Origin: an uncultured Aquimarina sp.
GTDB taxonomy: Bacteria > Bacteroidota > Bacteroidia > Flavobacteriales > Flavobacteriaceae
NCBI GenBank assembly: GCA_937958985.1
Contig: CALGLV010000006.1
Location: forward strand, 206,563 to 270,562
Reading direction: 5' to 3'
DNA: 64,000 bases
The notes beneath the pieces were generated by a model. That model searched no databases and was not told where the DNA came from. It saw nothing but the letters and a program-made list of their open reading frames with translations. This document shows positions 1 through 64,000 of this stretch, in pieces (within the stretch, counting starts at the first letter, position 1; the number at the start of each line of letters is the position of its first letter). The translations under genes were made by a program, and so were the position numbers.

Positions 1-579
1 AGCTATTAAACTTTTTTCAAATTGAATATTATTGAATAAAACATAAAGCAATTCATGATCTCGTGTAATTTGTTCTATAGTTAACTCAATAGGCTTTAAG
101 TCGTTTTGAATAGCTGTTCTAAAAATATGATCATCTACAGAAGAAAAATCAATCGATGTTATTTCTTTTTCTTTTAGAACACCTAACTGCAATACTCCAT
201 TTTTGAACCCCATACTTAACCCTTGTAAACGAATACGGATTTTACTTCCCAAAGGATAACGTTGGTATAATGCTCTTTCATCTATCAAAATACTTATACC
301 AGCTGTAGGGTTTTCTGGCTCATCCTGAATTATTATTTCTTTAAAAAAATTACCTTCTTTATCGCTAGATATCACAAAGCCTTCAATAAATTGATCCTCT
401 TCAAAAAAAGATATAGTCTGTTCTTCAACAAAACGATCAATACCAGCCTTTAAACTGCTTATAGAAATAATAGCTCCTGTTGGAATGTTTTGAGTTTTGA
501 CATTAGGAACTTCTGTTTCTCCTTCAGAACAATTGATTACAAAAAATGTAAGTAGCACTCTAATCATTAACTGTTTCAT
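1..579 (-). CDS. DUF5689-like secreted lipoprotein, C-terminally truncated by window edge
   Basis: Open frame on minus strand from ATG at 579 to window edge: MKQLMIRVLLTFFVINCSEGETEVPNVKTQNIPTGAIISISSLKAGIDRF...; lipobox-like VINC; only 10 bp upstream of the TonB receptor stop. Confidence 0.75.
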   Translation of the reverse strand, partial: MKQLMIRVLLTFFVINCSEGETEVPNVKTQNIPTGAIISISSLKAGIDRFVEEQTISFFEEDQFIEGFVISSDKEGNFFKEIIIQDEPENPTAGISILIDERALYQRYPLGSKIRIRLQGLSMGFKNGVLQLGVLKEKEITSIDFSSVDDHIFRTAIQNDLKPIELTIEQITRDHELLYVLFNNIQFEKSLIA

Positions 580-589
580 GAGCTGTAAA

Positions 590-3388
590 TTAAAACCTCC
601 AATAAGTATTTGCGTAATAGGTAGTTCCGTTTCCTAGCCAGTACCTATTACCAAAAAGAGAAAACTCTCTATTTCTATCTTCGTTTAAATCATTAAAATT
701 TGAATTTCTGGATTGTTCGAAACCACCTGTTTTAAAAATTTGATTTAATATATTCTGAATCCCTAGAGTGAATCCTATGTAGTTATTATTTTTAGTTTTC
801 CAAGACTTACCACCTATTGCATTCCATAAAAAATAACCTCCAAAATCTTCTTGCTTTAGTAACTCCCTTGCGCGGTCTTCCGTATAATTTAACAGTGGCT
901 GTCCATCGATATCTGTCGCAAAATTTTGTGTTCTAGTAAATGGACTAATATCTATAAAGGCATCTAAAAAATAATTTAACTGGGTAGAAAACCACCAGTA
1001 CGATGGATCGCGATAACTAAAGCCCAAACCATACGCTTGTTGAGGGCCATTAGCTAAGCGGTGATTTTTTAAACTAGATTTCCCTAAAATCAAGGACTCT
1101 TCAAAACTATCCGAAGTAATATATAAATTAGGATTGTTCACGAAAATATGTTTTCCGTAAGCCATTGATAAATTTACCGTTAATGCACTTGTAGCCTGAA
1201 TTTCCGCCCCAAACTCTATACCCGTATTTAAAGTTTTAACACCAGTGATAATTTCTTGAATAAAGGCCGAACTGTCGTTTCTGTTTAATGACGCTATATT
1301 TTCCGTGAAAAAGAAAGAAATATCTGTCATATTATTTCTAGTAATGTAATAGCCTGAAAGTCGCGCTAAAATTCGTCCGTATTGATAATTTAAAGCTCCA
1401 TCGAACTGAAGTTGTTGTTCTTGCGCTAAGTCAATAACCGTATCATTGTTTTGTCTCGGATTGGAGAAACTCTGCCTTATTGTTGGCGGCGATACAATAA
1501 AATTGAATGACGATGAGGCATATAATTTATTTGTTAATTGGTACGTAGCCCCCATTTTAAAACCATAGCCAATAAAATTTAATTTTTTACTTTTCCCTAA
1601 AGACAACTGCCCTGGATAGTTTCCATTTTCATAATTACCAATGCGCTGATAGCTTGTTTTAGACAAAGATAAACCCACAAATGTGTCCCATTTTGGGATC
1701 GAAAAATTTGCTTGAAAAAACCCGTTATAATTAAGCGCTTTAATAGTATAGTTATACCTAAATTTATTCCCCTTACGCACGACCCTATTTGGAGTAAGTA
1801 AATTATTCTGAGCATTATTTCCTTCTGAAAAACCATCTATATCTAAAAAACCACTCGACCCCAATAAATCGGTAATCTCGGCATAGTTTTTACTGTTTAA
1901 TATGCTCGAAGCTAATTTGGCATTAAGGTTAATTTTTGAAGATAAATCGTAATTTAATATGGAGTTGGCAGCTATAAAATCATTTTCAACAGTATCATTA
2001 TAAAGGGCATAAACACCTGTAGTCGTTTGTTCATTTCTTCTATACAAATCACCCCAATCCAATTGACCTTCTTCCCTAAAATTTTGGCTAGCCCTGAAAG
2101 CACTTTCAAAGTTTTCCTGCCCTTCATTACGAAGAAAAAAACTAGGTAATCTTTGGTAGTATGAAGGATCTGGATTACGAGAAGTGCCAATAAAAATTGG
2201 ATTTTGATCTGTAGAAGCAGTGCTAAGCTCTTTTCCATTAAATTCAAGTCTGCTATTGGAGACTTTACCTGTTTTTAATAAAAAATTATTTTGAACAGAT
2301 AGCTTTTTATTAATGTTCCAAAAGTGATTTATTGTAAAAATAGGTTCCTTTATATTTTTGATTCGTGAATTTCGAAGATCTCCATTTTGAGTTCCCCAAT
2401 ATGAGTTGTATTTACGTCCCTTAAGATCAATAACCTCTTGCGTATTAGGCGATCTTTTACCTCGTTTTACTGGTGTGAATATTGTTGTGAAATTAACTCG
2501 ATGTTTACTATTAATTTTTTTACTTATACTACCCGCAACACTATAATTTTCAGTAGAAGTGCCTTCAATAAAACCCTCTTCACCCCTTGCCGCTGAAAAA
2601 GACAAACTATACGCCCACCCGCTTAATAACTGACCTGAATGAACTGTCGCCATCAATCTACCCCGATATGACCTGTTAGTACTTGCAAAAGATAGCTTAG
2701 CTCCTTTGCTATATTTACTAGCATCAAACTGAAGTTGATTTACCCCAACTAAATTTCCAAATGTTTGTTTATTTGCCAGTCCATAAGCTGTAAATTCCTG
2801 ACTCCGTAGCATATCGTTTAACCCGGACCAATTACTCCAGTTTGGCTTACCATTAAAAAATGAATTCATTTCCACACCATTAAACAACACTTTTGAATAT
2901 TCGTTACCCAATCCCCTGACTTTAAAAAAAGTACTACTCCAGTTGAAAGCAACACTACTCAAAAAAGCATCCCTATTAGATTGAAGTAACGTTTGGCTTT
3001 GCGAAATATCATTATCGTTATATTCTACATTACTATTCAACTCGATAGTTGTAAAAAGCTCCTGTTGCTGTTTCATATCCAAAATCATTACTATGTTTCC
3101 AATATCTGTAATTGCTTTTTCTGTTATAACGATGGGAAATTTTCTATCGGCATATCCCTTTAAACGTATTGTAATTATTTGTTCTCCTAAAGGCAAGCCC
3201 CCCTCTAAACTAAACACCCCATTAGAATCTGATGTTGTTTCCCAGTGAGCTCCATCAATACTTATCGAGGCATTTATTGCTACTTCACTAGTACTTTCCA
3301 AATAAACAACACCTTTTACTATCGACTTTTGCGCATTAATAATTAACGAAAAGAAAAACATTATTAATATAATATTTCTCGAAAACAT
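590..3388 (-). CDS. TonB-dependent outer-membrane receptor with N-terminal carboxypeptidase-like domain
   Basis: Signal peptide, CarboxypepD_reg-like beta sandwich (VKGVVYLESTSEVAINASISI), plug and beta-barrel composition, terminal aromatic residue (YWRF). Confidence 0.85.
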   Translation of the reverse strand: MFSRNIILIMFFFSLIINAQKSIVKGVVYLESTSEVAINASISIDGAHWETTSDSNGVFSLEGGLPLGEQIITIRLKGYADRKFPIVITEKAITDIGNIVMILDMKQQQELFTTIELNSNVEYNDNDISQSQTLLQSNRDAFLSSVAFNWSSTFFKVRGLGNEYSKVLFNGVEMNSFFNGKPNWSNWSGLNDMLRSQEFTAYGLANKQTFGNLVGVNQLQFDASKYSKGAKLSFASTNRSYRGRLMATVHSGQLLSGWAYSLSFSAARGEEGFIEGTSTENYSVAGSISKKINSKHRVNFTTIFTPVKRGKRSPNTQEVIDLKGRKYNSYWGTQNGDLRNSRIKNIKEPIFTINHFWNINKKLSVQNNFLLKTGKVSNSRLEFNGKELSTASTDQNPIFIGTSRNPDPSYYQRLPSFFLRNEGQENFESAFRASQNFREEGQLDWGDLYRRNEQTTTGVYALYNDTVENDFIAANSILNYDLSSKINLNAKLASSILNSKNYAEITDLLGSSGFLDIDGFSEGNNAQNNLLTPNRVVRKGNKFRYNYTIKALNYNGFFQANFSIPKWDTFVGLSLSKTSYQRIGNYENGNYPGQLSLGKSKKLNFIGYGFKMGATYQLTNKLYASSSFNFIVSPPTIRQSFSNPRQNNDTVIDLAQEQQLQFDGALNYQYGRILARLSGYYITRNNMTDISFFFTENIASLNRNDSSAFIQEIITGVKTLNTGIEFGAEIQATSALTVNLSMAYGKHIFVNNPNLYITSDSFEESLILGKSSLKNHRLANGPQQAYGLGFSYRDPSYWWFSTQLNYFLDAFIDISPFTRTQNFATDIDGQPLLNYTEDRARELLKQEDFGGYFLWNAIGGKSWKTKNNNYIGFTLGIQNILNQIFKTGGFEQSRNSNFNDLNEDRNREFSLFGNRYWLGNGTTYYANTYWRF

Positions 3389-3434
3389 GTTTTAAATTGT
3401 TGATTTATAGATAGTTGTAAATATATGAAAAATT

Positions 3435-4469
3435 ATGAATAAGAAAATAACGACACTTATTGTCCTTCTCATCGCTCTAAAAAGCAATCTATTTTCTCAA
3501 GCTAGCACCTATCAAATAGCTACAGTTGCGTTTTATAATTTGGAAAATTTATTTGACGCTATCGATGAGCCAACAACGTTTGACAACGATTACACTCCAC
3601 TTGGAAGAAAGGCTTGGACTGATAAAAAAATAGCTCTTAAAATAAAAAACTTAAGTGGCGTTATTTCTGAAATTGGTGCTGAAACAACAAAGCTACCTCC
3701 TGCAATTATTGGAGTTTCCGAAGTAGAAAATAGAAATATTTTGTTACAATTGGTATCGCATACAAATTTAAATACTGTTGACTATGGGATTGCTCATTTT
3801 AACTCTCCCGATAGGCGTGGCATAGATGTGGCTTTATTATACGACAGAAAAAGATTTAGGTTTACTAATGCAAATAAACACGTATTGCTGCTAAAAGACA
3901 GCTATGGAAAACGAATTTATACTAGAGATCAATTGTGTGTTTCTGGCTATTTGGGTGATGAATTAGTTTACTGTATTGTAAATCACTGGCCTTCAAGAAG
4001 GGGTGGAGAAAAAAGAAGTAGAAGCAAACGCATTGAAGCTGCAAAGCTTTGTTTAAAAATAACCGATTCAATTTATAAAATCACCCCAAAAGCAAACATT
4101 ATTATTATGGGCGATTTTAATGACGACCCAACTAATGATAGTTTAAAGAGGGTATTAAAAACAAAATGCTCTCCAAAATATAATTCTGAATTTGACTATT
4201 TCTATAATCCTATGGAACAAATGAAAAAACGCGGCTTAGGCACATTAGCCTACAGAGATAAATGGAATATTTTTGATCAACTTATTTTCTCAAACACAAT
4301 GCTTGACAGTATTGGTTTACAACTTTATAAGACTACTATTTTTTGCCCAAAATATGTAACTCAAAGCTCAGGAAAGTATAAAGGATACCCTAAAAGAACA
4401 ACTTCTGAAGAAATTGGATACAGCGATCATTTTGCTGTATACAGTTATTTAATTAAACGTATTAATTAA
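3435..4469 (+). CDS. Secreted endonuclease/exonuclease/phosphatase family protein
   Basis: Signal peptide; motifs FYNLENLFD, NHWPSRRGG, GDFNDDP, YSDHFAVYSYL typical of the EEP superfamily. Confidence 0.9.
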   Translation: MNKKITTLIVLLIALKSNLFSQASTYQIATVAFYNLENLFDAIDEPTTFDNDYTPLGRKAWTDKKIALKIKNLSGVISEIGAETTKLPPAIIGVSEVENRNILLQLVSHTNLNTVDYGIAHFNSPDRRGIDVALLYDRKRFRFTNANKHVLLLKDSYGKRIYTRDQLCVSGYLGDELVYCIVNHWPSRRGGEKRSRSKRIEAAKLCLKITDSIYKITPKANIIIMGDFNDDPTNDSLKRVLKTKCSPKYNSEFDYFYNPMEQMKKRGLGTLAYRDKWNIFDQLIFSNTMLDSIGLQLYKTTIFCPKYVTQSSGKYKGYPKRTTSEEIGYSDHFAVYSYLIKRIN

Positions 4470-4883
4470 TGTAGGTTTTCTAAACTCATTTACATTCATA
4501 TTAACTCCTCGGATAACTTTAGTTTTACAAGCCTTAACAGACCAATCATTCCTCCCACCTTCGTACATGTACAAGTTGTAGCTATAATTATTCCCTGGTT
4601 TTAATGCCTTAACTCCTCTTAGGATTTTAATAGGCATTTTAACTGTTTTTATACCCGATTCGTTAATTAAATAAACACCCGTTCCTACGAGTTGATTTCC
4701 TCTTTTAAGTTCTAAGTATATGGTGCTTTTTTTTAAAGCCTTATAGGCTATACTATAATTGTAATAGTTGTTAGCTGGCTTTAATTGCATTTTTGGTGCC
4801 TTAGCAAATTTAACATAAGCTTGGGCATTCACTTGAGAGTGAAAAGAAAAAAAAAGTAAAATTAAAAAGATAAATTTTTTCAT
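4449..4883 (-). CDS. Small secreted protein of unknown function
   Basis: N-terminal signal peptide MKKFIFLILLFFSFHSQVNAQ; beta-rich remainder; directly downstream of the GH86-like gene. Confidence 0.6.
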   Translation of the reverse strand: MKKFIFLILLFFSFHSQVNAQAYVKFAKAPKMQLKPANNYYNYSIAYKALKKSTIYLELKRGNQLVGTGVYLINESGIKTVKMPIKILRGVKALKPGNNYSYNLYMYEGGRNDWSVKACKTKVIRGVNMNVNEFRKPTLINTFN

Positions 4884-4976
4884 AATTTACAATAAGTGAG
4901 CTACCCATTATACTATATCAAAAAATATGCCGCATATATCAAACATAACTTATAGCACCAAAATAATGTTTAAGCA

Positions 4977-7040
4977 TTATTTTTTAAACTTATAATTACC
5001 GCCACCAGAAGTTTGTAAAAAATATTCTCCATTTTTTATAGTAGAGATATCGATTGTTTCTCCATTGTTATAAAATTTTAGTCGCTTTACAACCTTACCA
5101 TCAGCATCTACAATTTTAGGAGCTTTACATTCAATGGCTGGTGATATATTAAGTAAATTACCTCCATGACTAGAAAAAACAGGAGCATTATTTTCAACGT
5201 AATTTGCGTTATTTACATCCGAAGAAAATATCTCTGTATTAATAACTACTGAGCTTATTTTTCCGCCATCATCAGCAAAACTTACTGTAACCTCATTTTG
5301 TTCTTTCAAGTACGACATCGGAATTGGCACAACCAAAGTACCAAAAAAGAAATCTCTATTGTTTTGATTATAACCAGCCCAATTAGATGGTGTTAAAACA
5401 TATTCGCCATTTAGCTTTATTACTGGCTTCATATCCGAAGCTCTAGAACGCCCAAAACTAACTCTTATATTAGCCTTTCCCTTTCCCGTTACTACCTTTT
5501 CAAATTCAAATTTAATGGGTGTATTTGCGACTATCGGTTGTAGTAATTGCTTTGAGTAATTATCATATTCAACAATTGATGTTGCAAATATTGCCTGTTC
5601 TGGCACATCACAAATCATCATAAAAGTTTCATGCGGATCAATGTCAAGTTGATCAATATGTAAATCAGTATTTGCTTCAGTTAACTCCAAAACTCCATCT
5701 TGATCTGCATATAACCTTCTTATAGTGTAGTTTGTTACCCTAACTATATCATTGTTCGTGAAACTAAAATTTAGGGTTTGAGTAATATCCGAAAGGTTAT
5801 TACAAACAATATACCACTTGCCTTTGTTGTAAAATGAGTTTACTTGTATATCGGGATTATTCGATGATATATAAACCCTTTCTCCTGCTACATCTTCCCA
5901 AAACTCGTAAAACTTCACTAAATCTGTGTAAGAATAAGTGCTTTCAGTTGTTTTTCGAAGTAATGCCCATGGGTGTGGGTTTGCTTTTGGATTATTTTTT
6001 ACGTCTGAATAAAACTTTTCTTCCTTTCCAAAAACATAAGGTACTGCCTTTGCAATAGCATTTGGTTTATCCATAAAGGACATCGCAAAATTATTTAAAG
6101 ATTGCACAATAAATGTGGCGTACTGCGGAGTGTATTGTGTACCCTTCCAATCAGGAACTTTTAAGCCGTATTCAGTAATTACATGTGGTTTTAATTGATT
6201 CCATTTAGAATAGCTGTAACTATCTATTAAATCTAATATCGCATCTGTATTACTTCCTGAACAATAATTTAAAGTACCTGAATCTTTATCTAATACATCA
6301 TATAATTTAGAGGATATAAAGTCTACATCATTACCTGCTTCGTCTAAAAAAAGCTTGTGCGTTTCTTCCCAATTTTTAAAATTATTCAATTCAAATAAAG
6401 GTCTTGAACTACTAAACCCTCCTACTTTTACATTTGGCAATTCTTTCTTAAAAACCTTAGCTACTGACCCATAAAATTTTGAAATTTGTTTTTTTACCGA
6501 TATTGGATCTCCTGAAAATAAATAAGCATTTTCAAAAGGTTCGTCCATAAGTTCATAATACATTGGCTCCTTTGGGAACAACGTTTTTATAAATTCGGCC
6601 ATTTTTAGCGCTCCTGTTTCCACATTAGCATTTGGATCAAAAACCTTAAAAGGGATTTTTTGAGTTAAGATAAAATCTGAAGAGCCAAATTTTTTGAACG
6701 TTGGATTAGCCTCTATTTCTTTTTGTAATTTTTTTAAATTATTCTGAATTTTATTAATTGATGTTGTTTGCAAATTACCACTAGGTTCGGGGCCATATAG
6801 ATTTTTTGCAGGGTGAGACCCTATTTTTCCAAATATAAAGTCAGCCTCTTCATTTAATTCTTTATTGGTATACGAAGATTGTAAGCCAAAATATTTATTC
6901 CTATCAAGTTTATTAATTTTTCCAATGTATTTTTTTATTCCTAAATCAAGTGATAAGGTAGCCTCTTGAGCATACGATGAATAAAAAAAACAAAATAAAG
7001 AAATGGAGGTAGCTATTACTGACTTCATAGGATATATCAA
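4977..7040 (-). CDS. GH86-like beta-agarase/porphyranase with probable T9SS C-terminal sorting sequence
   Basis: Signal peptide; YYELMDEPFENAY and HVITEYGLKVPDW resemble acid/base and nucleophile Glu contexts of GH86; C-terminus VDADGKVVKRLKFYNNGETIDISTIKNGEYFLQTSGGGNYKFKK is Por-CTD-like. Confidence 0.7.
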   Translation of the reverse strand: MIYPMKSVIATSISLFCFFYSSYAQEATLSLDLGIKKYIGKINKLDRNKYFGLQSSYTNKELNEEADFIFGKIGSHPAKNLYGPEPSGNLQTTSINKIQNNLKKLQKEIEANPTFKKFGSSDFILTQKIPFKVFDPNANVETGALKMAEFIKTLFPKEPMYYELMDEPFENAYLFSGDPISVKKQISKFYGSVAKVFKKELPNVKVGGFSSSRPLFELNNFKNWEETHKLFLDEAGNDVDFISSKLYDVLDKDSGTLNYCSGSNTDAILDLIDSYSYSKWNQLKPHVITEYGLKVPDWKGTQYTPQYATFIVQSLNNFAMSFMDKPNAIAKAVPYVFGKEEKFYSDVKNNPKANPHPWALLRKTTESTYSYTDLVKFYEFWEDVAGERVYISSNNPDIQVNSFYNKGKWYIVCNNLSDITQTLNFSFTNNDIVRVTNYTIRRLYADQDGVLELTEANTDLHIDQLDIDPHETFMMICDVPEQAIFATSIVEYDNYSKQLLQPIVANTPIKFEFEKVVTGKGKANIRVSFGRSRASDMKPVIKLNGEYVLTPSNWAGYNQNNRDFFFGTLVVPIPMSYLKEQNEVTVSFADDGGKISSVVINTEIFSSDVNNANYVENNAPVFSSHGGNLLNISPAIECKAPKIVDADGKVVKRLKFYNNGETIDISTIKNGEYFLQTSGGGNYKFKK

Positions 7041-7076
7041 ATTAAATTAAGCAATATTCTAAAAAATTAGAATAAA

Positions 7077-7517
7077 TTAAAACCAAACTTTCCACGGTAT
7101 TCTTGAAAGTATCAATAACAGTGCTAATGTATAAAAAATTGTCAGAAATTTGAATTTTGGACCTGATACTAACTGTTTTTTATGTTTAGAATAACCAATA
7201 GTTATCAATACTGCAGCCAATAACATTACTGTAGGATGCTCTATATGATAGAGACGTAAATCTGCATTTTTCATAATATCTTTTACAGATACATCATCGT
7301 TAAACCATTGAATTCTACTTGAAGTAAAATAAAGAATCATTCCAAACAGAAACTGCAAATGTGTTGCTATTAATGTAAGTAATGCCAATCTAAAATCTTT
7401 TGGCTGGTACTCCTTTTTTAAAATTGCACCAATTATAAAATTTACGGTTGCTATTGTGGTTACTATAACCACTATATACGCCCAGTAAGAGTGGATATGT
7501 TTTAAAATTGATTCCAT
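7077..7517 (-). CDS. Small four-helix membrane protein (cytochrome b-like in other annotations)
   Basis: 146 aa with several hydrophobic helices and His residues. Confidence 0.55.
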   Translation of the reverse strand: MESILKHIHSYWAYIVVIVTTIATVNFIIGAILKKEYQPKDFRLALLTLIATHLQFLFGMILYFTSSRIQWFNDDVSVKDIMKNADLRLYHIEHPTVMLLAAVLITIGYSKHKKQLVSGPKFKFLTIFYTLALLLILSRIPWKVWF

Positions 7518-7553
7518 AGTTATTAATTTAGTTTAGAAGAATAATGTTTGTAT

Positions 7554-7587
7554 AAAAACTAGGTTCACCTAAGCAAACCTAGTTTTT
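7554..7587 (-). terminator. Rho-independent-type terminator downstream of pgi
   Basis: Perfect inverted repeat aaaaactaggtt / aacctagttttt immediately 3' of the pgi stop. Confidence 0.8.
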
Positions 7588-7591
7588 GAAA

Positions 7592-9229
7592 TTAATTTAA
7601 GTATGCTTTTAACAACTCGTTAGTAGAGCTATCGTGCTTTGAAATTGACTTTGAAGTAATTTCTCCCAAAATACTAGTAGCCAGCTGTTTTCCTAGCTCT
7701 ACACCCCACTGATCGTAGCTATATATATTCCAAACTACTCCTTGTACAAAAATACGGTGTTCGTACATTGCTACTAAAGCCCCTAGGCTCTTAGGTGTTA
7801 ATTTGTCTATCAATAATGTAGTGGTAGGTCTGTTTCCAGAAAACACTTTAAATGGAGCTAGCTTTGCTATTTCTTTTTCAGAAAGGCTTTTCTCTTTTAA
7901 TTCAGAAATTACTTCAGCTTCTGTTTTTCCATTCATTAAAGCTTCCGTTTGTGCAAAAAAGTTAGCCATCAATTTATCGTGATGATCTTTATCCCCAAAT
8001 AATGAAGATTTAAATCCGATAAATTCTGCCGGAATAATTTTAGTACCCTGGTGTATCAACTGAAAAAAAGCATGTTGTGAATTGGTTCCTGCCTCTCCCC
8101 AAATAACAGTTCCTGTTTGGTAATTTACAGCATCTCCATTCCTATCCACACCTTTACCATTACTTTCCATAATACCTTGTTGTAAATACGCTGGTAAACG
8201 GTGTAAATATTGGTTGTATGGAATTATAGCTTCCGTCTCTACCTCATAAAAATTATTATACCACACGGTTAACAAACCTAAAACAACAGGTATGTTTTCC
8301 TCGAACGGTGTGTTTTTGAAGTGTGTATCCATTTCATTTGCTCCCTGAAGCAATTCGTCGAATTGTTCAAAACCTATGGATAAAGCAACTGATAAACCTA
8401 CAGCACTCCACAAAGAGAATCTTCCTCCTACCCAATCCCATAAAGGGAAAATATTTTCTTCTGCAATACCAAATTCCGTTACATTTTTAATGTTACTTGA
8501 AACCGCTACAAAATGTTTACTTACATGGGAAGCATCTGCTTTTTCAATAAACCATGTACGAGCCGTAGTTGCATTTGAAAGTGTTTCTTGCGTAGAAAAT
8601 GTTTTAGAAACCACAACAAATAAAGTTGTTTCGGGATCAAAATTCTTTAAATTTTGGTGGATATGATCTCCGTCAACATTTGATATAAAATGAACCTTTA
8701 AATGGTTTTTATAATATTCTAATGCTTCCGTAATCATTACAGGACCAAGGTCCGATCCTCCAATACCAATATTAACTATATCTGTAATTGACTTACCCGT
8801 ATACCCTTTATGAGCTCCAGAAATAACCTTATCACAAAAACCTTTAATTTTTTGTTTTACGGCATCTACTTCAGGCACAACATTAGCACCATCAATAAGT
8901 ATCGTATCAGTCTTCGGCGCTCTTAATGCCATATGCTGAACGGCTCTTCCTTCAGTAGCATTAATAGCATCTCCATTATAATAACTGCTAATTGCATCCT
9001 TTAAACCTACTTCTTCAGCAAGGTCTACAAGTAACTTCAAAGTAGTTTCGTCCATTCTGTTTTTTGAAAAATCTACATAAAAATCTTCCCACTTAATAGT
9101 CAGTTTTTCACCTCTATTTTTGTCTGAAGCAAATAACTCTTTTAAATGCGTATTTTTAGTCGCATTAAAGTGATCTTGTAGTGCTTTCCAAGCTTTTGTT
9201 TGTGTTGGGTTTTGTGACGGTAATGCCAT
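7592..9229 (-). CDS. pgi: Glucose-6-phosphate isomerase
   Basis: [38 protein letters not shown] motifs. Confidence 0.97.
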
Positions 9230-10499
9230 TGTCTATTTCAATTTTAGTATTAGGGTAAGTTATGGAATCTAAGCTATATTTTAGGGGTTTTATAAATCTA
9301 AAATAATCTTGTTTATATTTTTCTTCTAGGTTTTTAGCACTTGGTAATTTTTGTCGGTAAGGGTCGCGTTGTTTTCCGTTTACCCAAAAACGATAACATA
9401 CATGCGGCCCTGTAGCCAAACCTGTACTACCCACTTTACCAATCACTTGGCCTTGCTTTACAAACTGCCCTTTTTTTACTAAAATTTTGGACATGTGTAA
9501 GTATTGTGTGCTGTATTTTCTGTTGTGTTTAATTTTTACATACCGTCCATTACCCGAGGTATACCCTGCTTTAATAACCGTTCCGTTAGCGGTAGAAAGT
9601 ATTGGCGTTCCTCTTGGAGCTGCATAGTCTGTACCTTTATGTGCTTTCCATCGTTTTTGAACAGGATGAAAACGACGAGGAGAAAAACGTGATGAAATTC
9701 TACTAAATTTCAACGGGGCTTTTAAGAAAAAACTTTGTAATGATTTTGCATTTTCATCATAAAAAGAGCGTTCTAATTGTTGGGCTTCATTTTCAACACC
9801 GTACTCAAAAGCATAAAATGGAGATCCCGCATGTTCAAAAACAGCTGCTTCCACATCTTTAATACCAACAAAGGTACCGTCTTCCAAATATTGTTCGTTA
9901 TAAATTACTTTAAAACGATCTCCCTTTTGTATTTTAAAAAAATCAATACTCCATTGATACACGCCCGAAAGTAAATGCGTTAAATACGCAGAAGAGCCCG
10001 CATCTTCAATAGCTTTAGACAATGAGCTATTAATAACACCACTCATTTTACTTCTTCTTGTTAAAACCTTTTTAGATTTGTTTTCCGCATAAATCGAATC
10101 TTCGATATGAAGTACAGTATACTTAACTTTGTTTTTTTGATAAATAAATGCCTCTATAGCACTGGGGTTATCTTTGCATTTTAAAATAGTATATGGTTTC
10201 CCTGAAGTAATTCGGGCTACGTTAAAACTGTCTTTAACAGAGTTTACTATTTCAAATACTTTAGATCGCTTAACACCATGCGCATCTAACAATCCACCAA
10301 AACTATCGCCATTATGAATGGTATCGGATACCACTTCAAAATCGTTTAAAATATAACCGTACTTTTCTTTTAGAACTTCTTTTTTGACTTCTTGTGGAAT
10401 CTTTGCTTGTAAAGCTGATTTCTTTTCACAGGAAAAAAACAATGTGCTACACACTGAAATTAACAAACAAAATCTCAACATCATCTCCTTACTTTTCAC
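9165..10499 (-). CDS. M23 family metallopeptidase (LytM-like), lipoprotein-like signal
   Basis: [60 protein letters not shown] lipobox-like. Confidence 0.92.
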
Positions 10500-11460
10500 T
10501 ATTTACTAATTCCTCTACCCATGATTTGCCCCAATTAAGCAATTCCTCCGAAGTCCATAAACTTGGAAAAAAACTTAATTTCTGAAACGTAGGAGGCAAA
10601 AACTGCTTCCAATTGGTTCCGCCTGTTGCTTTTAAATCATCCTTACTATGATCTTTACTTAAATATTTATAAGCTGTTTTATAATGTGCTAAGCCCCAAT
10701 TAACATTTATATTTTCATCTAATTTCCGCATTTCACCAATTAAATCTTCATTTTCTCGGTCTTTTTTTGAAAGCCTTAGGTAACTATGATAAATAGTGTT
10801 TTCTTTCAATTCGTTTGAAATACGCAACAATCTAGGGTTATATCTTTCTTCAAATTGCCTTAACGTTAATGTCTTTTCACCTGTAACAGCATCAGTTGCA
10901 CCATTTTTCCAATACAGCTCCTCATAAACTTCTTTAATAGATGAGTGTTCAGAATACTTATTACGGCACTCTTGATTCACTAAATTATATAGTGGCGTAG
11001 CATAAATTTCAATCATTCTAAATTGAACTGATTGAAAACCACTTGCTGGTATTAGAGACATTCTAAATTTAAGGAATTGGTCTTTATCCATTCCGTTTTT
11101 CATAACCTCAAAAGAACTGATTAAGGCCTCTACATAACAATTTATTCGTCTAATTTTAGTGAATAATATTTCTGAATTTAGAGATTCATCTCCTACAATT
11201 TGCTTCATTTCATGTAAAATTAACTTGAAATAAAGTTCTGTTATTTGGTGGTATGTAATGAAAATTTCTTCGTCAGGAAAATGTGTTTTCGGAACCTGTA
11301 AACTCAACAAAACATCTAAATGTATGTAGTCCCAATACGTTAGGTAACGATCATATAAAAGTCCGTCTAAATACGACCCTAAGTCTTGCCCTGAATTTTT
11401 AAATTTCTCTTCTAATAGTTTAACTCTATCAGTAATTTCTGGCTTCAAGGCATCACTCAT
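10489..11460 (-). CDS. kynA: Tryptophan 2,3-dioxygenase family protein
   Basis: LTYWDYIHLDVLLSLQ, ITYHQITELYFKLILHEM, SGFQSVQFRMIE. Confidence 0.9.
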   Translation of the reverse strand: MSDALKPEITDRVKLLEEKFKNSGQDLGSYLDGLLYDRYLTYWDYIHLDVLLSLQVPKTHFPDEEIFITYHQITELYFKLILHEMKQIVGDESLNSEILFTKIRRINCYVEALISSFEVMKNGMDKDQFLKFRMSLIPASGFQSVQFRMIEIYATPLYNLVNQECRNKYSEHSSIKEVYEELYWKNGATDAVTGEKTLTLRQFEERYNPRLLRISNELKENTIYHSYLRLSKKDRENEDLIGEMRKLDENINVNWGLAHYKTAYKYLSKDHSKDDLKATGGTNWKQFLPPTFQKLSFFPSLWTSEELLNWGKSWVEELVNSEK

Positions 11461-11462
11461 TT

Positions 11463-12245
11463 CTAATCTACTTTTTCTAATGGATATTTTAATCCATCAT
11501 ATTTATTTAAAACCGCCGACAATGTTCCTACAGCTAAATCTGCAGAAATTTTAACGGGAATCAAATTTTCATCTTTACTTATCCAAACGCTTAAGCTTTC
11601 TTCTTCTTTAAATACTCTTTCGGCCATTACCGATGGTCTAAAGCGAAGGCATTTTATTTTGCCAAATTTAGTACGAATGATTTCCTCTCCCAAATACTTC
11701 AACTTAAAATTATAATTTTCTTCATCAAAAAACATAGTTAACTGTTCCTCGTCTCCAATTTTCAAGTGATTAATATCAATTACGTTTCTTAAGTAGTAAA
11801 ATGATGAGATCATATCATGAATATTCTCTGAAGTATCAAATTGCTTTGTGGTTTTATGTTTCCTGTTATTTACTATTGCTTTATTGTTTGTTTGGTCAAA
11901 ATCTATAATAATATCTTTTTTATATCCTCCTTCATTTATATCTCTAACAAACCTATAAGGGCGATAGGTTGCCGTATCCATATAAGTTTCATAACGATCT
12001 CTTATTTTAAAGAAGAAACTTAAAAACTTCGAAGATTTACCTTCTCCTACAATATGATAAACAGGCTTCCCATTAAGAACTTCCTTTTGATTGGTTAATG
12101 TTGCCGTACTTGTATTAAAGCTTAAGTATTTAATTTTAAATTCCAGAAATTCATTTTCAGAAAAAACACATTCATTAGCTGTGTTTTGTGCTGACACAGA
12201 CAAGAAACTCAATAACGATAAAAATAAATATATACTAAATTTCAT
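11463..12245 (-). CDS. DUF3108-like secreted protein
   Basis: Signal peptide; ECVFSENEFLEFKIKYLSFNTSTATL and RDRYETYMD pattern. Confidence 0.75.
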   Translation of the reverse strand: MKFSIYLFLSLLSFLSVSAQNTANECVFSENEFLEFKIKYLSFNTSTATLTNQKEVLNGKPVYHIVGEGKSSKFLSFFFKIRDRYETYMDTATYRPYRFVRDINEGGYKKDIIIDFDQTNNKAIVNNRKHKTTKQFDTSENIHDMISSFYYLRNVIDINHLKIGDEEQLTMFFDEENYNFKLKYLGEEIIRTKFGKIKCLRFRPSVMAERVFKEEESLSVWISKDENLIPVKISADLAVGTLSAVLNKYDGLKYPLEKVD

Positions 12246-12331
12246 AAGCTTTGACGTATAAGTTTACTGAAAATAAACCAACTATCATTCCAAATTTAAA
12301 TAAAAGGAACCCTTCAACAAAATATAAAACT

Positions 12332-14572
12332 TTAAAACCAATAACCAACACTAACAAAAACTTGATCTTGAGTATTTGGATCTGGGGAAAAAGCATATTT
12401 CAATTGAATTGGCCCAACAATAGACTCATAACCGTACCCTATGGCGTATCCTGAAAAACCAACCCTTTGAAACCAATCTTTAATATTAAAAATTCGACTG
12501 CCTATGTTTGCGAAATTTGCAGAAGCATTAACATGGTGCTTTTCAAAAAAAACATAATCTGCAGTAAAAGCAGACTTTACAAAACTATCGCCAGATAATT
12601 CAAAAAAATCTCTTCCGTAAAAAGGAATTTGATTATTAATTATTTTAGCTCCAAATCCTCCTAAAAAAAAGTCTAATGAATTGATACCTTCAGATCTCCC
12701 TAAACGAATACCGCCTGCTAATTCTGTTAACAAAGAAAATCTTTTTCCGAAAGATTTCGCATAAATAAAATTTGTTTTAGCAATGGCAAACTCATCAAAT
12801 TCATCTTCGGATTGAGAAGAAAAGGGGTATGCTTTAAAACTTCCATCAAAAAACAGGCCTTCCGACGGAAAATATTTATCGTCTAAACTATCAAATTTTA
12901 TATCCGAAAAAAAACCGTAAAAATTCACATCTTCAAATACGGTGCCTGTTAAAGCAGTGGCGTCTATATCAATAGTTTCAGTATCTACACTAAGCCATTT
13001 TTGCTCCAAACCCACCCGAAAAGCAAAAGTTTCGTTTAGCAAAGTCTCCAAATACAATTGAGTTGAAAGGTCCTGATATTCTAAATCTATTGTGTTTACA
13101 GGTATATCGGGTAAATCCCTCCTATCTCTAGCTGTGGCATAATCAAAGGCAATATCGAATTTAGAATAATAGTTCCGTAAACCTATACTCCAATAATTAC
13201 CCTTATCAATATAATATTCCAAAGCATATCGTGGTGAATCTCCTAAAATAGCATCCAAAGACAATACGTCATTTTGAAATAGTAATTTTTTTCGTGTGTA
13301 ATTAATAATTGCTGCTGATTTATATAAATCGTCATAATGCAAACCAAACTTAAAATAACTTTTGGTTTCTACTTCCTTAACTTCTAGCTCTAATCTGTTT
13401 TTTTGCAACGAATCCTTAACTATGTTATATCGTATGGTTTGAAAATTTTTTGTCGCATATAAATTATCTAAACCTCTATTAAGTTTTTCTAAACTTATTT
13501 TTGAAGGTACCCTTAAGCCCATTTTACCTTTTACGTATGCTCTACTGTAATTATTGTTATTGTTTATTTTAACCTCATCAATCTGCAATTTGTGAATTGG
13601 TTTTATTTTTTCTTCCGCTTTTAAATATTTTTTTTGAGAAGCTGCTATTTGTTTCAATCGCTCTAATTGAATTCGCGCTTTTGCTTCTCCTTCCTTTATA
13701 ATTTCTTCCCCTTTATCAAAACCTACTACTGAAAATCGTTTTATATCAGGGCGAATAAAAACATCGGTTAGTTTCTTTTTAGCCTCCATGGCTTCAATAG
13801 TTTTAAAATTACTTATTTGAAGCATTATATCGGTAATCGAACTCATTTCGGATCGGGTCATTAGTGAATCCTGAACATCCACACCAATAACTAATTCTAC
13901 ACCTCGTTTCCTTATTTCTTCTACAGGGTAATTATCTGTAACCCCTCCATCTGTTATTAATTTTCCTTTGTATAAAACCGGACTATAAACAGAAGGCAAG
14001 GCTCCACTTGCAGCGACTACTTCTGGTAAATTTCCAGAATCAAAAACCAAGCCCTCTCCCGTTTCAATATCGGTTGCAGTACAAAAAAAAGGCACTGGTA
14101 ATTTCGAAAAATCTTTAATATGCCGAACGTGAGTAGTTACTTTTGAATAAAAATTATAAAAATTTTGACCGTTTGAAATCCCTTTGGGCAGACTAATTTT
14201 TCCTTTTACAATGGGTAGCGTTAGTGCATACTTTTCAGCATCCTCTTTCTCGTAAAAAGTTTTCGAGTTTCGTGGTAATTTATCCTGTATTAATTTACTA
14301 AAATCTACGGAATGAAATAATGAATCTAACTGTTTGCCTGAATAACCTGAAGCATATAAGCCGCCCACCATTGCCCCCATGCTAGAGCCTGCAATATAAT
14401 CTAATCGAATACCGACTTCATCAATCACTTTTAATACTCCAATATGCGCTAATCCTTTTGCACCACCACCACTGAGCACTAAACCTACTTTTAAATCTTT
14501 GGGTTGTTTTTCTTGCGAAAGCATCACCATGAAGGGTAGCATAAAAAAAAGAATTTTTAAAACTGGTTTCAT
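12332..14572 (-). CDS. Patatin-like phospholipase fused to POTRA/BamA-like outer-membrane barrel
   Basis: LSGGGAKGLAHIGVL, GSSMGAMVGGLYASG, DGGVTDNYPVE; C-terminal barrel ending GYWF. Confidence 0.92.
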   Translation of the reverse strand: MKPVLKILFFMLPFMVMLSQEKQPKDLKVGLVLSGGGAKGLAHIGVLKVIDEVGIRLDYIAGSSMGAMVGGLYASGYSGKQLDSLFHSVDFSKLIQDKLPRNSKTFYEKEDAEKYALTLPIVKGKISLPKGISNGQNFYNFYSKVTTHVRHIKDFSKLPVPFFCTATDIETGEGLVFDSGNLPEVVAASGALPSVYSPVLYKGKLITDGGVTDNYPVEEIRKRGVELVIGVDVQDSLMTRSEMSSITDIMLQISNFKTIEAMEAKKKLTDVFIRPDIKRFSVVGFDKGEEIIKEGEAKARIQLERLKQIAASQKKYLKAEEKIKPIHKLQIDEVKINNNNNYSRAYVKGKMGLRVPSKISLEKLNRGLDNLYATKNFQTIRYNIVKDSLQKNRLELEVKEVETKSYFKFGLHYDDLYKSAAIINYTRKKLLFQNDVLSLDAILGDSPRYALEYYIDKGNYWSIGLRNYYSKFDIAFDYATARDRRDLPDIPVNTIDLEYQDLSTQLYLETLLNETFAFRVGLEQKWLSVDTETIDIDATALTGTVFEDVNFYGFFSDIKFDSLDDKYFPSEGLFFDGSFKAYPFSSQSEDEFDEFAIAKTNFIYAKSFGKRFSLLTELAGGIRLGRSEGINSLDFFLGGFGAKIINNQIPFYGRDFFELSGDSFVKSAFTADYVFFEKHHVNASANFANIGSRIFNIKDWFQRVGFSGYAIGYGYESIVGPIQLKYAFSPDPNTQDQVFVSVGYWF

Positions 14573-14599
14573 GATAGTTGGTTTACTCTGCTAAAATTA

Positions 14600-16405
14600 C
14601 TACTTTATATTTTTTAATTTAAGGTAATAATCTATTATTTTTTGAGCTCTCGAATTACCCACCACATCTACTAATTCTTTTTTTGTGGCTTCTTTAATTC
14701 TTTTTACGGATCGAAAATGCTTTAGCAACTCTACTGTGGTTTTTTCTCCAATACCAGGAATTGCATCTAATTCTGTTTCCAAGGCTGCTTTACTTCTTTT
14801 ATCTCTATGAAAAGTAATTCCGAATCTATGAGCTTCGTTTCGCATGTGCTGAATAACCTTTAAGCTTTCAGACTTTTTATCTAGGTATAAAGGGTATTTA
14901 TCTTCGGGGTAGAAAATCTCTTCTAAACGCTTCGCAATTCCTACAATCGTTACCTTTCCCCTTATATTTAAATCTTCTAGCGCTTTTAAGCCCGATGATA
15001 ATTGCCCCTTACCCCCATCAACAATTATTAATTGAGGCAACTCTTCTCCTTCCTCTAACATTCTTTTATAGCGCCTGTAAACCACCTCTTCCATAGAGGC
15101 AAAATCGTTGGCCCCCTCTACTGTTTTGATATTAAATTTACGATAGTCTTTTTTACTAGGTTTGGCATTTTTAAAAACTACACAGGCAGCCACAGGGTTG
15201 GTTCCTTGTATGTTCGAATTATCAAAACACTCCATATGCAATGGTAATTTTGGAAGGCGCAAATCTTTTTGAATTTGTCCTAAAATACGCTTCGTATGCT
15301 TTTCTGGATCAATAATTTTTATTTGCTTAAATCGTTCCTGCCTAGCAAACTTAGCGTTTCGCAACGATAAATCAAGAATTTTGCGTTTATCACCTAATTG
15401 AGGAATCGTAATTTTTATATTATCTGAAACCGCTACAGGGAATGGTAAATAAATTTCTCGCGAAAGCGACTTAAAACGCTGCCTTAACTCCACTACCGAA
15501 AGCTCTAAAATCTCTTCATCCGTTTCTTCTAATTTTTTCTTAACCTCGGTAGTATGTGAACGCACAATAGCGCCATGGAATATTTGCATATAATTAACAT
15601 AGGCATAGCTGTCGTCACTCTCTATACTAAAAACATCTACATTTGTTATTTTAGGATTTACAACCGTAGACTTAACTTGATAATCCTGAAGGGCATCTAT
15701 TTTATTTTTAATCCATTGCGCTTGTTCAAACTCCATTTTAGCCGCATGGGCATTCATTTTATTTGTAAAAAAATCCAATGCCTCTTTATAATTTCCTTTC
15801 AGAATACTTCTAATAGACTTAATATATTGCTCGTATTCTTGCAACTCTTCTTCTCCCTCACAAGGCCCTTTGCATTTTTTTAAATGATACTCCAAGCAAA
15901 CTTTATATTTACCACTATCAATATTTGATTGAGATAAATCATAATTACACGTTCTAATAGGATACAATTCTCTTATTAAATTCAACAAAGCATTTAGCAC
16001 TTTCCCATTGGTATAAGGTCCGAAATATTCAGAACCGTCTTTTATCATTCTTCGAGTTGAAAATACTCTAGGAAAACGCTCCTTTTTAACACATATCCAC
16101 GGGTAAGACTTATCGTCTTTAAGTAAAATATTATAGCGTGGTTGATGCCTTTTAATTAGCGTATTTTCTAATAGCAAAGCATCGGACTCCGTATTTACAA
16201 CGATGTGTTTTATAGTTGTAATTTTTTTTACCAATACCCTTAAGCGAGCACTGTCATGTTTTTTATTAAAATAAGAAGAAACGCGTTTTTTTAAATCCTT
16301 GGCTTTTCCGATATAAAGTATACTATCATCTTTATCAAAATACTGATAAACTCCAGGTGAACTGGGCAATATTTTTACTTGTAGTTCTACCGAATTTAAT
16401 TCCAT
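14600..16405 (-). CDS. uvrC: Excinuclease ABC subunit C
   Basis: GIY-YIG start PSSPGVYQYFDKDDSILYIGKAKDLKKRVSSYF; UvrC RNase H and HhH C-terminus (LDAIPGIGEKTTVELLKHF). Confidence 0.97.
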   Translation of the reverse strand: MELNSVELQVKILPSSPGVYQYFDKDDSILYIGKAKDLKKRVSSYFNKKHDSARLRVLVKKITTIKHIVVNTESDALLLENTLIKRHQPRYNILLKDDKSYPWICVKKERFPRVFSTRRMIKDGSEYFGPYTNGKVLNALLNLIRELYPIRTCNYDLSQSNIDSGKYKVCLEYHLKKCKGPCEGEEELQEYEQYIKSIRSILKGNYKEALDFFTNKMNAHAAKMEFEQAQWIKNKIDALQDYQVKSTVVNPKITNVDVFSIESDDSYAYVNYMQIFHGAIVRSHTTEVKKKLEETDEEILELSVVELRQRFKSLSREIYLPFPVAVSDNIKITIPQLGDKRKILDLSLRNAKFARQERFKQIKIIDPEKHTKRILGQIQKDLRLPKLPLHMECFDNSNIQGTNPVAACVVFKNAKPSKKDYRKFNIKTVEGANDFASMEEVVYRRYKRMLEEGEELPQLIIVDGGKGQLSSGLKALEDLNIRGKVTIVGIAKRLEEIFYPEDKYPLYLDKKSESLKVIQHMRNEAHRFGITFHRDKRSKAALETELDAIPGIGEKTTVELLKHFRSVKRIKEATKKELVDVVGNSRAQKIIDYYLKLKNIK

Positions 16406-16529
16406 AAATTCAAAGATAAAATTATATCATCCCTTAATAAAAATAACTTGTGGATTGTTAGTATTAATTTAACACTCGGTATTTATTAATAATGTATTCT
16501 TGCATTTATTTTTCTTTTTTTTTAAGACT

Positions 16530-16958
16530 ATGCTTTCTGATAATAAATTTGTAATAGGCCGAACAGATATTGCCGATTTCCCGCTACTGGATTTACAGGA
16601 TATTGACATAAAAATTGATACTGGGGCTTATACGTCGAGTATTCACTGCAAAAACATTGCAGAGAGAAACAACCAATTGATTTGTGAATTTCTCGACCCT
16701 ACCCACCCAAATCATAATGGCGAAACCTTTATTTTCAAAGAATTTGACACAGCCTCTGTAAAAAGCAGTAACGGCATGGTTTCTTTAAGGTATTCCATAA
16801 AAAGTAAAATAATACTTTTTGGAAAAACATATCCGATTACCTTAACTTTAAACGACAGGGCTGATATGAAATTCCCGATATTAATAGGTAGAAAATTTTT
16901 AACAAAAAAGTTTTTAGTAGATACCGAACTTACTAACCAATCCTACGACAAAAAATAA
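16530..16958 (+). CDS. RimK-associated retropepsin-like ATP-dependent zinc protease family protein
   Basis: [30 protein letters not shown]; the ORF-track start at 16500 is probably too early; upstream of rimK. Confidence 0.85.
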
Positions 16959-16960
16959 TT

Positions 16961-17833
16961 ATGAATATTGTAATCTTATCTAGAAACCCTAAATTATACT
17001 CTACAGACGCTTTAGCCCAAGCTGCTATTAAGCGCAAACATACGGTACGAATAATTGATCCTATAAATTGTGATATTGTTATTGAAAAAAAGAATCCTTG
17101 TATTTATTTTAAGGGAAAAAAATTAGATCATGTTGACGCTATAATACCTCGCATAGGTTCTTCTATAACTTATTATGGCACCGCTGTTGTGCGCCAGTTT
17201 GAAATGATGAATGTTTTTACCACAGTAGGTTCACAAGCTTTGGTGCACTCAAGGGATAAGCTACAAAGTTTACAAATACTATCTAAAGCTAAATTAGGAC
17301 TTCCTAAAACAGTTTTTACGAATTACTCAAAAAATGTAAACGATGTGATTTCGCACGTAGGCGGTGCTCCATTAATAATTAAATTACTTGAAGGCACTCA
17401 GGGGTTAGGAGTTGTTTTGGCGGAAACAAAAAATGCAGCTGAATCTGTTATTGAAGCATTTAACGGACTGCAAGCTAGAGTGATTGTTCAAGAATATATT
17501 GAAGAAGCTAAAGGTGCGGACATCAGAGTTTTTATTGTAGATGGTCATGTTGTTGGCGCAATGAAACGCCAAGGTAAAGAAGGTGAATTTAGATCGAACC
17601 TACACCGAGGTGGCTCTGCAAATATCGTAGAATTAACTGACGAGGAAGAAACCGCTGCCATTAAAGCTGCAAAAGCATTAGGTCTTGGTGTTGCAGGCGT
17701 AGATATGCTTCAAAGCGAACGTGGTCCTTTAATATTAGAAGTGAATTCATCCCCGGGATTAGAAGGCATTGAACTAGCTACAAAAAAGGATATTGCTAAA
17801 ACAATTATTCGTTACATTGAAAAAAACATTTAA
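16961..17833 (+). CDS. rimK: RimK-like ATP-grasp alpha-L-glutamate ligase
   Basis: [51 protein letters not shown]. Confidence 0.93.
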
Positions 17834-17836
17834 TTT

Positions 17837-18799
17837 TTGGACACAAATAAACTATTCATATTAGGTCACGAAATCGGATTAGGGGAACGCAAAACAATAA
17901 ATTTCAACTTAGCCAAATTATATACTTCCACTAAAGTAGAAATACCCATTATTGTAGAACGTTCTAAAACTCCCGGACCAGTAGTGCTTTTTACTGCAGG
18001 TATTCACGGTGATGAAATAAACGGTGTTGAAATTGTTCGGCAGCTTATTCAAAAAAAGATTAATCGCCCCAAAACAGGAACCATCATTTGTATTCCCGTA
18101 TTAAACGTTTTTGGATTTTTATCTATGGATCGTAATTTTCCTGATGGCAGAGACTTAAACAGAGTATTTCCTGGCACAAAAAACGGTTCTTTAGCCGCTC
18201 GTTTTGCCTATCAATTTACTAATGAAATATTACCAAGTGTAGATATTTGCCTTGATTTTCATACAGGTGGCGCTAGTCGATTTAATGCTCCTCAAATTAG
18301 GGTAGCCCCTAATGATGATGAACTATTAAGCCTTGCAAAAGTTTTTAATGCTCCTTTTTTGTTGTACTCAAAAAACATTGATAAATCCTACCGAAGTACC
18401 TGTTCAAAAATGGAAAAAAAAATACTCCTTTATGAAGGCGGAAAATCTCAAAGCAACGACAAAGAAGTAGCTCGAGAAGGGGTTAACGGAAGTATTCGAA
18501 TTTTAGCCCATTTAGGAATGCTACAAGATAATTTTGAAATTCCTGTTCCTTCTAAAAACACACAAATAATCACCGATAGTCGATGGGTAAGAGCTAAATA
18601 CAGCGGCTTATTTCATTGCAAAATTAATTGTGGAGACTACGTATCTCAAGGCGACACAATTGCCACTATAACCGACCCCTACGGAAAAATGCGCCATTGC
18701 GTAAAAGCAAACAGCAGTGGTTATATTATTAACACCAATGAATCTCCTATAGTATATCAAGGAGATGCTATTTTTCACATTAGCAAAAGCCATGAATAA
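17837..18799 (+). CDS. Succinylglutamate desuccinylase/aspartoacylase family protein
   Basis: GIHGDEINGVEIVR, RDLNRVFPG, DFHTGG metal-binding motifs; the listed start is non-ATG (TTG at 17837). Confidence 0.88.
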   Translation: MDTNKLFILGHEIGLGERKTINFNLAKLYTSTKVEIPIIVERSKTPGPVVLFTAGIHGDEINGVEIVRQLIQKKINRPKTGTIICIPVLNVFGFLSMDRNFPDGRDLNRVFPGTKNGSLAARFAYQFTNEILPSVDICLDFHTGGASRFNAPQIRVAPNDDELLSLAKVFNAPFLLYSKNIDKSYRSTCSKMEKKILLYEGGKSQSNDKEVAREGVNGSIRILAHLGMLQDNFEIPVPSKNTQIITDSRWVRAKYSGLFHCKINCGDYVSQGDTIATITDPYGKMRHCVKANSSGYIINTNESPIVYQGDAIFHISKSHE

Positions 18800-19355
18800 A
18801 AGCGAATTAAGAAAAAAGTATAAACACAAAAGAAGCCTTCTTTCTAAAGAAGAAATTGAAATTAAAAGTATTGCTATTGCGAATCAAATTCTTAAAATGG
18901 ATATATGGAGTTACGAAAACTATCATATCTTTTTACCCATAGAGCATCTTAACGAAGTCAATACTGAGTTTATACTACACATTTTACAAGGAAAAGATAA
19001 AAATATAATTATTTCAAAAAGCAATTTTACTGATTGCTCTATGAAACATTATTTACTTACCGATAATACTATTTTAAAAGCAAATAAATGGGGCATCCCC
19101 GAACCTGAAAACGGAATTTTAATAGACTCTAAATCAATAGATTTAGTTTTTGTACCACTACTTGCTTTTGATTTTAAAGGAAATAGAGTCGGCTATGGAA
19201 AAGGGTTTTATGATCGCTTTTTAACAAATGTTAATCCAAAAAAAATAATAGGATTATCCTTTTTTCCTCCCGAAAAAACTATATTAGATGTAACTAACAC
19301 TGATAAAGCCATGAACAGTTGTGTTTTGCCCGACGAGATTTTTGACTTTATCTAA
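18792..19355 (+). CDS. 5-formyltetrahydrofolate cyclo-ligase
   Basis: MNKSELRKKYKHKRSLLSKEE; FVPLLAFDFKGNRVGYGKGFYDRFL. Confidence 0.92.
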   Translation: MNKSELRKKYKHKRSLLSKEEIEIKSIAIANQILKMDIWSYENYHIFLPIEHLNEVNTEFILHILQGKDKNIIISKSNFTDCSMKHYLLTDNTILKANKWGIPEPENGILIDSKSIDLVFVPLLAFDFKGNRVGYGKGFYDRFLTNVNPKKIIGLSFFPPEKTILDVTNTDKAMNSCVLPDEIFDFI

Positions 19356-19404
19356 AAAAGATAGAAAAACTTAAACAATTTTAGGATTTTTCTGACTTTA
19401 AACT

Positions 19405-19803
19405 ATGCAGCTATTTATGACCCCCAACAAAATAACCTGTATCATTGATGACGATACTGTTTATGTAAGCTTAATAAAAAAATTAATTAAATTAAAAAAG
19501 CTAAGTAATAATATTCTTGTTTTTAAAAACGGGAAAGAAGCTATTGATTTTTTTATAAATACAAATTCGCTACCCGATCTAATTTTATTAGATCTGAATA
19601 TGCCTATTATGAATGGTTGGGAATTCTTAGATGCTTTTATTCCGCTTCGAAAAGAATCTCCTAAAATGCTTAATTTATATGTAGTAAGCTCATCTATTGA
19701 CCCCGTAGATTCTAAAAAAGCAAAAAGTATTGAATGCGTTAGAGATTACATCTCCAAACCTATTTCTTTAGAAAGTTTCGAACAGATATTTAGCGTGGCT
19801 TAA
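19405..19803 (+). CDS. Stand-alone response-regulator receiver protein
   Basis: IIDDD, LILLDLNMPIMNGWEFLD, VVSSS, DYISKPIS. Confidence 0.92.
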   Translation: MQLFMTPNKITCIIDDDTVYVSLIKKLIKLKKLSNNILVFKNGKEAIDFFINTNSLPDLILLDLNMPIMNGWEFLDAFIPLRKESPKMLNLYVVSSSIDPVDSKKAKSIECVRDYISKPISLESFEQIFSVA

Positions 19804-19819
19804 AGCTTTAAATAGTATT

Positions 19820-21037
19820 TTATTTGAGTTTAAAAATCCATTTTTGAGGGTTTAAAAACTTATTATCTTTAAAAATAGAAAACTTTAAAATAGACCTCCC
19901 TGTTAATTTATTGGTATGCACTTTACCAATAGATTGTTTGGTTAATACTCGGTCGCCTTCTTTTACGGAAATAGCTTCTATGTTATAATATGTAGAAATA
20001 AAATTACCATGCCTTATTTGCACTAATTTTCCTGCTCCTTTAATAGCTTGTACTGTTGACACTTCTCCATCAAATATAGCCCTAGCTACAATATTTTCAT
20101 CTGTTTCAATATCTACACCACTATTACTAATTACAATATTAGGAATCACCGGATGCGCTTGTTTACCAAAGCGTTTAATTAAATTTCCTTTAACCACCGG
20201 CCAAGGTAATTTACCTTTATTACTATCGAATTTAGAAGCCAACACTTTAGCTTCTGCAGTCAACGCAAAAGTTTTAGCTCCCTTTTTAGCACCTGCTTTT
20301 TTATTCGCTTTAGCAACAGCTATTCTAATTAATTTTTCTATTTGCTTGTCAATAGCTCTTGCCTTTCGCTGCTGTTCTTTAATTTGACGAGCATATTTTC
20401 GTTGATTTTTTTGAATCTCGGCAATTAGGCTTTTTTGCTCTACTCTATCATTTTTAAGCTGCGCCTGTGTTTTTTTATTGTCCTTTATTAACTCTTTTTT
20501 ACTTTCCTTTTGGCTTGACAAAGCTTCCGTTAGTTCCTCTATTTTTATTTTCTTTTCCTGAATTTCTATTCCTTGCTTTTTTCGGTATTTAGCATATTGC
20601 TTCATATATTGCACCCGCTTATAAGCTTGTTTAAAACTTTCAGATGACAATAGAAATAAAATTCTATTTTGCTGTAACTTACTTTTATATGATTTCCTTA
20701 TCAACTCGGCGTAATCCTTTTTCAGATTAGCCATATCAATATTCAGCTCCTTAATTTCCTTTTGATTTTTATTGATTTCCTTTGAAATGTAGTTTGCTTG
20801 CTGATTTGTAACCCTAATTAATCGGTCCAAAACTTCAATTTGTCTATTTAAGTTTTCAACTTTAATTAGCGTTGACTGCTGCAGTACTTTCCCTTTGTTT
20901 CGAAGTTTAGCGATGGACTTTATTTCCTTTGCTAATTCCTTACGCTCAAGCTCTAATTGCCTTTGAGTTTTTTGAGTATATCCGCTAATACTTAATAACA
21001 AAAAATAAGTGAAGGTTACAATCTTTAAAATCTTCAT
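19820..21037 (-). CDS. EnvC-like murein hydrolase activator (coiled coil plus M23)
   Basis: Long coiled coil then LPWPVVKGNLIKRFGKQAHP, RHGNFISTYYNIEAISVKEGDRV. Confidence 0.92.
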   Translation of the reverse strand: MKILKIVTFTYFLLLSISGYTQKTQRQLELERKELAKEIKSIAKLRNKGKVLQQSTLIKVENLNRQIEVLDRLIRVTNQQANYISKEINKNQKEIKELNIDMANLKKDYAELIRKSYKSKLQQNRILFLLSSESFKQAYKRVQYMKQYAKYRKKQGIEIQEKKIKIEELTEALSSQKESKKELIKDNKKTQAQLKNDRVEQKSLIAEIQKNQRKYARQIKEQQRKARAIDKQIEKLIRIAVAKANKKAGAKKGAKTFALTAEAKVLASKFDSNKGKLPWPVVKGNLIKRFGKQAHPVIPNIVISNSGVDIETDENIVARAIFDGEVSTVQAIKGAGKLVQIRHGNFISTYYNIEAISVKEGDRVLTKQSIGKVHTNKLTGRSILKFSIFKDNKFLNPQKWIFKLK

Positions 21038-21813
21038 TATTTTCTAAATTTGAATTTAGTATATCCTTTTGGTACTGTGTAAGGAAAACTCAATTCCTCA
21101 TCAATTGTAACTGATCTAAAATTCATCTCTACAGATCTAGTTACCTTGGCTTTTCCATATTTTATTTGCATAAATTCAGGAAAATCTTGGTTATTTACTT
21201 TTTGATACGCTTTATAATCCACCGACAAAGATTGATTTTTCTTAGAAGCTTTATATGCCGACACTTTTGCGTTTAATATATAGAAAAGAATTTCTAGGTT
21301 GTAATTACTATTTTCTTTTAAAGATTTTAATGCTATTTGATTATTAATAACTTTCGTTTTCAAATTCTTTTCTCTTAGTTCTATAATACTTTGACCTAAA
21401 AATAAATTTTGAATTTGCTTAAAACTCACCTCTTGCCCAAGGAAATTAGCTAATGCCGATAAATCCCCGTCATAATACCTTTTATTTAGTTTTTCATAAA
21501 ATGAAAACCGATTAGGTGTAATAAATATTTTAGCCACTGTAAATCCTAGAAACTTAGCGCTCAGCCAAATCTTTTTATCGTTTTCTAACCTAAGAGTTAT
21601 AGAAGGCGAAACCGATTTACGACCGTCGTTATAATTTGTTTTAACCCTAGATTGTAAGGTATTAAATTTGAATTTTTTTATGTTATGAATAGCTAACACT
21701 TCATTAACTGAGGAGTTTTTAGTTAACTTAGAATTAGCATCTACTTTTAATGTTTTGCAAGAGGTAAGTGCCAATAACAGACAAACGAAAATAATTTTAC
21801 TTAATTGGAACAT
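21037..21813 (-). CDS. DUF4292-like lipoprotein
   Basis: Lipobox LALTSCKTLK; LolA/LolB-like composition. Confidence 0.75.
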   Translation of the reverse strand: MFQLSKIIFVCLLLALTSCKTLKVDANSKLTKNSSVNEVLAIHNIKKFKFNTLQSRVKTNYNDGRKSVSPSITLRLENDKKIWLSAKFLGFTVAKIFITPNRFSFYEKLNKRYYDGDLSALANFLGQEVSFKQIQNLFLGQSIIELREKNLKTKVINNQIALKSLKENSNYNLEILFYILNAKVSAYKASKKNQSLSVDYKAYQKVNNQDFPEFMQIKYGKAKVTRSVEMNFRSVTIDEELSFPYTVPKGYTKFKFRK

Positions 21814-23164
21814 CTATTTTTTCTCCTTTATTTCTATATTTATTAGCCTTATCGAACTCTCCTATATTTTCGTAAGAGCGAGCTATTTTCAGATACAAAG
21901 CCCGTTCTAATTCTGGGTTATCTACAATATAGTCTAAACCATCTTTATAAATATTTATTGCCTTGTTATGCTTATCCTCTTTCGCCATTAGTGTTCCTTT
22001 TATTAAATACAAAAAAGGCTGCGAAGGGTATTTTTCAACACCAATATCAACTAACTCTTTAGCTTCAGATAATTTCCCATAATACAACTGTAGCAATAAA
22101 GTATCTTTAATTAAATCGTAATTATTAGAATCTATCCCTAAATTATTCTGGTAAACATTCAGCAAACTTTCCGTAGTACCTTGCTTAATATTAACAGAGG
22201 AAAGCTCCATAATAAATTTTAAATTTTCATCCTTATCTGCTTTTATAGAAGAAGTACTTAAACTATCTAAAGCCTTGTTATAATTAGGATTTTGCTTTCC
22301 AAAGGTTTTAAAATCATTAAGCACCTTTTTCTTTATAAAATCATCAACACTAGCATTAGCAGTAATTTTCTGCATAGACTGGGTTGCAGCTATTGTATTT
22401 CCAGCATCTAAATATTCTTGAAAATTAATATATTCTAACATTGGAGAGTTCGGCAATTTTTCTCTAAAGCGTTCAATTGTTGTTTTTACTTTCGTTTCTT
22501 CATTGTTGTTTTTATAGGCATCTATTAGCTGTACATACGCTTTTTCATTTTTAGCATTTTTCAACAACTCTTTTTCCAAATCAACAATTACAGGTAGTTT
22601 ATCTTTAGACGCAGCATAAATTTGATTTTTTAAGCCTTTAATTCTGTAATCATAACTAAATTCACTCTGGTAATCATTTAAGGCCTCCAATGCTTTCCCG
22701 TACTGCTGGGTGTATTTATAAGCTTGTGCTAAATCGTATTTGTATTTAGAATTAATTACACTTAATTCTCGAAGCGTAGCTATTCGCAAATCAAATTTTT
22801 GCTTTATAAAATAAACCCTTGATAAACTTTTTAGAATTAGCTCGCTATTAGGCATTAACTCTAAAGCCACATTTAAACTTAATTCTGCATTATCATATAA
22901 CCTTAAAGCTATTTCGTTTTGTGCAAGTTCGTAATACAAAACAGGCATTGCATCCTTTTCTTTAAGGCAATTTTCAAGATTTAAAATTGCCTTATCGTGT
23001 TTTTCAACAGCTTTATTACTTAAGGCATCAAAAAAATCACTCTTAAATTCTTTTGAAGCATTACTAATATCATTCAAATTTGACGTTACTAACGTTTGAT
23101 TTTGAGCAGTCAGTAGGTTGCTCAAAATCATCAAATTAAAAACGATATGTAATTTTATTTTCAT
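21797..23164 (-). CDS. Tetratricopeptide-repeat protein with signal peptide
   Basis: TPR-like repeats; probable start MKIKLHIVFNLMILSNLLTAQ rather than the longer ORF start. Confidence 0.8.
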   Translation of the reverse strand: MKIKLHIVFNLMILSNLLTAQNQTLVTSNLNDISNASKEFKSDFFDALSNKAVEKHDKAILNLENCLKEKDAMPVLYYELAQNEIALRLYDNAELSLNVALELMPNSELILKSLSRVYFIKQKFDLRIATLRELSVINSKYKYDLAQAYKYTQQYGKALEALNDYQSEFSYDYRIKGLKNQIYAASKDKLPVIVDLEKELLKNAKNEKAYVQLIDAYKNNNEETKVKTTIERFREKLPNSPMLEYINFQEYLDAGNTIAATQSMQKITANASVDDFIKKKVLNDFKTFGKQNPNYNKALDSLSTSSIKADKDENLKFIMELSSVNIKQGTTESLLNVYQNNLGIDSNNYDLIKDTLLLQLYYGKLSEAKELVDIGVEKYPSQPFLYLIKGTLMAKEDKHNKAINIYKDGLDYIVDNPELERALYLKIARSYENIGEFDKANKYRNKGEKIDVPIK

Positions 23165-23168
23165 AAAT

Positions 23169-24176
23169 TTATTCAAATATTGAATAATCACCAACGCTTA
23201 CGCTAGAATAATTACCATTATACTTAACCTTATTTCCTATCATAGAATCTGTAAGTTTAGCGTTTTTTATCTCTGTTTCGTTTTGAACCAAACTATTATC
23301 AATACTTACATCATTCAATTTACAATTAGCTCCAATAGAAACATTGGGACCTACTTTAGTGTTTTTCAAAACTACATTTTCACCTATGAAACAAGGTGCT
23401 ATAATTTCCGAATTTTCCATCGAAACCGAACTATGTACTAAATTTTCCTCTTGCTCTTGATGTAAAAAATTTAAAACACGTGTATTGGTTTCTACAGCTA
23501 CTTTTTTATTTCCACAGTCCATCCATTCCGATACCGTACCTGTTTTAAACACTTTGCCTTGTGACATCAAATCTTTTATACCGTCATTGATTTGGTATTC
23601 GCCTCCATGCATTAAATTCGCATCTAGTATTTTTTGTAGTGATGCTTTTAATTCTAAACCTTCCTTAAAGTAATAAATTCCGATGACTGCTTGATCTGAA
23701 ACAAAAGTTTCTGGTTTTTCAACTAATTCTGTAATTTCATCTTTCGCATTTAACTTTACTACTCCGTAAGCATTTGGATTGTCTACTTGTTTTGTCCAAA
23801 TTACAGCATCAGCCGTAGGGTCTAATTTAAAATCTGCCTTAAAAAGTGTATCTGCATAAGCCACAACGCAAGGCCCTGACAAGCTTTCTTTAGCACACAT
23901 TATAGCATGCCCTGTCCCTAATGGGGTTTCTTGATAATAAATTGAAGCTTTAGCTCCTAATTTTTCTGCTATAGCAATTAGCGTATCCTCTGCTTCAAAT
24001 TCCTTTTTTGTAATAAAAGCCACTTCATCAATTACTTCACCTGCCACCTTAGCAATATCTTCTACTAAACGTTGAACAATAGGCTTACCTGCAATAGGTA
24101 TTAAGGGCTTAGGCACTGTTAGTGAATGAGGGCGTAGTCTTGAACCTCTACCTGCCATAGGTACAATAATCTTCAT
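23169..24176 (-). CDS. Sugar-phosphate nucleotidyltransferase with left-handed beta-helix C-terminus
   Basis: MKIIVPMAGRGSRLRPHSLTVPKPLIPIAGKPIVQRL; GEYQINDGIKDLM. Confidence 0.92.
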   Translation of the reverse strand: MKIIVPMAGRGSRLRPHSLTVPKPLIPIAGKPIVQRLVEDIAKVAGEVIDEVAFITKKEFEAEDTLIAIAEKLGAKASIYYQETPLGTGHAIMCAKESLSGPCVVAYADTLFKADFKLDPTADAVIWTKQVDNPNAYGVVKLNAKDEITELVEKPETFVSDQAVIGIYYFKEGLELKASLQKILDANLMHGGEYQINDGIKDLMSQGKVFKTGTVSEWMDCGNKKVAVETNTRVLNFLHQEQEENLVHSSVSMENSEIIAPCFIGENVVLKNTKVGPNVSIGANCKLNDVSIDNSLVQNETEIKNAKLTDSMIGNKVKYNGNYSSVSVGDYSIFE

Positions 24177-24262
24177 ATGTATGTTTTAAATTATTTCCGT
24201 TTTAAACGTAAACAATAGTTATTATCAATTTTGATACCATCTTTTTTTTGGTATACATATTT

Positions 24263-24697
24263 TTACTTTATTCCGGTGCTTCCAAAACCTCCTGTAGATC
24301 TTCCTGTTTCTGAAAGTTGTTTTACCTCACTCCAAGTTACTCGTTCGTGTTTGGCTATTACCATTTGAGCGATACGATCTCCGTTTTCTATAACAAAATC
24401 CTCTTTAGAAAGATTTACTAAAATAACGCCTACTTCACCCCTGTAATCAGCATCAATAGTCCCTGGAGCATTAAGTACTGTGATTCCTTTTTTTAAAGCT
24501 AATCCACTACGAGGACGCACCTGTGCTTCGTACCCCTTGGGCAACGCCAAAAAAAGACCTGTTTTTATCAAAACACGCTCTAAAGAAGCAATTGTTACCG
24601 GAACTTCCAAAACAGCTCTTAAATCCATCCCTGCCGAAAGGAGCGTTTCGTAATTTGGTAATTTATGCTTGGAAGTATTTACGATTTCAATTTTCAT
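24263..24697 (-). CDS. dut: dUTP diphosphatase
   Basis: [53 protein letters not shown]. Confidence 0.97.
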
Positions 24698-24729
24698 TAT
24701 CTATATTTTACCCTACTAAAAAAAGCTTG

Positions 24730-26166
24730 TTAACTAGCACTAAGCAATCGTTTTAAGCTTTCTTTCTCTAATGCTATTACAAAAGCTAAATATACTAAAA
24801 TAGCAACGAACTTAAATGTGTAATTTTCCGGATACAGATACCTCGTAACTACAGTCAAACTTAAAGCCACTAGTAAATACGAAAACATGGTTGCTACTTT
24901 ATACGGTATTTTGTAATAGCTGCGCCCCATCGTATATGACAATATCATCATGGTTGCATAAGCAATTAACGTAGCATAAGCAGCTGCAATAAAACCTATC
25001 TTTGGAATTAACCAATAGTTTAAAGCAATTGTAATTATAGCCCCAACAATTGTAAAGTACATTCCAAAACGTGTATTATCGGTTACTTTATACCAAACCG
25101 ATAAACTTTGATACACCCCTAAACACCAATTGGCAATCAAAATAATTGGCACTATTTCAATTGCTATTAAAAAATCGTCGTTCTTAATAATGATACTTGC
25201 AAATAAATCCTGAAATGAGAGTACCATTAAAATTCCTAAAGAAGCAAATATTACAAAAAACTTTAATACTAACGCATAACTTTCTTTAGCGTTTTCCTTG
25301 GCGGATTGACTGAAAAAAAAGGGTTCAATTCCCATTCTAAACGCTTGTATAAACAGCATCAAAAATATACCGAACTTATAACAAGCACTATATGCCCCCA
25401 TGGCTTCTTTACCAAGCATATCTCTTAAAATAAGCTTGTCTAAATTTTCGATTACTAAAAATGCGATACCTGCTATAAGAATAGGCGCTCCGTACTTACG
25501 CATTGCATTAAAAATAGCTCTATCAAATTTCCATGGAAATTTAAGATACATCGGCACAATCAAAATCAACATTAAAGCGTTCGCTACAAAATTAGCTACA
25601 AAAACATAGGTTTCAAGGTCATCAAAAATCAATATTTCGGGTAACGCTATTTGGTAATTACCTACCCAACTTAAAAAGAATACATTTAGCAGTCCGTTTA
25701 CAACAACAAGAGTAAATACTCGTATTCCAAAATAACTTAACGCCTTCCCTTTGGCTCGATAATAAGCAAATGGAATAACCGCCAAAATATCGAAAGACAC
25801 TACGCCAATCATCATTAATAAAACAAATTCGGAAACTTTAAACTTTTCTGCAATTGGAGTTTTAAAAACATATACTACCACCAAAAACAAAAACAAACTA
25901 ACCATTAGACTGATTAATGCTGTTGAAAACACTAGTGCCTTGTTTTTAGATTTATTGTAAAATCTAAAAAAAGCAGTTTCCATACCATAGGTAAGAAAAA
26001 CATTTATAAACCCCGCATACACGTAAAAACTGGTAATTTCAGAATACTCATCGGGCGCTAAACTACCTGTATATAGTCCGTTTAAAAGCAAATTAACCAG
26101 CTTGGGAAGTACCATAGCCAAGCCATAAATAAAAGTGTCCTTAAAAAGTGTTTTGAAAATACTCAA
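24730..26166 (-). CDS. Polysaccharide biosynthesis / oligosaccharide flippase family protein
   Basis: About 12-14 TM MATE/Wzx-like protein with typical N-terminus (FKDTFIYGLAMVLPKLVNLLLNGLYTG). Confidence 0.88.
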   Translation of the reverse strand: MSIFKTLFKDTFIYGLAMVLPKLVNLLLNGLYTGSLAPDEYSEITSFYVYAGFINVFLTYGMETAFFRFYNKSKNKALVFSTALISLMVSLFLFLVVVYVFKTPIAEKFKVSEFVLLMMIGVVSFDILAVIPFAYYRAKGKALSYFGIRVFTLVVVNGLLNVFFLSWVGNYQIALPEILIFDDLETYVFVANFVANALMLILIVPMYLKFPWKFDRAIFNAMRKYGAPILIAGIAFLVIENLDKLILRDMLGKEAMGAYSACYKFGIFLMLFIQAFRMGIEPFFFSQSAKENAKESYALVLKFFVIFASLGILMVLSFQDLFASIIIKNDDFLIAIEIVPIILIANWCLGVYQSLSVWYKVTDNTRFGMYFTIVGAIITIALNYWLIPKIGFIAAAYATLIAYATMMILSYTMGRSYYKIPYKVATMFSYLLVALSLTVVTRYLYPENYTFKFVAILVYLAFVIALEKESLKRLLSAS

Positions 26167-26360
26167 TCTGCCGTTAATTAATAAACTGCAAAGTACTAAA
26201 ACTAATCCAATACCCGTATTTTGATCACTTAATATCCCTTTGGGTTTTTCTAGAAAAACAACCTTCTACCTTTTCAAGCAACAAACAAATTGGTTATAAA
26301 TGAGTAAACCCACAATAATTGTTATTGTGGGCTTACTTAGATTTTGTGTGCTTTTAGCTA

Positions 26361-27692
26361 TTAAAAATATTGTCCTATTCCAAAGACCAACCCTCCGGCA
26401 TCTCCATTTCCTAAAACATTTACCCCGTAATCTAACCTGATTACTGCATTAAAAATGCGCTTATGAATAAATCGAATTCCAATACCTGGATATATACGCA
26501 ATTTATCTTCTTCTAATAATTGATTAAAATCTAGACTGGGGCGACGTACAGCACTCACATCTACAAAGCTATTTCCTTGTAACACAAACCAGTTTTTTTC
26601 ATATAACGTATGTCGATACTCGGTATTTAACGCAAATACCGCAGTACCACGATCTATAGTATTACCCGCCCCACGAGTGTTTAATTGATTGTCGATGGTT
26701 AACGGTGTAAACTCACTACTTATTGGATTACTGTATTGTATTTGTAGTTGTGTTGCAAAATTACCCCTAGCCCCTAGTCGCTTAAAGTATTGTGTGGTAT
26801 TGTTAATTAAATATTCTGTTTGAAGTAATTCTTCTGTACCAAAAAAATAATTTCCTTCTAAACGATTTCTAAACCCTTCTGTGTATTGGTATGTTAAATC
26901 CAAATCAACATATTCATAAGATAAACGTGTTAACAGTTGTGTAGCTTCAGGCTCTGGTTTATCAGAAACATTATCAATCAAAATATTATCTTCATCACCC
27001 TCAATAACTTGATATTCGTCTTTAAAATACTTAACTCCAAACTCAAATCTATTATTAAAATCCTTTTCATAAAACAAAATAACCTCAGGACCTGTTCTTG
27101 TAAAAGTATAGTTTGTTTGTGTTTTCAACTCCTCCGTACCGGTTCTGTCAAAAAAGAAAATGGGCTGCTGAGTGGTTACATCCTGATAATTAACACCTAA
27201 ACCTAGTTTATTAGTAAACAAATAAGGATGATTTAAAAACACTCCAAAGCCATCAAAAACCTCCTTTTGATAAAAACCACCAAAAGTAATATTCCGCCCT
27301 AATCCATTAAATTCAAATGCAGAAACCCTATACGAAAAGCTCCCATCATTAGCTTGCCCTATACGCGCACCGGGTATAATACTAAAGTTTTCTTTTATAT
27401 CGTAATTCACAACATAGGTATCTGCTTCTTTTTTAACAGAATACGTTGCAAATGCAATTCCATCTAATCGTTTAATTCGCTCTATATCTGTTTTTATTTT
27501 TAAGCTATCTAATTGTTCGCCCACTTTTACTTTAACGATTCTTCGCAAAAAACTGGATTTCGTTTTTTTTAAACCTGTAAAATTTAGTTCACTTATATTT
27601 TTTGATTGAGTTTGTGCTTGTAAAGCAGAACTAAAAAATGTGAAAATCAGTATAATACTGATAGATAGCGCATAATGATATGATCGTTTCAT
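26361..27692 (-). CDS. BamA/TamA-like outer-membrane protein with single POTRA region
   Basis: Signal peptide; FTGLKKTKSSFLRRIVKVKVGEQLD; barrel; terminal F. Confidence 0.85.
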   Translation of the reverse strand: MKRSYHYALSISIILIFTFFSSALQAQTQSKNISELNFTGLKKTKSSFLRRIVKVKVGEQLDSLKIKTDIERIKRLDGIAFATYSVKKEADTYVVNYDIKENFSIIPGARIGQANDGSFSYRVSAFEFNGLGRNITFGGFYQKEVFDGFGVFLNHPYLFTNKLGLGVNYQDVTTQQPIFFFDRTGTEELKTQTNYTFTRTGPEVILFYEKDFNNRFEFGVKYFKDEYQVIEGDEDNILIDNVSDKPEPEATQLLTRLSYEYVDLDLTYQYTEGFRNRLEGNYFFGTEELLQTEYLINNTTQYFKRLGARGNFATQLQIQYSNPISSEFTPLTIDNQLNTRGAGNTIDRGTAVFALNTEYRHTLYEKNWFVLQGNSFVDVSAVRRPSLDFNQLLEEDKLRIYPGIGIRFIHKRIFNAVIRLDYGVNVLGNGDAGGLVFGIGQYF

Positions 27693-27880
27693 AATAAAAG
27701 TTTATGTCAAGAGAGTCGAAATAGTTTTCCAAAAATTACTTATTAAATATTTTCTCAGCAATGAATTCCTTTTTTAAAATCTTTATAAATAAATAACTAT
27801 TTGTTAGGAAATTGGAATTGATTACGACAGATCGAGACACAAACCGTAAATTAACAATTGTTAACAAAGCATCAATCAAC

Positions 27881-29221
27881 ATGGAAGAACACATTGTAAT
27901 TATTGGCAATGGTGTGTCTGGGGTAACTTTAGCACGCCACATACGTAAACTATCCGATAAACGTATTACCATTATATCCGCAGAATCCGAATTCTTTTTC
28001 TCGCGTACCGCACTTATGTATGTATACATGGGGCATATGGAATTCGAACACACTCAACCTTATGAAGATTGGTTTTGGAAAAAAAACAAAATAAGCCTTA
28101 AGCAAGCTTATGTGGAGCGTGTGGAAACAGATAAAAAAACACTTCACTTTGCGCAAGGAGGAACAATGAATTACGATAAATTAGTAATTGCAACTGGCTC
28201 TAAACCTAATAAATTTGGGTGGCCTGGTCAAGATTTAGATGGCGTTCAGGGTTTATACTCTAAACAAGATTTAGAATCACTTCAAACAAATGCTCCAAAT
28301 AATAAAGTATGTAAGCGTGCTGTAATAGTAGGCGGTGGACTTATTGGTATTGAAATGGCTGAGATGCTTAGATCTAGAAATATACCTGTAACTTTTTTAG
28401 TACGTGAAAAAAGTTTTTGGAGCGGCGTACTTCCGGCGGAAGAATCAGAAATGATTAACAAACATATACTAGAGCACCATATTGATTTACGTTTAGGGTT
28501 CAATTTAAAGGAAATCAAAAGCGATAATAACAACCGTGTAAAAAGTATTGTAATTGCTGAAACTGGTGAAGAAATTGAATGTGATGTCGTAGGGCTTACA
28601 GCAGGAGTATCGCCTAATATTGATTTCATAAAAGAAACTACCATTGAAACGGGAAGAGGTGTGAAAGTAGATCGCTACCTTAAAACCAATGTTAAGGATG
28701 TGTACGCCATTGGTGATTGTGCCGAACAACACGAAGGTATTGATGAAAGAAGACCTATAGAAGCGGTTTGGTATACTGGCAGAATGATGGCCGAAACCTT
28801 AGCCAGAACCATTTGCGGTACTCCAACTAAATATAGCCCTGGACACTGGTTCAATAGTGCCAAATTCTTAGATATTGAATATCAAACTTATGGTTGGGTA
28901 TGGGCACAACCTAAAGAAAATGAAGCTCGCTTTTATTGGGGTCATTCTGACAATAAAAAATGTATTCACATTAACTACGACAAAAACACAAAAAAATTTA
29001 TTGGCATAAACACTTTCGGAATTCGAATGAGGCACGAAATTTTTGATCGATGGCTTACCGAAGAACAATCTGTAGAGCATGTTTTAACACACCTCAAAGA
29101 TGCCAATTTCGATCCTGAATTTTATAGCACTTATGAAAGTGAAATCTTAAATAAATTCAACAAAGAAAACAACACCAACATAAAACCACTGAGAAAAAGC
29201 TGGAAACGCATTTTCGCTTAA
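27881..29221 (+). CDS. NAD(P)/FAD-dependent oxidoreductase
   Basis: Start likely MEEHIVIIGNGVSGVTLARHIR; second Rossmann RAVIVGGGLIGIEMAEMLR; VYAIGDCAE. Confidence 0.93.
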   Translation: MEEHIVIIGNGVSGVTLARHIRKLSDKRITIISAESEFFFSRTALMYVYMGHMEFEHTQPYEDWFWKKNKISLKQAYVERVETDKKTLHFAQGGTMNYDKLVIATGSKPNKFGWPGQDLDGVQGLYSKQDLESLQTNAPNNKVCKRAVIVGGGLIGIEMAEMLRSRNIPVTFLVREKSFWSGVLPAEESEMINKHILEHHIDLRLGFNLKEIKSDNNNRVKSIVIAETGEEIECDVVGLTAGVSPNIDFIKETTIETGRGVKVDRYLKTNVKDVYAIGDCAEQHEGIDERRPIEAVWYTGRMMAETLARTICGTPTKYSPGHWFNSAKFLDIEYQTYGWVWAQPKENEARFYWGHSDNKKCIHINYDKNTKKFIGINTFGIRMRHEIFDRWLTEEQSVEHVLTHLKDANFDPEFYSTYESEILNKFNKENNTNIKPLRKSWKRIFA

Positions 29222-29248
29222 ATCAATCACTATAAAAGTAAAAGCTAT

Positions 29249-30880
29249 ATGAAAGCTATAAAATACACAGGCCTAGCAATTTTTATTGCTGCACTCGGCT
29301 TCTTTACAAGTTTATTGTTTATTGGAAAATTTAATTCTTCCTCAGATACCATTAATCAGTTTATTAAAGACAAGCAGGTTAAAAGCGATATTTTAAAAGA
29401 AAATTTACTAGAAAATGTAGCCAACAAAACATTTTCTACAGGTTTTAGTTTTTCTTCGGCAGTTAGAAACGCAATCAAAAAATCCAACAATCACTATGAT
29501 GCATTAATTGCAAAATACGATAAAGAAAAAAATTGGGATAAAAAGGGTGAGCAATTTCAGTATAAAATAAGTAATATTAGAGGTTTTACTTATGACCTTG
29601 CAAAAAAATCTGGTACAGGTTGGTTAATCAACAATAAAGGATTGGCATGGTGGCTAAGTTTCGGTTTAGGAATTTTTGGCGCCTTATTATTTATACTTCC
29701 TAATTATATTTTATTAGGAAAACCAGGAATCAAAAACGACCATATCTTCCTTGAATCAGCTACAAATCGTGGCTGGATAGCTTGGTTGGTTTTAGTATAT
29801 CTAGTTGGGTTTTACTTGATGCTTTATTTTGCTGCCGATTTTGTAGTAGCCTGGACTTATGTGCTTGATCCTATTAGCGAAGCTTTAAATGGTGGACCCG
29901 CTAGTCAATGGTTTGTATATGGTTTTTTGTATTGTGTAATAATGCTAGTAATGGCTACACGTATGTACATCAAATACCGCCACAATAAATATCAGGTAAT
30001 TAGAACAACTTCTGTTTTATTCTTCCAAATTGTATTTGCATTCCTTATTCCTGAAATTATGGCTAGCCTTAATATGCCAGGATATGATTTTAAAAATGCT
30101 TTCCCATTAGATTATGATTTCTTTTTTGAATGGAATCTAGACACGCTTACTTCAAGCGGAGGTATTGGTATTTTTATTTTAGTTTGGGGTATTGTATTAA
30201 CGCTGGTTATTGTACCTGTAATGGTTTATTTCTTTGGGAAAAGATGGTACTGTTCATGGGTATGTGGTTGTGGTGGTTTAGCAGAAACTTTAGGGGACCC
30301 ATACCGTCAACATTCTAGTAAAAGTCTATTTTCTTGGAAAGTAGAACGTTGGTTAATTCACTCTGTATTGGTCTTTTCACTGGTAATGACAGTAGTTACT
30401 TTGTATGCTTACTTTACAGGAGCAGATTCGTTACTAGGAATAAAAGCACAGTGGATAAAAGACATGTATAGCTTTTTAATTGGTGCTTGGTTTGCAGGAG
30501 TTATCGGTACCGGTTTTTACCCAATTTTTGGTAACCGTGTGTGGTGTAGATTTGGTTGTCCTTTGGCAGCTTATATGGGATTAGTTCAGCGTTTTAAATC
30601 CCGTTTTAGAATTACTACCAACGGAGGTCAATGTATTTCTTGTGGAAACTGCTCTACTTACTGTGAGCAAGGTATTGATGTACGATCGTATGCACAAAAA
30701 GGCGAAAATATTGTACGCGCTAGCTGTGTAGGCTGTGGAGTGTGTTCGGCTGTTTGCCCAAGAGGTGTACTAAAGTTAGAAAACGGTCCTGAAGAAGGTA
30801 GAATAAATCCTACTGAAGTTCTTTTAGGTAATGATGTAGATTTAATTGAATTAGCTAAACAGAATAAAAAAGCTTCTTAA
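29249..30880 (+). CDS. Membrane 4Fe-4S binding (NapH/NosR-like) protein
   Basis: Multiple TM helices, RWYCSWVCGCGGLAETLGDP, two CxxCxxCxxxC clusters (CISCGNCSTYCEQGID; CVGCGVCSAVCPRG). Confidence 0.9.
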   Translation: MKAIKYTGLAIFIAALGFFTSLLFIGKFNSSSDTINQFIKDKQVKSDILKENLLENVANKTFSTGFSFSSAVRNAIKKSNNHYDALIAKYDKEKNWDKKGEQFQYKISNIRGFTYDLAKKSGTGWLINNKGLAWWLSFGLGIFGALLFILPNYILLGKPGIKNDHIFLESATNRGWIAWLVLVYLVGFYLMLYFAADFVVAWTYVLDPISEALNGGPASQWFVYGFLYCVIMLVMATRMYIKYRHNKYQVIRTTSVLFFQIVFAFLIPEIMASLNMPGYDFKNAFPLDYDFFFEWNLDTLTSSGGIGIFILVWGIVLTLVIVPVMVYFFGKRWYCSWVCGCGGLAETLGDPYRQHSSKSLFSWKVERWLIHSVLVFSLVMTVVTLYAYFTGADSLLGIKAQWIKDMYSFLIGAWFAGVIGTGFYPIFGNRVWCRFGCPLAAYMGLVQRFKSRFRITTNGGQCISCGNCSTYCEQGIDVRSYAQKGENIVRASCVGCGVCSAVCPRGVLKLENGPEEGRINPTEVLLGNDVDLIELAKQNKKAS

Positions 30881-30903
30881 GGAAGTTATAAATATCACCA
30901 TAA

Positions 30904-30935
30904 GAAACCCGCTTAAATTACTTTAAGCGGGTTTC
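30904..30935 (+). terminator. Intrinsic terminator after the FAD/FeS operon
   Basis: 14-bp perfect stem gaaacccgcttaaa / tttaagcgggtttc, 4-nt loop, followed by T-rich DNA. Confidence 0.9.
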
Positions 30936-31001
30936 ATTTTATTATTATTTTTCGTCTTGAAGCAAAATTTACATTTAAAAAACAAAGACTTTATTATACA
31001 G

Positions 31002-31382
31002 TTACGGAGTTACTAGTGCTTTATATCCATTGCTATCTAATAAATGCTCTGTTGAAGCTCCTTCTTCAATCTCAATTTTCACCAACCAGCCTTCTCCGTA
31101 AGGGTCGGAGTTTACCAATTCAGGATCCGTTTCTATTTTTTCATTTAGTTCTACCACTGTTCCAGCAACGGGAGAAAAAATATCTGACACGGTTTTTACC
31201 GCTTCAATAGTACCTATTACATCGTCCTCTTTCACTTCTTCATCCAAAGTTTCTAGATCAAAAAAAACAATATCCCCTAACTCTTTTTGAGCGAAGTCGG
31301 TAATCCCAACAGTGGCAATGTTATCTTTGATAATAACCCATTCGTGGTCTTTAGAATATTTTAAATTTTTTGGTAAGTTCAT
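31002..31382 (-). CDS. gcvH: Glycine cleavage system H protein
   Basis: [34 protein letters not shown]-type; [15 protein letters not shown] lipoyl site. Confidence 0.97.
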   Translation of the reverse strand: [126 protein letters not shown]

Positions 31383-31386
31383 GATT

Positions 31387-32475
31387 TTAAATTTTAATGA
31401 AAGGTAATTTTTTTATTACAGCCTTAATTTTTTTCTTTCTTATTTGTATGTAAATTTCGGTGTCTATTTTTGAAAAACTACTGGAAACATAACCCATTCC
31501 AATACCTTTGGACAAATTAGGGGATTGCCCCCCTGAGGTAACTTTTCCGATTACCTCCCCTGCTGCATTGCATATTTCATAATCTTTTCGAGGGATTCCC
31601 CTTTCTATCATTTCAAAACCTACCAATTTTTTCTGAACACCTTGTTGCTTTTGCTTAGCCAAATAATCCGCATTAATAAATGGCTTATCTAATTTGGTAA
31701 TCCAACTCAACCCTGCTTCAAGGGGCGAGGTAGTATCATCAATATCATTACCATAAAGACAATATCCCATTTCCAACCTTAAGGTATCTCTGGCTCCTAA
31801 ACCTACAGGAATTATATTTTCTTCAGTTCCTGCAGAAATAATAGCATCCCATAAAGCAGTTGCATTCTCGTTTGATACGTATAACTCAAAACCACCAGAC
31901 CCGGTATACCCCGTCGCAGAAATAATTACATCTGAAATCCCTGCTACTTCTCCAATTCGAAACGAATAATATGGAATTTCCGATAGTTGCTCTTTAGTTA
32001 ATTGTTGAAGTACATTTAAAGCTAACGGACCTTGTAACGCAAAAAGTGAGGTGTTATCTGAATGATTTTCGACTATTGCATTTTCGGTATTATTTTTAAT
32101 AATCCAATCCCAATCTTTCACTATGTTAGATGCATTTACAACCAACATATATACCTCCTCCTTTATTTGATACACCAAAAGATCGTCGATGATTCCTCCT
32201 GTTTTGTTTGGAAAACACGAATACTGAGCCTTGCCATTACTTAATTTGGTAACATCATTACTTGTGAGCTTTTGCACCAATGACAATGCTTGGGGTCCTT
32301 TAACCATAAATTCTCCCATGTGTGAAACATCAAACATACCCACGCTATTTCGAACAGCTTTATGCTCTTCAATCAAAGAAGTATAACTTAATGGCATTTC
32401 ATAACCTGCAAAAGGAACCATTTTAGCACCTAACTCAATATGCTTTTTGTATAAAGCTGTTTTTTTTAACTCCAT
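31387..32475 (-). CDS. gcvT: Aminomethyltransferase (glycine cleavage T protein)
   Basis: MELKKTALYKKHIELGAKMVPFAGYEMPL; MFDVSHMGEF; GYTGSGGFELYV. Confidence 0.97.
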   Translation of the reverse strand: MELKKTALYKKHIELGAKMVPFAGYEMPLSYTSLIEEHKAVRNSVGMFDVSHMGEFMVKGPQALSLVQKLTSNDVTKLSNGKAQYSCFPNKTGGIIDDLLVYQIKEEVYMLVVNASNIVKDWDWIIKNNTENAIVENHSDNTSLFALQGPLALNVLQQLTKEQLSEIPYYSFRIGEVAGISDVIISATGYTGSGGFELYVSNENATALWDAIISAGTEENIIPVGLGARDTLRLEMGYCLYGNDIDDTTSPLEAGLSWITKLDKPFINADYLAKQKQQGVQKKLVGFEMIERGIPRKDYEICNAAGEVIGKVTSGGQSPNLSKGIGMGYVSSSFSKIDTEIYIQIRKKKIKAVIKKLPFIKI

Positions 32476-32484
32476 GTAAAATAT

Positions 32485-35355
32485 CTAGTTTAAAACAACT
32501 TCAGTGTTATCGTTATAATTTTCTACAGCGGGGCAACTACACATTAAATTTCGATCTCCAAAAGCATCGTCAATTCTACTCACACTAGGCCAAAATTTAT
32601 TTTCCATCACGTACGGAAGTGGAAAAACTGCCTGCTGCCTGCTATATGGAAAATTCCATTTATCTGCAGTAACCGTTTGCGCGGTATGCGGTGCATTTAC
32701 TAGCACATTATTATCTTTAGGAACCATTCCATCTTCTATTTCGGTAATTTCTTTACGAATACTTATCATAGCATTTATAAAGCGATCTAGCTCTTCTTTA
32801 GACTCACTTTCGGTGGGCTCTATCATCATAGTGCCTACCACAGGAAAAGATACCGTGGGAGCATGATAACCGTAATCCATTAATCGTTTTGCTATATCGG
32901 TTACTGCAATGTCAACATTTTTAAAATTGCGGCAATCGATAATTAATTCGTGGGCACTTCTACCGTTAGATCCTGTAAATAAAATCGGATAGTAATTTTT
33001 AAGACAATCTTTAATATAGTTTGCATTTAAAATTGCCATTTCGGTAGCGCTTTTTAATCCTGACGCCCCCATTAATTTGATGTAAGCATAAGATATTGTT
33101 AGTATACTAGCGCTTCCCCAAGGTGCTGCCGAAATGGCTTTAATAGGGTGTGCTATTGTTTCCTTTACCAAAGCATTACCCGGTATAAAAGGAGCTAAAT
33201 CTTTGCTAACAGCAATGGGCCCCATACCAGGACCTCCTCCTCCATGAGGGATACAAAAAGTTTTATGTAAATTTAAATGACATACATCAGCGCCAATATC
33301 ACCTGGGCTAGTTAAACCTATTTGAGCATTCAAATTTGCACCATCCAAATAAACTTTTGCTCCATGATTATGCACAATTTCACAAGCCTCTTTAATACGC
33401 TCCTCGAAAACACCATGTGTAGATGGGTAAGTAACCATTAAAGCCATTAAATTGTCACTATGTTTATCAGCCTTTTCTTTTAAGTCGTCAATATCAATAT
33501 CGCCATTATCCAAACAGTTCACAATTACTACTTTTTGACCCGCCATAACCGCGCTTGCAGGATTGGTACCATGAGCGGAAGATGGTATGAGAGTGATATT
33601 ACGATGGGATTGTCCTAGATGTTCAAAATAAGCCCTAATTACCATTAAACCTGCGTACTCACCTTGCGCACCGCTATTGGGCTGCAATGAGGTAGTGTAC
33701 AGGCCTGTAATTTCGGCAAGCCATTCTGCCAATTCTTTAAAAAGTATTTGGTATCCCTGAGTTTGATTTACCGGTGCAAAAGGGTGAATACCATTTACCT
33801 CTCCCCAGGAAAGTGGCAACATTTCGGTGGTAGCGTTTAGCTTCATAGTACATGACCCTAAGGCTATCATAGAATGCACTAGTGAAAGATCCTTGTTTTC
33901 TAATTTTTTAATGTAACGAAGCATTTCGTGCTCCGTATGGTGACAATTAAAAATTTGGTGTTCTAAAAAAGACGAGGTTCGCTGCAACTCTGCTTCAATA
34001 AGACATGTACTGCTTGTAGTAGTTATGTTATTTGAAGCAGTATCTCCAAAAACTGCTAATAGATCTTCTAAATCTTTTTCTGTAGTTTTTTCATTAATTG
34101 AAATGCCCACACGACCTTCCTCAAAATAATTGAGGTTAATTTCTTTTTCGAGCGCACGATTTCTAATAACTTCAACATTATCTACAACTACGCTTAATGT
34201 ATCAAAAAAGGAAGTATTTTCTTGCTTAAAGCCTAATTGCTGTAATCCAGTATTTAAAGTGACTGCTTTACTGTGAATGTTTTTTGCTATAGCAATTAAA
34301 CCCTGTTTTCCATGATAAACCGCATACATACCAGCCATTACTGCTAAAAGCACTTGAGCGGTGCAAATATTAGAAGTGGCGCGCTCCCTTTTAATATGCT
34401 GCTCACGTGTTTGCAATGACATGCGATAGGCCAATTTGCCTTTTTTATCTTGAGACACTCCTATAATACGACCAGGAATATGGCGCTTATATTTGGTTTT
34501 AGTAGCAAAAAAAGCAGCATGAGGCCCTCCATAACCTAAAGGAATACCAAAACGTTGAGAAGTACCTATTACAACGTCGGCACCCATTTCTCCAGGTGAT
34601 TTTAATAGCGTAAGCGCTAGCAAGTCGGCAGCAACAGCTATTTTTATATTATTGGCTTGAGCGTCTGAGATAAATTTTTCGGGGTTCACAATAGCCCCTT
34701 TAGCATTTGGATACTGAATTAAGGCTCCAAAGATTTCTGGTCTTGAAGTGTCTAGGGTTGAAATACTACCCACTTCAATTTTAATACCCAGAGGCTCGGT
34801 ACGCCCTAAAATAAGATCAATGGTTTGAGGCAAAGTATTATTGTCTATAAAAAAAGTATCGGCTAGTTTTTTAGAATGATCTTTTGAGGCATAGATTAAA
34901 CTTACGGCTTCGGCAGCTGCTGTAGCCTCGTCTAACAAAGATGCATTAGCAATTTCCATACCCGTAAGATCGGTAACCATGGTTTGGTAATTAATAAGTG
35001 CTTCTAACCGCCCTTGTGCGATTTCTGCTTGATATGGGGTATAAGCAGTATACCAACCGGGATTTTCAAGTATATTACGCTGTATTACTGGCGGGGTAAT
35101 ACAATCATTATAGCCCATCCCTATAAAAGAACGGTACACTTTATTTTGAGACATTAATTGTTTGAAATTATTTATAAAATCAAACTCATCCAAAGGTTGG
35201 GGTAATTTTAAAGGTGTTTTGCGCTCAATGCTCTGAGGCACGGTTTGCTTAATTAATTCTTCCAAAGAAGAAGCACCTGTAACCTTAAGCATTTTAGAAA
35301 CTTCTTCGGAATTAGTACCGCAGTGTCTCTTGTAAAAATCGGAATATGTATTCAT
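32485..35355 (-). CDS. gcvP: Glycine dehydrogenase (decarboxylating), P protein
   Basis: 956 aa; FIGMGYNDCITPPVIQRNILENPGWYTAYTPYQAEIAQGRLEAL; DVCHLNLHKTFCIPHGGGGPGMGP. Confidence 0.98.
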   Translation of the reverse strand: MNTYSDFYKRHCGTNSEEVSKMLKVTGASSLEELIKQTVPQSIERKTPLKLPQPLDEFDFINNFKQLMSQNKVYRSFIGMGYNDCITPPVIQRNILENPGWYTAYTPYQAEIAQGRLEALINYQTMVTDLTGMEIANASLLDEATAAAEAVSLIYASKDHSKKLADTFFIDNNTLPQTIDLILGRTEPLGIKIEVGSISTLDTSRPEIFGALIQYPNAKGAIVNPEKFISDAQANNIKIAVAADLLALTLLKSPGEMGADVVIGTSQRFGIPLGYGGPHAAFFATKTKYKRHIPGRIIGVSQDKKGKLAYRMSLQTREQHIKRERATSNICTAQVLLAVMAGMYAVYHGKQGLIAIAKNIHSKAVTLNTGLQQLGFKQENTSFFDTLSVVVDNVEVIRNRALEKEINLNYFEEGRVGISINEKTTEKDLEDLLAVFGDTASNNITTTSSTCLIEAELQRTSSFLEHQIFNCHHTEHEMLRYIKKLENKDLSLVHSMIALGSCTMKLNATTEMLPLSWGEVNGIHPFAPVNQTQGYQILFKELAEWLAEITGLYTTSLQPNSGAQGEYAGLMVIRAYFEHLGQSHRNITLIPSSAHGTNPASAVMAGQKVVIVNCLDNGDIDIDDLKEKADKHSDNLMALMVTYPSTHGVFEERIKEACEIVHNHGAKVYLDGANLNAQIGLTSPGDIGADVCHLNLHKTFCIPHGGGGPGMGPIAVSKDLAPFIPGNALVKETIAHPIKAISAAPWGSASILTISYAYIKLMGASGLKSATEMAILNANYIKDCLKNYYPILFTGSNGRSAHELIIDCRNFKNVDIAVTDIAKRLMDYGYHAPTVSFPVVGTMMIEPTESESKEELDRFINAMISIRKEITEIEDGMVPKDNNVLVNAPHTAQTVTADKWNFPYSRQQAVFPLPYVMENKFWPSVSRIDDAFGDRNLMCSCPAVENYNDNTEVVLN

Positions 35356-35453
35356 TGCTAACCTTCATTTAAAAGACGCAAAATTAGTACGGAACACAAA
35401 TATTTTCAAGTTTAGTTATCAATAGTTATCACCATTACATAATAAAAAAACAT

Positions 35454-35480
35454 AAAAAAAGCCAGCTACTAGGCTGGCTC
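35454..35480 (-). terminator. Terminator of the 35501-36151 gene
   Basis: agccagc...gctggct stem with T-run on the minus strand (A-run at 35454-35460). Confidence 0.75.
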
Positions 35481-35500
35481 AATATCAAATAGTATTGTTA

Positions 35501-36151
35501 TTAATTTTCTAATTCTTTGTAAGGAAATTTTCTTGCTGATTTTCTCATAATAGCAGCTATCAAAGTATTAGTATCACTACCTAAACTTCTGGACAAAGTT
35601 TTATTGTACTTCCACAACAATACTCCAGTTTTTCCGTCATTAATATTTATTATACAGTTTCCAGAGTTAGTCGAACCATAAAAGCCAACTAAAAGACCTA
35701 ATGCTAAAGACGCTCCATCCGACATTGGCTTACTCGTATTTAAAACACCCGAAATAATACCATCTACTCCTAATATTTTTGCTAAATCTTCAGTAGTGTA
35801 CTCTTCTATGTTTTCGCGATTAATATTATTCTTCTTTAATATAGCGTTGGTTCTATTTATCGCCTGAAAAGAAACTTTAAATTTACCTTTAGAATGTTTT
35901 CTCAAAAAATAGCTTTCTAAAGCGCTTTGAACTGCTTTACCCTCACTAATTTGCAAGTCGTAAAACTCCTTCTCAGACATTTTTTTCATTTGTCGAGGCC
36001 TTAGTTTTACGTTGGCAATAAATGGAATGATTGCTAATTTTTGATGAGAAATAGCAATTTCATTAAATTTTGGATTCGTATAAATAGACCTTGACTGGGA
36101 AAACAGACTAAGATTAAAAAATATAACAACAAAAAGAAAAATAGATTTCAT
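35501..36151 (-). CDS. Secreted protein of unknown function
   Basis: Signal peptide; LAIIPFIANVKLRPRQ; ILGVDGIISGVLNTSKPMSDGASLALGLLVGFYGSTN pattern similar to GNA1162/CsgG-like lipoproteins. Confidence 0.6.
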   Translation of the reverse strand: MKSIFLFVVIFFNLSLFSQSRSIYTNPKFNEIAISHQKLAIIPFIANVKLRPRQMKKMSEKEFYDLQISEGKAVQSALESYFLRKHSKGKFKVSFQAINRTNAILKKNNINRENIEEYTTEDLAKILGVDGIISGVLNTSKPMSDGASLALGLLVGFYGSTNSGNCIININDGKTGVLLWKYNKTLSRSLGSDTNTLIAAIMRKSARKFPYKELEN

Positions 36152-36200
36152 AAATAATATTTTATTTCTTGAATCTGGAAATACACTTACTGTAACTAAA

Positions 36201-37070
36201 TTAATTATTTAATGCTTCAGCACCACCAACAATTTCTAAAATTTCATTTGTAATAGAAGCCTGTCTAGCCTTGTTATAAACTAATTTAAGAGAATCTCTT
36301 AATTCAGTAGCGTTATCTGTTGCTTTATGCATTGCAGTCATACGCGCACCATGCTCAGATGCAAATGAATCTCTTAAGGCTATATAAAATTGAACTTTTA
36401 AAGATTTAGGAATTAATTGCTCCACAATTTCTTCTTTTGAAGGCTCGTAAGCGTAATCTAAAGAAACGTTATTAGTAAGCTCAGTAGCATCAATTTCTTG
36501 AACAGGTAAAAACTGTTCTGATTGAACAATTTGTGTTGCTGCGTTAACAAATTGGTTATAAACTAAAACCACTTTATCGTAGGTACCAGCAACAAATGCA
36601 TCCATTAATTTTTGAGCTATTTCTTCTGCATTAGCAAAAGTTAAGTCATCAAATATTGCATTATTATTTTCGACAACCTGATATTCTTTACTTAAAATAT
36701 CGTTTGCTTTTTTACCAATTGTTATAATATCTACATTCTTACCTTGGTAAACATCATTTACAAGATTCTTAGAGGCTTTTATAATATTAGAATTAAAAGC
36801 TCCTGCTAAACCTCTATTTGAAGCTATTGAAACTAATAATACATTATTAACCTCTCTTTGGTCTCCAAATGTACTGGCTTGATCTCCTTCTAAAGAAGCG
36901 CTTAAACTCTGTAATAATTCAGTCAACTTTTCAGAATACGGTCTCATAGACTGAATCGCATCCTGAGCCTTACTCAACTTTGCAGCAGATACCATTTTCA
37001 TAGCACTCGTAATCTGCATTGTCGAAGAAACCGACTTTATTCTACTTCTAAGTTCTTTTAAATTTGCCAT
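36201..37070 (-). CDS. atpG: F1Fo ATP synthase subunit gamma
   Basis: MANLKELRSRIKSVSSTMQITSAMKMVSAAKL; KARQASITNEILEIVGGAEAL. Confidence 0.98.
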   Translation of the reverse strand: MANLKELRSRIKSVSSTMQITSAMKMVSAAKLSKAQDAIQSMRPYSEKLTELLQSLSASLEGDQASTFGDQREVNNVLLVSIASNRGLAGAFNSNIIKASKNLVNDVYQGKNVDIITIGKKANDILSKEYQVVENNNAIFDDLTFANAEEIAQKLMDAFVAGTYDKVVLVYNQFVNAATQIVQSEQFLPVQEIDATELTNNVSLDYAYEPSKEEIVEQLIPKSLKVQFYIALRDSFASEHGARMTAMHKATDNATELRDSLKLVYNKARQASITNEILEIVGGAEALNN

Positions 37071-37151
37071 TTTTTTTTAAGTAATAAGTAGCAAGTAAAA
37101 AGTATTAAAACAGCATGCACTGTACCAATACTTTCTACCCTTTACTAATAA

Positions 37152-38726
37152 TTAAAATTTCTTTGAAATCTCTGCTGCTACACTTACTAATACATCTATT
37201 ACTTCGTCAGTAAGTTTACCTTTCTTTAAAATATCTAATGTATCTCTGTGTTTCGCATTTAAGAACTCAATATAATCTATTTCAAATTCTTTTACTTTAT
37301 TTACCGGTACATCCCTTAACAAGTTTTTAGAACCTGCGTAAATAATTGCAATTTGATCTTCAACAGTAAACGGATCGTTTTGAGCCTGCTTTAGGATCTC
37401 AACATTACGCTTACCTTTCTCAATTACATTTAAAGTTGCTGCATCAAGATCTGATCCAAATTTAGCAAACGCTTCTAATTCACGAAACTGTGCTTGATCT
37501 AACTTTAAAGTACCTGATACTTTTTTCATTGACTTAATCTGCGCTGAACCACCTACACGAGATACCGAAATACCAACGTTAATTGCTGGACGAACACCAG
37601 AGTTAAACAAGTCTGATGTTAAGAATATCTGACCATCTGTAATTGAAATTACGTTGGTTGGGATATATGCAGAAACATCACCTGCCTGTGTTTCGATAAT
37701 TGGTAATGCTGTTAATGAACCACCACCTTTAACTACATCTTTCAATGAGTCTGGTAAATCATTCATTGTTGCTGCAATAGCATCATCGTTAATTACCTTA
37801 GCAGAACGCTCTAATAAACGAGAGTGTAAGTAAAATACATCTCCAGGATATGCCTCACGTCCCGGTGGGCGACGTAATAATAAAGATACCTCACGGTACG
37901 CTACAGCTTGCTTTGACAAATCATCAAATACAATTAATGCTGGACGACCTGTATCTCTGAAATATTCACCAATTGCTGCTCCTGCGAAAGGTGCATATAC
38001 TTGCATTGGTGCAGGGTCAGATGCATTTGCTGCTACAATTGTAGTATAAGCTAATGCTCCTTTATCTTCTAATACTTTTGCAATGTTTGCTACAGTAGAG
38101 GCTTTTTGCCCAATAGCTACATAAATACAATATACTGGCTCACCTGCATCGTAAAATTCTTTTTGATTAAGAATTGTATCGATACAAACAGTTGTTTTAC
38201 CTGTTTGACGGTCACCAATTACTAATTCACGCTGTCCTCTACCTACTGGCACCATAGCGTCAATAGATTTGATACCCGTTTGTAATGGCTCTGTTACTGG
38301 CTGACGAAATACAACACCAGGAGCTTTACGCTCTAAAGGCATTTCGTATGTTTTTCCTTCAATAGGTCCCTTTCCATCGATTGGGTTTCCTAAAGTATCT
38401 ACAACACGACCAACAATTCCTTCACCTACATTGATAGAAGCGATACGTTGTGTTCTCTTTACAGTATCACCTTCACCTACTTCGGTAGAGGGACCTAATA
38501 ATACCACACCAACATTATCTTCTTCAAGGTTCAAAACGATTCCTTCTAGTCCGCTATCAAACTGAACTAATTCACCGTATTGAACGTTTGACAAACCATA
38601 TACACGAGCGATACCATCACCAACTTGTAGTACAGTTCCAACCTCATCAAGAGAAGCAGTTGCTTCAAAACCTGATAATTGTTGCTTTAAAATTGCTGAT
38701 ACTTCAGCAGGATTTACTTCAGCCAT
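37152..38726 (-). CDS. atpA: F1Fo ATP synthase subunit alpha
   Basis: [39 protein letters not shown]. Confidence 0.99.
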
Positions 38727-38827
38727 TGTTATAACTATTTTAAATCTATTTCCACGAAGGTGGAAATCTCTTTTACAATTTTACTTATCTATATAATCTT
38801 CTGCTTTCGCAGAAATAGAATTTTCTC

Positions 38828-39376
38828 TTACAATTGAGACACAAATGAGTTATCCTCATATGTTCTCTTTAAATTTGCTAACTGGCTAGCCACACTAGCA
38901 TTGTACTGCAAATCTCCTACACGTAGTACAAAACCACCTATAATACTTTCATCAACTACACTCTTTAAAGATGCCTCCTTACCTGTTAACGCTTTTACTT
39001 TTTCTAAAACCTGAGCTTCTAATTCAGCATTCAGAGGAACTGCCGTAGTAACTACCGCTATTTGCGCACCTTCGTCTTGCTTATACAAAGCTATGAAACT
39101 TTCAGCAACGTTAGGCAAAACGTTCACACGTTTATTATCTACCAAAGCATCAAACAATCCTTCAACAATAGCGTTTGAATTTGCAAACACTGCTTTTAAG
39201 GATGATTTTTTAATTTCAGATTTAACTAAAGGAGAATTTAACAAATCCTTTAAGTCTTTACTACTAGCTACCGTATCTTTAATTTGTTGCATTGCTGCAA
39301 AAATAACATCAGTAGTATTTTGTTCTTTAGCTAATGCTAAAATGGCCTTGGCGTATCTTACAGCTGCTCTACTCAT
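38828..39376 (-). CDS. atpH: F1Fo ATP synthase subunit delta
   Basis: RAAVRYAKAILALAKEQN; GGFVLRVGDLQYNASVASQLANLKR. Confidence 0.96.
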   Translation of the reverse strand: MSRAAVRYAKAILALAKEQNTTDVIFAAMQQIKDTVASSKDLKDLLNSPLVKSEIKKSSLKAVFANSNAIVEGLFDALVDNKRVNVLPNVAESFIALYKQDEGAQIAVVTTAVPLNAELEAQVLEKVKALTGKEASLKSVVDESIIGGFVLRVGDLQYNASVASQLANLKRTYEDNSFVSQL

Positions 39377-39384
39377 TATATAGA

Positions 39385-39882
39385 TTAGTTTAAAGTTACG
39401 TCTTTTAACATTGTAGACACTAACGCTAGCTGCTTGTTTTTATCAGCCAATTCTGTTTTCATTACTTTCTCAGCAATTTCTAACGAAATACCAGCTACTT
39501 GATTTTTAAGATCTACAATAGCCGATTTCTTTTCAGCAACAATAGCTTCTTGAGCTTGTCTAATCACTTTATCAGCTTCAGCTTGCGCTTCTTCTTTAGC
39601 AGATGAAATCATTGTTGATTTCATTTCACGAGCCTCTTTTAACATCGTATCACGTTCGGCACGAGCCTCATTTAAAATACGTTCGTTTTCAGCATTTAAG
39701 TTTTGCAACTCTTTTTTTGCGTTTTCTGCAGCATCAAGAGCTTCTTTAATACCTTCTTCTCTAGAATTTAAACTATCTAAAATAGGCTTCCAAGCAAATT
39801 TTCTCATTAGTACAATCAATACTAACAAAATAATAGCTTGAATGATAAATAAGCCTGGTGAAAAATCGTGTAATAAATTCAT
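39385..39882 (-). CDS. atpF: F1Fo ATP synthase subunit b
   Basis: One TM helix followed by amphipathic coiled coil; operon position. Confidence 0.96.
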   Translation of the reverse strand: MNLLHDFSPGLFIIQAIILLVLIVLMRKFAWKPILDSLNSREEGIKEALDAAENAKKELQNLNAENERILNEARAERDTMLKEAREMKSTMISSAKEEAQAEADKVIRQAQEAIVAEKKSAIVDLKNQVAGISLEIAEKVMKTELADKNKQLALVSTMLKDVTLN

Positions 39883-39969
39883 TTTTAAAAATTTATTGTT
39901 TTGTTTTAATTACTTTTTAAAAAGTAATCCTGTAGCCAACCGCTACAGGAAATTACTTAACTTTTAAGA

Positions 39970-40164
39970 TTACTTTCCTAAGATTAATGCACCAAATGCA
40001 AGACCTTCTAAAAGTGCTCCAATAATAATCATAGCAGTTTGGATTTTACCAGCTGCTTCAGGTTGACGAGCGATAGCTTCCATTGCTGATCCACCAATCT
40101 TACCTAATCCTAATCCACCACCGATTACGATTAAACCTGCTCCTACTAAATTTGGAATAGTCAT
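39970..40164 (-). CDS. atpE: F1Fo ATP synthase subunit c
   Basis: Hairpin of two TM helices with Gly-rich GLGLGKIGGSAMEAIARQPEA loop and Glu in helix 2 (GALLEGLAFGALI). Confidence 0.98.
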   Translation of the reverse strand: MTIPNLVGAGLIVIGGGLGLGKIGGSAMEAIARQPEAAGKIQTAMIIIGALLEGLAFGALILGK

Positions 40165-40211
40165 ACTAAAATAATTTATAAATAATTAAACAAATTCTCT
40201 TTTATACTTTC

Positions 40212-41366
40212 TTAATGATGGTCATGTTCTTCTACAGCCATCCCAATAAATAATGATGATAACATTGTAAAAATAAACGCTTGTAAAAACGCCACCAACA
40301 ACTCTATTAACGAGATAAACAATGTCAACAAAAACGAAACTCCAAAACTACCCGGAACTCCTAAAGCTTCCCTAGCCGTATAAGTAACCGCTATAAGCCC
40401 CATAACCACAGCATGACCCGCAGTAATATTTGCAAATAAACGAATTAATAAAGAAAATGGCTTTGTAAACATTCCTAGAATTTCAATAGGCATCAAAACA
40501 ATTTTCATTGGAACAGGAACTCCTGGCATCCAAAAAATATGTTTCCAATAATCTTTACTTGCTGTAAATGTGGTAATTAAAAAAGTAAACAATGCTAAAC
40601 ATACTGTAACAGCTATATTACCCGTAACATTAAAACCAAATGGCGTTAAACCTAATAAATTTAAAATCCAGATAAAGAAAAACACAGTTAACAAGAACCC
40701 CATGTATTTTCTATATTTCTTTTCTCCAATATTTGGCCTAGCAATTTCATCTCTTACATAAATCACTAATGGCTCTAACACTCTTCCAAAACCAGTCGGA
40801 ATAGCTCCTTTTTTATAACCTCTTGCCAAACTACTAAAGCCTAATAACATCAATAAAGATGCTACTAGCATTCCTAATACACTTTTGGTAATAGAAAAAT
40901 CAAGAACCTTGTGAGCTGCTACAGGGTGGTGTTCTGCATCTAAAACTACAGAAGCAACTCCTGATTCTAGTTCATATATTTTACTATGATACTTTGCTAA
41001 TTTTACACCATTAACATCCACCACATGTGTACCATCATCATTATGATGAAATTTTGAAGATAAAAAAGTCCTTAAACCCTTACTTGTCCATACAATTACC
41101 GGCAAAGAAAAACCAACATGATGACGTGGCTCTGTTCCGTACGAAAACAAATGAAAATCGTGAGAATCTGCTAAGTGATGTTTCGAATAGGCGTCAATTT
41201 CAGATCTTGACTCTACAGCACCCTCATGAGATGTAGAAGAATGACCCTCTATTTCTTCGTGCTGCGCAACCTTTTCAAGGCTTGCAGTGTTTGAAAATAT
41301 TAAGGTACTTACTAAAGAAAATACTAACGTAAATAAATACTTCTTAAATTGTTGTGCAATCATCAT
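40212..41366 (-). CDS. atpB: F1Fo ATP synthase subunit a with long N-terminal extension
   Basis: KPFSLLIRLFANITAGHAVVMGLI; signal-like N-terminus and His-rich extension. Confidence 0.96.
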   Translation of the reverse strand: MMIAQQFKKYLFTLVFSLVSTLIFSNTASLEKVAQHEEIEGHSSTSHEGAVESRSEIDAYSKHHLADSHDFHLFSYGTEPRHHVGFSLPVIVWTSKGLRTFLSSKFHHNDDGTHVVDVNGVKLAKYHSKIYELESGVASVVLDAEHHPVAAHKVLDFSITKSVLGMLVASLLMLLGFSSLARGYKKGAIPTGFGRVLEPLVIYVRDEIARPNIGEKKYRKYMGFLLTVFFFIWILNLLGLTPFGFNVTGNIAVTVCLALFTFLITTFTASKDYWKHIFWMPGVPVPMKIVLMPIEILGMFTKPFSLLIRLFANITAGHAVVMGLIAVTYTAREALGVPGSFGVSFLLTLFISLIELLVAFLQAFIFTMLSSLFIGMAVEEHDHH

Positions 41367-41468
41367 ACAAATTTAGTAATGCAATATATGCTGTAAATTT
41401 TGGTGCAAAACTACGTATTTAATTCATAATTCACACTAAGATGATGTTTTTTTTCGCCTATAGTATAT

Positions 41469-41864
41469 TTACTTTATTTCGGAATCTTTTTTTGGCGGAT
41501 CGATATTTATAAGTGGCACTATTTTAGCCAACAAAAACAATAAGTAAGCAAAATACATACCTAGCAGCACATACTTTACTATAGGTTCTTCGCTAATTTC
41601 TAAGGAGTACTCATTTATAAAAACAGCTAAGAAAACCATTTTCAACAATAAAAAACCTAGCACAACAAAACCAACGATGCTAAAAAAGTTTTTTGAGACA
41701 AAATCTGTAACCAAAAAAATCAACAAAGAGACCCCGCCTAACAAAAGGTGCTGATACAAAACAGGCACTTCGTTTGAAATACCGAAAAAAGGTAGGAAAA
41801 TCCACTTATGGACTGAAAATAACACCGCCACAAACGCAACGATTTGTAATATATTTTTAATCAA
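41469..41864 (-). CDS. Small membrane protein in the ATP synthase locus
   Basis: 4 predicted TM helices; same strand and spacing as the atp operon. Confidence 0.65.
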   Translation of the reverse strand: MIKNILQIVAFVAVLFSVHKWIFLPFFGISNEVPVLYQHLLLGGVSLLIFLVTDFVSKNFFSIVGFVVLGFLLLKMVFLAVFINEYSLEISEEPIVKYVLLGMYFAYLLFLLAKIVPLINIDPPKKDSEIK

Positions 41865-41866
41865 AA

Positions 41867-42079
41867 TTATTTGTTTGAAAATTTAGTAACCTGAACAATA
41901 ACACCCGTAATTGATAAAAAAACAGCTATTAAAGTTACCCACTTGGCATAAAATGGTTCTGAGATATCGTATTTAACATCCAACCACTCACCCAACAAAG
42001 AACCTAAATAAATAGTAGCTCCCATTTGAATGGCTATTCCTGAAAAAACAGCGAAGTTTTTAAGCTGATTTTTCGCCAT
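41867..42079 (-). CDS. AtpI/AtpZ-like F0F1 assembly protein
   Basis: 70 aa, two TM: FAVFSGIAIQMGATIYLGSLLGEWLD. Confidence 0.85.
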   Translation of the reverse strand: MAKNQLKNFAVFSGIAIQMGATIYLGSLLGEWLDVKYDISEPFYAKWVTLIAVFLSITGVIVQVTKFSNK

Positions 42080-42464
42080 TACGTGATTTATTAATCGACT
42101 TTACGCTTCCCTTCATATTACAGGTAGCATTGAATGAGGCACCTGGCTCTACAGCCAATTTACCAATTAAGACTTCACCTTCAATTTTTGCCGTGGACTT
42201 TAATGTTAATGTACCTGCAACATCTAATTTCCCAGAAAATTCTCCTTCAAAATCTGCATTATCACAAACTAAAGTACCTTTTATTCTTCCTGACTCACCA
42301 ACAACTACACGCCCGTCAGTTTTCACATTTCCTTCAACCACACCTTCAATACGAAAACCTCCCTTGGAAATAATATCTCCAACAATTTTAGTTCCCTCAG
42401 AAATTTTATTTTGATTTTTAGAATAATCTATAGTTTCCTTTGGCTTTTTACTGTCATTAAACAT
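42060..42464 (-). CDS. Bactofilin family polymer-forming protein
   Basis: Repeating beta-helix pattern ISEGTKIVGDIISKGGFRIEGVVEGNVKTDGRVVVGESGRIKG. Confidence 0.95.
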   Translation of the reverse strand: MFNDSKKPKETIDYSKNQNKISEGTKIVGDIISKGGFRIEGVVEGNVKTDGRVVVGESGRIKGTLVCDNADFEGEFSGKLDVAGTLTLKSTAKIEGEVLIGKLAVEPGASFNATCNMKGSVKSINKSRNGEKSA

Positions 42465-42491
42465 GGTGTGTACGGGGTTATTTATATTGGA

Positions 42492-45182
42492 TTAATAAAT
42501 TGAATCTAAGTTTTGCGTGTAGTACGCATATTTTTTTCTTAATTGAATCACCTTATAGTTTGCCGAAGAAACTTTGACTGCTTTACGTGGTAAATACCAA
42601 TCATTCTCAACGTCCGTAACTATTGAATTCATACTTCTTGCTTGTTGCTTTCCTTTTAAACCGTGAATTACTAAGAATATAGTATCCTGAGTATAAAAAT
42701 CTAACGAAGTATTAAGATAATTAAAATTACGCTTTTTTATTAAGGTATCCAACTTGGACTTTGCGCTACTCGCTTCTTTCTTGCTGGAAACCGAATAATC
42801 GTACACAAGTTTATATTTTTTCACTCCCGAAGTATCTGTTTCAAATTGCAATCCTTTTAAATAAGGCATTGAACTTTTTATTAGCGATTCGGCCTTAGCT
42901 CCTTCTTCGGACTGCGGATACGTTAGTGCTATGTAATTCAACAAATCACTCATTTCCGACACTCCTTTTACTTTTCCTAGAGTATACGCTTTTAACAACT
43001 GAAATTTTGCTACAATAGGATCTCCTTTAAGCTTGTCGATTTGCGTATTCAAACGCTGCAAAACAGTATTATAATCTTGCTTTTCATATGACTTATAAAT
43101 TGACGCATATACTTTATCAACATCCGATGCTTCTTCTTTTGATACTCCGAGTGGATTTTTTACAATTTGAGCATATCTTGAATTGGGATGATTTTTAAGA
43201 ATATCTTTTCTGATTTTTTCTTCTCTAAAACTATTCCCGTTAGATTGGTAAATTTTAAATAAATTATACTTAGAAGGCATTACGTATTTATCATCAGGAT
43301 TGTTTTGTAATAGCGCCTCAAATTTACTCGATGCCCTATCGTATTCCTTTAACTGTTCCTTATAAATAGTTCCTAATTGAAAGTACGCCTCGTTACGTTC
43401 GATTTTCAAACTATCTAATACTTTCGGTTCTGTTGGGATTTTTTCAACATAAACCGCTGGGTCAAACAATGGATCTTTCTCTATATCATAATCTGCAGCA
43501 ACTTCTTCTTCTTCACTTTCATTAATCGACACTTTTGCTAAACTAGCAACCTTCCAATAATCGCCTAATTGACGTTTTCCAAAAACACGCTCAAATTGCA
43601 AAGCACCACTTGCTAAAGCAATTGGATTGTAAAAATAAAACACTCCATTCGATTCTTGCTTATCAACGCCAAAAGCACCAACCTCAAAACCTCCCGATTG
43701 CTGAAGCGATAATGCTTTTTTACTTTTTTGCTTTTTCAATTTTTCAATAGCCTTCAATTTTATACTGTCGGTGTATTTTTCATAATAAGCTAATTGATCT
43801 TCTTTTGACAAAGCTGCAATTTGTAAAATACTATCCGTAGTTTTTGAAATCATTTCATATTTCAAAACCTTATCTAAATTATCGCGCTTTTTCTGAATAA
43901 CACGCTTTCTTTTACTGTTAACATCTAGTAAATTTAAAGTACTATCCATGTATTTTCCTGCAATATTATAATCTCCTCTGTTAAAATTTATTCTACTTAA
44001 AGTTTCGTGACTTAATGAATTTAAGTAATCATCATTGCTTTTAACGTTTAACGACTTTTTGTAAAATTCTTCAGCCACAGCTAATGAATCGTTTCCGAAA
44101 AAGAATATTGCTTTTTCATAATATATTTTATCTAAAAAAGGTCTGTTTTCCCAATTCTTCTCTAGTTTATTTAAAATTTCCAGAAAAGCTATTTGGTCAT
44201 TAGATTCTATTTCTAAATTTCTAGCTTTAGCTAAATATGCGTTTATCAAATATTCCCTTGGCGTTCGTCTATTAAGTTTAATTATTTTATCGAACTCCAT
44301 ATTGGCACTATCGCGTTCTCGTACCCTATTGTATAATTGCCCTAAAATATAATGGTACCGTCCTTTTTGCTCATTATCATTAGTATACGCTATAGCAAGT
44401 TTCATGGGAGAAATAGCACTATCCTTATGTTTTAAATTCACATAAGCTTGTGCTAGCATAGCCGAAGCATCGGAAAGCACTATCTTATCAACATCTAGTG
44501 TTTTATGAAGCTTTCTTTTAACCGAACCTTTATCATCAAATACGCGTACTTGCTTTTCATCTCCTTCTTTATAAACAAAAGCTTCTTCTGTTTTAGTCAA
44601 ATTAACTTCTTTCAACAATTCCGGAAGAACATCTTTTAAACCCCTAATAGCAGCTTCTTCGTTCTCTAACCTTATAAAGGTTTTAGCCTTCCAAATTTTA
44701 GCTTTATTGATACTATTCGATGTCGGATAGTTAGAAAGAATATAATTAAAAGCCTCTAAAGCCTGCACAAAACGCTGATCAAAATACCTCGACTTCCCCA
44801 ATAACATAAAGGCTTCATCGGTTTGAAAATTGCGTTCACGACCTTTAATATTCATGGAGTGCCGCTGAATTGCTTTTGCAGCTTTTTCTTCTGCACGTAA
44901 AAAATCAGGATTTCCATCTTCACTTTCCAAATACACCTCGTCTCTAATTTCCAATCGCTCAATAGGTAACTGTTTCCAATAGTTATCCTCATAACTTTCA
45001 ATTAAAGCCTGCCTACCCTCGGTAAAAGAAACACCACCATTATATAGCGTGTTGTACTTTGTGGTCATGGCATGCCAATTCCTATTAATAAACTTGTCTT
45101 TTTTACGAGAACAAGCTACTAATATTATTAATGCCACAACACTAGTTGCAACTTTGAACGCTAGGTTTCTTTTCAATTTCAA
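42492..45182 (-). CDS. sprE: SprE/PorW-like gliding motility / T9SS TPR lipoprotein
   Basis: Lipobox ILVACSRKKDKFINRNWHAMTTKYNTLYNGG; multiple TPRs; 896 aa. Confidence 0.88.
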   Translation of the reverse strand: MKLKRNLAFKVATSVVALIILVACSRKKDKFINRNWHAMTTKYNTLYNGGVSFTEGRQALIESYEDNYWKQLPIERLEIRDEVYLESEDGNPDFLRAEEKAAKAIQRHSMNIKGRERNFQTDEAFMLLGKSRYFDQRFVQALEAFNYILSNYPTSNSINKAKIWKAKTFIRLENEEAAIRGLKDVLPELLKEVNLTKTEEAFVYKEGDEKQVRVFDDKGSVKRKLHKTLDVDKIVLSDASAMLAQAYVNLKHKDSAISPMKLAIAYTNDNEQKGRYHYILGQLYNRVRERDSANMEFDKIIKLNRRTPREYLINAYLAKARNLEIESNDQIAFLEILNKLEKNWENRPFLDKIYYEKAIFFFGNDSLAVAEEFYKKSLNVKSNDDYLNSLSHETLSRINFNRGDYNIAGKYMDSTLNLLDVNSKRKRVIQKKRDNLDKVLKYEMISKTTDSILQIAALSKEDQLAYYEKYTDSIKLKAIEKLKKQKSKKALSLQQSGGFEVGAFGVDKQESNGVFYFYNPIALASGALQFERVFGKRQLGDYWKVASLAKVSINESEEEEVAADYDIEKDPLFDPAVYVEKIPTEPKVLDSLKIERNEAYFQLGTIYKEQLKEYDRASSKFEALLQNNPDDKYVMPSKYNLFKIYQSNGNSFREEKIRKDILKNHPNSRYAQIVKNPLGVSKEEASDVDKVYASIYKSYEKQDYNTVLQRLNTQIDKLKGDPIVAKFQLLKAYTLGKVKGVSEMSDLLNYIALTYPQSEEGAKAESLIKSSMPYLKGLQFETDTSGVKKYKLVYDYSVSSKKEASSAKSKLDTLIKKRNFNYLNTSLDFYTQDTIFLVIHGLKGKQQARSMNSIVTDVENDWYLPRKAVKVSSANYKVIQLRKKYAYYTQNLDSIY

Positions 45183-45359
45183 AATTTTATTTTTTACTAA
45201 CTATTGTAAAATATGTTATTTCGGTTTACTCTCACTCTTATAAACGAAACAATAGCTGTAAAAATACATTTTTTTTAAAAAACGAAATCCCCTAACCAAT
45301 AAAACGAAATTTTTAAGTATTTAATAGCTAGATTTCGGAACAAAAAAAACTGCAATTAG

Positions 45360-45367
45360 TACTTTTG
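45360..45367 (+). promoter_or_regulatory. Bacteroidota -7 promoter element (TAnnTTTG)
   Basis: TACTTTTG 16 nt upstream of the ATG at 45383. Confidence 0.55.
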
Positions 45368-45382
45368 TAAAAAAATATAAAG

Positions 45383-46441
45383 ATGTCTCAATTTACTCCT
45401 TTAACGATAAAAGATATTATTCAAGAAACACCCTCTTCTGTTTCTTTAGTTTTCGACATCCCTGCAAATAAAAAAAATGACTTTAGTTTTGTTGCTGGTC
45501 AATTTTTAACTTTGAAAGCCGTTATTAATAACAAAGAAGTTCGAAGAGCTTATTCTATAAGTAGTCATCCCAGCGCTCCACAGATACAGATTAGCGTAAA
45601 AAAGATTGCAGGCGGTCAGTTTTCAACTTTCGCAAATGAATCTTTAAAAGCAGGAGATACTATTGATGTTATGATTCCTGAAGGAAAATTTCAATTACAC
45701 CCTAACGGAGAAAAGCAAAAAAACTATTTAGCATTTGCAGCAGGAAGTGGCATCACCCCTATAATGTCTATGATAAAAACGGTACTTTCAGAAGAGCCTA
45801 ATAGTAAATTTGTTTTAGTATATGGTAATAAAAACACTGAAGAAACAATGTTTTTTAAAGAACTATTATCTCTTCAAGCAAAAAACCCTGAAAGGCTATT
45901 TCTTGAATTTGTAAATAGTAGAGAAAATACCGAAGGGTCGACTTTTGGACGCATTGAAGAAAGTACGGTAAATTTTATTTTGAAAAATAAATTTAGTCAT
46001 ATCAATTTTGAAGCATATTATTTATGTGGACCCGAAGGAATGATTGAAACTGTAAGCACTGTTTTAAGCGAAAATGGCGCTTCAAAAGATAGTATTAACT
46101 ATGAATTATTTAGCAGCGCTTCTACCGCAAGTTCATCACCTTCTGAAAATACAGCTACTGGTTCATCAACTATTACTATTACCGTTGATGATGAAGAATT
46201 TAATATTGTTGCCGACAAACAAAAAACATTACTCGATGCTGTTTTAGAACAAGATATTGATGCTCCTTACTCTTGCAAAGGTGGTGTTTGTTGCTCTTGT
46301 ATTTGTAGAGTTACCGAAGGCGAAGTTGATATGCCTGTAAACAATTTATTAACCGATTCAGAAGTAGCAGAAGGTTTAGTTTTGGCTTGCCAAGCGTATG
46401 CAAAAAGTGATGTTTTAGCTATTGACTTTGATGATGCTTAA
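45383..46441 (+). CDS. PaaE/ferredoxin-NADP reductase-like 2Fe-2S flavoprotein
   Basis: RRAYSISSHP FAD motif; AAGSGITPIMSMI; C-terminal CKGGVCCSCICRV ... CQ 2Fe-2S. Confidence 0.92.
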   Translation: MSQFTPLTIKDIIQETPSSVSLVFDIPANKKNDFSFVAGQFLTLKAVINNKEVRRAYSISSHPSAPQIQISVKKIAGGQFSTFANESLKAGDTIDVMIPEGKFQLHPNGEKQKNYLAFAAGSGITPIMSMIKTVLSEEPNSKFVLVYGNKNTEETMFFKELLSLQAKNPERLFLEFVNSRENTEGSTFGRIEESTVNFILKNKFSHINFEAYYLCGPEGMIETVSTVLSENGASKDSINYELFSSASTASSSPSENTATGSSTITITVDDEEFNIVADKQKTLLDAVLEQDIDAPYSCKGGVCCSCICRVTEGEVDMPVNNLLTDSEVAEGLVLACQAYAKSDVLAIDFDDA

Positions 46442-46461
46442 AACAGCTATTGGGTTAAAAT

Positions 46462-46490
46462 AAAAAAGGTATGTAAAACATACCTTTTTT
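46462..46490 (+). terminator. Bidirectional intrinsic terminator between convergent genes
   Basis: aaaaaaggtatgt-aaa-acatacctttttt perfect stem with A/T tracts on both sides. Confidence 0.9.
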
Positions 46491-46633
46491 GCCCCAAATC
46501 TACCATGAACTTAACCTACTTATGTTATGGTATTGTAAATATACTACATACTTACAATCCTTTTAAAAAAATTAGATTAAATACCTAGATATTAGTTTAA
46601 CTACATTTAAAATATAGTTTATTCCATAAAAAT

Positions 46634-48532
46634 TTAGTAAGCTCTTTCACTTATACCTTCATAGTAATTCATAAAAGCCCTATTAGCAACTCTATTCCCA
46701 CCAGCAGTAGGATAGTCTCCGGTAAAATACCAGTCTCCTAAGTTTTCTGGACAAGCTTTATGCAGGTTATCTACAGTTTGGTAAATAATCTTTACTTCAG
46801 CCTTTACCGAATCTTCTGTTAAGAGCTCCGATATTTTATCACTAATTTGATCTGCTGTAAACTCGTTGTAAATATCGTTCACATAATTTATAACCTCAGC
46901 ATCCTTTAAATGTATTTGAGACTTACATTTTTGATAAGCTTCGTCAATAATATGTGTTTTATTATTATCCTTCAATAGTTCAATAGCAGCCTTAAAAGCA
47001 ATTAAGCCATCCATATTAGCCATGTCTATACCATAACAATCTGGAAAACGAATTTGAGGTGCCGAAGAAACTACTACTATCTTTTTAGGATTTAGACGAT
47101 CCATCATCTTAATGATACTTTTCTTAAGAGTTGTACCTCTTACAATACTATCATCTATAATAACTAAATTATCTTGTGGCTGAACCACTCCATAAGTAAC
47201 ATCATATACGTGTGCTACTAAATCATCACGACTACTATCTTCAGTAATAAAAGTCCTTAGCTTAGCATCTTTAATCGCAATCTTTTCTGTACGTATTTTT
47301 GGCGTTAAAATTTCTTTTAGTCTAACATCAGTTAACTTATCTTTTTCTGCTAATATCGATGCTTCTTTTTGTTGATTAAGCTCATCTTGTGCTGCCTCAA
47401 CTAATCCGTAAAACGAAGTTTCTGCCGTATTTGGAATAAAGGAAAACACTGAATTCACCGTATCATAATCAATTTCCTTTAATACTTGTGGCATTACCAA
47501 GCGTCCAAGTTGCTTACGCTCTTTGTAAATATCCGCATCACTACCTCTTGAAAAATAAATACGCTCAAACGAACATGCTTTACGCTCCAATGGTTCAATA
47601 ATTTTTTCGATTTTAGTTTCCCCATCTTTTTTAACAATAATGGCTTTACCTGGATCTAACTCATGAACTTCTTCAATATCAACATTAAAAACTGTTTGTA
47701 TTACTGGTCGCTCTGAGGCTACTACTACAACCTCATCATCTTTATAATAATAAGCGGGTCTGATCCCTGCAGGATCACGAAGCACAAAAGCGTCTCCATG
47801 TCCTAACATTCCTGCCATGGCGTAACCACCATCCCAATATTTAGACGATTTTTTTAAAATTTTAGAAAGATTTAAGCGTTTAACAATCTCTGGAGATGCT
47901 TCCACTTTTGAAAACCCTTCCTTTTTCAATTTTTTATACAACTTAGAAACTTCACCATCTAGAAAGTGTCCGATTTTTTCCATTACGGTAACGGTATCCA
48001 CATTTTCTTTTGGGTGCTGACCTAAGTCTACCAAATTATTAAAGAGTACCGAATTGTTAGTCATATTGAAGTTACCCGCAACAATTAAATTACGATGCAT
48101 CCAGTTGTTTTGCCTTAAAAAAGGGTGTACACTTTCAATACTGTTTTTACCGTGCGTTCCGTAACGTACATGACCTAAAAAAACTTCTCCAAGATATGAA
48201 GCGTTGTCTTTTAACCATTGTGTATCGTCAGGCAATGCATCAGGCTCTGTTAACTTAGTATTAATACTTTCGTTAATTTGTTTAAAAATATCCTGAATAG
48301 GAGCTTGTTCATTGGAGCGTACACGACTAATATAGCGTTGCCCAGGTTTCATATCTAATTTAATAGAAGCTAATCCAGCACCATCTTGACCACGATTGTG
48401 CTGTTTTTCCATTAATAAATACATTTTATTTATTCCATAAAAAGCACTTCCGTATTTTTCTTTATAATATTCTAAAGGCTTTAATAATCTAACAAATGCA
48501 ATTCCACATTCGTGTTTGATAGCATCACTCAT
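46634..48532 (-). CDS. PurF-like amidophosphoribosyltransferase family protein (632 aa)
   Basis: Class II glutaminase HECGIAFVRLL, RGQDGAGLAS, GHVRYGTHG; PRTase loop NLVIIDDSIVRGTTLKKSI. Confidence 0.88.
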   Translation of the reverse strand: MSDAIKHECGIAFVRLLKPLEYYKEKYGSAFYGINKMYLLMEKQHNRGQDGAGLASIKLDMKPGQRYISRVRSNEQAPIQDIFKQINESINTKLTEPDALPDDTQWLKDNASYLGEVFLGHVRYGTHGKNSIESVHPFLRQNNWMHRNLIVAGNFNMTNNSVLFNNLVDLGQHPKENVDTVTVMEKIGHFLDGEVSKLYKKLKKEGFSKVEASPEIVKRLNLSKILKKSSKYWDGGYAMAGMLGHGDAFVLRDPAGIRPAYYYKDDEVVVVASERPVIQTVFNVDIEEVHELDPGKAIIVKKDGETKIEKIIEPLERKACSFERIYFSRGSDADIYKERKQLGRLVMPQVLKEIDYDTVNSVFSFIPNTAETSFYGLVEAAQDELNQQKEASILAEKDKLTDVRLKEILTPKIRTEKIAIKDAKLRTFITEDSSRDDLVAHVYDVTYGVVQPQDNLVIIDDSIVRGTTLKKSIIKMMDRLNPKKIVVVSSAPQIRFPDCYGIDMANMDGLIAFKAAIELLKDNNKTHIIDEAYQKCKSQIHLKDAEVINYVNDIYNEFTADQISDKISELLTEDSVKAEVKIIYQTVDNLHKACPENLGDWYFTGDYPTAGGNRVANRAFMNYYEGISERAY

Positions 48533-48577
48533 AAGGCAATAATAATTGAAAAAATGTATTATATAATTTTACTAAAT

Positions 48578-49504
48578 TTATGCTAAATCAATTTCAAACT
48601 GTGTTAATTGCTTGAATAATTTCAGTCTTTTATTGATGTCTTTTTCCGTAAGCTCTTGCATACGTTCAGTTCCAAATTTTTCCACACAAAACGACGCTAG
48701 GTTAGAACCCTGAATAATCGCTTTCTTCATGTTTTTAAAGGAATAATCACCCGTACTTGCTAAAAAACCCGAAAAACCACCCGCAAAAGTATCACCTGCA
48801 CCTGTAGGATCGAATACTTCCTCTAAAGGCAAAGCAGGTGCAAAAAACATTTGTCCATCGTGAAACAACAACGCTCCGTGCTCTCCTTTTTTAATAACTA
48901 TATACTTAGGTCCCATTGCTTCAATAATACGAGCTGCTTTCACCAACGAATATTCTCCACTTAATTGTCGAGCTTCTTCATCATTTATAGTAATAACATC
49001 AACCTCAGCAATTACTTTTTTAAGCTCCTCTAAGGCTACATCCATCCAAAAATTCATAGTATCTAGCACTATTAATTTTGGTCGTTTTTCCATTTGCTTA
49101 ATTACGGATAACTGTACCAAAGGATGCAAATTCCCTAACATCACCACCTCAGCATCTTTAAAATTATTAGGCACTACAGGCGAAAAATTTTCCAATACAT
49201 TAAGTTGTGTTTCTAAAGTATCGCGGGAGTTCATATCGTTGTGATACTTACCACTCCAAAAAAAAGTTTTCCCATCTTCTACAACCTCTAAAGAACTTGT
49301 ATCAATATTTCTATCTTTTAGAAGCTGAATATATTCTTGAGGAAAATCATTCCCTACTACAGATACTACTGCCATAGGCACATCAAAATGCGAAGCCGAC
49401 AAGCCTATATAGGTCGCCGCTCCCCCTAAAATTTTGTCTGTTTTTCCAAAAGGAGTCTCTATAGCATCAAAAGCTACCGTACCAACAATTACAAGTTTAC
49501 TCAT
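48578..49504 (-). CDS. PfkB family sugar kinase
   Basis: LGGAATYIGLSASHF; DPTGAGDTFAGGFSGFLA. Confidence 0.95.
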   Translation of the reverse strand: MSKLVIVGTVAFDAIETPFGKTDKILGGAATYIGLSASHFDVPMAVVSVVGNDFPQEYIQLLKDRNIDTSSLEVVEDGKTFFWSGKYHNDMNSRDTLETQLNVLENFSPVVPNNFKDAEVVMLGNLHPLVQLSVIKQMEKRPKLIVLDTMNFWMDVALEELKKVIAEVDVITINDEEARQLSGEYSLVKAARIIEAMGPKYIVIKKGEHGALLFHDGQMFFAPALPLEEVFDPTGAGDTFAGGFSGFLASTGDYSFKNMKKAIIQGSNLASFCVEKFGTERMQELTEKDINKRLKLFKQLTQFEIDLA

Positions 49505-49808
49505 GTTATGGGGTATATTTTTTTTGCAAATATACGGTGTTTTTAAAATGAATTAACCACTAGCCTATGATTTCTACTTTTAAGCGGTAGTATTAAACTA
49601 ATAATCACCTAAAATTATTAATTGTTAGCAAATAAACACTAGTCGTAATTATTTTAAATTACTTCTCTAACTAAATTACGATTTAGGCAAACCCTACTAA
49701 AGCAATGGATTTACCTAAATTTAAGCTTCACTATTAATTAGCTTATCCTTTATAAACCTTTGAAATTGATAAATTTTCTGTTAATTTGCTTAAAGCTAAT
49801 TAATTATT

Positions 49809-50576
49809 ATGAGTTCATTTCAAGAAGACGGAAGTGTATACGTGAAATCCGAACAAGGTATAGGTAGCGTTACATTTTCACACCCACAAAGCAATTCGCT
49901 GCCCAGTCCATTGCTCGATAGAATTGCAAAAGGCATTGACCAATTGTCCGAAGATCCTGAAACTGCAGTAGTTTTAATACAGTCCGAAGGAAAAAAAGCA
50001 TTTTGTGCCGGTGCATCCTTAGATGAGCTTGTAGCTATTGAAACCCAAGAGCAGGGACAACAATTTTTTATTGGATTTGCAAAAATTATAAATGCAATAA
50101 GAAGGTGCAACAAATTTGTAGTTTGCCGTGTACACCAAAAAGCAGTTGGCGGTGGCGTGGGTATTATTGCTGCTTGCGACTATGTTTTTGCAACCGAAAA
50201 TGCTTCAATAAAACTTAGCGAATTAACTATTGGCATTGGTCCTTTTGTTATCGAACCTGCCTTAACCCGTAAAATGGGTGTTGCCGCAGTAAGTCAATTA
50301 AGTATTGATGCCTCGCACTGGCAAAATGCTTATTGGGCAAAATACAAAGGATTGTACTCTCAAGTTTATGACAACGAAGAAGACCTAGACGATGCCTTAA
50401 CTGAGTTACTAAACAAACTATCGAGCTACAACCCTCAATCCATGAAGCATCTTAAAGACAGCTTATGGGTAAACACCGAACATTGGGCTACCTTACTACC
50501 CGAGCGCGCCAAATTATCAGGAAGCTTAGTACTTTCAGAACATACTAAAAGTGCACTTAAAAAATTCAAAAAATAA
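49809..50576 (+). CDS. Enoyl-CoA hydratase/isomerase family protein
   Basis: KKAFCAGASLDEL, VHQKAVGGGVGIIAACDYVFA. Confidence 0.92.
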   Translation: MSSFQEDGSVYVKSEQGIGSVTFSHPQSNSLPSPLLDRIAKGIDQLSEDPETAVVLIQSEGKKAFCAGASLDELVAIETQEQGQQFFIGFAKIINAIRRCNKFVVCRVHQKAVGGGVGIIAACDYVFATENASIKLSELTIGIGPFVIEPALTRKMGVAAVSQLSIDASHWQNAYWAKYKGLYSQVYDNEEDLDDALTELLNKLSSYNPQSMKHLKDSLWVNTEHWATLLPERAKLSGSLVLSEHTKSALKKFKK

Positions 50577-50581
50577 CAATT

Positions 50582-50692
50582 ATGGAATCTACTTCACAAT
50601 GGCTAAGCCTATTATCGGGTAATGGATTATTTGTATTACTTGGAATTATTCTAATCGTAGTTTACTTTGTAAACAAGTACAAAAAAAGATAA
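50582..50692 (+). CDS. Single-TM microprotein (36 aa), not in ORF track
   Basis: MESTSQWLSLLSGNGLFVLLGIILIVVYFVNKYKKR*; 5 bp after the ECH stop; hydrophobic helix with basic tail. Confidence 0.6.
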   Translation: MESTSQWLSLLSGNGLFVLLGIILIVVYFVNKYKKR

Positions 50693-50741
50693 TTTTAGTT
50701 AAGGTTTATCAAATTTATAGACTTAGCTAAAAAAACAAATT

Positions 50742-50849
50742 ATGTTAGACTTTTTAGACACGCTCTCTAGTGGCAAATTATTCCCTGCATTTGTATTAGT
50801 TTTGCTACTTATATTTATTATTAATCGAATTAGAAGTCGACGCCTATGA
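50742..50849 (+). CDS. Single-TM microprotein (35 aa), not in ORF track
   Basis: MLDFLDTLSSGKLFPAFVLVLLLIFIINRIRSRRL*; ATGA overlap with queD start at 50846. Confidence 0.6.
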   Translation: MLDFLDTLSSGKLFPAFVLVLLLIFIINRIRSRRL

Positions 50850-51298
50850 GCAATATTCGTATTACCAAACTATTTACCTTCGAAACCGGACACGCCTTAC
50901 ATGGTTATGACGGAAAATGCAAAAACGTGCACGGCCACAGTTACAAACTCGAAGTAACCGTAATTGGATCGCCAATTAACGACACCAATCACACCAAAAA
51001 CGGTATGGTTATTGACTTTGGAGACCTAAAAAAAATCGTTAACAAAGAAATTGTAGACGAATTTGACCATGCCACCGTGTTCAACAAAAACACGCCTCAT
51101 GTAGATTTAGCCACCGAAATGCAAAATCGAGGTCACAACGTAATATTGGTAAACTACCAACCTACCAGCGAAAATATGGTAATAGATTTTGCCGAAAAAA
51201 TTAGTATTAAGCTACCTTCGCATATAAAATTACACTCCTTAAAGCTACAGGAAACAGACACCTCTTTTGCACAGTGGTTTGCTAGTGATAATTTGTAA
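50846..51298 (+). CDS. queD: 6-carboxytetrahydropterin synthase / 6-pyruvoyl tetrahydropterin synthase family
   Basis: FETGHALHGYDGKCKNVHGHSYKLEV; VIDFGDLKK; EFDHATVFN; PTSENMV. Confidence 0.95.
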   Translation: MSNIRITKLFTFETGHALHGYDGKCKNVHGHSYKLEVTVIGSPINDTNHTKNGMVIDFGDLKKIVNKEIVDEFDHATVFNKNTPHVDLATEMQNRGHNVILVNYQPTSENMVIDFAEKISIKLPSHIKLHSLKLQETDTSFAQWFASDNL

Positions 51299-51303
51299 TA
51301 CTT

Positions 51304-51408
51304 GGGCGTTCCCCTTAAGGGTCGGGCTTTACGCTGTATCTTTTTTGTTGCGATTTCCGTTAGCACTACAATAGCAACAAAAAAGGATGCCGCTGCAATC
51401 CCTAACGC
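51304..51408. repeat. Structured intergenic element with nested inverted repeats
   Basis: Outer GCGTT(51306-51310)/AACGC(51404-51408), CCCTTAAGGG palindrome (51312-51321), 11-bp perfect stem ttttttgttgc(51341-51351)/gcaacaaaaaa(51374-51384). Confidence 0.6.
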
Positions 51409-51425
51409 AAAACAAAACTATACCA

Positions 51426-52205
51426 ATGAAAATTGATATTCCACAAGGAAAAAAAGTCTATTTTTCTTCTGACAATCATTTAGGAGCTCCTAACAAAATA
51501 GAAAGCAAAGCTAAAGAAGTAAAGTTTTTACGCTGGCTCGACAGCGTAAAAAAAGATGCCGCAGCTATTTTTCTTTTAGGCGATCTTTTCGACTTTTGGC
51601 ACGAATACAAAACAGTAGTCCCTAAAGGCTTTATTCGTGTTCTAGGGAAATTAGCCGAAATTTCTGATAGCGGAATTCCAATACACTTTTTCGTTGGCAA
51701 TCACGACTTATGGATGGATGGCTATTTCGAAGATGAACTAAACATCCCTGTATATCATAAACCTAAAGAATTTATTATAAACGGCACTTCTTTTTTTATA
51801 GGTCACGGCGATGGATTAGGCCCCAACGACAAAGGCTACAAACGAATGAAAAAAGTATTTACCAACCCATTAGCCAAATGGCTATTTAGGTGGATACATC
51901 CTGATATTGGTGTACGATTGGCTCAAAAACTTTCTACAGAAAATAAGTTAATTTCTGGTGATGACGATTTAATTTTTTTGGGAGAAGAAAACGAGTGGCT
52001 TGTGCAGTATTGCAAAAGAAAATTAAGCCAACAACACCGTGATCACTTTATATTTGGACACCGACACTTGCCTTTACAAATACCCTTAGAAAACAATGCC
52101 CTTTACACAAATTTAGGCGATTGGTGCAACCACTTTACCTATGGTGAATTTGATGGAAAAACTATGCTCTTAAAGCATTTTGAAAAACTTAGCGATATGC
52201 CGTAA
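51426..52205 (+). CDS. lpxH: UDP-2,3-diacylglucosamine diphosphatase (LpxH-like metallophosphoesterase)
   Basis: VYFSSDNHLGAP, LGDLFDFWHEYK, GNHDLWM, GHGDGLGPND, GHRHLP; listed upstream start 51387 lies in the repeat element. Confidence 0.88.
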   Translation: MKIDIPQGKKVYFSSDNHLGAPNKIESKAKEVKFLRWLDSVKKDAAAIFLLGDLFDFWHEYKTVVPKGFIRVLGKLAEISDSGIPIHFFVGNHDLWMDGYFEDELNIPVYHKPKEFIINGTSFFIGHGDGLGPNDKGYKRMKKVFTNPLAKWLFRWIHPDIGVRLAQKLSTENKLISGDDDLIFLGEENEWLVQYCKRKLSQQHRDHFIFGHRHLPLQIPLENNALYTNLGDWCNHFTYGEFDGKTMLLKHFEKLSDMP

Positions 52206-52881
52206 ATAAAACTACCAAATCTTCGTCTAATATACTTCTTCCCGCAACTGTCCCATCTGTATAAACCATATTAATGGTAAAACCATCAGCGGTGAAACCA
52301 GTTACCTGCCCTGTAATTACTCCTAAGTTATCTCCATTCTGATTTCCATACCTAAGCCCTATAGCATTGGTACTCGATGCAAATCGACTAATATCATTAA
52401 TTGAATTTGCATTACCTCCAACATAAATAACTTGTTGAGCCGGTAAAGCACCTCCATCGTCCCTAGCAAAACCATTCATCGATCCAAAAGAGTTATTAGG
52501 GCCATTATCGTTATTATTTCCCGTAGAGTTATCATTCTCAAGATCCAATGTTTCAACATTCACATGAGCCACAAAAGTAACCGATGATGGTCTAAAAGGT
52601 ATTCCTGTTACCGTAGCAGTTCCTGGTCCTGTGATTGTAACCACTCCAGGATATATATTTCCTGCCGTTAAAATTTCTTGCCAACCAACATTTGTATATT
52701 CAAACAAACGATGAATATCGGTATCATATACTAAATTACCCTCCTGTATAGTACCCGTAATATTATTCAATCGATCATTTGTGCTTATTCTAGGCACTCC
52801 TAATAAAGAGTTATTATCAATTGACTGAGCAACAACAATATTAAATAACAGCACAAAAACTGTTAACACGCTTAATTTCAT
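52189..52881 (-). CDS. Secreted protein of unknown function with tail-fibre/adhesin-like N-terminal motif
   Basis: Signal peptide; LLGVPRISTNDRLNN...EGNLVYDTDIHRLFEYTNVGWQEI motif. Confidence 0.6.
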   Translation of the reverse strand: MKLSVLTVFVLLFNIVVAQSIDNNSLLGVPRISTNDRLNNITGTIQEGNLVYDTDIHRLFEYTNVGWQEILTAGNIYPGVVTITGPGTATVTGIPFRPSSVTFVAHVNVETLDLENDNSTGNNNDNGPNNSFGSMNGFARDDGGALPAQQVIYVGGNANSINDISRFASSTNAIGLRYGNQNGDNLGVITGQVTGFTADGFTINMVYTDGTVAGRSILDEDLVVLFTAYR

Positions 52882-53059
52882 TCAATTACAATTAATATTA
52901 GAAGGACTAAAATATTACAATCCAATTGGATCACAAAGCATAATGTGTAGTTTATCCGATTTTTAACTAATTTCAGCTTTAATTTTAACCAACCAAGGCA
53001 AATCAATATATTTTTTTTACCTTAAAAATATTTACCAAAATTAATTAGCCGCAAAACCT

Positions 53060-53992
53060 ATGCATTTTAAAATAACAACAGCCTTTCAATATATACTACT
53101 AACATTACTTTTTCTTAGCTGTAAAGCCTACCAAGTTGAAACAAAACCAACAGATATGAGTTATACTGATTTTAGTAATGAGCAACAATTTTGGAAATCT
53201 TCCGAGGGCAATATTGCTTACATAGATAAAGGGCAAGGCAAACCTTTACTACTATTGCATGGAGTACCTACCTCTGGCTGGTTATACCGTAAAATGATTG
53301 ACCCTTTAGTTGCCAAAGGCTACCGCGTAATTGTACCCGATATGCTTGGCTTTGGAAATAGCAATCACCCTGGTGGTTATGACATTTACGACAAATCCGC
53401 TCACGCTAAACGTATATTAGGTTTAATGGAGCATCTTAATATAAAAAACTGGCATCATGTAATGCACGACGCTGGTGGGCTATGGACTTGGGAGCTTTTT
53501 AAGCAAAAACCCGAAAAAATAACCAATCTTACTGTTTTAAATACCATAATTTATCAAGACGGTTTTTGCCCTCCAATACAAATTAAAAAAGGCCTTATCG
53601 GAAAAGTAATTATGTGGGGTTATCGTACTAAAACCAACCTAATGATAAAAAAATTATTTGAAGATGGCACGAATGATTATCCTATGAGTAAAGCCGATAC
53701 TGAAGGATATACAATTCCTTTACGAAAAGGAAAAACCAATGCTTTATATAAATTTTTCACTTCTAACACCAAAGCTATACCTGATTACGCTTCAACTCTA
53801 AAAAAAATTAATATACCCGTTCAGGTAATTTGGGGTGTAAACGATAAAATTTTGGTTTGGGACAAGCAGGCTTCTTCTGTTATCAACGATTTAAAAATAG
53901 ATCCTAAAAACATTCACCTACTCAAAAAAAATCATTTTTTACAAGAAGAAGCTTCCAATGAGTTAATTCAATTTATTAGCGATTTTAATTAA
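53060..53992 (+). CDS. Alpha/beta-hydrolase lipoprotein, haloalkane dehalogenase/epoxide hydrolase-like
   Basis: Lipobox TLLFLSCKAY; LLLHGVPTSGWLYRKM; VMHDAGGLW nucleophile elbow with Asp; catalytic His KKNHFLQEE. Confidence 0.85.
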   Translation: MHFKITTAFQYILLTLLFLSCKAYQVETKPTDMSYTDFSNEQQFWKSSEGNIAYIDKGQGKPLLLLHGVPTSGWLYRKMIDPLVAKGYRVIVPDMLGFGNSNHPGGYDIYDKSAHAKRILGLMEHLNIKNWHHVMHDAGGLWTWELFKQKPEKITNLTVLNTIIYQDGFCPPIQIKKGLIGKVIMWGYRTKTNLMIKKLFEDGTNDYPMSKADTEGYTIPLRKGKTNALYKFFTSNTKAIPDYASTLKKINIPVQVIWGVNDKILVWDKQASSVINDLKIDPKNIHLLKKNHFLQEEASNELIQFISDFN

Positions 53993-53997
53993 ACAAA

Positions 53998-54630
53998 ATG
54001 ATCGAAAAGCTTAATAGTAGCTATAATCACTTATTTGAGAAAGAGCTATTAAAAGAAATATCGGAAGTGGGAACCTATTACGAGGTGCCTGCCGACACTA
54101 TGCTAATTGACCTTGACCAGCCCATTACAAGTATGCCTTTATTATTAAAAGGAGCTATTAAAATTTTGAAAGAAGATACCGATAGTTCAGAACTGTTAAT
54201 TTATTTTATTGAAAAAGGAGAAACCTGTGCCATGACAATGAATTGTTGCTTAGGCTCTAAAAAAAGTGAAATACGAGCCATTACTGAAGTAGATACACAA
54301 CTTATTATGATACCTGTTCAAAAAATGGAAGAATGGACCGGGAAATATAAAAACTGGAGGCATTTTGTTTTTGATAGCTACCATAATAGACTAAGCGAAA
54401 TGCTTGCAACCATTGAAAGTGTCGCTTTTGGAAATATGGACCTGCGTTTAACCAATTATTTAAAAGAAAAATCGCGTATAAATAATTCGAAAACAATTCA
54501 AAACACACATCAAGAAATTGCCTACGATTTACATAGCTCTCGCGTAGTAATTTCCAGATTACTTAAAAAAATGGAAAACAAGGGTGCTATTAAACTGCAC
54601 CGAAATGCTATTGAAATTTTGAGTTTATAA
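53998..54630 (+). CDS. Crp/Fnr family transcriptional regulator
   Basis: cNMP-binding-like N-terminus; HTH HQEIAYDLHSSRVVISRLLKKMENKGAIKLHR. Confidence 0.93.
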   Translation: MIEKLNSSYNHLFEKELLKEISEVGTYYEVPADTMLIDLDQPITSMPLLLKGAIKILKEDTDSSELLIYFIEKGETCAMTMNCCLGSKKSEIRAITEVDTQLIMIPVQKMEEWTGKYKNWRHFVFDSYHNRLSEMLATIESVAFGNMDLRLTNYLKEKSRINNSKTIQNTHQEIAYDLHSSRVVISRLLKKMENKGAIKLHRNAIEILSL

Positions 54631-54694
54631 AACTAAGCTTGATTTCAAAAAAACCTCTGTATCTTTTATTTATTAATATACAAAAAGGCAAACC

Positions 54695-57010
54695 TTATAA
54701 AACCAATAAACCGTGTTCTCTTAAAATATTTATAGGTTTTGAATACCAAAACAATTCAAAATGTTCAAATTGTTGTTCAAAATCTTGTTTCAATTCTTTA
54801 AATGAATTTTGTTTTTGATTTAAGGGGGTGCTTTTTCGAAGTGCTTCAATAAGCCACGCTCCTTTTTCTTTATCAGTAGTGATTTTAATTTCTTCTCTTT
54901 TACTATGGAATGTCATTTCTAATGAGTTATAAATAACTCCTTTTTTTGATTTTCTTTTATGTTCTATTGTAGGCATATTCCCTAGCCATATAATTTTAGA
55001 AGTTTGCTTCGTGTTTAAATTTTCTTCGTTAGCCAAACTATCATAAATAAAATCGGGATGTATTGTTGTCTCAGGTATTTTAAAATCGAACCATTCGCGA
55101 AGCGGAAAATCAAATGCAATACCGTGCATATAATTAAATAACGATTTTTTTAAACCATAACTAAATTTAGAATGATCAATCCCTGTATGGTCTTTAAATT
55201 CAACATCGTTATTAGCAAATTCTATATTTTTATAATTAGGCGTAATTCCATATTCTGAAGGATTAATACCAATAGGACTATGCGCTGTTAAAGCAAATTG
55301 ATGCCAAAAACCCGACTGCAAAACGCCTAACTCAAATAATTGACGCACCATTTCTAAACTATCTACGGTTTCTTGAACGGTTTGCGTAGGGTATCCATAC
55401 ATCAAGTAAGAATGCACCATTATATCTGCTTCGGTAAAATTGCGAGTTACACGAGCTACTTGCTCAACAGTTACTCCTTTATCTATTAATTTCAATAATC
55501 GATCAGAGGCCACCTCCAACCCTCCAGAAACGGCAATACAGCCCGAGGCTTTTAACAAGTAACAAAGATCTTTTGTAAAGTTTTTTTCGAACCTAATATT
55601 GGTCCACCAAGTAACTACTAATTTTCGTTTAATGATTTCCAAAGCCACTGCCTTCATTAATGAAGGCGGTGCTGCTTCATCTACAAAATGAAATCCATTT
55701 TCGCCAGTTTGCTCAATCATTTGTTCCATCCGATCGACCAATAAATTGGCAGTTACCGGTTCGTAAACTTTAATATAATCTAACGAAATATCGCAAAAAG
55801 TACACTTACCCCAATAGCAACCGTGTGCCATGGTGAGTTTATTCCAACGTCCGTCGCTCCACAAACTATGCATTGGATTGGCAATTTCAATTACAGAAAT
55901 ATATTCTTGTAATTTCAAGTCTGAATAATCGGGTATACCAACTGCTACTTGCTTATAATCAGCTCTTTTTGTGTTATTTTTGTATACTACTTTTCCATCT
56001 TCTAATAAGAAAGTACGTTTAAATTCGCTTTTCACCCCTTTCCCGTTAGTAATGGAATCGAATACCAACTCTACAGGCAACTCTCCGTCGTCCAAAGTTA
56101 TATAATCAAAAAACTCAAATACACGAGTATCGGTTACAGATCTCAACTCTGTATTAGGAAAACCACCCCCCATTGAAACCGTAATTTCTGGGTAGTTTTT
56201 TTTTATGTGCTGTGCACATCTAAAAGCACTGTATAAATTCCCTGGAAAGGGCACTGAAAGACCCACTAATTTAGGTTGAATTTCCTGTAAACGAGCGTCT
56301 AATATTGCGATTGCAATCTCATCAATAAACGTAAAGCCTCCTTGTAAATACTCATACAACTCATCAAAAGAATTGGCGCTTTGCCCCAAACGTTCTGCAT
56401 ACCTACTAAAGCCAAAATTTTCGTCGATACATTCCACTACAAAATCAGACAAATCTTCTAAAAACAGTGTTGCCAAATGCTTTGCCTTATCTTGCAAGCC
56501 CATGGCTCCAAATGCCCAATCCATATCTTCTAATGCTGAAAATCGAGACGCTTCTGGCAAAAAACCTTCCGTACAAATTTGCCTAGCAAACGTAGGATTG
56601 CTTCCTTGTAAAAAGGAAATTACTTTATCTAAAATTTGTAAATAATCTTCTCTTAAAGCATAAATACGTTGACTGTTTTCGGAAACAATTGTACCCTCTT
56701 CTAAGGCAAAATCAAAAACCTGTTGAAAGGTTTTTTCAGAAAACAACTTTAAAATTACCTCAATGCCCAAATCCATTTGAAAAACACTAATCCCTTTGGT
56801 ATTTAAAAACCCCTTAAGGTAAGCAGTCCCTGGGTATGGAGTATTAAGCTGCGTAAAAGGTGGCGTGATGAGTACTATATCTTTCAAAAGAGTTTTTGTA
56901 TTAGCTATTGGCCACAAAGATACTAGATTTGAATATCCTATTATTACATTTAAGCAACTCCATTTATGAGCAATAATCCATTGCTTTGAATGAGTAACTT
57001 CAAAATTCAA
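54695..57010 (-). CDS. B12-binding-domain-type radical SAM protein; true start uncertain
   Basis: DIVLITPPFTQLNTPYPGTAYLKGFL; HGCYWGKCTFCDISLDY cluster motif; first ~40 codons may be non-coding. Confidence 0.85.
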   Translation of the reverse strand: MNFEVTHSKQWIIAHKWSCLNVIIGYSNLVSLWPIANTKTLLKDIVLITPPFTQLNTPYPGTAYLKGFLNTKGISVFQMDLGIEVILKLFSEKTFQQVFDFALEEGTIVSENSQRIYALREDYLQILDKVISFLQGSNPTFARQICTEGFLPEASRFSALEDMDWAFGAMGLQDKAKHLATLFLEDLSDFVVECIDENFGFSRYAERLGQSANSFDELYEYLQGGFTFIDEIAIAILDARLQEIQPKLVGLSVPFPGNLYSAFRCAQHIKKNYPEITVSMGGGFPNTELRSVTDTRVFEFFDYITLDDGELPVELVFDSITNGKGVKSEFKRTFLLEDGKVVYKNNTKRADYKQVAVGIPDYSDLKLQEYISVIEIANPMHSLWSDGRWNKLTMAHGCYWGKCTFCDISLDYIKVYEPVTANLLVDRMEQMIEQTGENGFHFVDEAAPPSLMKAVALEIIKRKLVVTWWTNIRFEKNFTKDLCYLLKASGCIAVSGGLEVASDRLLKLIDKGVTVEQVARVTRNFTEADIMVHSYLMYGYPTQTVQETVDSLEMVRQLFELGVLQSGFWHQFALTAHSPIGINPSEYGITPNYKNIEFANNDVEFKDHTGIDHSKFSYGLKKSLFNYMHGIAFDFPLREWFDFKIPETTIHPDFIYDSLANEENLNTKQTSKIIWLGNMPTIEHKRKSKKGVIYNSLEMTFHSKREEIKITTDKEKGAWLIEALRKSTPLNQKQNSFKELKQDFEQQFEHFELFWYSKPINILREHGLLVL

Positions 57011-57100
57011 CCTTTGCTATTAATAAGCCGAGGAATGCTTAACTTTACTAAGTCCTTTTTTTAAAAGAAATTAAAAGTACAATTTTAAAATTTTCGAATT

Positions 57101-57658
57101 ATGAACTGGATTTATAATCCCTGGCCTTGGTACATTTCAGGACCTATGATCGCACTTATTTTATTTGCTCTCCTTATGGTTGGAAAACGATTTGGAATGT
57201 CCTCGAACCTAAAAACACTATGTACTATTTGTGGAGCTGGCAAAAACACTTCTTTTTTCAAATTTGATTGGAAATCCCAAAAATGGAATTTAATTGTAGT
57301 CGTAGGAGCTATTATTGGTGGGTGTATAGCCCACTTTTTTTTAAGCACTACTGCTATTGTAAATCTTAATCCTAATACAATTATCAATTTAAAAGCACTG
57401 GGCTTTGAGAGTGCTGGAAAGGCTTATTTGCCTGAAAAACTATTCAGTATAAATGCACTAACCGATATTAAAAGCATTCTTGTGTTAGCTATTGGTGGCT
57501 TTTTAGTTGGTTTCGGGGCACGTTATGCTAACGGCTGTACTTCTGGACACGCTATCTCGGGACTTAGTAATTTACAATTACCTTCTTTAATTGCTGTAAT
57601 TGGCTTTTTTATAGGAGGATTAGTTATGATTCATTTTATATATCCTTTAATTTTTTAA
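57101..57658 (+). CDS. YeeE/YedE thiosulfate-transporter-like membrane protein (half 1)
   Basis: GGFLVGFGARYANGCTSGHAISGLSNL. Confidence 0.92.
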   Translation: MNWIYNPWPWYISGPMIALILFALLMVGKRFGMSSNLKTLCTICGAGKNTSFFKFDWKSQKWNLIVVVGAIIGGCIAHFFLSTTAIVNLNPNTIINLKALGFESAGKAYLPEKLFSINALTDIKSILVLAIGGFLVGFGARYANGCTSGHAISGLSNLQLPSLIAVIGFFIGGLVMIHFIYPLIF

Positions 57659-57661
57659 CTT

Positions 57662-58078
57662 ATGAAAAGAGGTTTAACTTATTTAGGAATCGGAATTGTT
57701 TTTGGAATTACCATGTTTAAATCTGAAGCTGCATCTTGGTTTCGGATTTATGAAATGTTTCGGTTTGAATCCTTCCATATGTACGGAATTATAGGATCTG
57801 CTTTGGTATTAGGAATTATAATCACCCAATGTATAAAACGCTTCAATATTAAATCTATTTATGGAGATCCTATTACTATTCCCGCTAAAGAAAAAGGATT
57901 TTACAGATATATTATAGGTGGTATTATTTTTGGATTGGGCTGGGCTTTGGCGGGCGCATGTCCTGGACCAATGTTTACTTTAATTGGCGCCGGATTTATT
58001 CCTATATTGGTAGTAATTGCTTTTAGTGTTTTAGGCACTTATGTATACGGTATTTTGAAAGACAAACTACCTCACTAA
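57662..58078 (+). CDS. YeeE/YedE-like membrane protein (half 2)
   Basis: GGIIFGLGWALAGACPGPMFTLIGAG. Confidence 0.92.
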   Translation: MKRGLTYLGIGIVFGITMFKSEAASWFRIYEMFRFESFHMYGIIGSALVLGIIITQCIKRFNIKSIYGDPITIPAKEKGFYRYIIGGIIFGLGWALAGACPGPMFTLIGAGFIPILVVIAFSVLGTYVYGILKDKLPH

Positions 58079-58114
58079 TAATATATACAATAGCAATATT
58101 TAATACTTTATGAT

Positions 58115-59245
58115 ATGTTAAAAAAGACAACTATTTTTTTACTACTTACTACTGTTTGCATAACGCTTTGTAATGCCCAAAAAAAAGCACCTTCTACAGA
58201 AGAACAATCTCTTAAAGAAAACTTTAAAGACGATTTTTTAATTGGTGCCGCTGTAAATTCAAATCAATGTAAAGAATTGAATTCAGAAGAATCTATATTG
58301 ATTAAAAAAGAATTTAATAGCATTACTCCCGAAAACGATTTAAAATGGAGTAACATTCATCCACGAAAAGATGGTTTTAATTTCAACTTAGCCGATAAGT
58401 ACGTATCGTTCGGAGAAAAAAACAATATGCATATTGTGGGGCACACTTTGATTTGGCACAGCCAACTTGCATCATGGGCTAAAAGAATTCAACAAAAAGA
58501 CACTTTAAAAAGTACCATTGCAAATCATATTAATACTATTGTAAAAAGATATAAAGGGCGAATAAACACTTGGGATGTTGTTAACGAAGCATTAAACGAA
58601 GATGGCTCTCCTAGAGAATCGATTTTTTATACTGTAATGGGAGGCGAAAATTATATTGACCTTGCTTTTGACCTTGCTGCCAAAGCAGACCCGGAAGCTA
58701 CTTTGGTTTATAATGATTATAACGTTTGTAATACTCAAAAACTAAAAGGCGTACTAAGGATTGTGAAAAACCTTAAAAACAAAGATATAAAGATAGACGC
58801 TGTTGGAATTCAAGCGCATTGGAGCTTAACTGAACCTTCTATAGAAACTATAGAAAAAACAATTACTTCCATAGCTGCTTCAGGTGTGCAAGTAATGTTT
58901 ACAGAATTAGACATTACTGTGATTCCAAGTCCCTGGGATCTTGAAGGTGCTGCTGTTGAACAAAATTATGAGCAATATGAAAACGATTCTAAAATGAATC
59001 CTTACAAAAAAAGGCTTCCAAAAAAAATAGATCAAAAGTTAGCAAAACGCTACGAGGATATTTTTAATCTTTTTTTAAAGCATAAAGATAAAATAAGCCG
59101 GGTTACTTTTTGGGGCGTAAACGATGGCCAATCTTGGTTAAATAACTGGCCTATTAAAGGGCGAACCAATTACCCCTTATTGTTTGACACTAAGAACAAA
59201 CCTAAAAGCGCTTATTACTTGGTAAATGCCCTAAAGAAAAAGTAA
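58115..59245 (+). CDS. GH10 endo-1,4-beta-xylanase
   Basis: NSITPENDLKWSNIHP; GHTLIWHSQLASW; WDVVNEALNEDG acid/base; VMFTELDIT nucleophile. Confidence 0.96.
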   Translation: MLKKTTIFLLLTTVCITLCNAQKKAPSTEEQSLKENFKDDFLIGAAVNSNQCKELNSEESILIKKEFNSITPENDLKWSNIHPRKDGFNFNLADKYVSFGEKNNMHIVGHTLIWHSQLASWAKRIQQKDTLKSTIANHINTIVKRYKGRINTWDVVNEALNEDGSPRESIFYTVMGGENYIDLAFDLAAKADPEATLVYNDYNVCNTQKLKGVLRIVKNLKNKDIKIDAVGIQAHWSLTEPSIETIEKTITSIAASGVQVMFTELDITVIPSPWDLEGAAVEQNYEQYENDSKMNPYKKRLPKKIDQKLAKRYEDIFNLFLKHKDKISRVTFWGVNDGQSWLNNWPIKGRTNYPLLFDTKNKPKSAYYLVNALKKK

Positions 59246-59272
59246 GTTACTCATTAATAAAATCGTTCCAAC

Positions 59273-59509
59273 ATGAAAACAATGACTTGCAAACAACTCG
59301 GTGGCGCTTGCAATATTGAATTCCATGCCAATACTTTCGAAGAAATTGCCGAATTAAGCAAAAAACACGGTATGGAAATGCTTCAAAAAAAAGATCTCGA
59401 TCACATAAAAGCAATGGGCGCTATGCAACAATTAATGCAATCGCCCATTGCTATGCAAAAGTGGTTTGAACATAAAAAAGAGGAATTTAACACATTGCCT
59501 TCAAACTAA
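59273..59509 (+). CDS. DUF1059-like small protein
   Basis: MTCKQLGGACNIEFHANTFEEIAELSKKHGMEM. Confidence 0.75.
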   Translation: MKTMTCKQLGGACNIEFHANTFEEIAELSKKHGMEMLQKKDLDHIKAMGAMQQLMQSPIAMQKWFEHKKEEFNTLPSN

Positions 59510-59568
59510 TATAAGAAATAAGGGTACTCCATTTCTTTGCTGTACTATTTTAAAATACATTTGGAGCA

Positions 59569-60021
59569 ATGAATTTATTTAAGGAAAAAATACATCAACA
59601 ATGCCTAATATTGGCTATTGAAAAGCGAAATGAAATTTCGAATTCAATTAAACGCGTACAAGAATCTTTATCTTCTGAGGGCAAAAGCACCGCTGGCGAC
59701 AAACATGAAACGGGGCGAGCAATGCTTCAATTAGAACGAGAAAAACTAGGGCTTCAACTTAAAAATGCTGAAGAAACCTGTGCTGTTTTACAAAAAATAA
59801 AAGCAACGCAAACACACACACAAATAGCCTTAGGTAGCTTCGTAAAAACAGATGTAATGAATTACTACCTATCTGTTTCTATTGGGCAATTTAGTATTGA
59901 GGAAGAAGTTATTTTTGCTATTTCCCCTCAATCGCCTATCGGGAACCTGCTACTTGGAAAAACAATAAATGAATCGCTACAGTTTAATAAGAAAACCCAA
60001 ACTATTCTCGAAATAACTTAG
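59569..60021 (+). CDS. GreA/GreB-like protein (coiled coil plus FKBP-like C-terminus)
   Basis: AGDKHETGRAMLQLEREKLGLQL; FAISPQSPIGNLLLGKTINESLQF. Confidence 0.75.
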   Translation: MNLFKEKIHQQCLILAIEKRNEISNSIKRVQESLSSEGKSTAGDKHETGRAMLQLEREKLGLQLKNAEETCAVLQKIKATQTHTQIALGSFVKTDVMNYYLSVSIGQFSIEEEVIFAISPQSPIGNLLLGKTINESLQFNKKTQTILEIT

Positions 60022-60955
60022 CATTAAAACGCACTTTATTGCCCTTTGTAAAAGGAAATTTTGATTTTGACACTATTTTAATGGTATCAAAATTTAAATG
60101 AATTAGGTAATAACCACCTCTAAAAAAACAAGCCTCAACATTAGCCAAGTATTGTCCTTCTTCTACAATCTCAATTTGATTTGGGTACATTATTACTTTT
60201 CTTTTTGAAGCACCTAGATGTAAGGCTTTTTCAGAAATTAAATTAATTTCTGAAAACAAAGAAGCCGTATACGCATCTTTAGGATTTATATAAGTTTTTT
60301 GGGGAGTTTCAAAACTTTTTTGTTTTCCATCTTTTAATATTAATACCTTATCGGCAAACGGTAATACATCTTCCTTATCATGAGTAGCCGTAATACAGGT
60401 GATGTTTTGTTCTTTTACGTATTTAAATAATTGGTAACGTAATTGGTGTTTTTTAAAATTATCTATTTGGCTAAACGGTTCATCTAACAACAATACTTCA
60501 GGCTCTAATGCCAAAACTCTTGCTAAAGCAACCCGTTGTTTTTGACCTCCGCTTAAATAACGTACATGTGTGCTGGCATAATTTTCCATACCTACCACTT
60601 CTAGTAATTCTGAAATGCGCTTTTTCTTTTTTAAAGGATAAAAATTAGATAAAAAGTCTCCTACATTATCTGCAACACTAGTATAGGGCATTATATCTAA
60701 ATCCTGAGACAGGTATTTCATAAACGGATGCCCTGGCACTAAATTAAATTTTGGTCCACGTAATTGTTCCTGATTATGAAATATTGAACCTATTTCTATA
60801 TCGAACAAACCATATAATGCTTTTAACAAGGTGCTTTTACCACAACCGCTTTCGCCCATTAATGCAATATGCTCGCCATTACTAACCGAAAAATTAATAT
60901 TTGAAAGTACTGTTTTATTTGAATAGGCATAAGAAAGTTTCTTTACCAAAATCAT
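60002..60955 (-). CDS. ABC transporter ATP-binding protein with TOBE-like C-terminus
   Basis: GESGCGKSTLLKALYG; YLSGGQKQRVALARVLALEPEVLLLDEPF. Confidence 0.95.
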   Translation of the reverse strand: MILVKKLSYAYSNKTVLSNINFSVSNGEHIALMGESGCGKSTLLKALYGLFDIEIGSIFHNQEQLRGPKFNLVPGHPFMKYLSQDLDIMPYTSVADNVGDFLSNFYPLKKKKRISELLEVVGMENYASTHVRYLSGGQKQRVALARVLALEPEVLLLDEPFSQIDNFKKHQLRYQLFKYVKEQNITCITATHDKEDVLPFADKVLILKDGKQKSFETPQKTYINPKDAYTASLFSEINLISEKALHLGASKRKVIMYPNQIEIVEEGQYLANVEACFFRGGYYLIHLNFDTIKIVSKSKFPFTKGNKVRFNAKLFRE

Positions 60956-61146
60956 AAACTAAATTTTAAAGTAAAAGTAAATAGTTAAATTTTTATTTGC
61001 TATTTACTTTACATAATAAGTTGTAAAAAAGGGGTTTTTATTAATTATTGAAATAAAAAAGACAAAAAAATAATTTTACTAATTAAAAGATTACAAGCAA
61101 GTTACACTCATTAATTATAAGTAATTCCTACATTTTTTTAAAAAAA

Positions 61147-61179
61147 TTTGCTTATAACGTATTTTATCCTATATCTTTG
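61147..61179 (+). promoter_or_regulatory. Bacteroidota-type promoter of GH11-like copy 1
   Basis: TTTG - 21 bp - TATCTTTG; same architecture in copy 2. Confidence 0.75.
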
Positions 61180-61231
61180 TCTCAAACGTTTTCGCTTAGC
61201 GTTTCAATCTAACAACTAAACAAATTAAATT

Positions 61232-62257
61232 ATGAAAAAACTTACTATTGTAAACAAATTGAAATTAGTATTAGCATCGACTGCTATATTATTTGGCTCA
61301 GCTGAATTATCAGCACAACAAAGGTGTGGAGAAACTGGAGGGGTAACTGTAGATAGCCCTAGAGGACGAACAGTATACGAAATGTGGCAAGATTATGGTG
61401 ACACTTGTTTTACTCCACATGATTGGGATGTATCGGGTAAATGGAATAATGTAGGAAATACCCTTGTTAGAGAATCTTTAAGAAGAGAAGTTGTAAATGG
61501 AAGAGTAGTACAACAACCTACCAGAGATACTCGAATTGACTATAAAATTAAAGTTAATAGCTGGGGCGGAAATGTGTACCATGGTGCTTACGGATGGTGG
61601 AGTAAAGATGGAGCTGGTGTAAATAATGTAGTAGAATGGTACGTTGTTGACTCGTACCGAAATATTGCAGACCCTACATACGGTATGACAAAAGTTGGAA
61701 ACCCTTATACTTTAGGAAGAGCTTCTTACCAAATTTATACTCGAAACATGGTAAACGCACCTTCGGTTTGGGCTAATAGCGATAATTTTACTCAAATTAA
61801 ATGTGTAAGAACTACTTCAAAAAGCAGAACTGCAAGTGGAGGTATGCACTTAAGAGCACATTTCAACAAAATTAATTCTATTGCTAATATTGCCGATCAA
61901 ACTCTTTATGAAATTTCTTACAAAATTGAAGGATTTGGAGGATGTGATACTTGTTCAAGTAGTGCTAACTTTAGGTTAAACGCAACATTCACACAACTTA
62001 AAGAACTTGATGATGTAGCTAATGAAGCAACAATAACTGTTTCTCCTAACCCTACTAATGGAGCTTTTGAGGTAACTACAAATTCCGATAATGCAACAAT
62101 TCAGGTATTTAACATTAATGGTCAATTAGTATCGGAACTAGAAAATACTGAAGCTATTACTACCTTAAACGAATCTGGTGAATTACCTACAGGTATGTAT
62201 ATTGTTTCTGTAACAAGTAATGGTTCTACAACTACTGAAAAGTTGGTGGTACGATAA
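61232..62257 (+). CDS. Divergent GH11-like xylanase with T9SS type A sorting domain (copy 1)
   Basis: YHGAYGWWSKDGAGVNNVVEWYVVDSY, YQIYTRNMVNAPSV, YEISYKIEGFG match GH11 landmarks (candidate Glu135 and Glu233); C-terminal ITVSPNPTNGAFEV...GMYIVSVTSNGSTTTEKLVVR. Confidence 0.8.
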   Translation: MKKLTIVNKLKLVLASTAILFGSAELSAQQRCGETGGVTVDSPRGRTVYEMWQDYGDTCFTPHDWDVSGKWNNVGNTLVRESLRREVVNGRVVQQPTRDTRIDYKIKVNSWGGNVYHGAYGWWSKDGAGVNNVVEWYVVDSYRNIADPTYGMTKVGNPYTLGRASYQIYTRNMVNAPSVWANSDNFTQIKCVRTTSKSRTASGGMHLRAHFNKINSIANIADQTLYEISYKIEGFGGCDTCSSSANFRLNATFTQLKELDDVANEATITVSPNPTNGAFEVTTNSDNATIQVFNINGQLVSELENTEAITTLNESGELPTGMYIVSVTSNGSTTTEKLVVR

Positions 62258-62282
62258 TATTAACAATATTATATTAAAACTT

Positions 62283-62311
62283 AAAGCTCGAAGAACTCAA
62301 CTTCGAGCTTT
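62283..62311 (+). terminator. Intrinsic terminator after GH11-like copy 1
   Basis: aaagctcgaag-aactcaa-cttcgagcttt stem followed by T-rich DNA. Confidence 0.85.
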
Positions 62312-62739
62312 ATTTATTTTATGAATTAAATAACAAACGCCTTGCACTAAGAACATAAGGCTTATACAACTCATTAATAGCCTATACGCACTACCCTATT
62401 CAATTACTAAAAAACACTCTTCTCAATTTGTATGAAGCTTTGTGAATTTTGGAATGAAACAATGAACAAAATATCAAATGTTCTTACCTAAAAAAGTACG
62501 TACTTATAGTGTAGATATTTAATTTAAAACCCATTGTTTAATAAACACTAAAAGCTTCATTTACTAAAAAACACCTTAGATTTTGGAGAAAATAGTCGAT
62601 AATTAAATTCTGTATGTTGTTAAATTCTAAAAGTATATTTTTTTTTAAAAAATTGAAAAAAAATTAAAATTGCAACAAAAAGATTTTAAGCACGTTACGT
62701 AGGAATAATCAACTCCTTTCCTACATATTTTCTAAAATA

Positions 62740-62772
62740 TTTGTTAATAACATATTTTATGCCTTATCTTTG
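62740..62772 (+). promoter_or_regulatory. Bacteroidota-type promoter of GH11-like copy 2
   Basis: TTTG - 21 bp - TATCTTTG. Confidence 0.75.
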
Positions 62773-62824
62773 CCGCAAACGATTTCGCTCAACGTTTTAC
62801 ACAAACAACTAAACAAAATAAATT

Positions 62825-63841
62825 ATGATTAAACTTACTATTGTAAATAGGTTAAAATTGGTATTAGCATCTACAGCTATACTATTAGGTGCTGGTGAAA
62901 TCACTGCACAAGAAGATTGCGGAAAAATTGGAGGAGTAACAGTACAAAGTCCTAGAGGACGAACAGTATACGAAATGTGGCAGGATAGAGGTGATACTTG
63001 TTTTACTCCACATGATTGGGATGTATCGGGTAAATGGAATAATGTAGGAAATACCCTTGTTAGAGAATCTTTAAGAAGAGTAGTAGATAGAAACGGTAGA
63101 GTAATACAACAACCTACTAGAAATACTCGAATTGACTATAAAATTAAAGTTAATAGCTGGGCAGGAAATACATACCATGGTGCTTACGGATGGTGGAGTA
63201 AAGACGGTGCTGGTGTTGACGATGTAGTAGAATGGTATGTGGTTGATTCTTACATAAATATTAACAATCCTACATACGGTATGACAAAAGTTGGTCAACC
63301 TTATACTTTAGGAAGAGCTTCTTACCAAATTTATGTTCGAAACATGGTAAACGCACCATCGGTTTGGGCTGATAGCGATAATTTTACACAAATTAAATGT
63401 GTTAGAACTACCTCTAAAAGTAGAACTGCAAGCGGTGGTATGCACTTGAGAGCGCACTTTAACAAAATTAGAGATATTGCCAATATTAGAGATAAAACTC
63501 TCTATGAAATTTCATACAAAATTGAAGGTTTTGGAAGTACTAGTAAAGCGAATTTTAGATTAAATGCAACTTTTACACAACTTAAAGATCTTGACGAAGC
63601 CGCAGCTGAAGCAGCAATAACTGTTTCTCCAAACCCTACTAAAGGAGCTTTTGAGGTAACTACAAACTCTGAAGACGCTACAATTCAAGTATTCGATATT
63701 AGTGGTCGATTAGTTACTGAATTAGAAAGCAGTGAGTCTATTGCTACCCTAAACGAGTCTGGCGAATTAGCAGCAGGGATGTATATTGTTTCTGTAACTA
63801 GTAACGGATCTACAACAAGTGAAAAGTTAGTGGTACAATAA
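62825..63841 (+). CDS. Divergent GH11-like xylanase with T9SS type A sorting domain (copy 2)
   Basis: Paralogue of 61232-62257; candidate catalytic Glu136 and Glu234; C-terminal ITVSPNPTKGAFEV...EKLVVQ. Confidence 0.8.
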   Translation: MIKLTIVNRLKLVLASTAILLGAGEITAQEDCGKIGGVTVQSPRGRTVYEMWQDRGDTCFTPHDWDVSGKWNNVGNTLVRESLRRVVDRNGRVIQQPTRNTRIDYKIKVNSWAGNTYHGAYGWWSKDGAGVDDVVEWYVVDSYININNPTYGMTKVGQPYTLGRASYQIYVRNMVNAPSVWADSDNFTQIKCVRTTSKSRTASGGMHLRAHFNKIRDIANIRDKTLYEISYKIEGFGSTSKANFRLNATFTQLKDLDEAAAEAAITVSPNPTKGAFEVTTNSEDATIQVFDISGRLVTELESSESIATLNESGELAAGMYIVSVTSNGSTTSEKLVVQ

Positions 63842-63900
63842 TCACAAAAAATATTTTATTAAGACACTATCCTAAAAAGTGTGTAAATAAAAAATAACTT

Positions 63901-63941
63901 GGGTTTGACTTTATTTAATAATTAGAGTTGAACCCTTTTTT
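63901..63941 (+). terminator. Putative terminator downstream of GH11-like copy 2
   Basis: gggtttgact (63901-63910) pairs with agttgaaccc (63926-63935) with two G-U pairs, followed by TTTTTT. Confidence 0.6.
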
Positions 63942-64000
63942 CATATATAATTAAAAACTGATTAAGTATGACACCCCAGTTTCTAACTGGCATAGACCAT

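Follow-up and report, generated by a model that had tools for sequence, protein, structure and literature searches.

The window analyzed here, a single 64,000-nucleotide stretch of Aquimarina DNA, carries in the short gap between a queD-like gene and an lpxH-like gene a 105-bp block that is certainly one copy of the Flavo-1 family (Rfam RF01705). The queD-like product scores 89.1 bits against the QueD equivalog TIGR03367, whose cut-off is 89.25, and the best NCBIfam matches of the lpxH-like gene (UDP-2,3-diacylglucosamine diphosphatase type) lie under their cut-offs. The Rfam match, on the minus strand from 51413 to 51316, covers the full model (1–76) at 59.3 bits against a gathering cut-off of 42, with an E-value of 1e-11, or 2.2e-10 over the whole window. 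Constraint on the element falls on its minus strand, whereas queD and lpxH are read from the plus strand, and its parts are arranged as follows.

50846..51298, plus strand: queD-like gene, upstream of the element (PF01242, 105.5 bits)
51304..51408, minus strand: whole Flavo-1 element, 105 bp, three-way junction (Rfam RF01705, with the extent from a 58-copy alignment)
51404..51408, minus strand: P1 5′ strand, GCGTT (alignment)
51374..51402, minus strand: P2 5′ side, in the order GGG, A, TT, internal loop GCA, GC, internal loop GGC, ATC, bulged C, TTTTTTGTTGC apical arm (Rfam model and covariation)
51352..51373, minus strand: P2 apical loop region, which differs among copies (alignment)
51324..51351, minus strand: P2 3′ side, in the order GCAACAAAAAA apical arm, GAT, internal loop ACA, GC, internal loop GTA, AA, G, CCC (Rfam model and covariation)
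51312..51321, minus strand: P3, a small junction hairpin CCC-TTAA-GGG, variable and absent from some copies (copy comparison)
51306..51310, minus strand: P1 3′ strand, AACGC; a conserved CC tail comes next, at 51305–51304 (alignment)
51426..52205, plus strand: lpxH-like gene, downstream of the element

A first-pass annotation had described a structured palindromic element at this place; the sequence is as it was quoted, and the range given coincides exactly with the full Flavo-1 element, although that annotation missed that the family is already catalogued in Rfam. The outer 5-bp pairing, the palindrome and the 11-bp hairpin that it read as a branched structure are all present and make up a three-way junction of P1, P2 and P3, with the perfect hairpin TTTTTTGTTGC/GCAACAAAAAA at 51384–51374/51351–51341 and the palindrome CCCTTAAGGG at 51321–51312 on the minus strand. 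The element does overlap open reading frames, as had been proposed, but two different frames had been merged: the longest lpxH frame (51387–52205, plus) is the one that opens MPLQSLTQN... and runs into the element, whereas the frame at 51154–51366 on the minus strand reads MLTEIATKK.... The true lpxH start is likely the ATG at 51426, and the extension that overlaps the element (51387–51425) is probably untranslated, which would make the longer N-terminus spurious. The block is an additional member of a known family; it is the reinterpretation of the family that is of interest.

First, is the structure real, and how far does it extend? The folding energy of the minus strand is only modestly unusual (z of −2.06 as RNA and −2.93 as DNA), so the case for structure rests on comparison. 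Copies were collected from the Aquimarina source genome and related genomes (161) and from one chromosome, G433 (46), and 58 copies of the same class were aligned by sequence only and then scored for a junction with a 5-bp P1, P2 and room for P3. Across these 58 copies, 99.2% of the pair cells hold standard pairs, as opposed to 38–59% when the partners are slid by one to three columns; both sides have changed in compensation in 11 of the 20 pairs, giving 116 such cells where shuffles give 26.6; and RNAalifold recovers the same fold from the alignment unaided, P1 included. The covariation of the arms, a check that the first-pass annotation had proposed, is therefore strong, and because of it the structure is not a product of chance. 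The 58-copy set was picked partly for a recognizable P1 and so favors that helix, but P1 pairing is also found in 112 copies parsed by sequence anchors with no choice based on P1, among which it occurs as GCGTT/AACGC, GCATT/AATGC, GCGTG/CACGC, GCGGT/ACCGC, GCGCT/AGCGC, GCGAT/ATCGC and further variants. Class-1 copies, the one at 51304–51408 among them, thus form a three-way junction of P1, P2 with two purine-rich internal loops, and an optional P3. The element shares with RF01705 its sequence, its P2 hairpin with two 3×3 internal loops and an apical stem, and its phylum; Rfam, however, files the family as a small RNA gene of 76 positions, in a model that leaves P1 and P3 unpaired, and the Flavo-1 structure is larger than that model, extending to the covarying P1 and the optional P3. 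A second Flavo-1 class closes with AGC/GCT and is common in G037, G050 and G433, so that element ends read either GCGTT/AACGCCC or TAGCC/AGCTCC.

Some copies harbor a further palindromic repeat, GAGC-N-GTCGAAG, inside the P2 apical loop or P3 (for example at loci L189, L275 and L282), and occurs 16 times in 27 kb of elements compared with 21 times in 1.88 Mb of mostly coding flanks. Beside the Flavo-1 copy that precedes an ilvE-like gene, a head-to-head GAGC/GTCGA palindrome pair is inserted in G006 and absent from G017 and G019 (L189 versus L279 and L030). By look alone this repeat resembles the CGTC-tagged palindromic repeats, but it is nested inside Flavo-1 loops and is not Flavo-1 itself.

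Second, the copies are repeats scattered through intergenic DNA, each folding on one strand. The source genome (2.1 Mb, 80% complete) holds at least nine, its relatives hold 1–42 each, and the complete chromosome G433, from another genus of the family, holds at least 111; in all of these the copies are mostly intergenic. Matches occur in 58 of 396 Bacteroidota genomes spread across the phylum, and a genuine copy with its own P1 (GCGCC/GGCGC, 58.9 bits) lies in another phylum, on plasmid p74 of Leptospira biflexa. Similar blocks with variable arms stand between genes in many Flavobacteriales, as the first-pass annotation had stated for Flavobacteriaceae, and the element is neither single-copy nor devoid of homologues or covariation. 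Phages gave no Flavo-1 match with a single consensus query. From the copy number, the near-identical cores at different sites in G045, the variable occupancy of sites and the Leptospira plasmid copy, we infer that Flavo-1 is mobile. On p74 the copy (L383, 3995–4062) adjoins a gene for the exodeoxyribonuclease V gamma subunit.

Another recurrent position is the region upstream of rRNA operons. Flavo-1 lies some 0.6–1.1 kb upstream of 16S rRNA genes in three genera (L394 in the source genome, L324, L326 and L329 in G433, L203 in G020, L215 in G091 and L228 in G050), at a distance of 586 nt in the source genome and of 669 nt at all three G433 operons, and, wherever orientation was checked, antisense to the rRNA operon. 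In G433, the similarity among the rRNA operon copies stops at the element. The source genome also has three variant copies below the Rfam score, on contigs C48, C40 and C32 (L393–L395), which are near-identical to one another; since two of them stand at contig ends and the third is the one 586 nt upstream of the 16S gene, they probably mark copies of the rRNA operon.

Third, the history of individual sites bears on whether the element serves its neighbors. The queD–lpxH site is filled in four Aquimarina genomes (the source genome, G089, G058 and G007) and empty in the close relatives G076 and G022, where the two genes lie about 16 nt apart, as well as in several more distant genomes of the genus; on the LpxH tree this pattern needs two changes, and a single origin remains compatible with it. 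Because close relatives lack the element here, in all likelihood it does nothing specific for queD and lpxH. The same comparison weighs against an intrinsic transcription terminator at this junction. The short gap between the genes and the A/T runs of the hairpin would suit such a terminator, but relatives lack the element there, and on both strands the T-run lies on the 5′ arm and the A-run on the 3′ arm, so that no U-tract follows the hairpin; the proposal was rejected from the sequence and has next to no probability. The insertion-site polymorphism that the first-pass annotation suggested looking for is borne out to the extent that occupancy differs between species, but the filled and empty pairs, drawn from different species or genera, are too diverged to show an insertion boundary or a target duplication. 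One pairing, with G089 as a clean empty site for the G000:C26 copy, was dropped; that copy lies at a synteny breakpoint.

A different history is seen at the serS leader, where a sense-orientation copy, preceded by a conserved TAAATTTG box, is present in all 13 Aquimarina genomes examined, in most cases some 30 nt upstream of the start codon. Among these 13 orthologous copies both sides have changed in seven pairs while 99.6% of the cells remain paired, so the fold is conserved in place as well as among dispersed copies; therefore the structure has been maintained, or repeatedly re-copied, at this site over long times. Other recurrent sites lie before lepA and before a response-regulator-like gene, and no functional theme is apparent among the neighbor genes of the recurrent sites. 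Could Flavo-1 then be a cis-acting RNA of the neighboring mRNAs, that is, a leader, a stabilizer or an attenuator? The sense copies near the start codon in the serS and lepA leaders speak for this reading, but the neighbors share no common function, the relatives without a copy at queD–lpxH count against it, and antisense copies, to which the queD–lpxH element itself belongs, are as frequent as sense ones. When 99 sites were grouped by orthology, 28 were oriented with both neighbors and 42 against both, with 14 in divergent and 11 in convergent gaps; in G433 there were 17 sense, 16 antisense, 3 divergent and 10 convergent copies, gene starts and ends in both counts being simple ORF calls. Antisense copies are, moreover, equally conserved, as is evident from their structure (bit) scores, which in G433 equal those of sense copies. 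As a general account a cis-acting RNA is improbable; it may apply to a few co-opted copies, and the serS leader suggests itself as a good site for asking whether Flavo-1 has been co-opted locally as a leader RNA.

The mispairs show which strand is under constraint. If the fold were needed only in the neighbors' transcripts, antisense copies should favor the mispairs that become G·U in the transcript, and hence A·C over G·T on the Flavo-1 strand. Instead, G·T outnumbers A·C on that strand by 43:19 overall (p = 0.003) and by 14:3 in antisense copies (p = 0.013), counts that are small and partly non-independent. Since the G·T excess is found even in antisense copies, the constraint belongs to the Flavo-1 strand and is independent of the direction in which neighboring genes are transcribed. 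Two candidates then remain, single-stranded DNA and an independent RNA. The same count in antisense copies could serve as a simple general test of whether a "structured RNA" is constrained within its neighbors' transcripts.

The independent RNA is the main rival to a DNA-level reading: Flavo-1 would be an independently transcribed small RNA family, acting in trans or binding a protein, much as Rfam files it. Purine-rich 3×3 internal loops are common RNA motifs, and P2 has them; the covariation is strong and of the RNA type, and a strand-specific constraint independent of the neighboring genes is what such an RNA would produce. The family was also scored as a probable RNA that is not cis-regulatory (Weinberg et al., 2010; PMC2864571). 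However, few copies have a recognizable promoter of their own, a strict TAnnTTTG box occurring within 60 nt upstream in just 1 of 46 and 7 of 99 copies; at least 111 copies per genome would be odd for one small RNA; and in the Flavobacterium psychrophilum transcriptome Flavo-1 matches lie sense or antisense indistinctly, many of them outside transcribed regions (PMC9723704). In contrast to its filing in Rfam, Flavo-1 behaves as a dispersed repeat with no consistent promoter or orientation. Although G·T tolerance alone does not separate DNA from RNA, the rare promoters, the copy number and the F. psychrophilum transcriptome tilt the balance, so that DNA rather than RNA would be the working form and a small RNA is rather unlikely, if still to be taken seriously. 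No significant replication-strand bias was detected in G433 (p ~0.14), nor any by eye in G006, G020 and G050 with dnaA as a proxy for the origin.

Fourth, what would move such an element? The first-pass annotation had offered a mobile REP- or MITE-like family or a structured RNA family, with an associated RAYT/TnpA gene to be looked for; REP-like holds in a loose sense only, the MITE comparison is unsupported, and the search found no associated gene. Like the REP/REPIN repeats of RAYT transposases (subclass 2.6 in Bacteroidetes; Quentin et al., 2018; PMC6006769), Flavo-1 is intergenic, multi-copy and palindromic, folds as a single strand and persists for long; unlike them it is branched, about 65–150 bp long, and has neither inverted dimers nor a hairpin whose foot bears a GT[AG]G tag. 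A classical REP/REPIN mobilized by a RAYT of the same genome might look favored by this likeness and by a REP-associated transposase relative in the source genome (L011, cut by a contig end; NF047646 at 59 bits, cut-off 80). Yet most RAYT loci read by eye carry other palindromic repeats and none carries Flavo-1; 15 Y1 loci scanned with Rfam held no copy, and a copy occurs in 1 of 40 further Y1 loci, no more than genomic density predicts; three Flavo-1-rich genomes (G307, G291 and G034) have no Y1 match at all; and in G433 there are no inverted pairs or clusters, 11 neighboring copies lying within 5 kb where 10.7 are expected. The classical RAYT reading is largely refuted and we regard it as very improbable. 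The repeats at the RAYT loci (L059–L065, L069 and others) are their own, of GATAGCGCGGATTTGCAATCCGTGC and CCCGCTAGCGCGAGCGTC types distinct from Flavo-1, while other Y1 genes carry yet other repeats, with a Flavo-1-like 3′ half beside one of them (L053).

Two further comparisons are instructive. The CGTC-tagged palindromic repeats, also reported in Bacteroidetes and Spirochaetes, are likewise multi-copy palindromes with no known dedicated transposase, but they are simple hairpins of 20–40 bp (PMC3733652), and in Flavo-1 neither a CGTC nor a GT[AG]G tag marks the base of a short hairpin. Like MITEs, Flavo-1 is short, non-coding and dispersed, with partly inverted ends; a point of difference is that no related autonomous version, carrying a gene between its halves, turned up in the 2.2 Mb of loci examined. 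In those loci the 5′ core was matched 248 times and the 3′ core by a strict pattern in 213, and when the 31 distinct remaining 5′-core matches were read, the 3′ half was present in all except one clear truncation (L358). None of the literature searched links Flavo-1 to REP or mobile DNA.

Taken with the strand constraint, these comparisons lead us to give about even credence to Flavo-1 being a REP-like dispersed element that acts as a folded single strand, more likely of DNA than of RNA, and that is not a RAYT REP. The working form would be a single folded strand, most probably of DNA that is exposed in replication, repair or transcription; a trans-acting factor other than a local RAYT would recognize it, and may do so by the purine-rich internal loops, which are similar on the two sides of P2; and the element would spread as a non-autonomous REP-like repeat, be retained as a chromosomal binding site, or both. 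Against this reading stand the failed RAYT linkage and the fact that no transposase or binding protein was found, long-term retention and in-place covariation that exceed the needs of a purely selfish repeat, and the deeply conserved sense 5′ leader copies (serS, lepA), which suit an RNA role there.

More tentatively, and at clearly worse than even chances, Flavo-1 may represent, rather than a small-RNA family, a distinct class of bacterial interspersed element: a branched DNA repeat that folds as a single strand, has no RAYT and reaches 100 copies or more in some Bacteroidota, with its shape under selection at fixed sites, including those just upstream of rRNA operons, and putatively a factor-binding site. 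The family is currently counted as one of the most abundant bacterial "small RNA" families, and no function is stated for it (PMC9029176). If Flavo-1 does act at the DNA level, many of the RNA features annotated in Bacteroidota genomes are misleading, and there is a large class of chromosomal repeats whose enzyme or binding protein has yet to be found.
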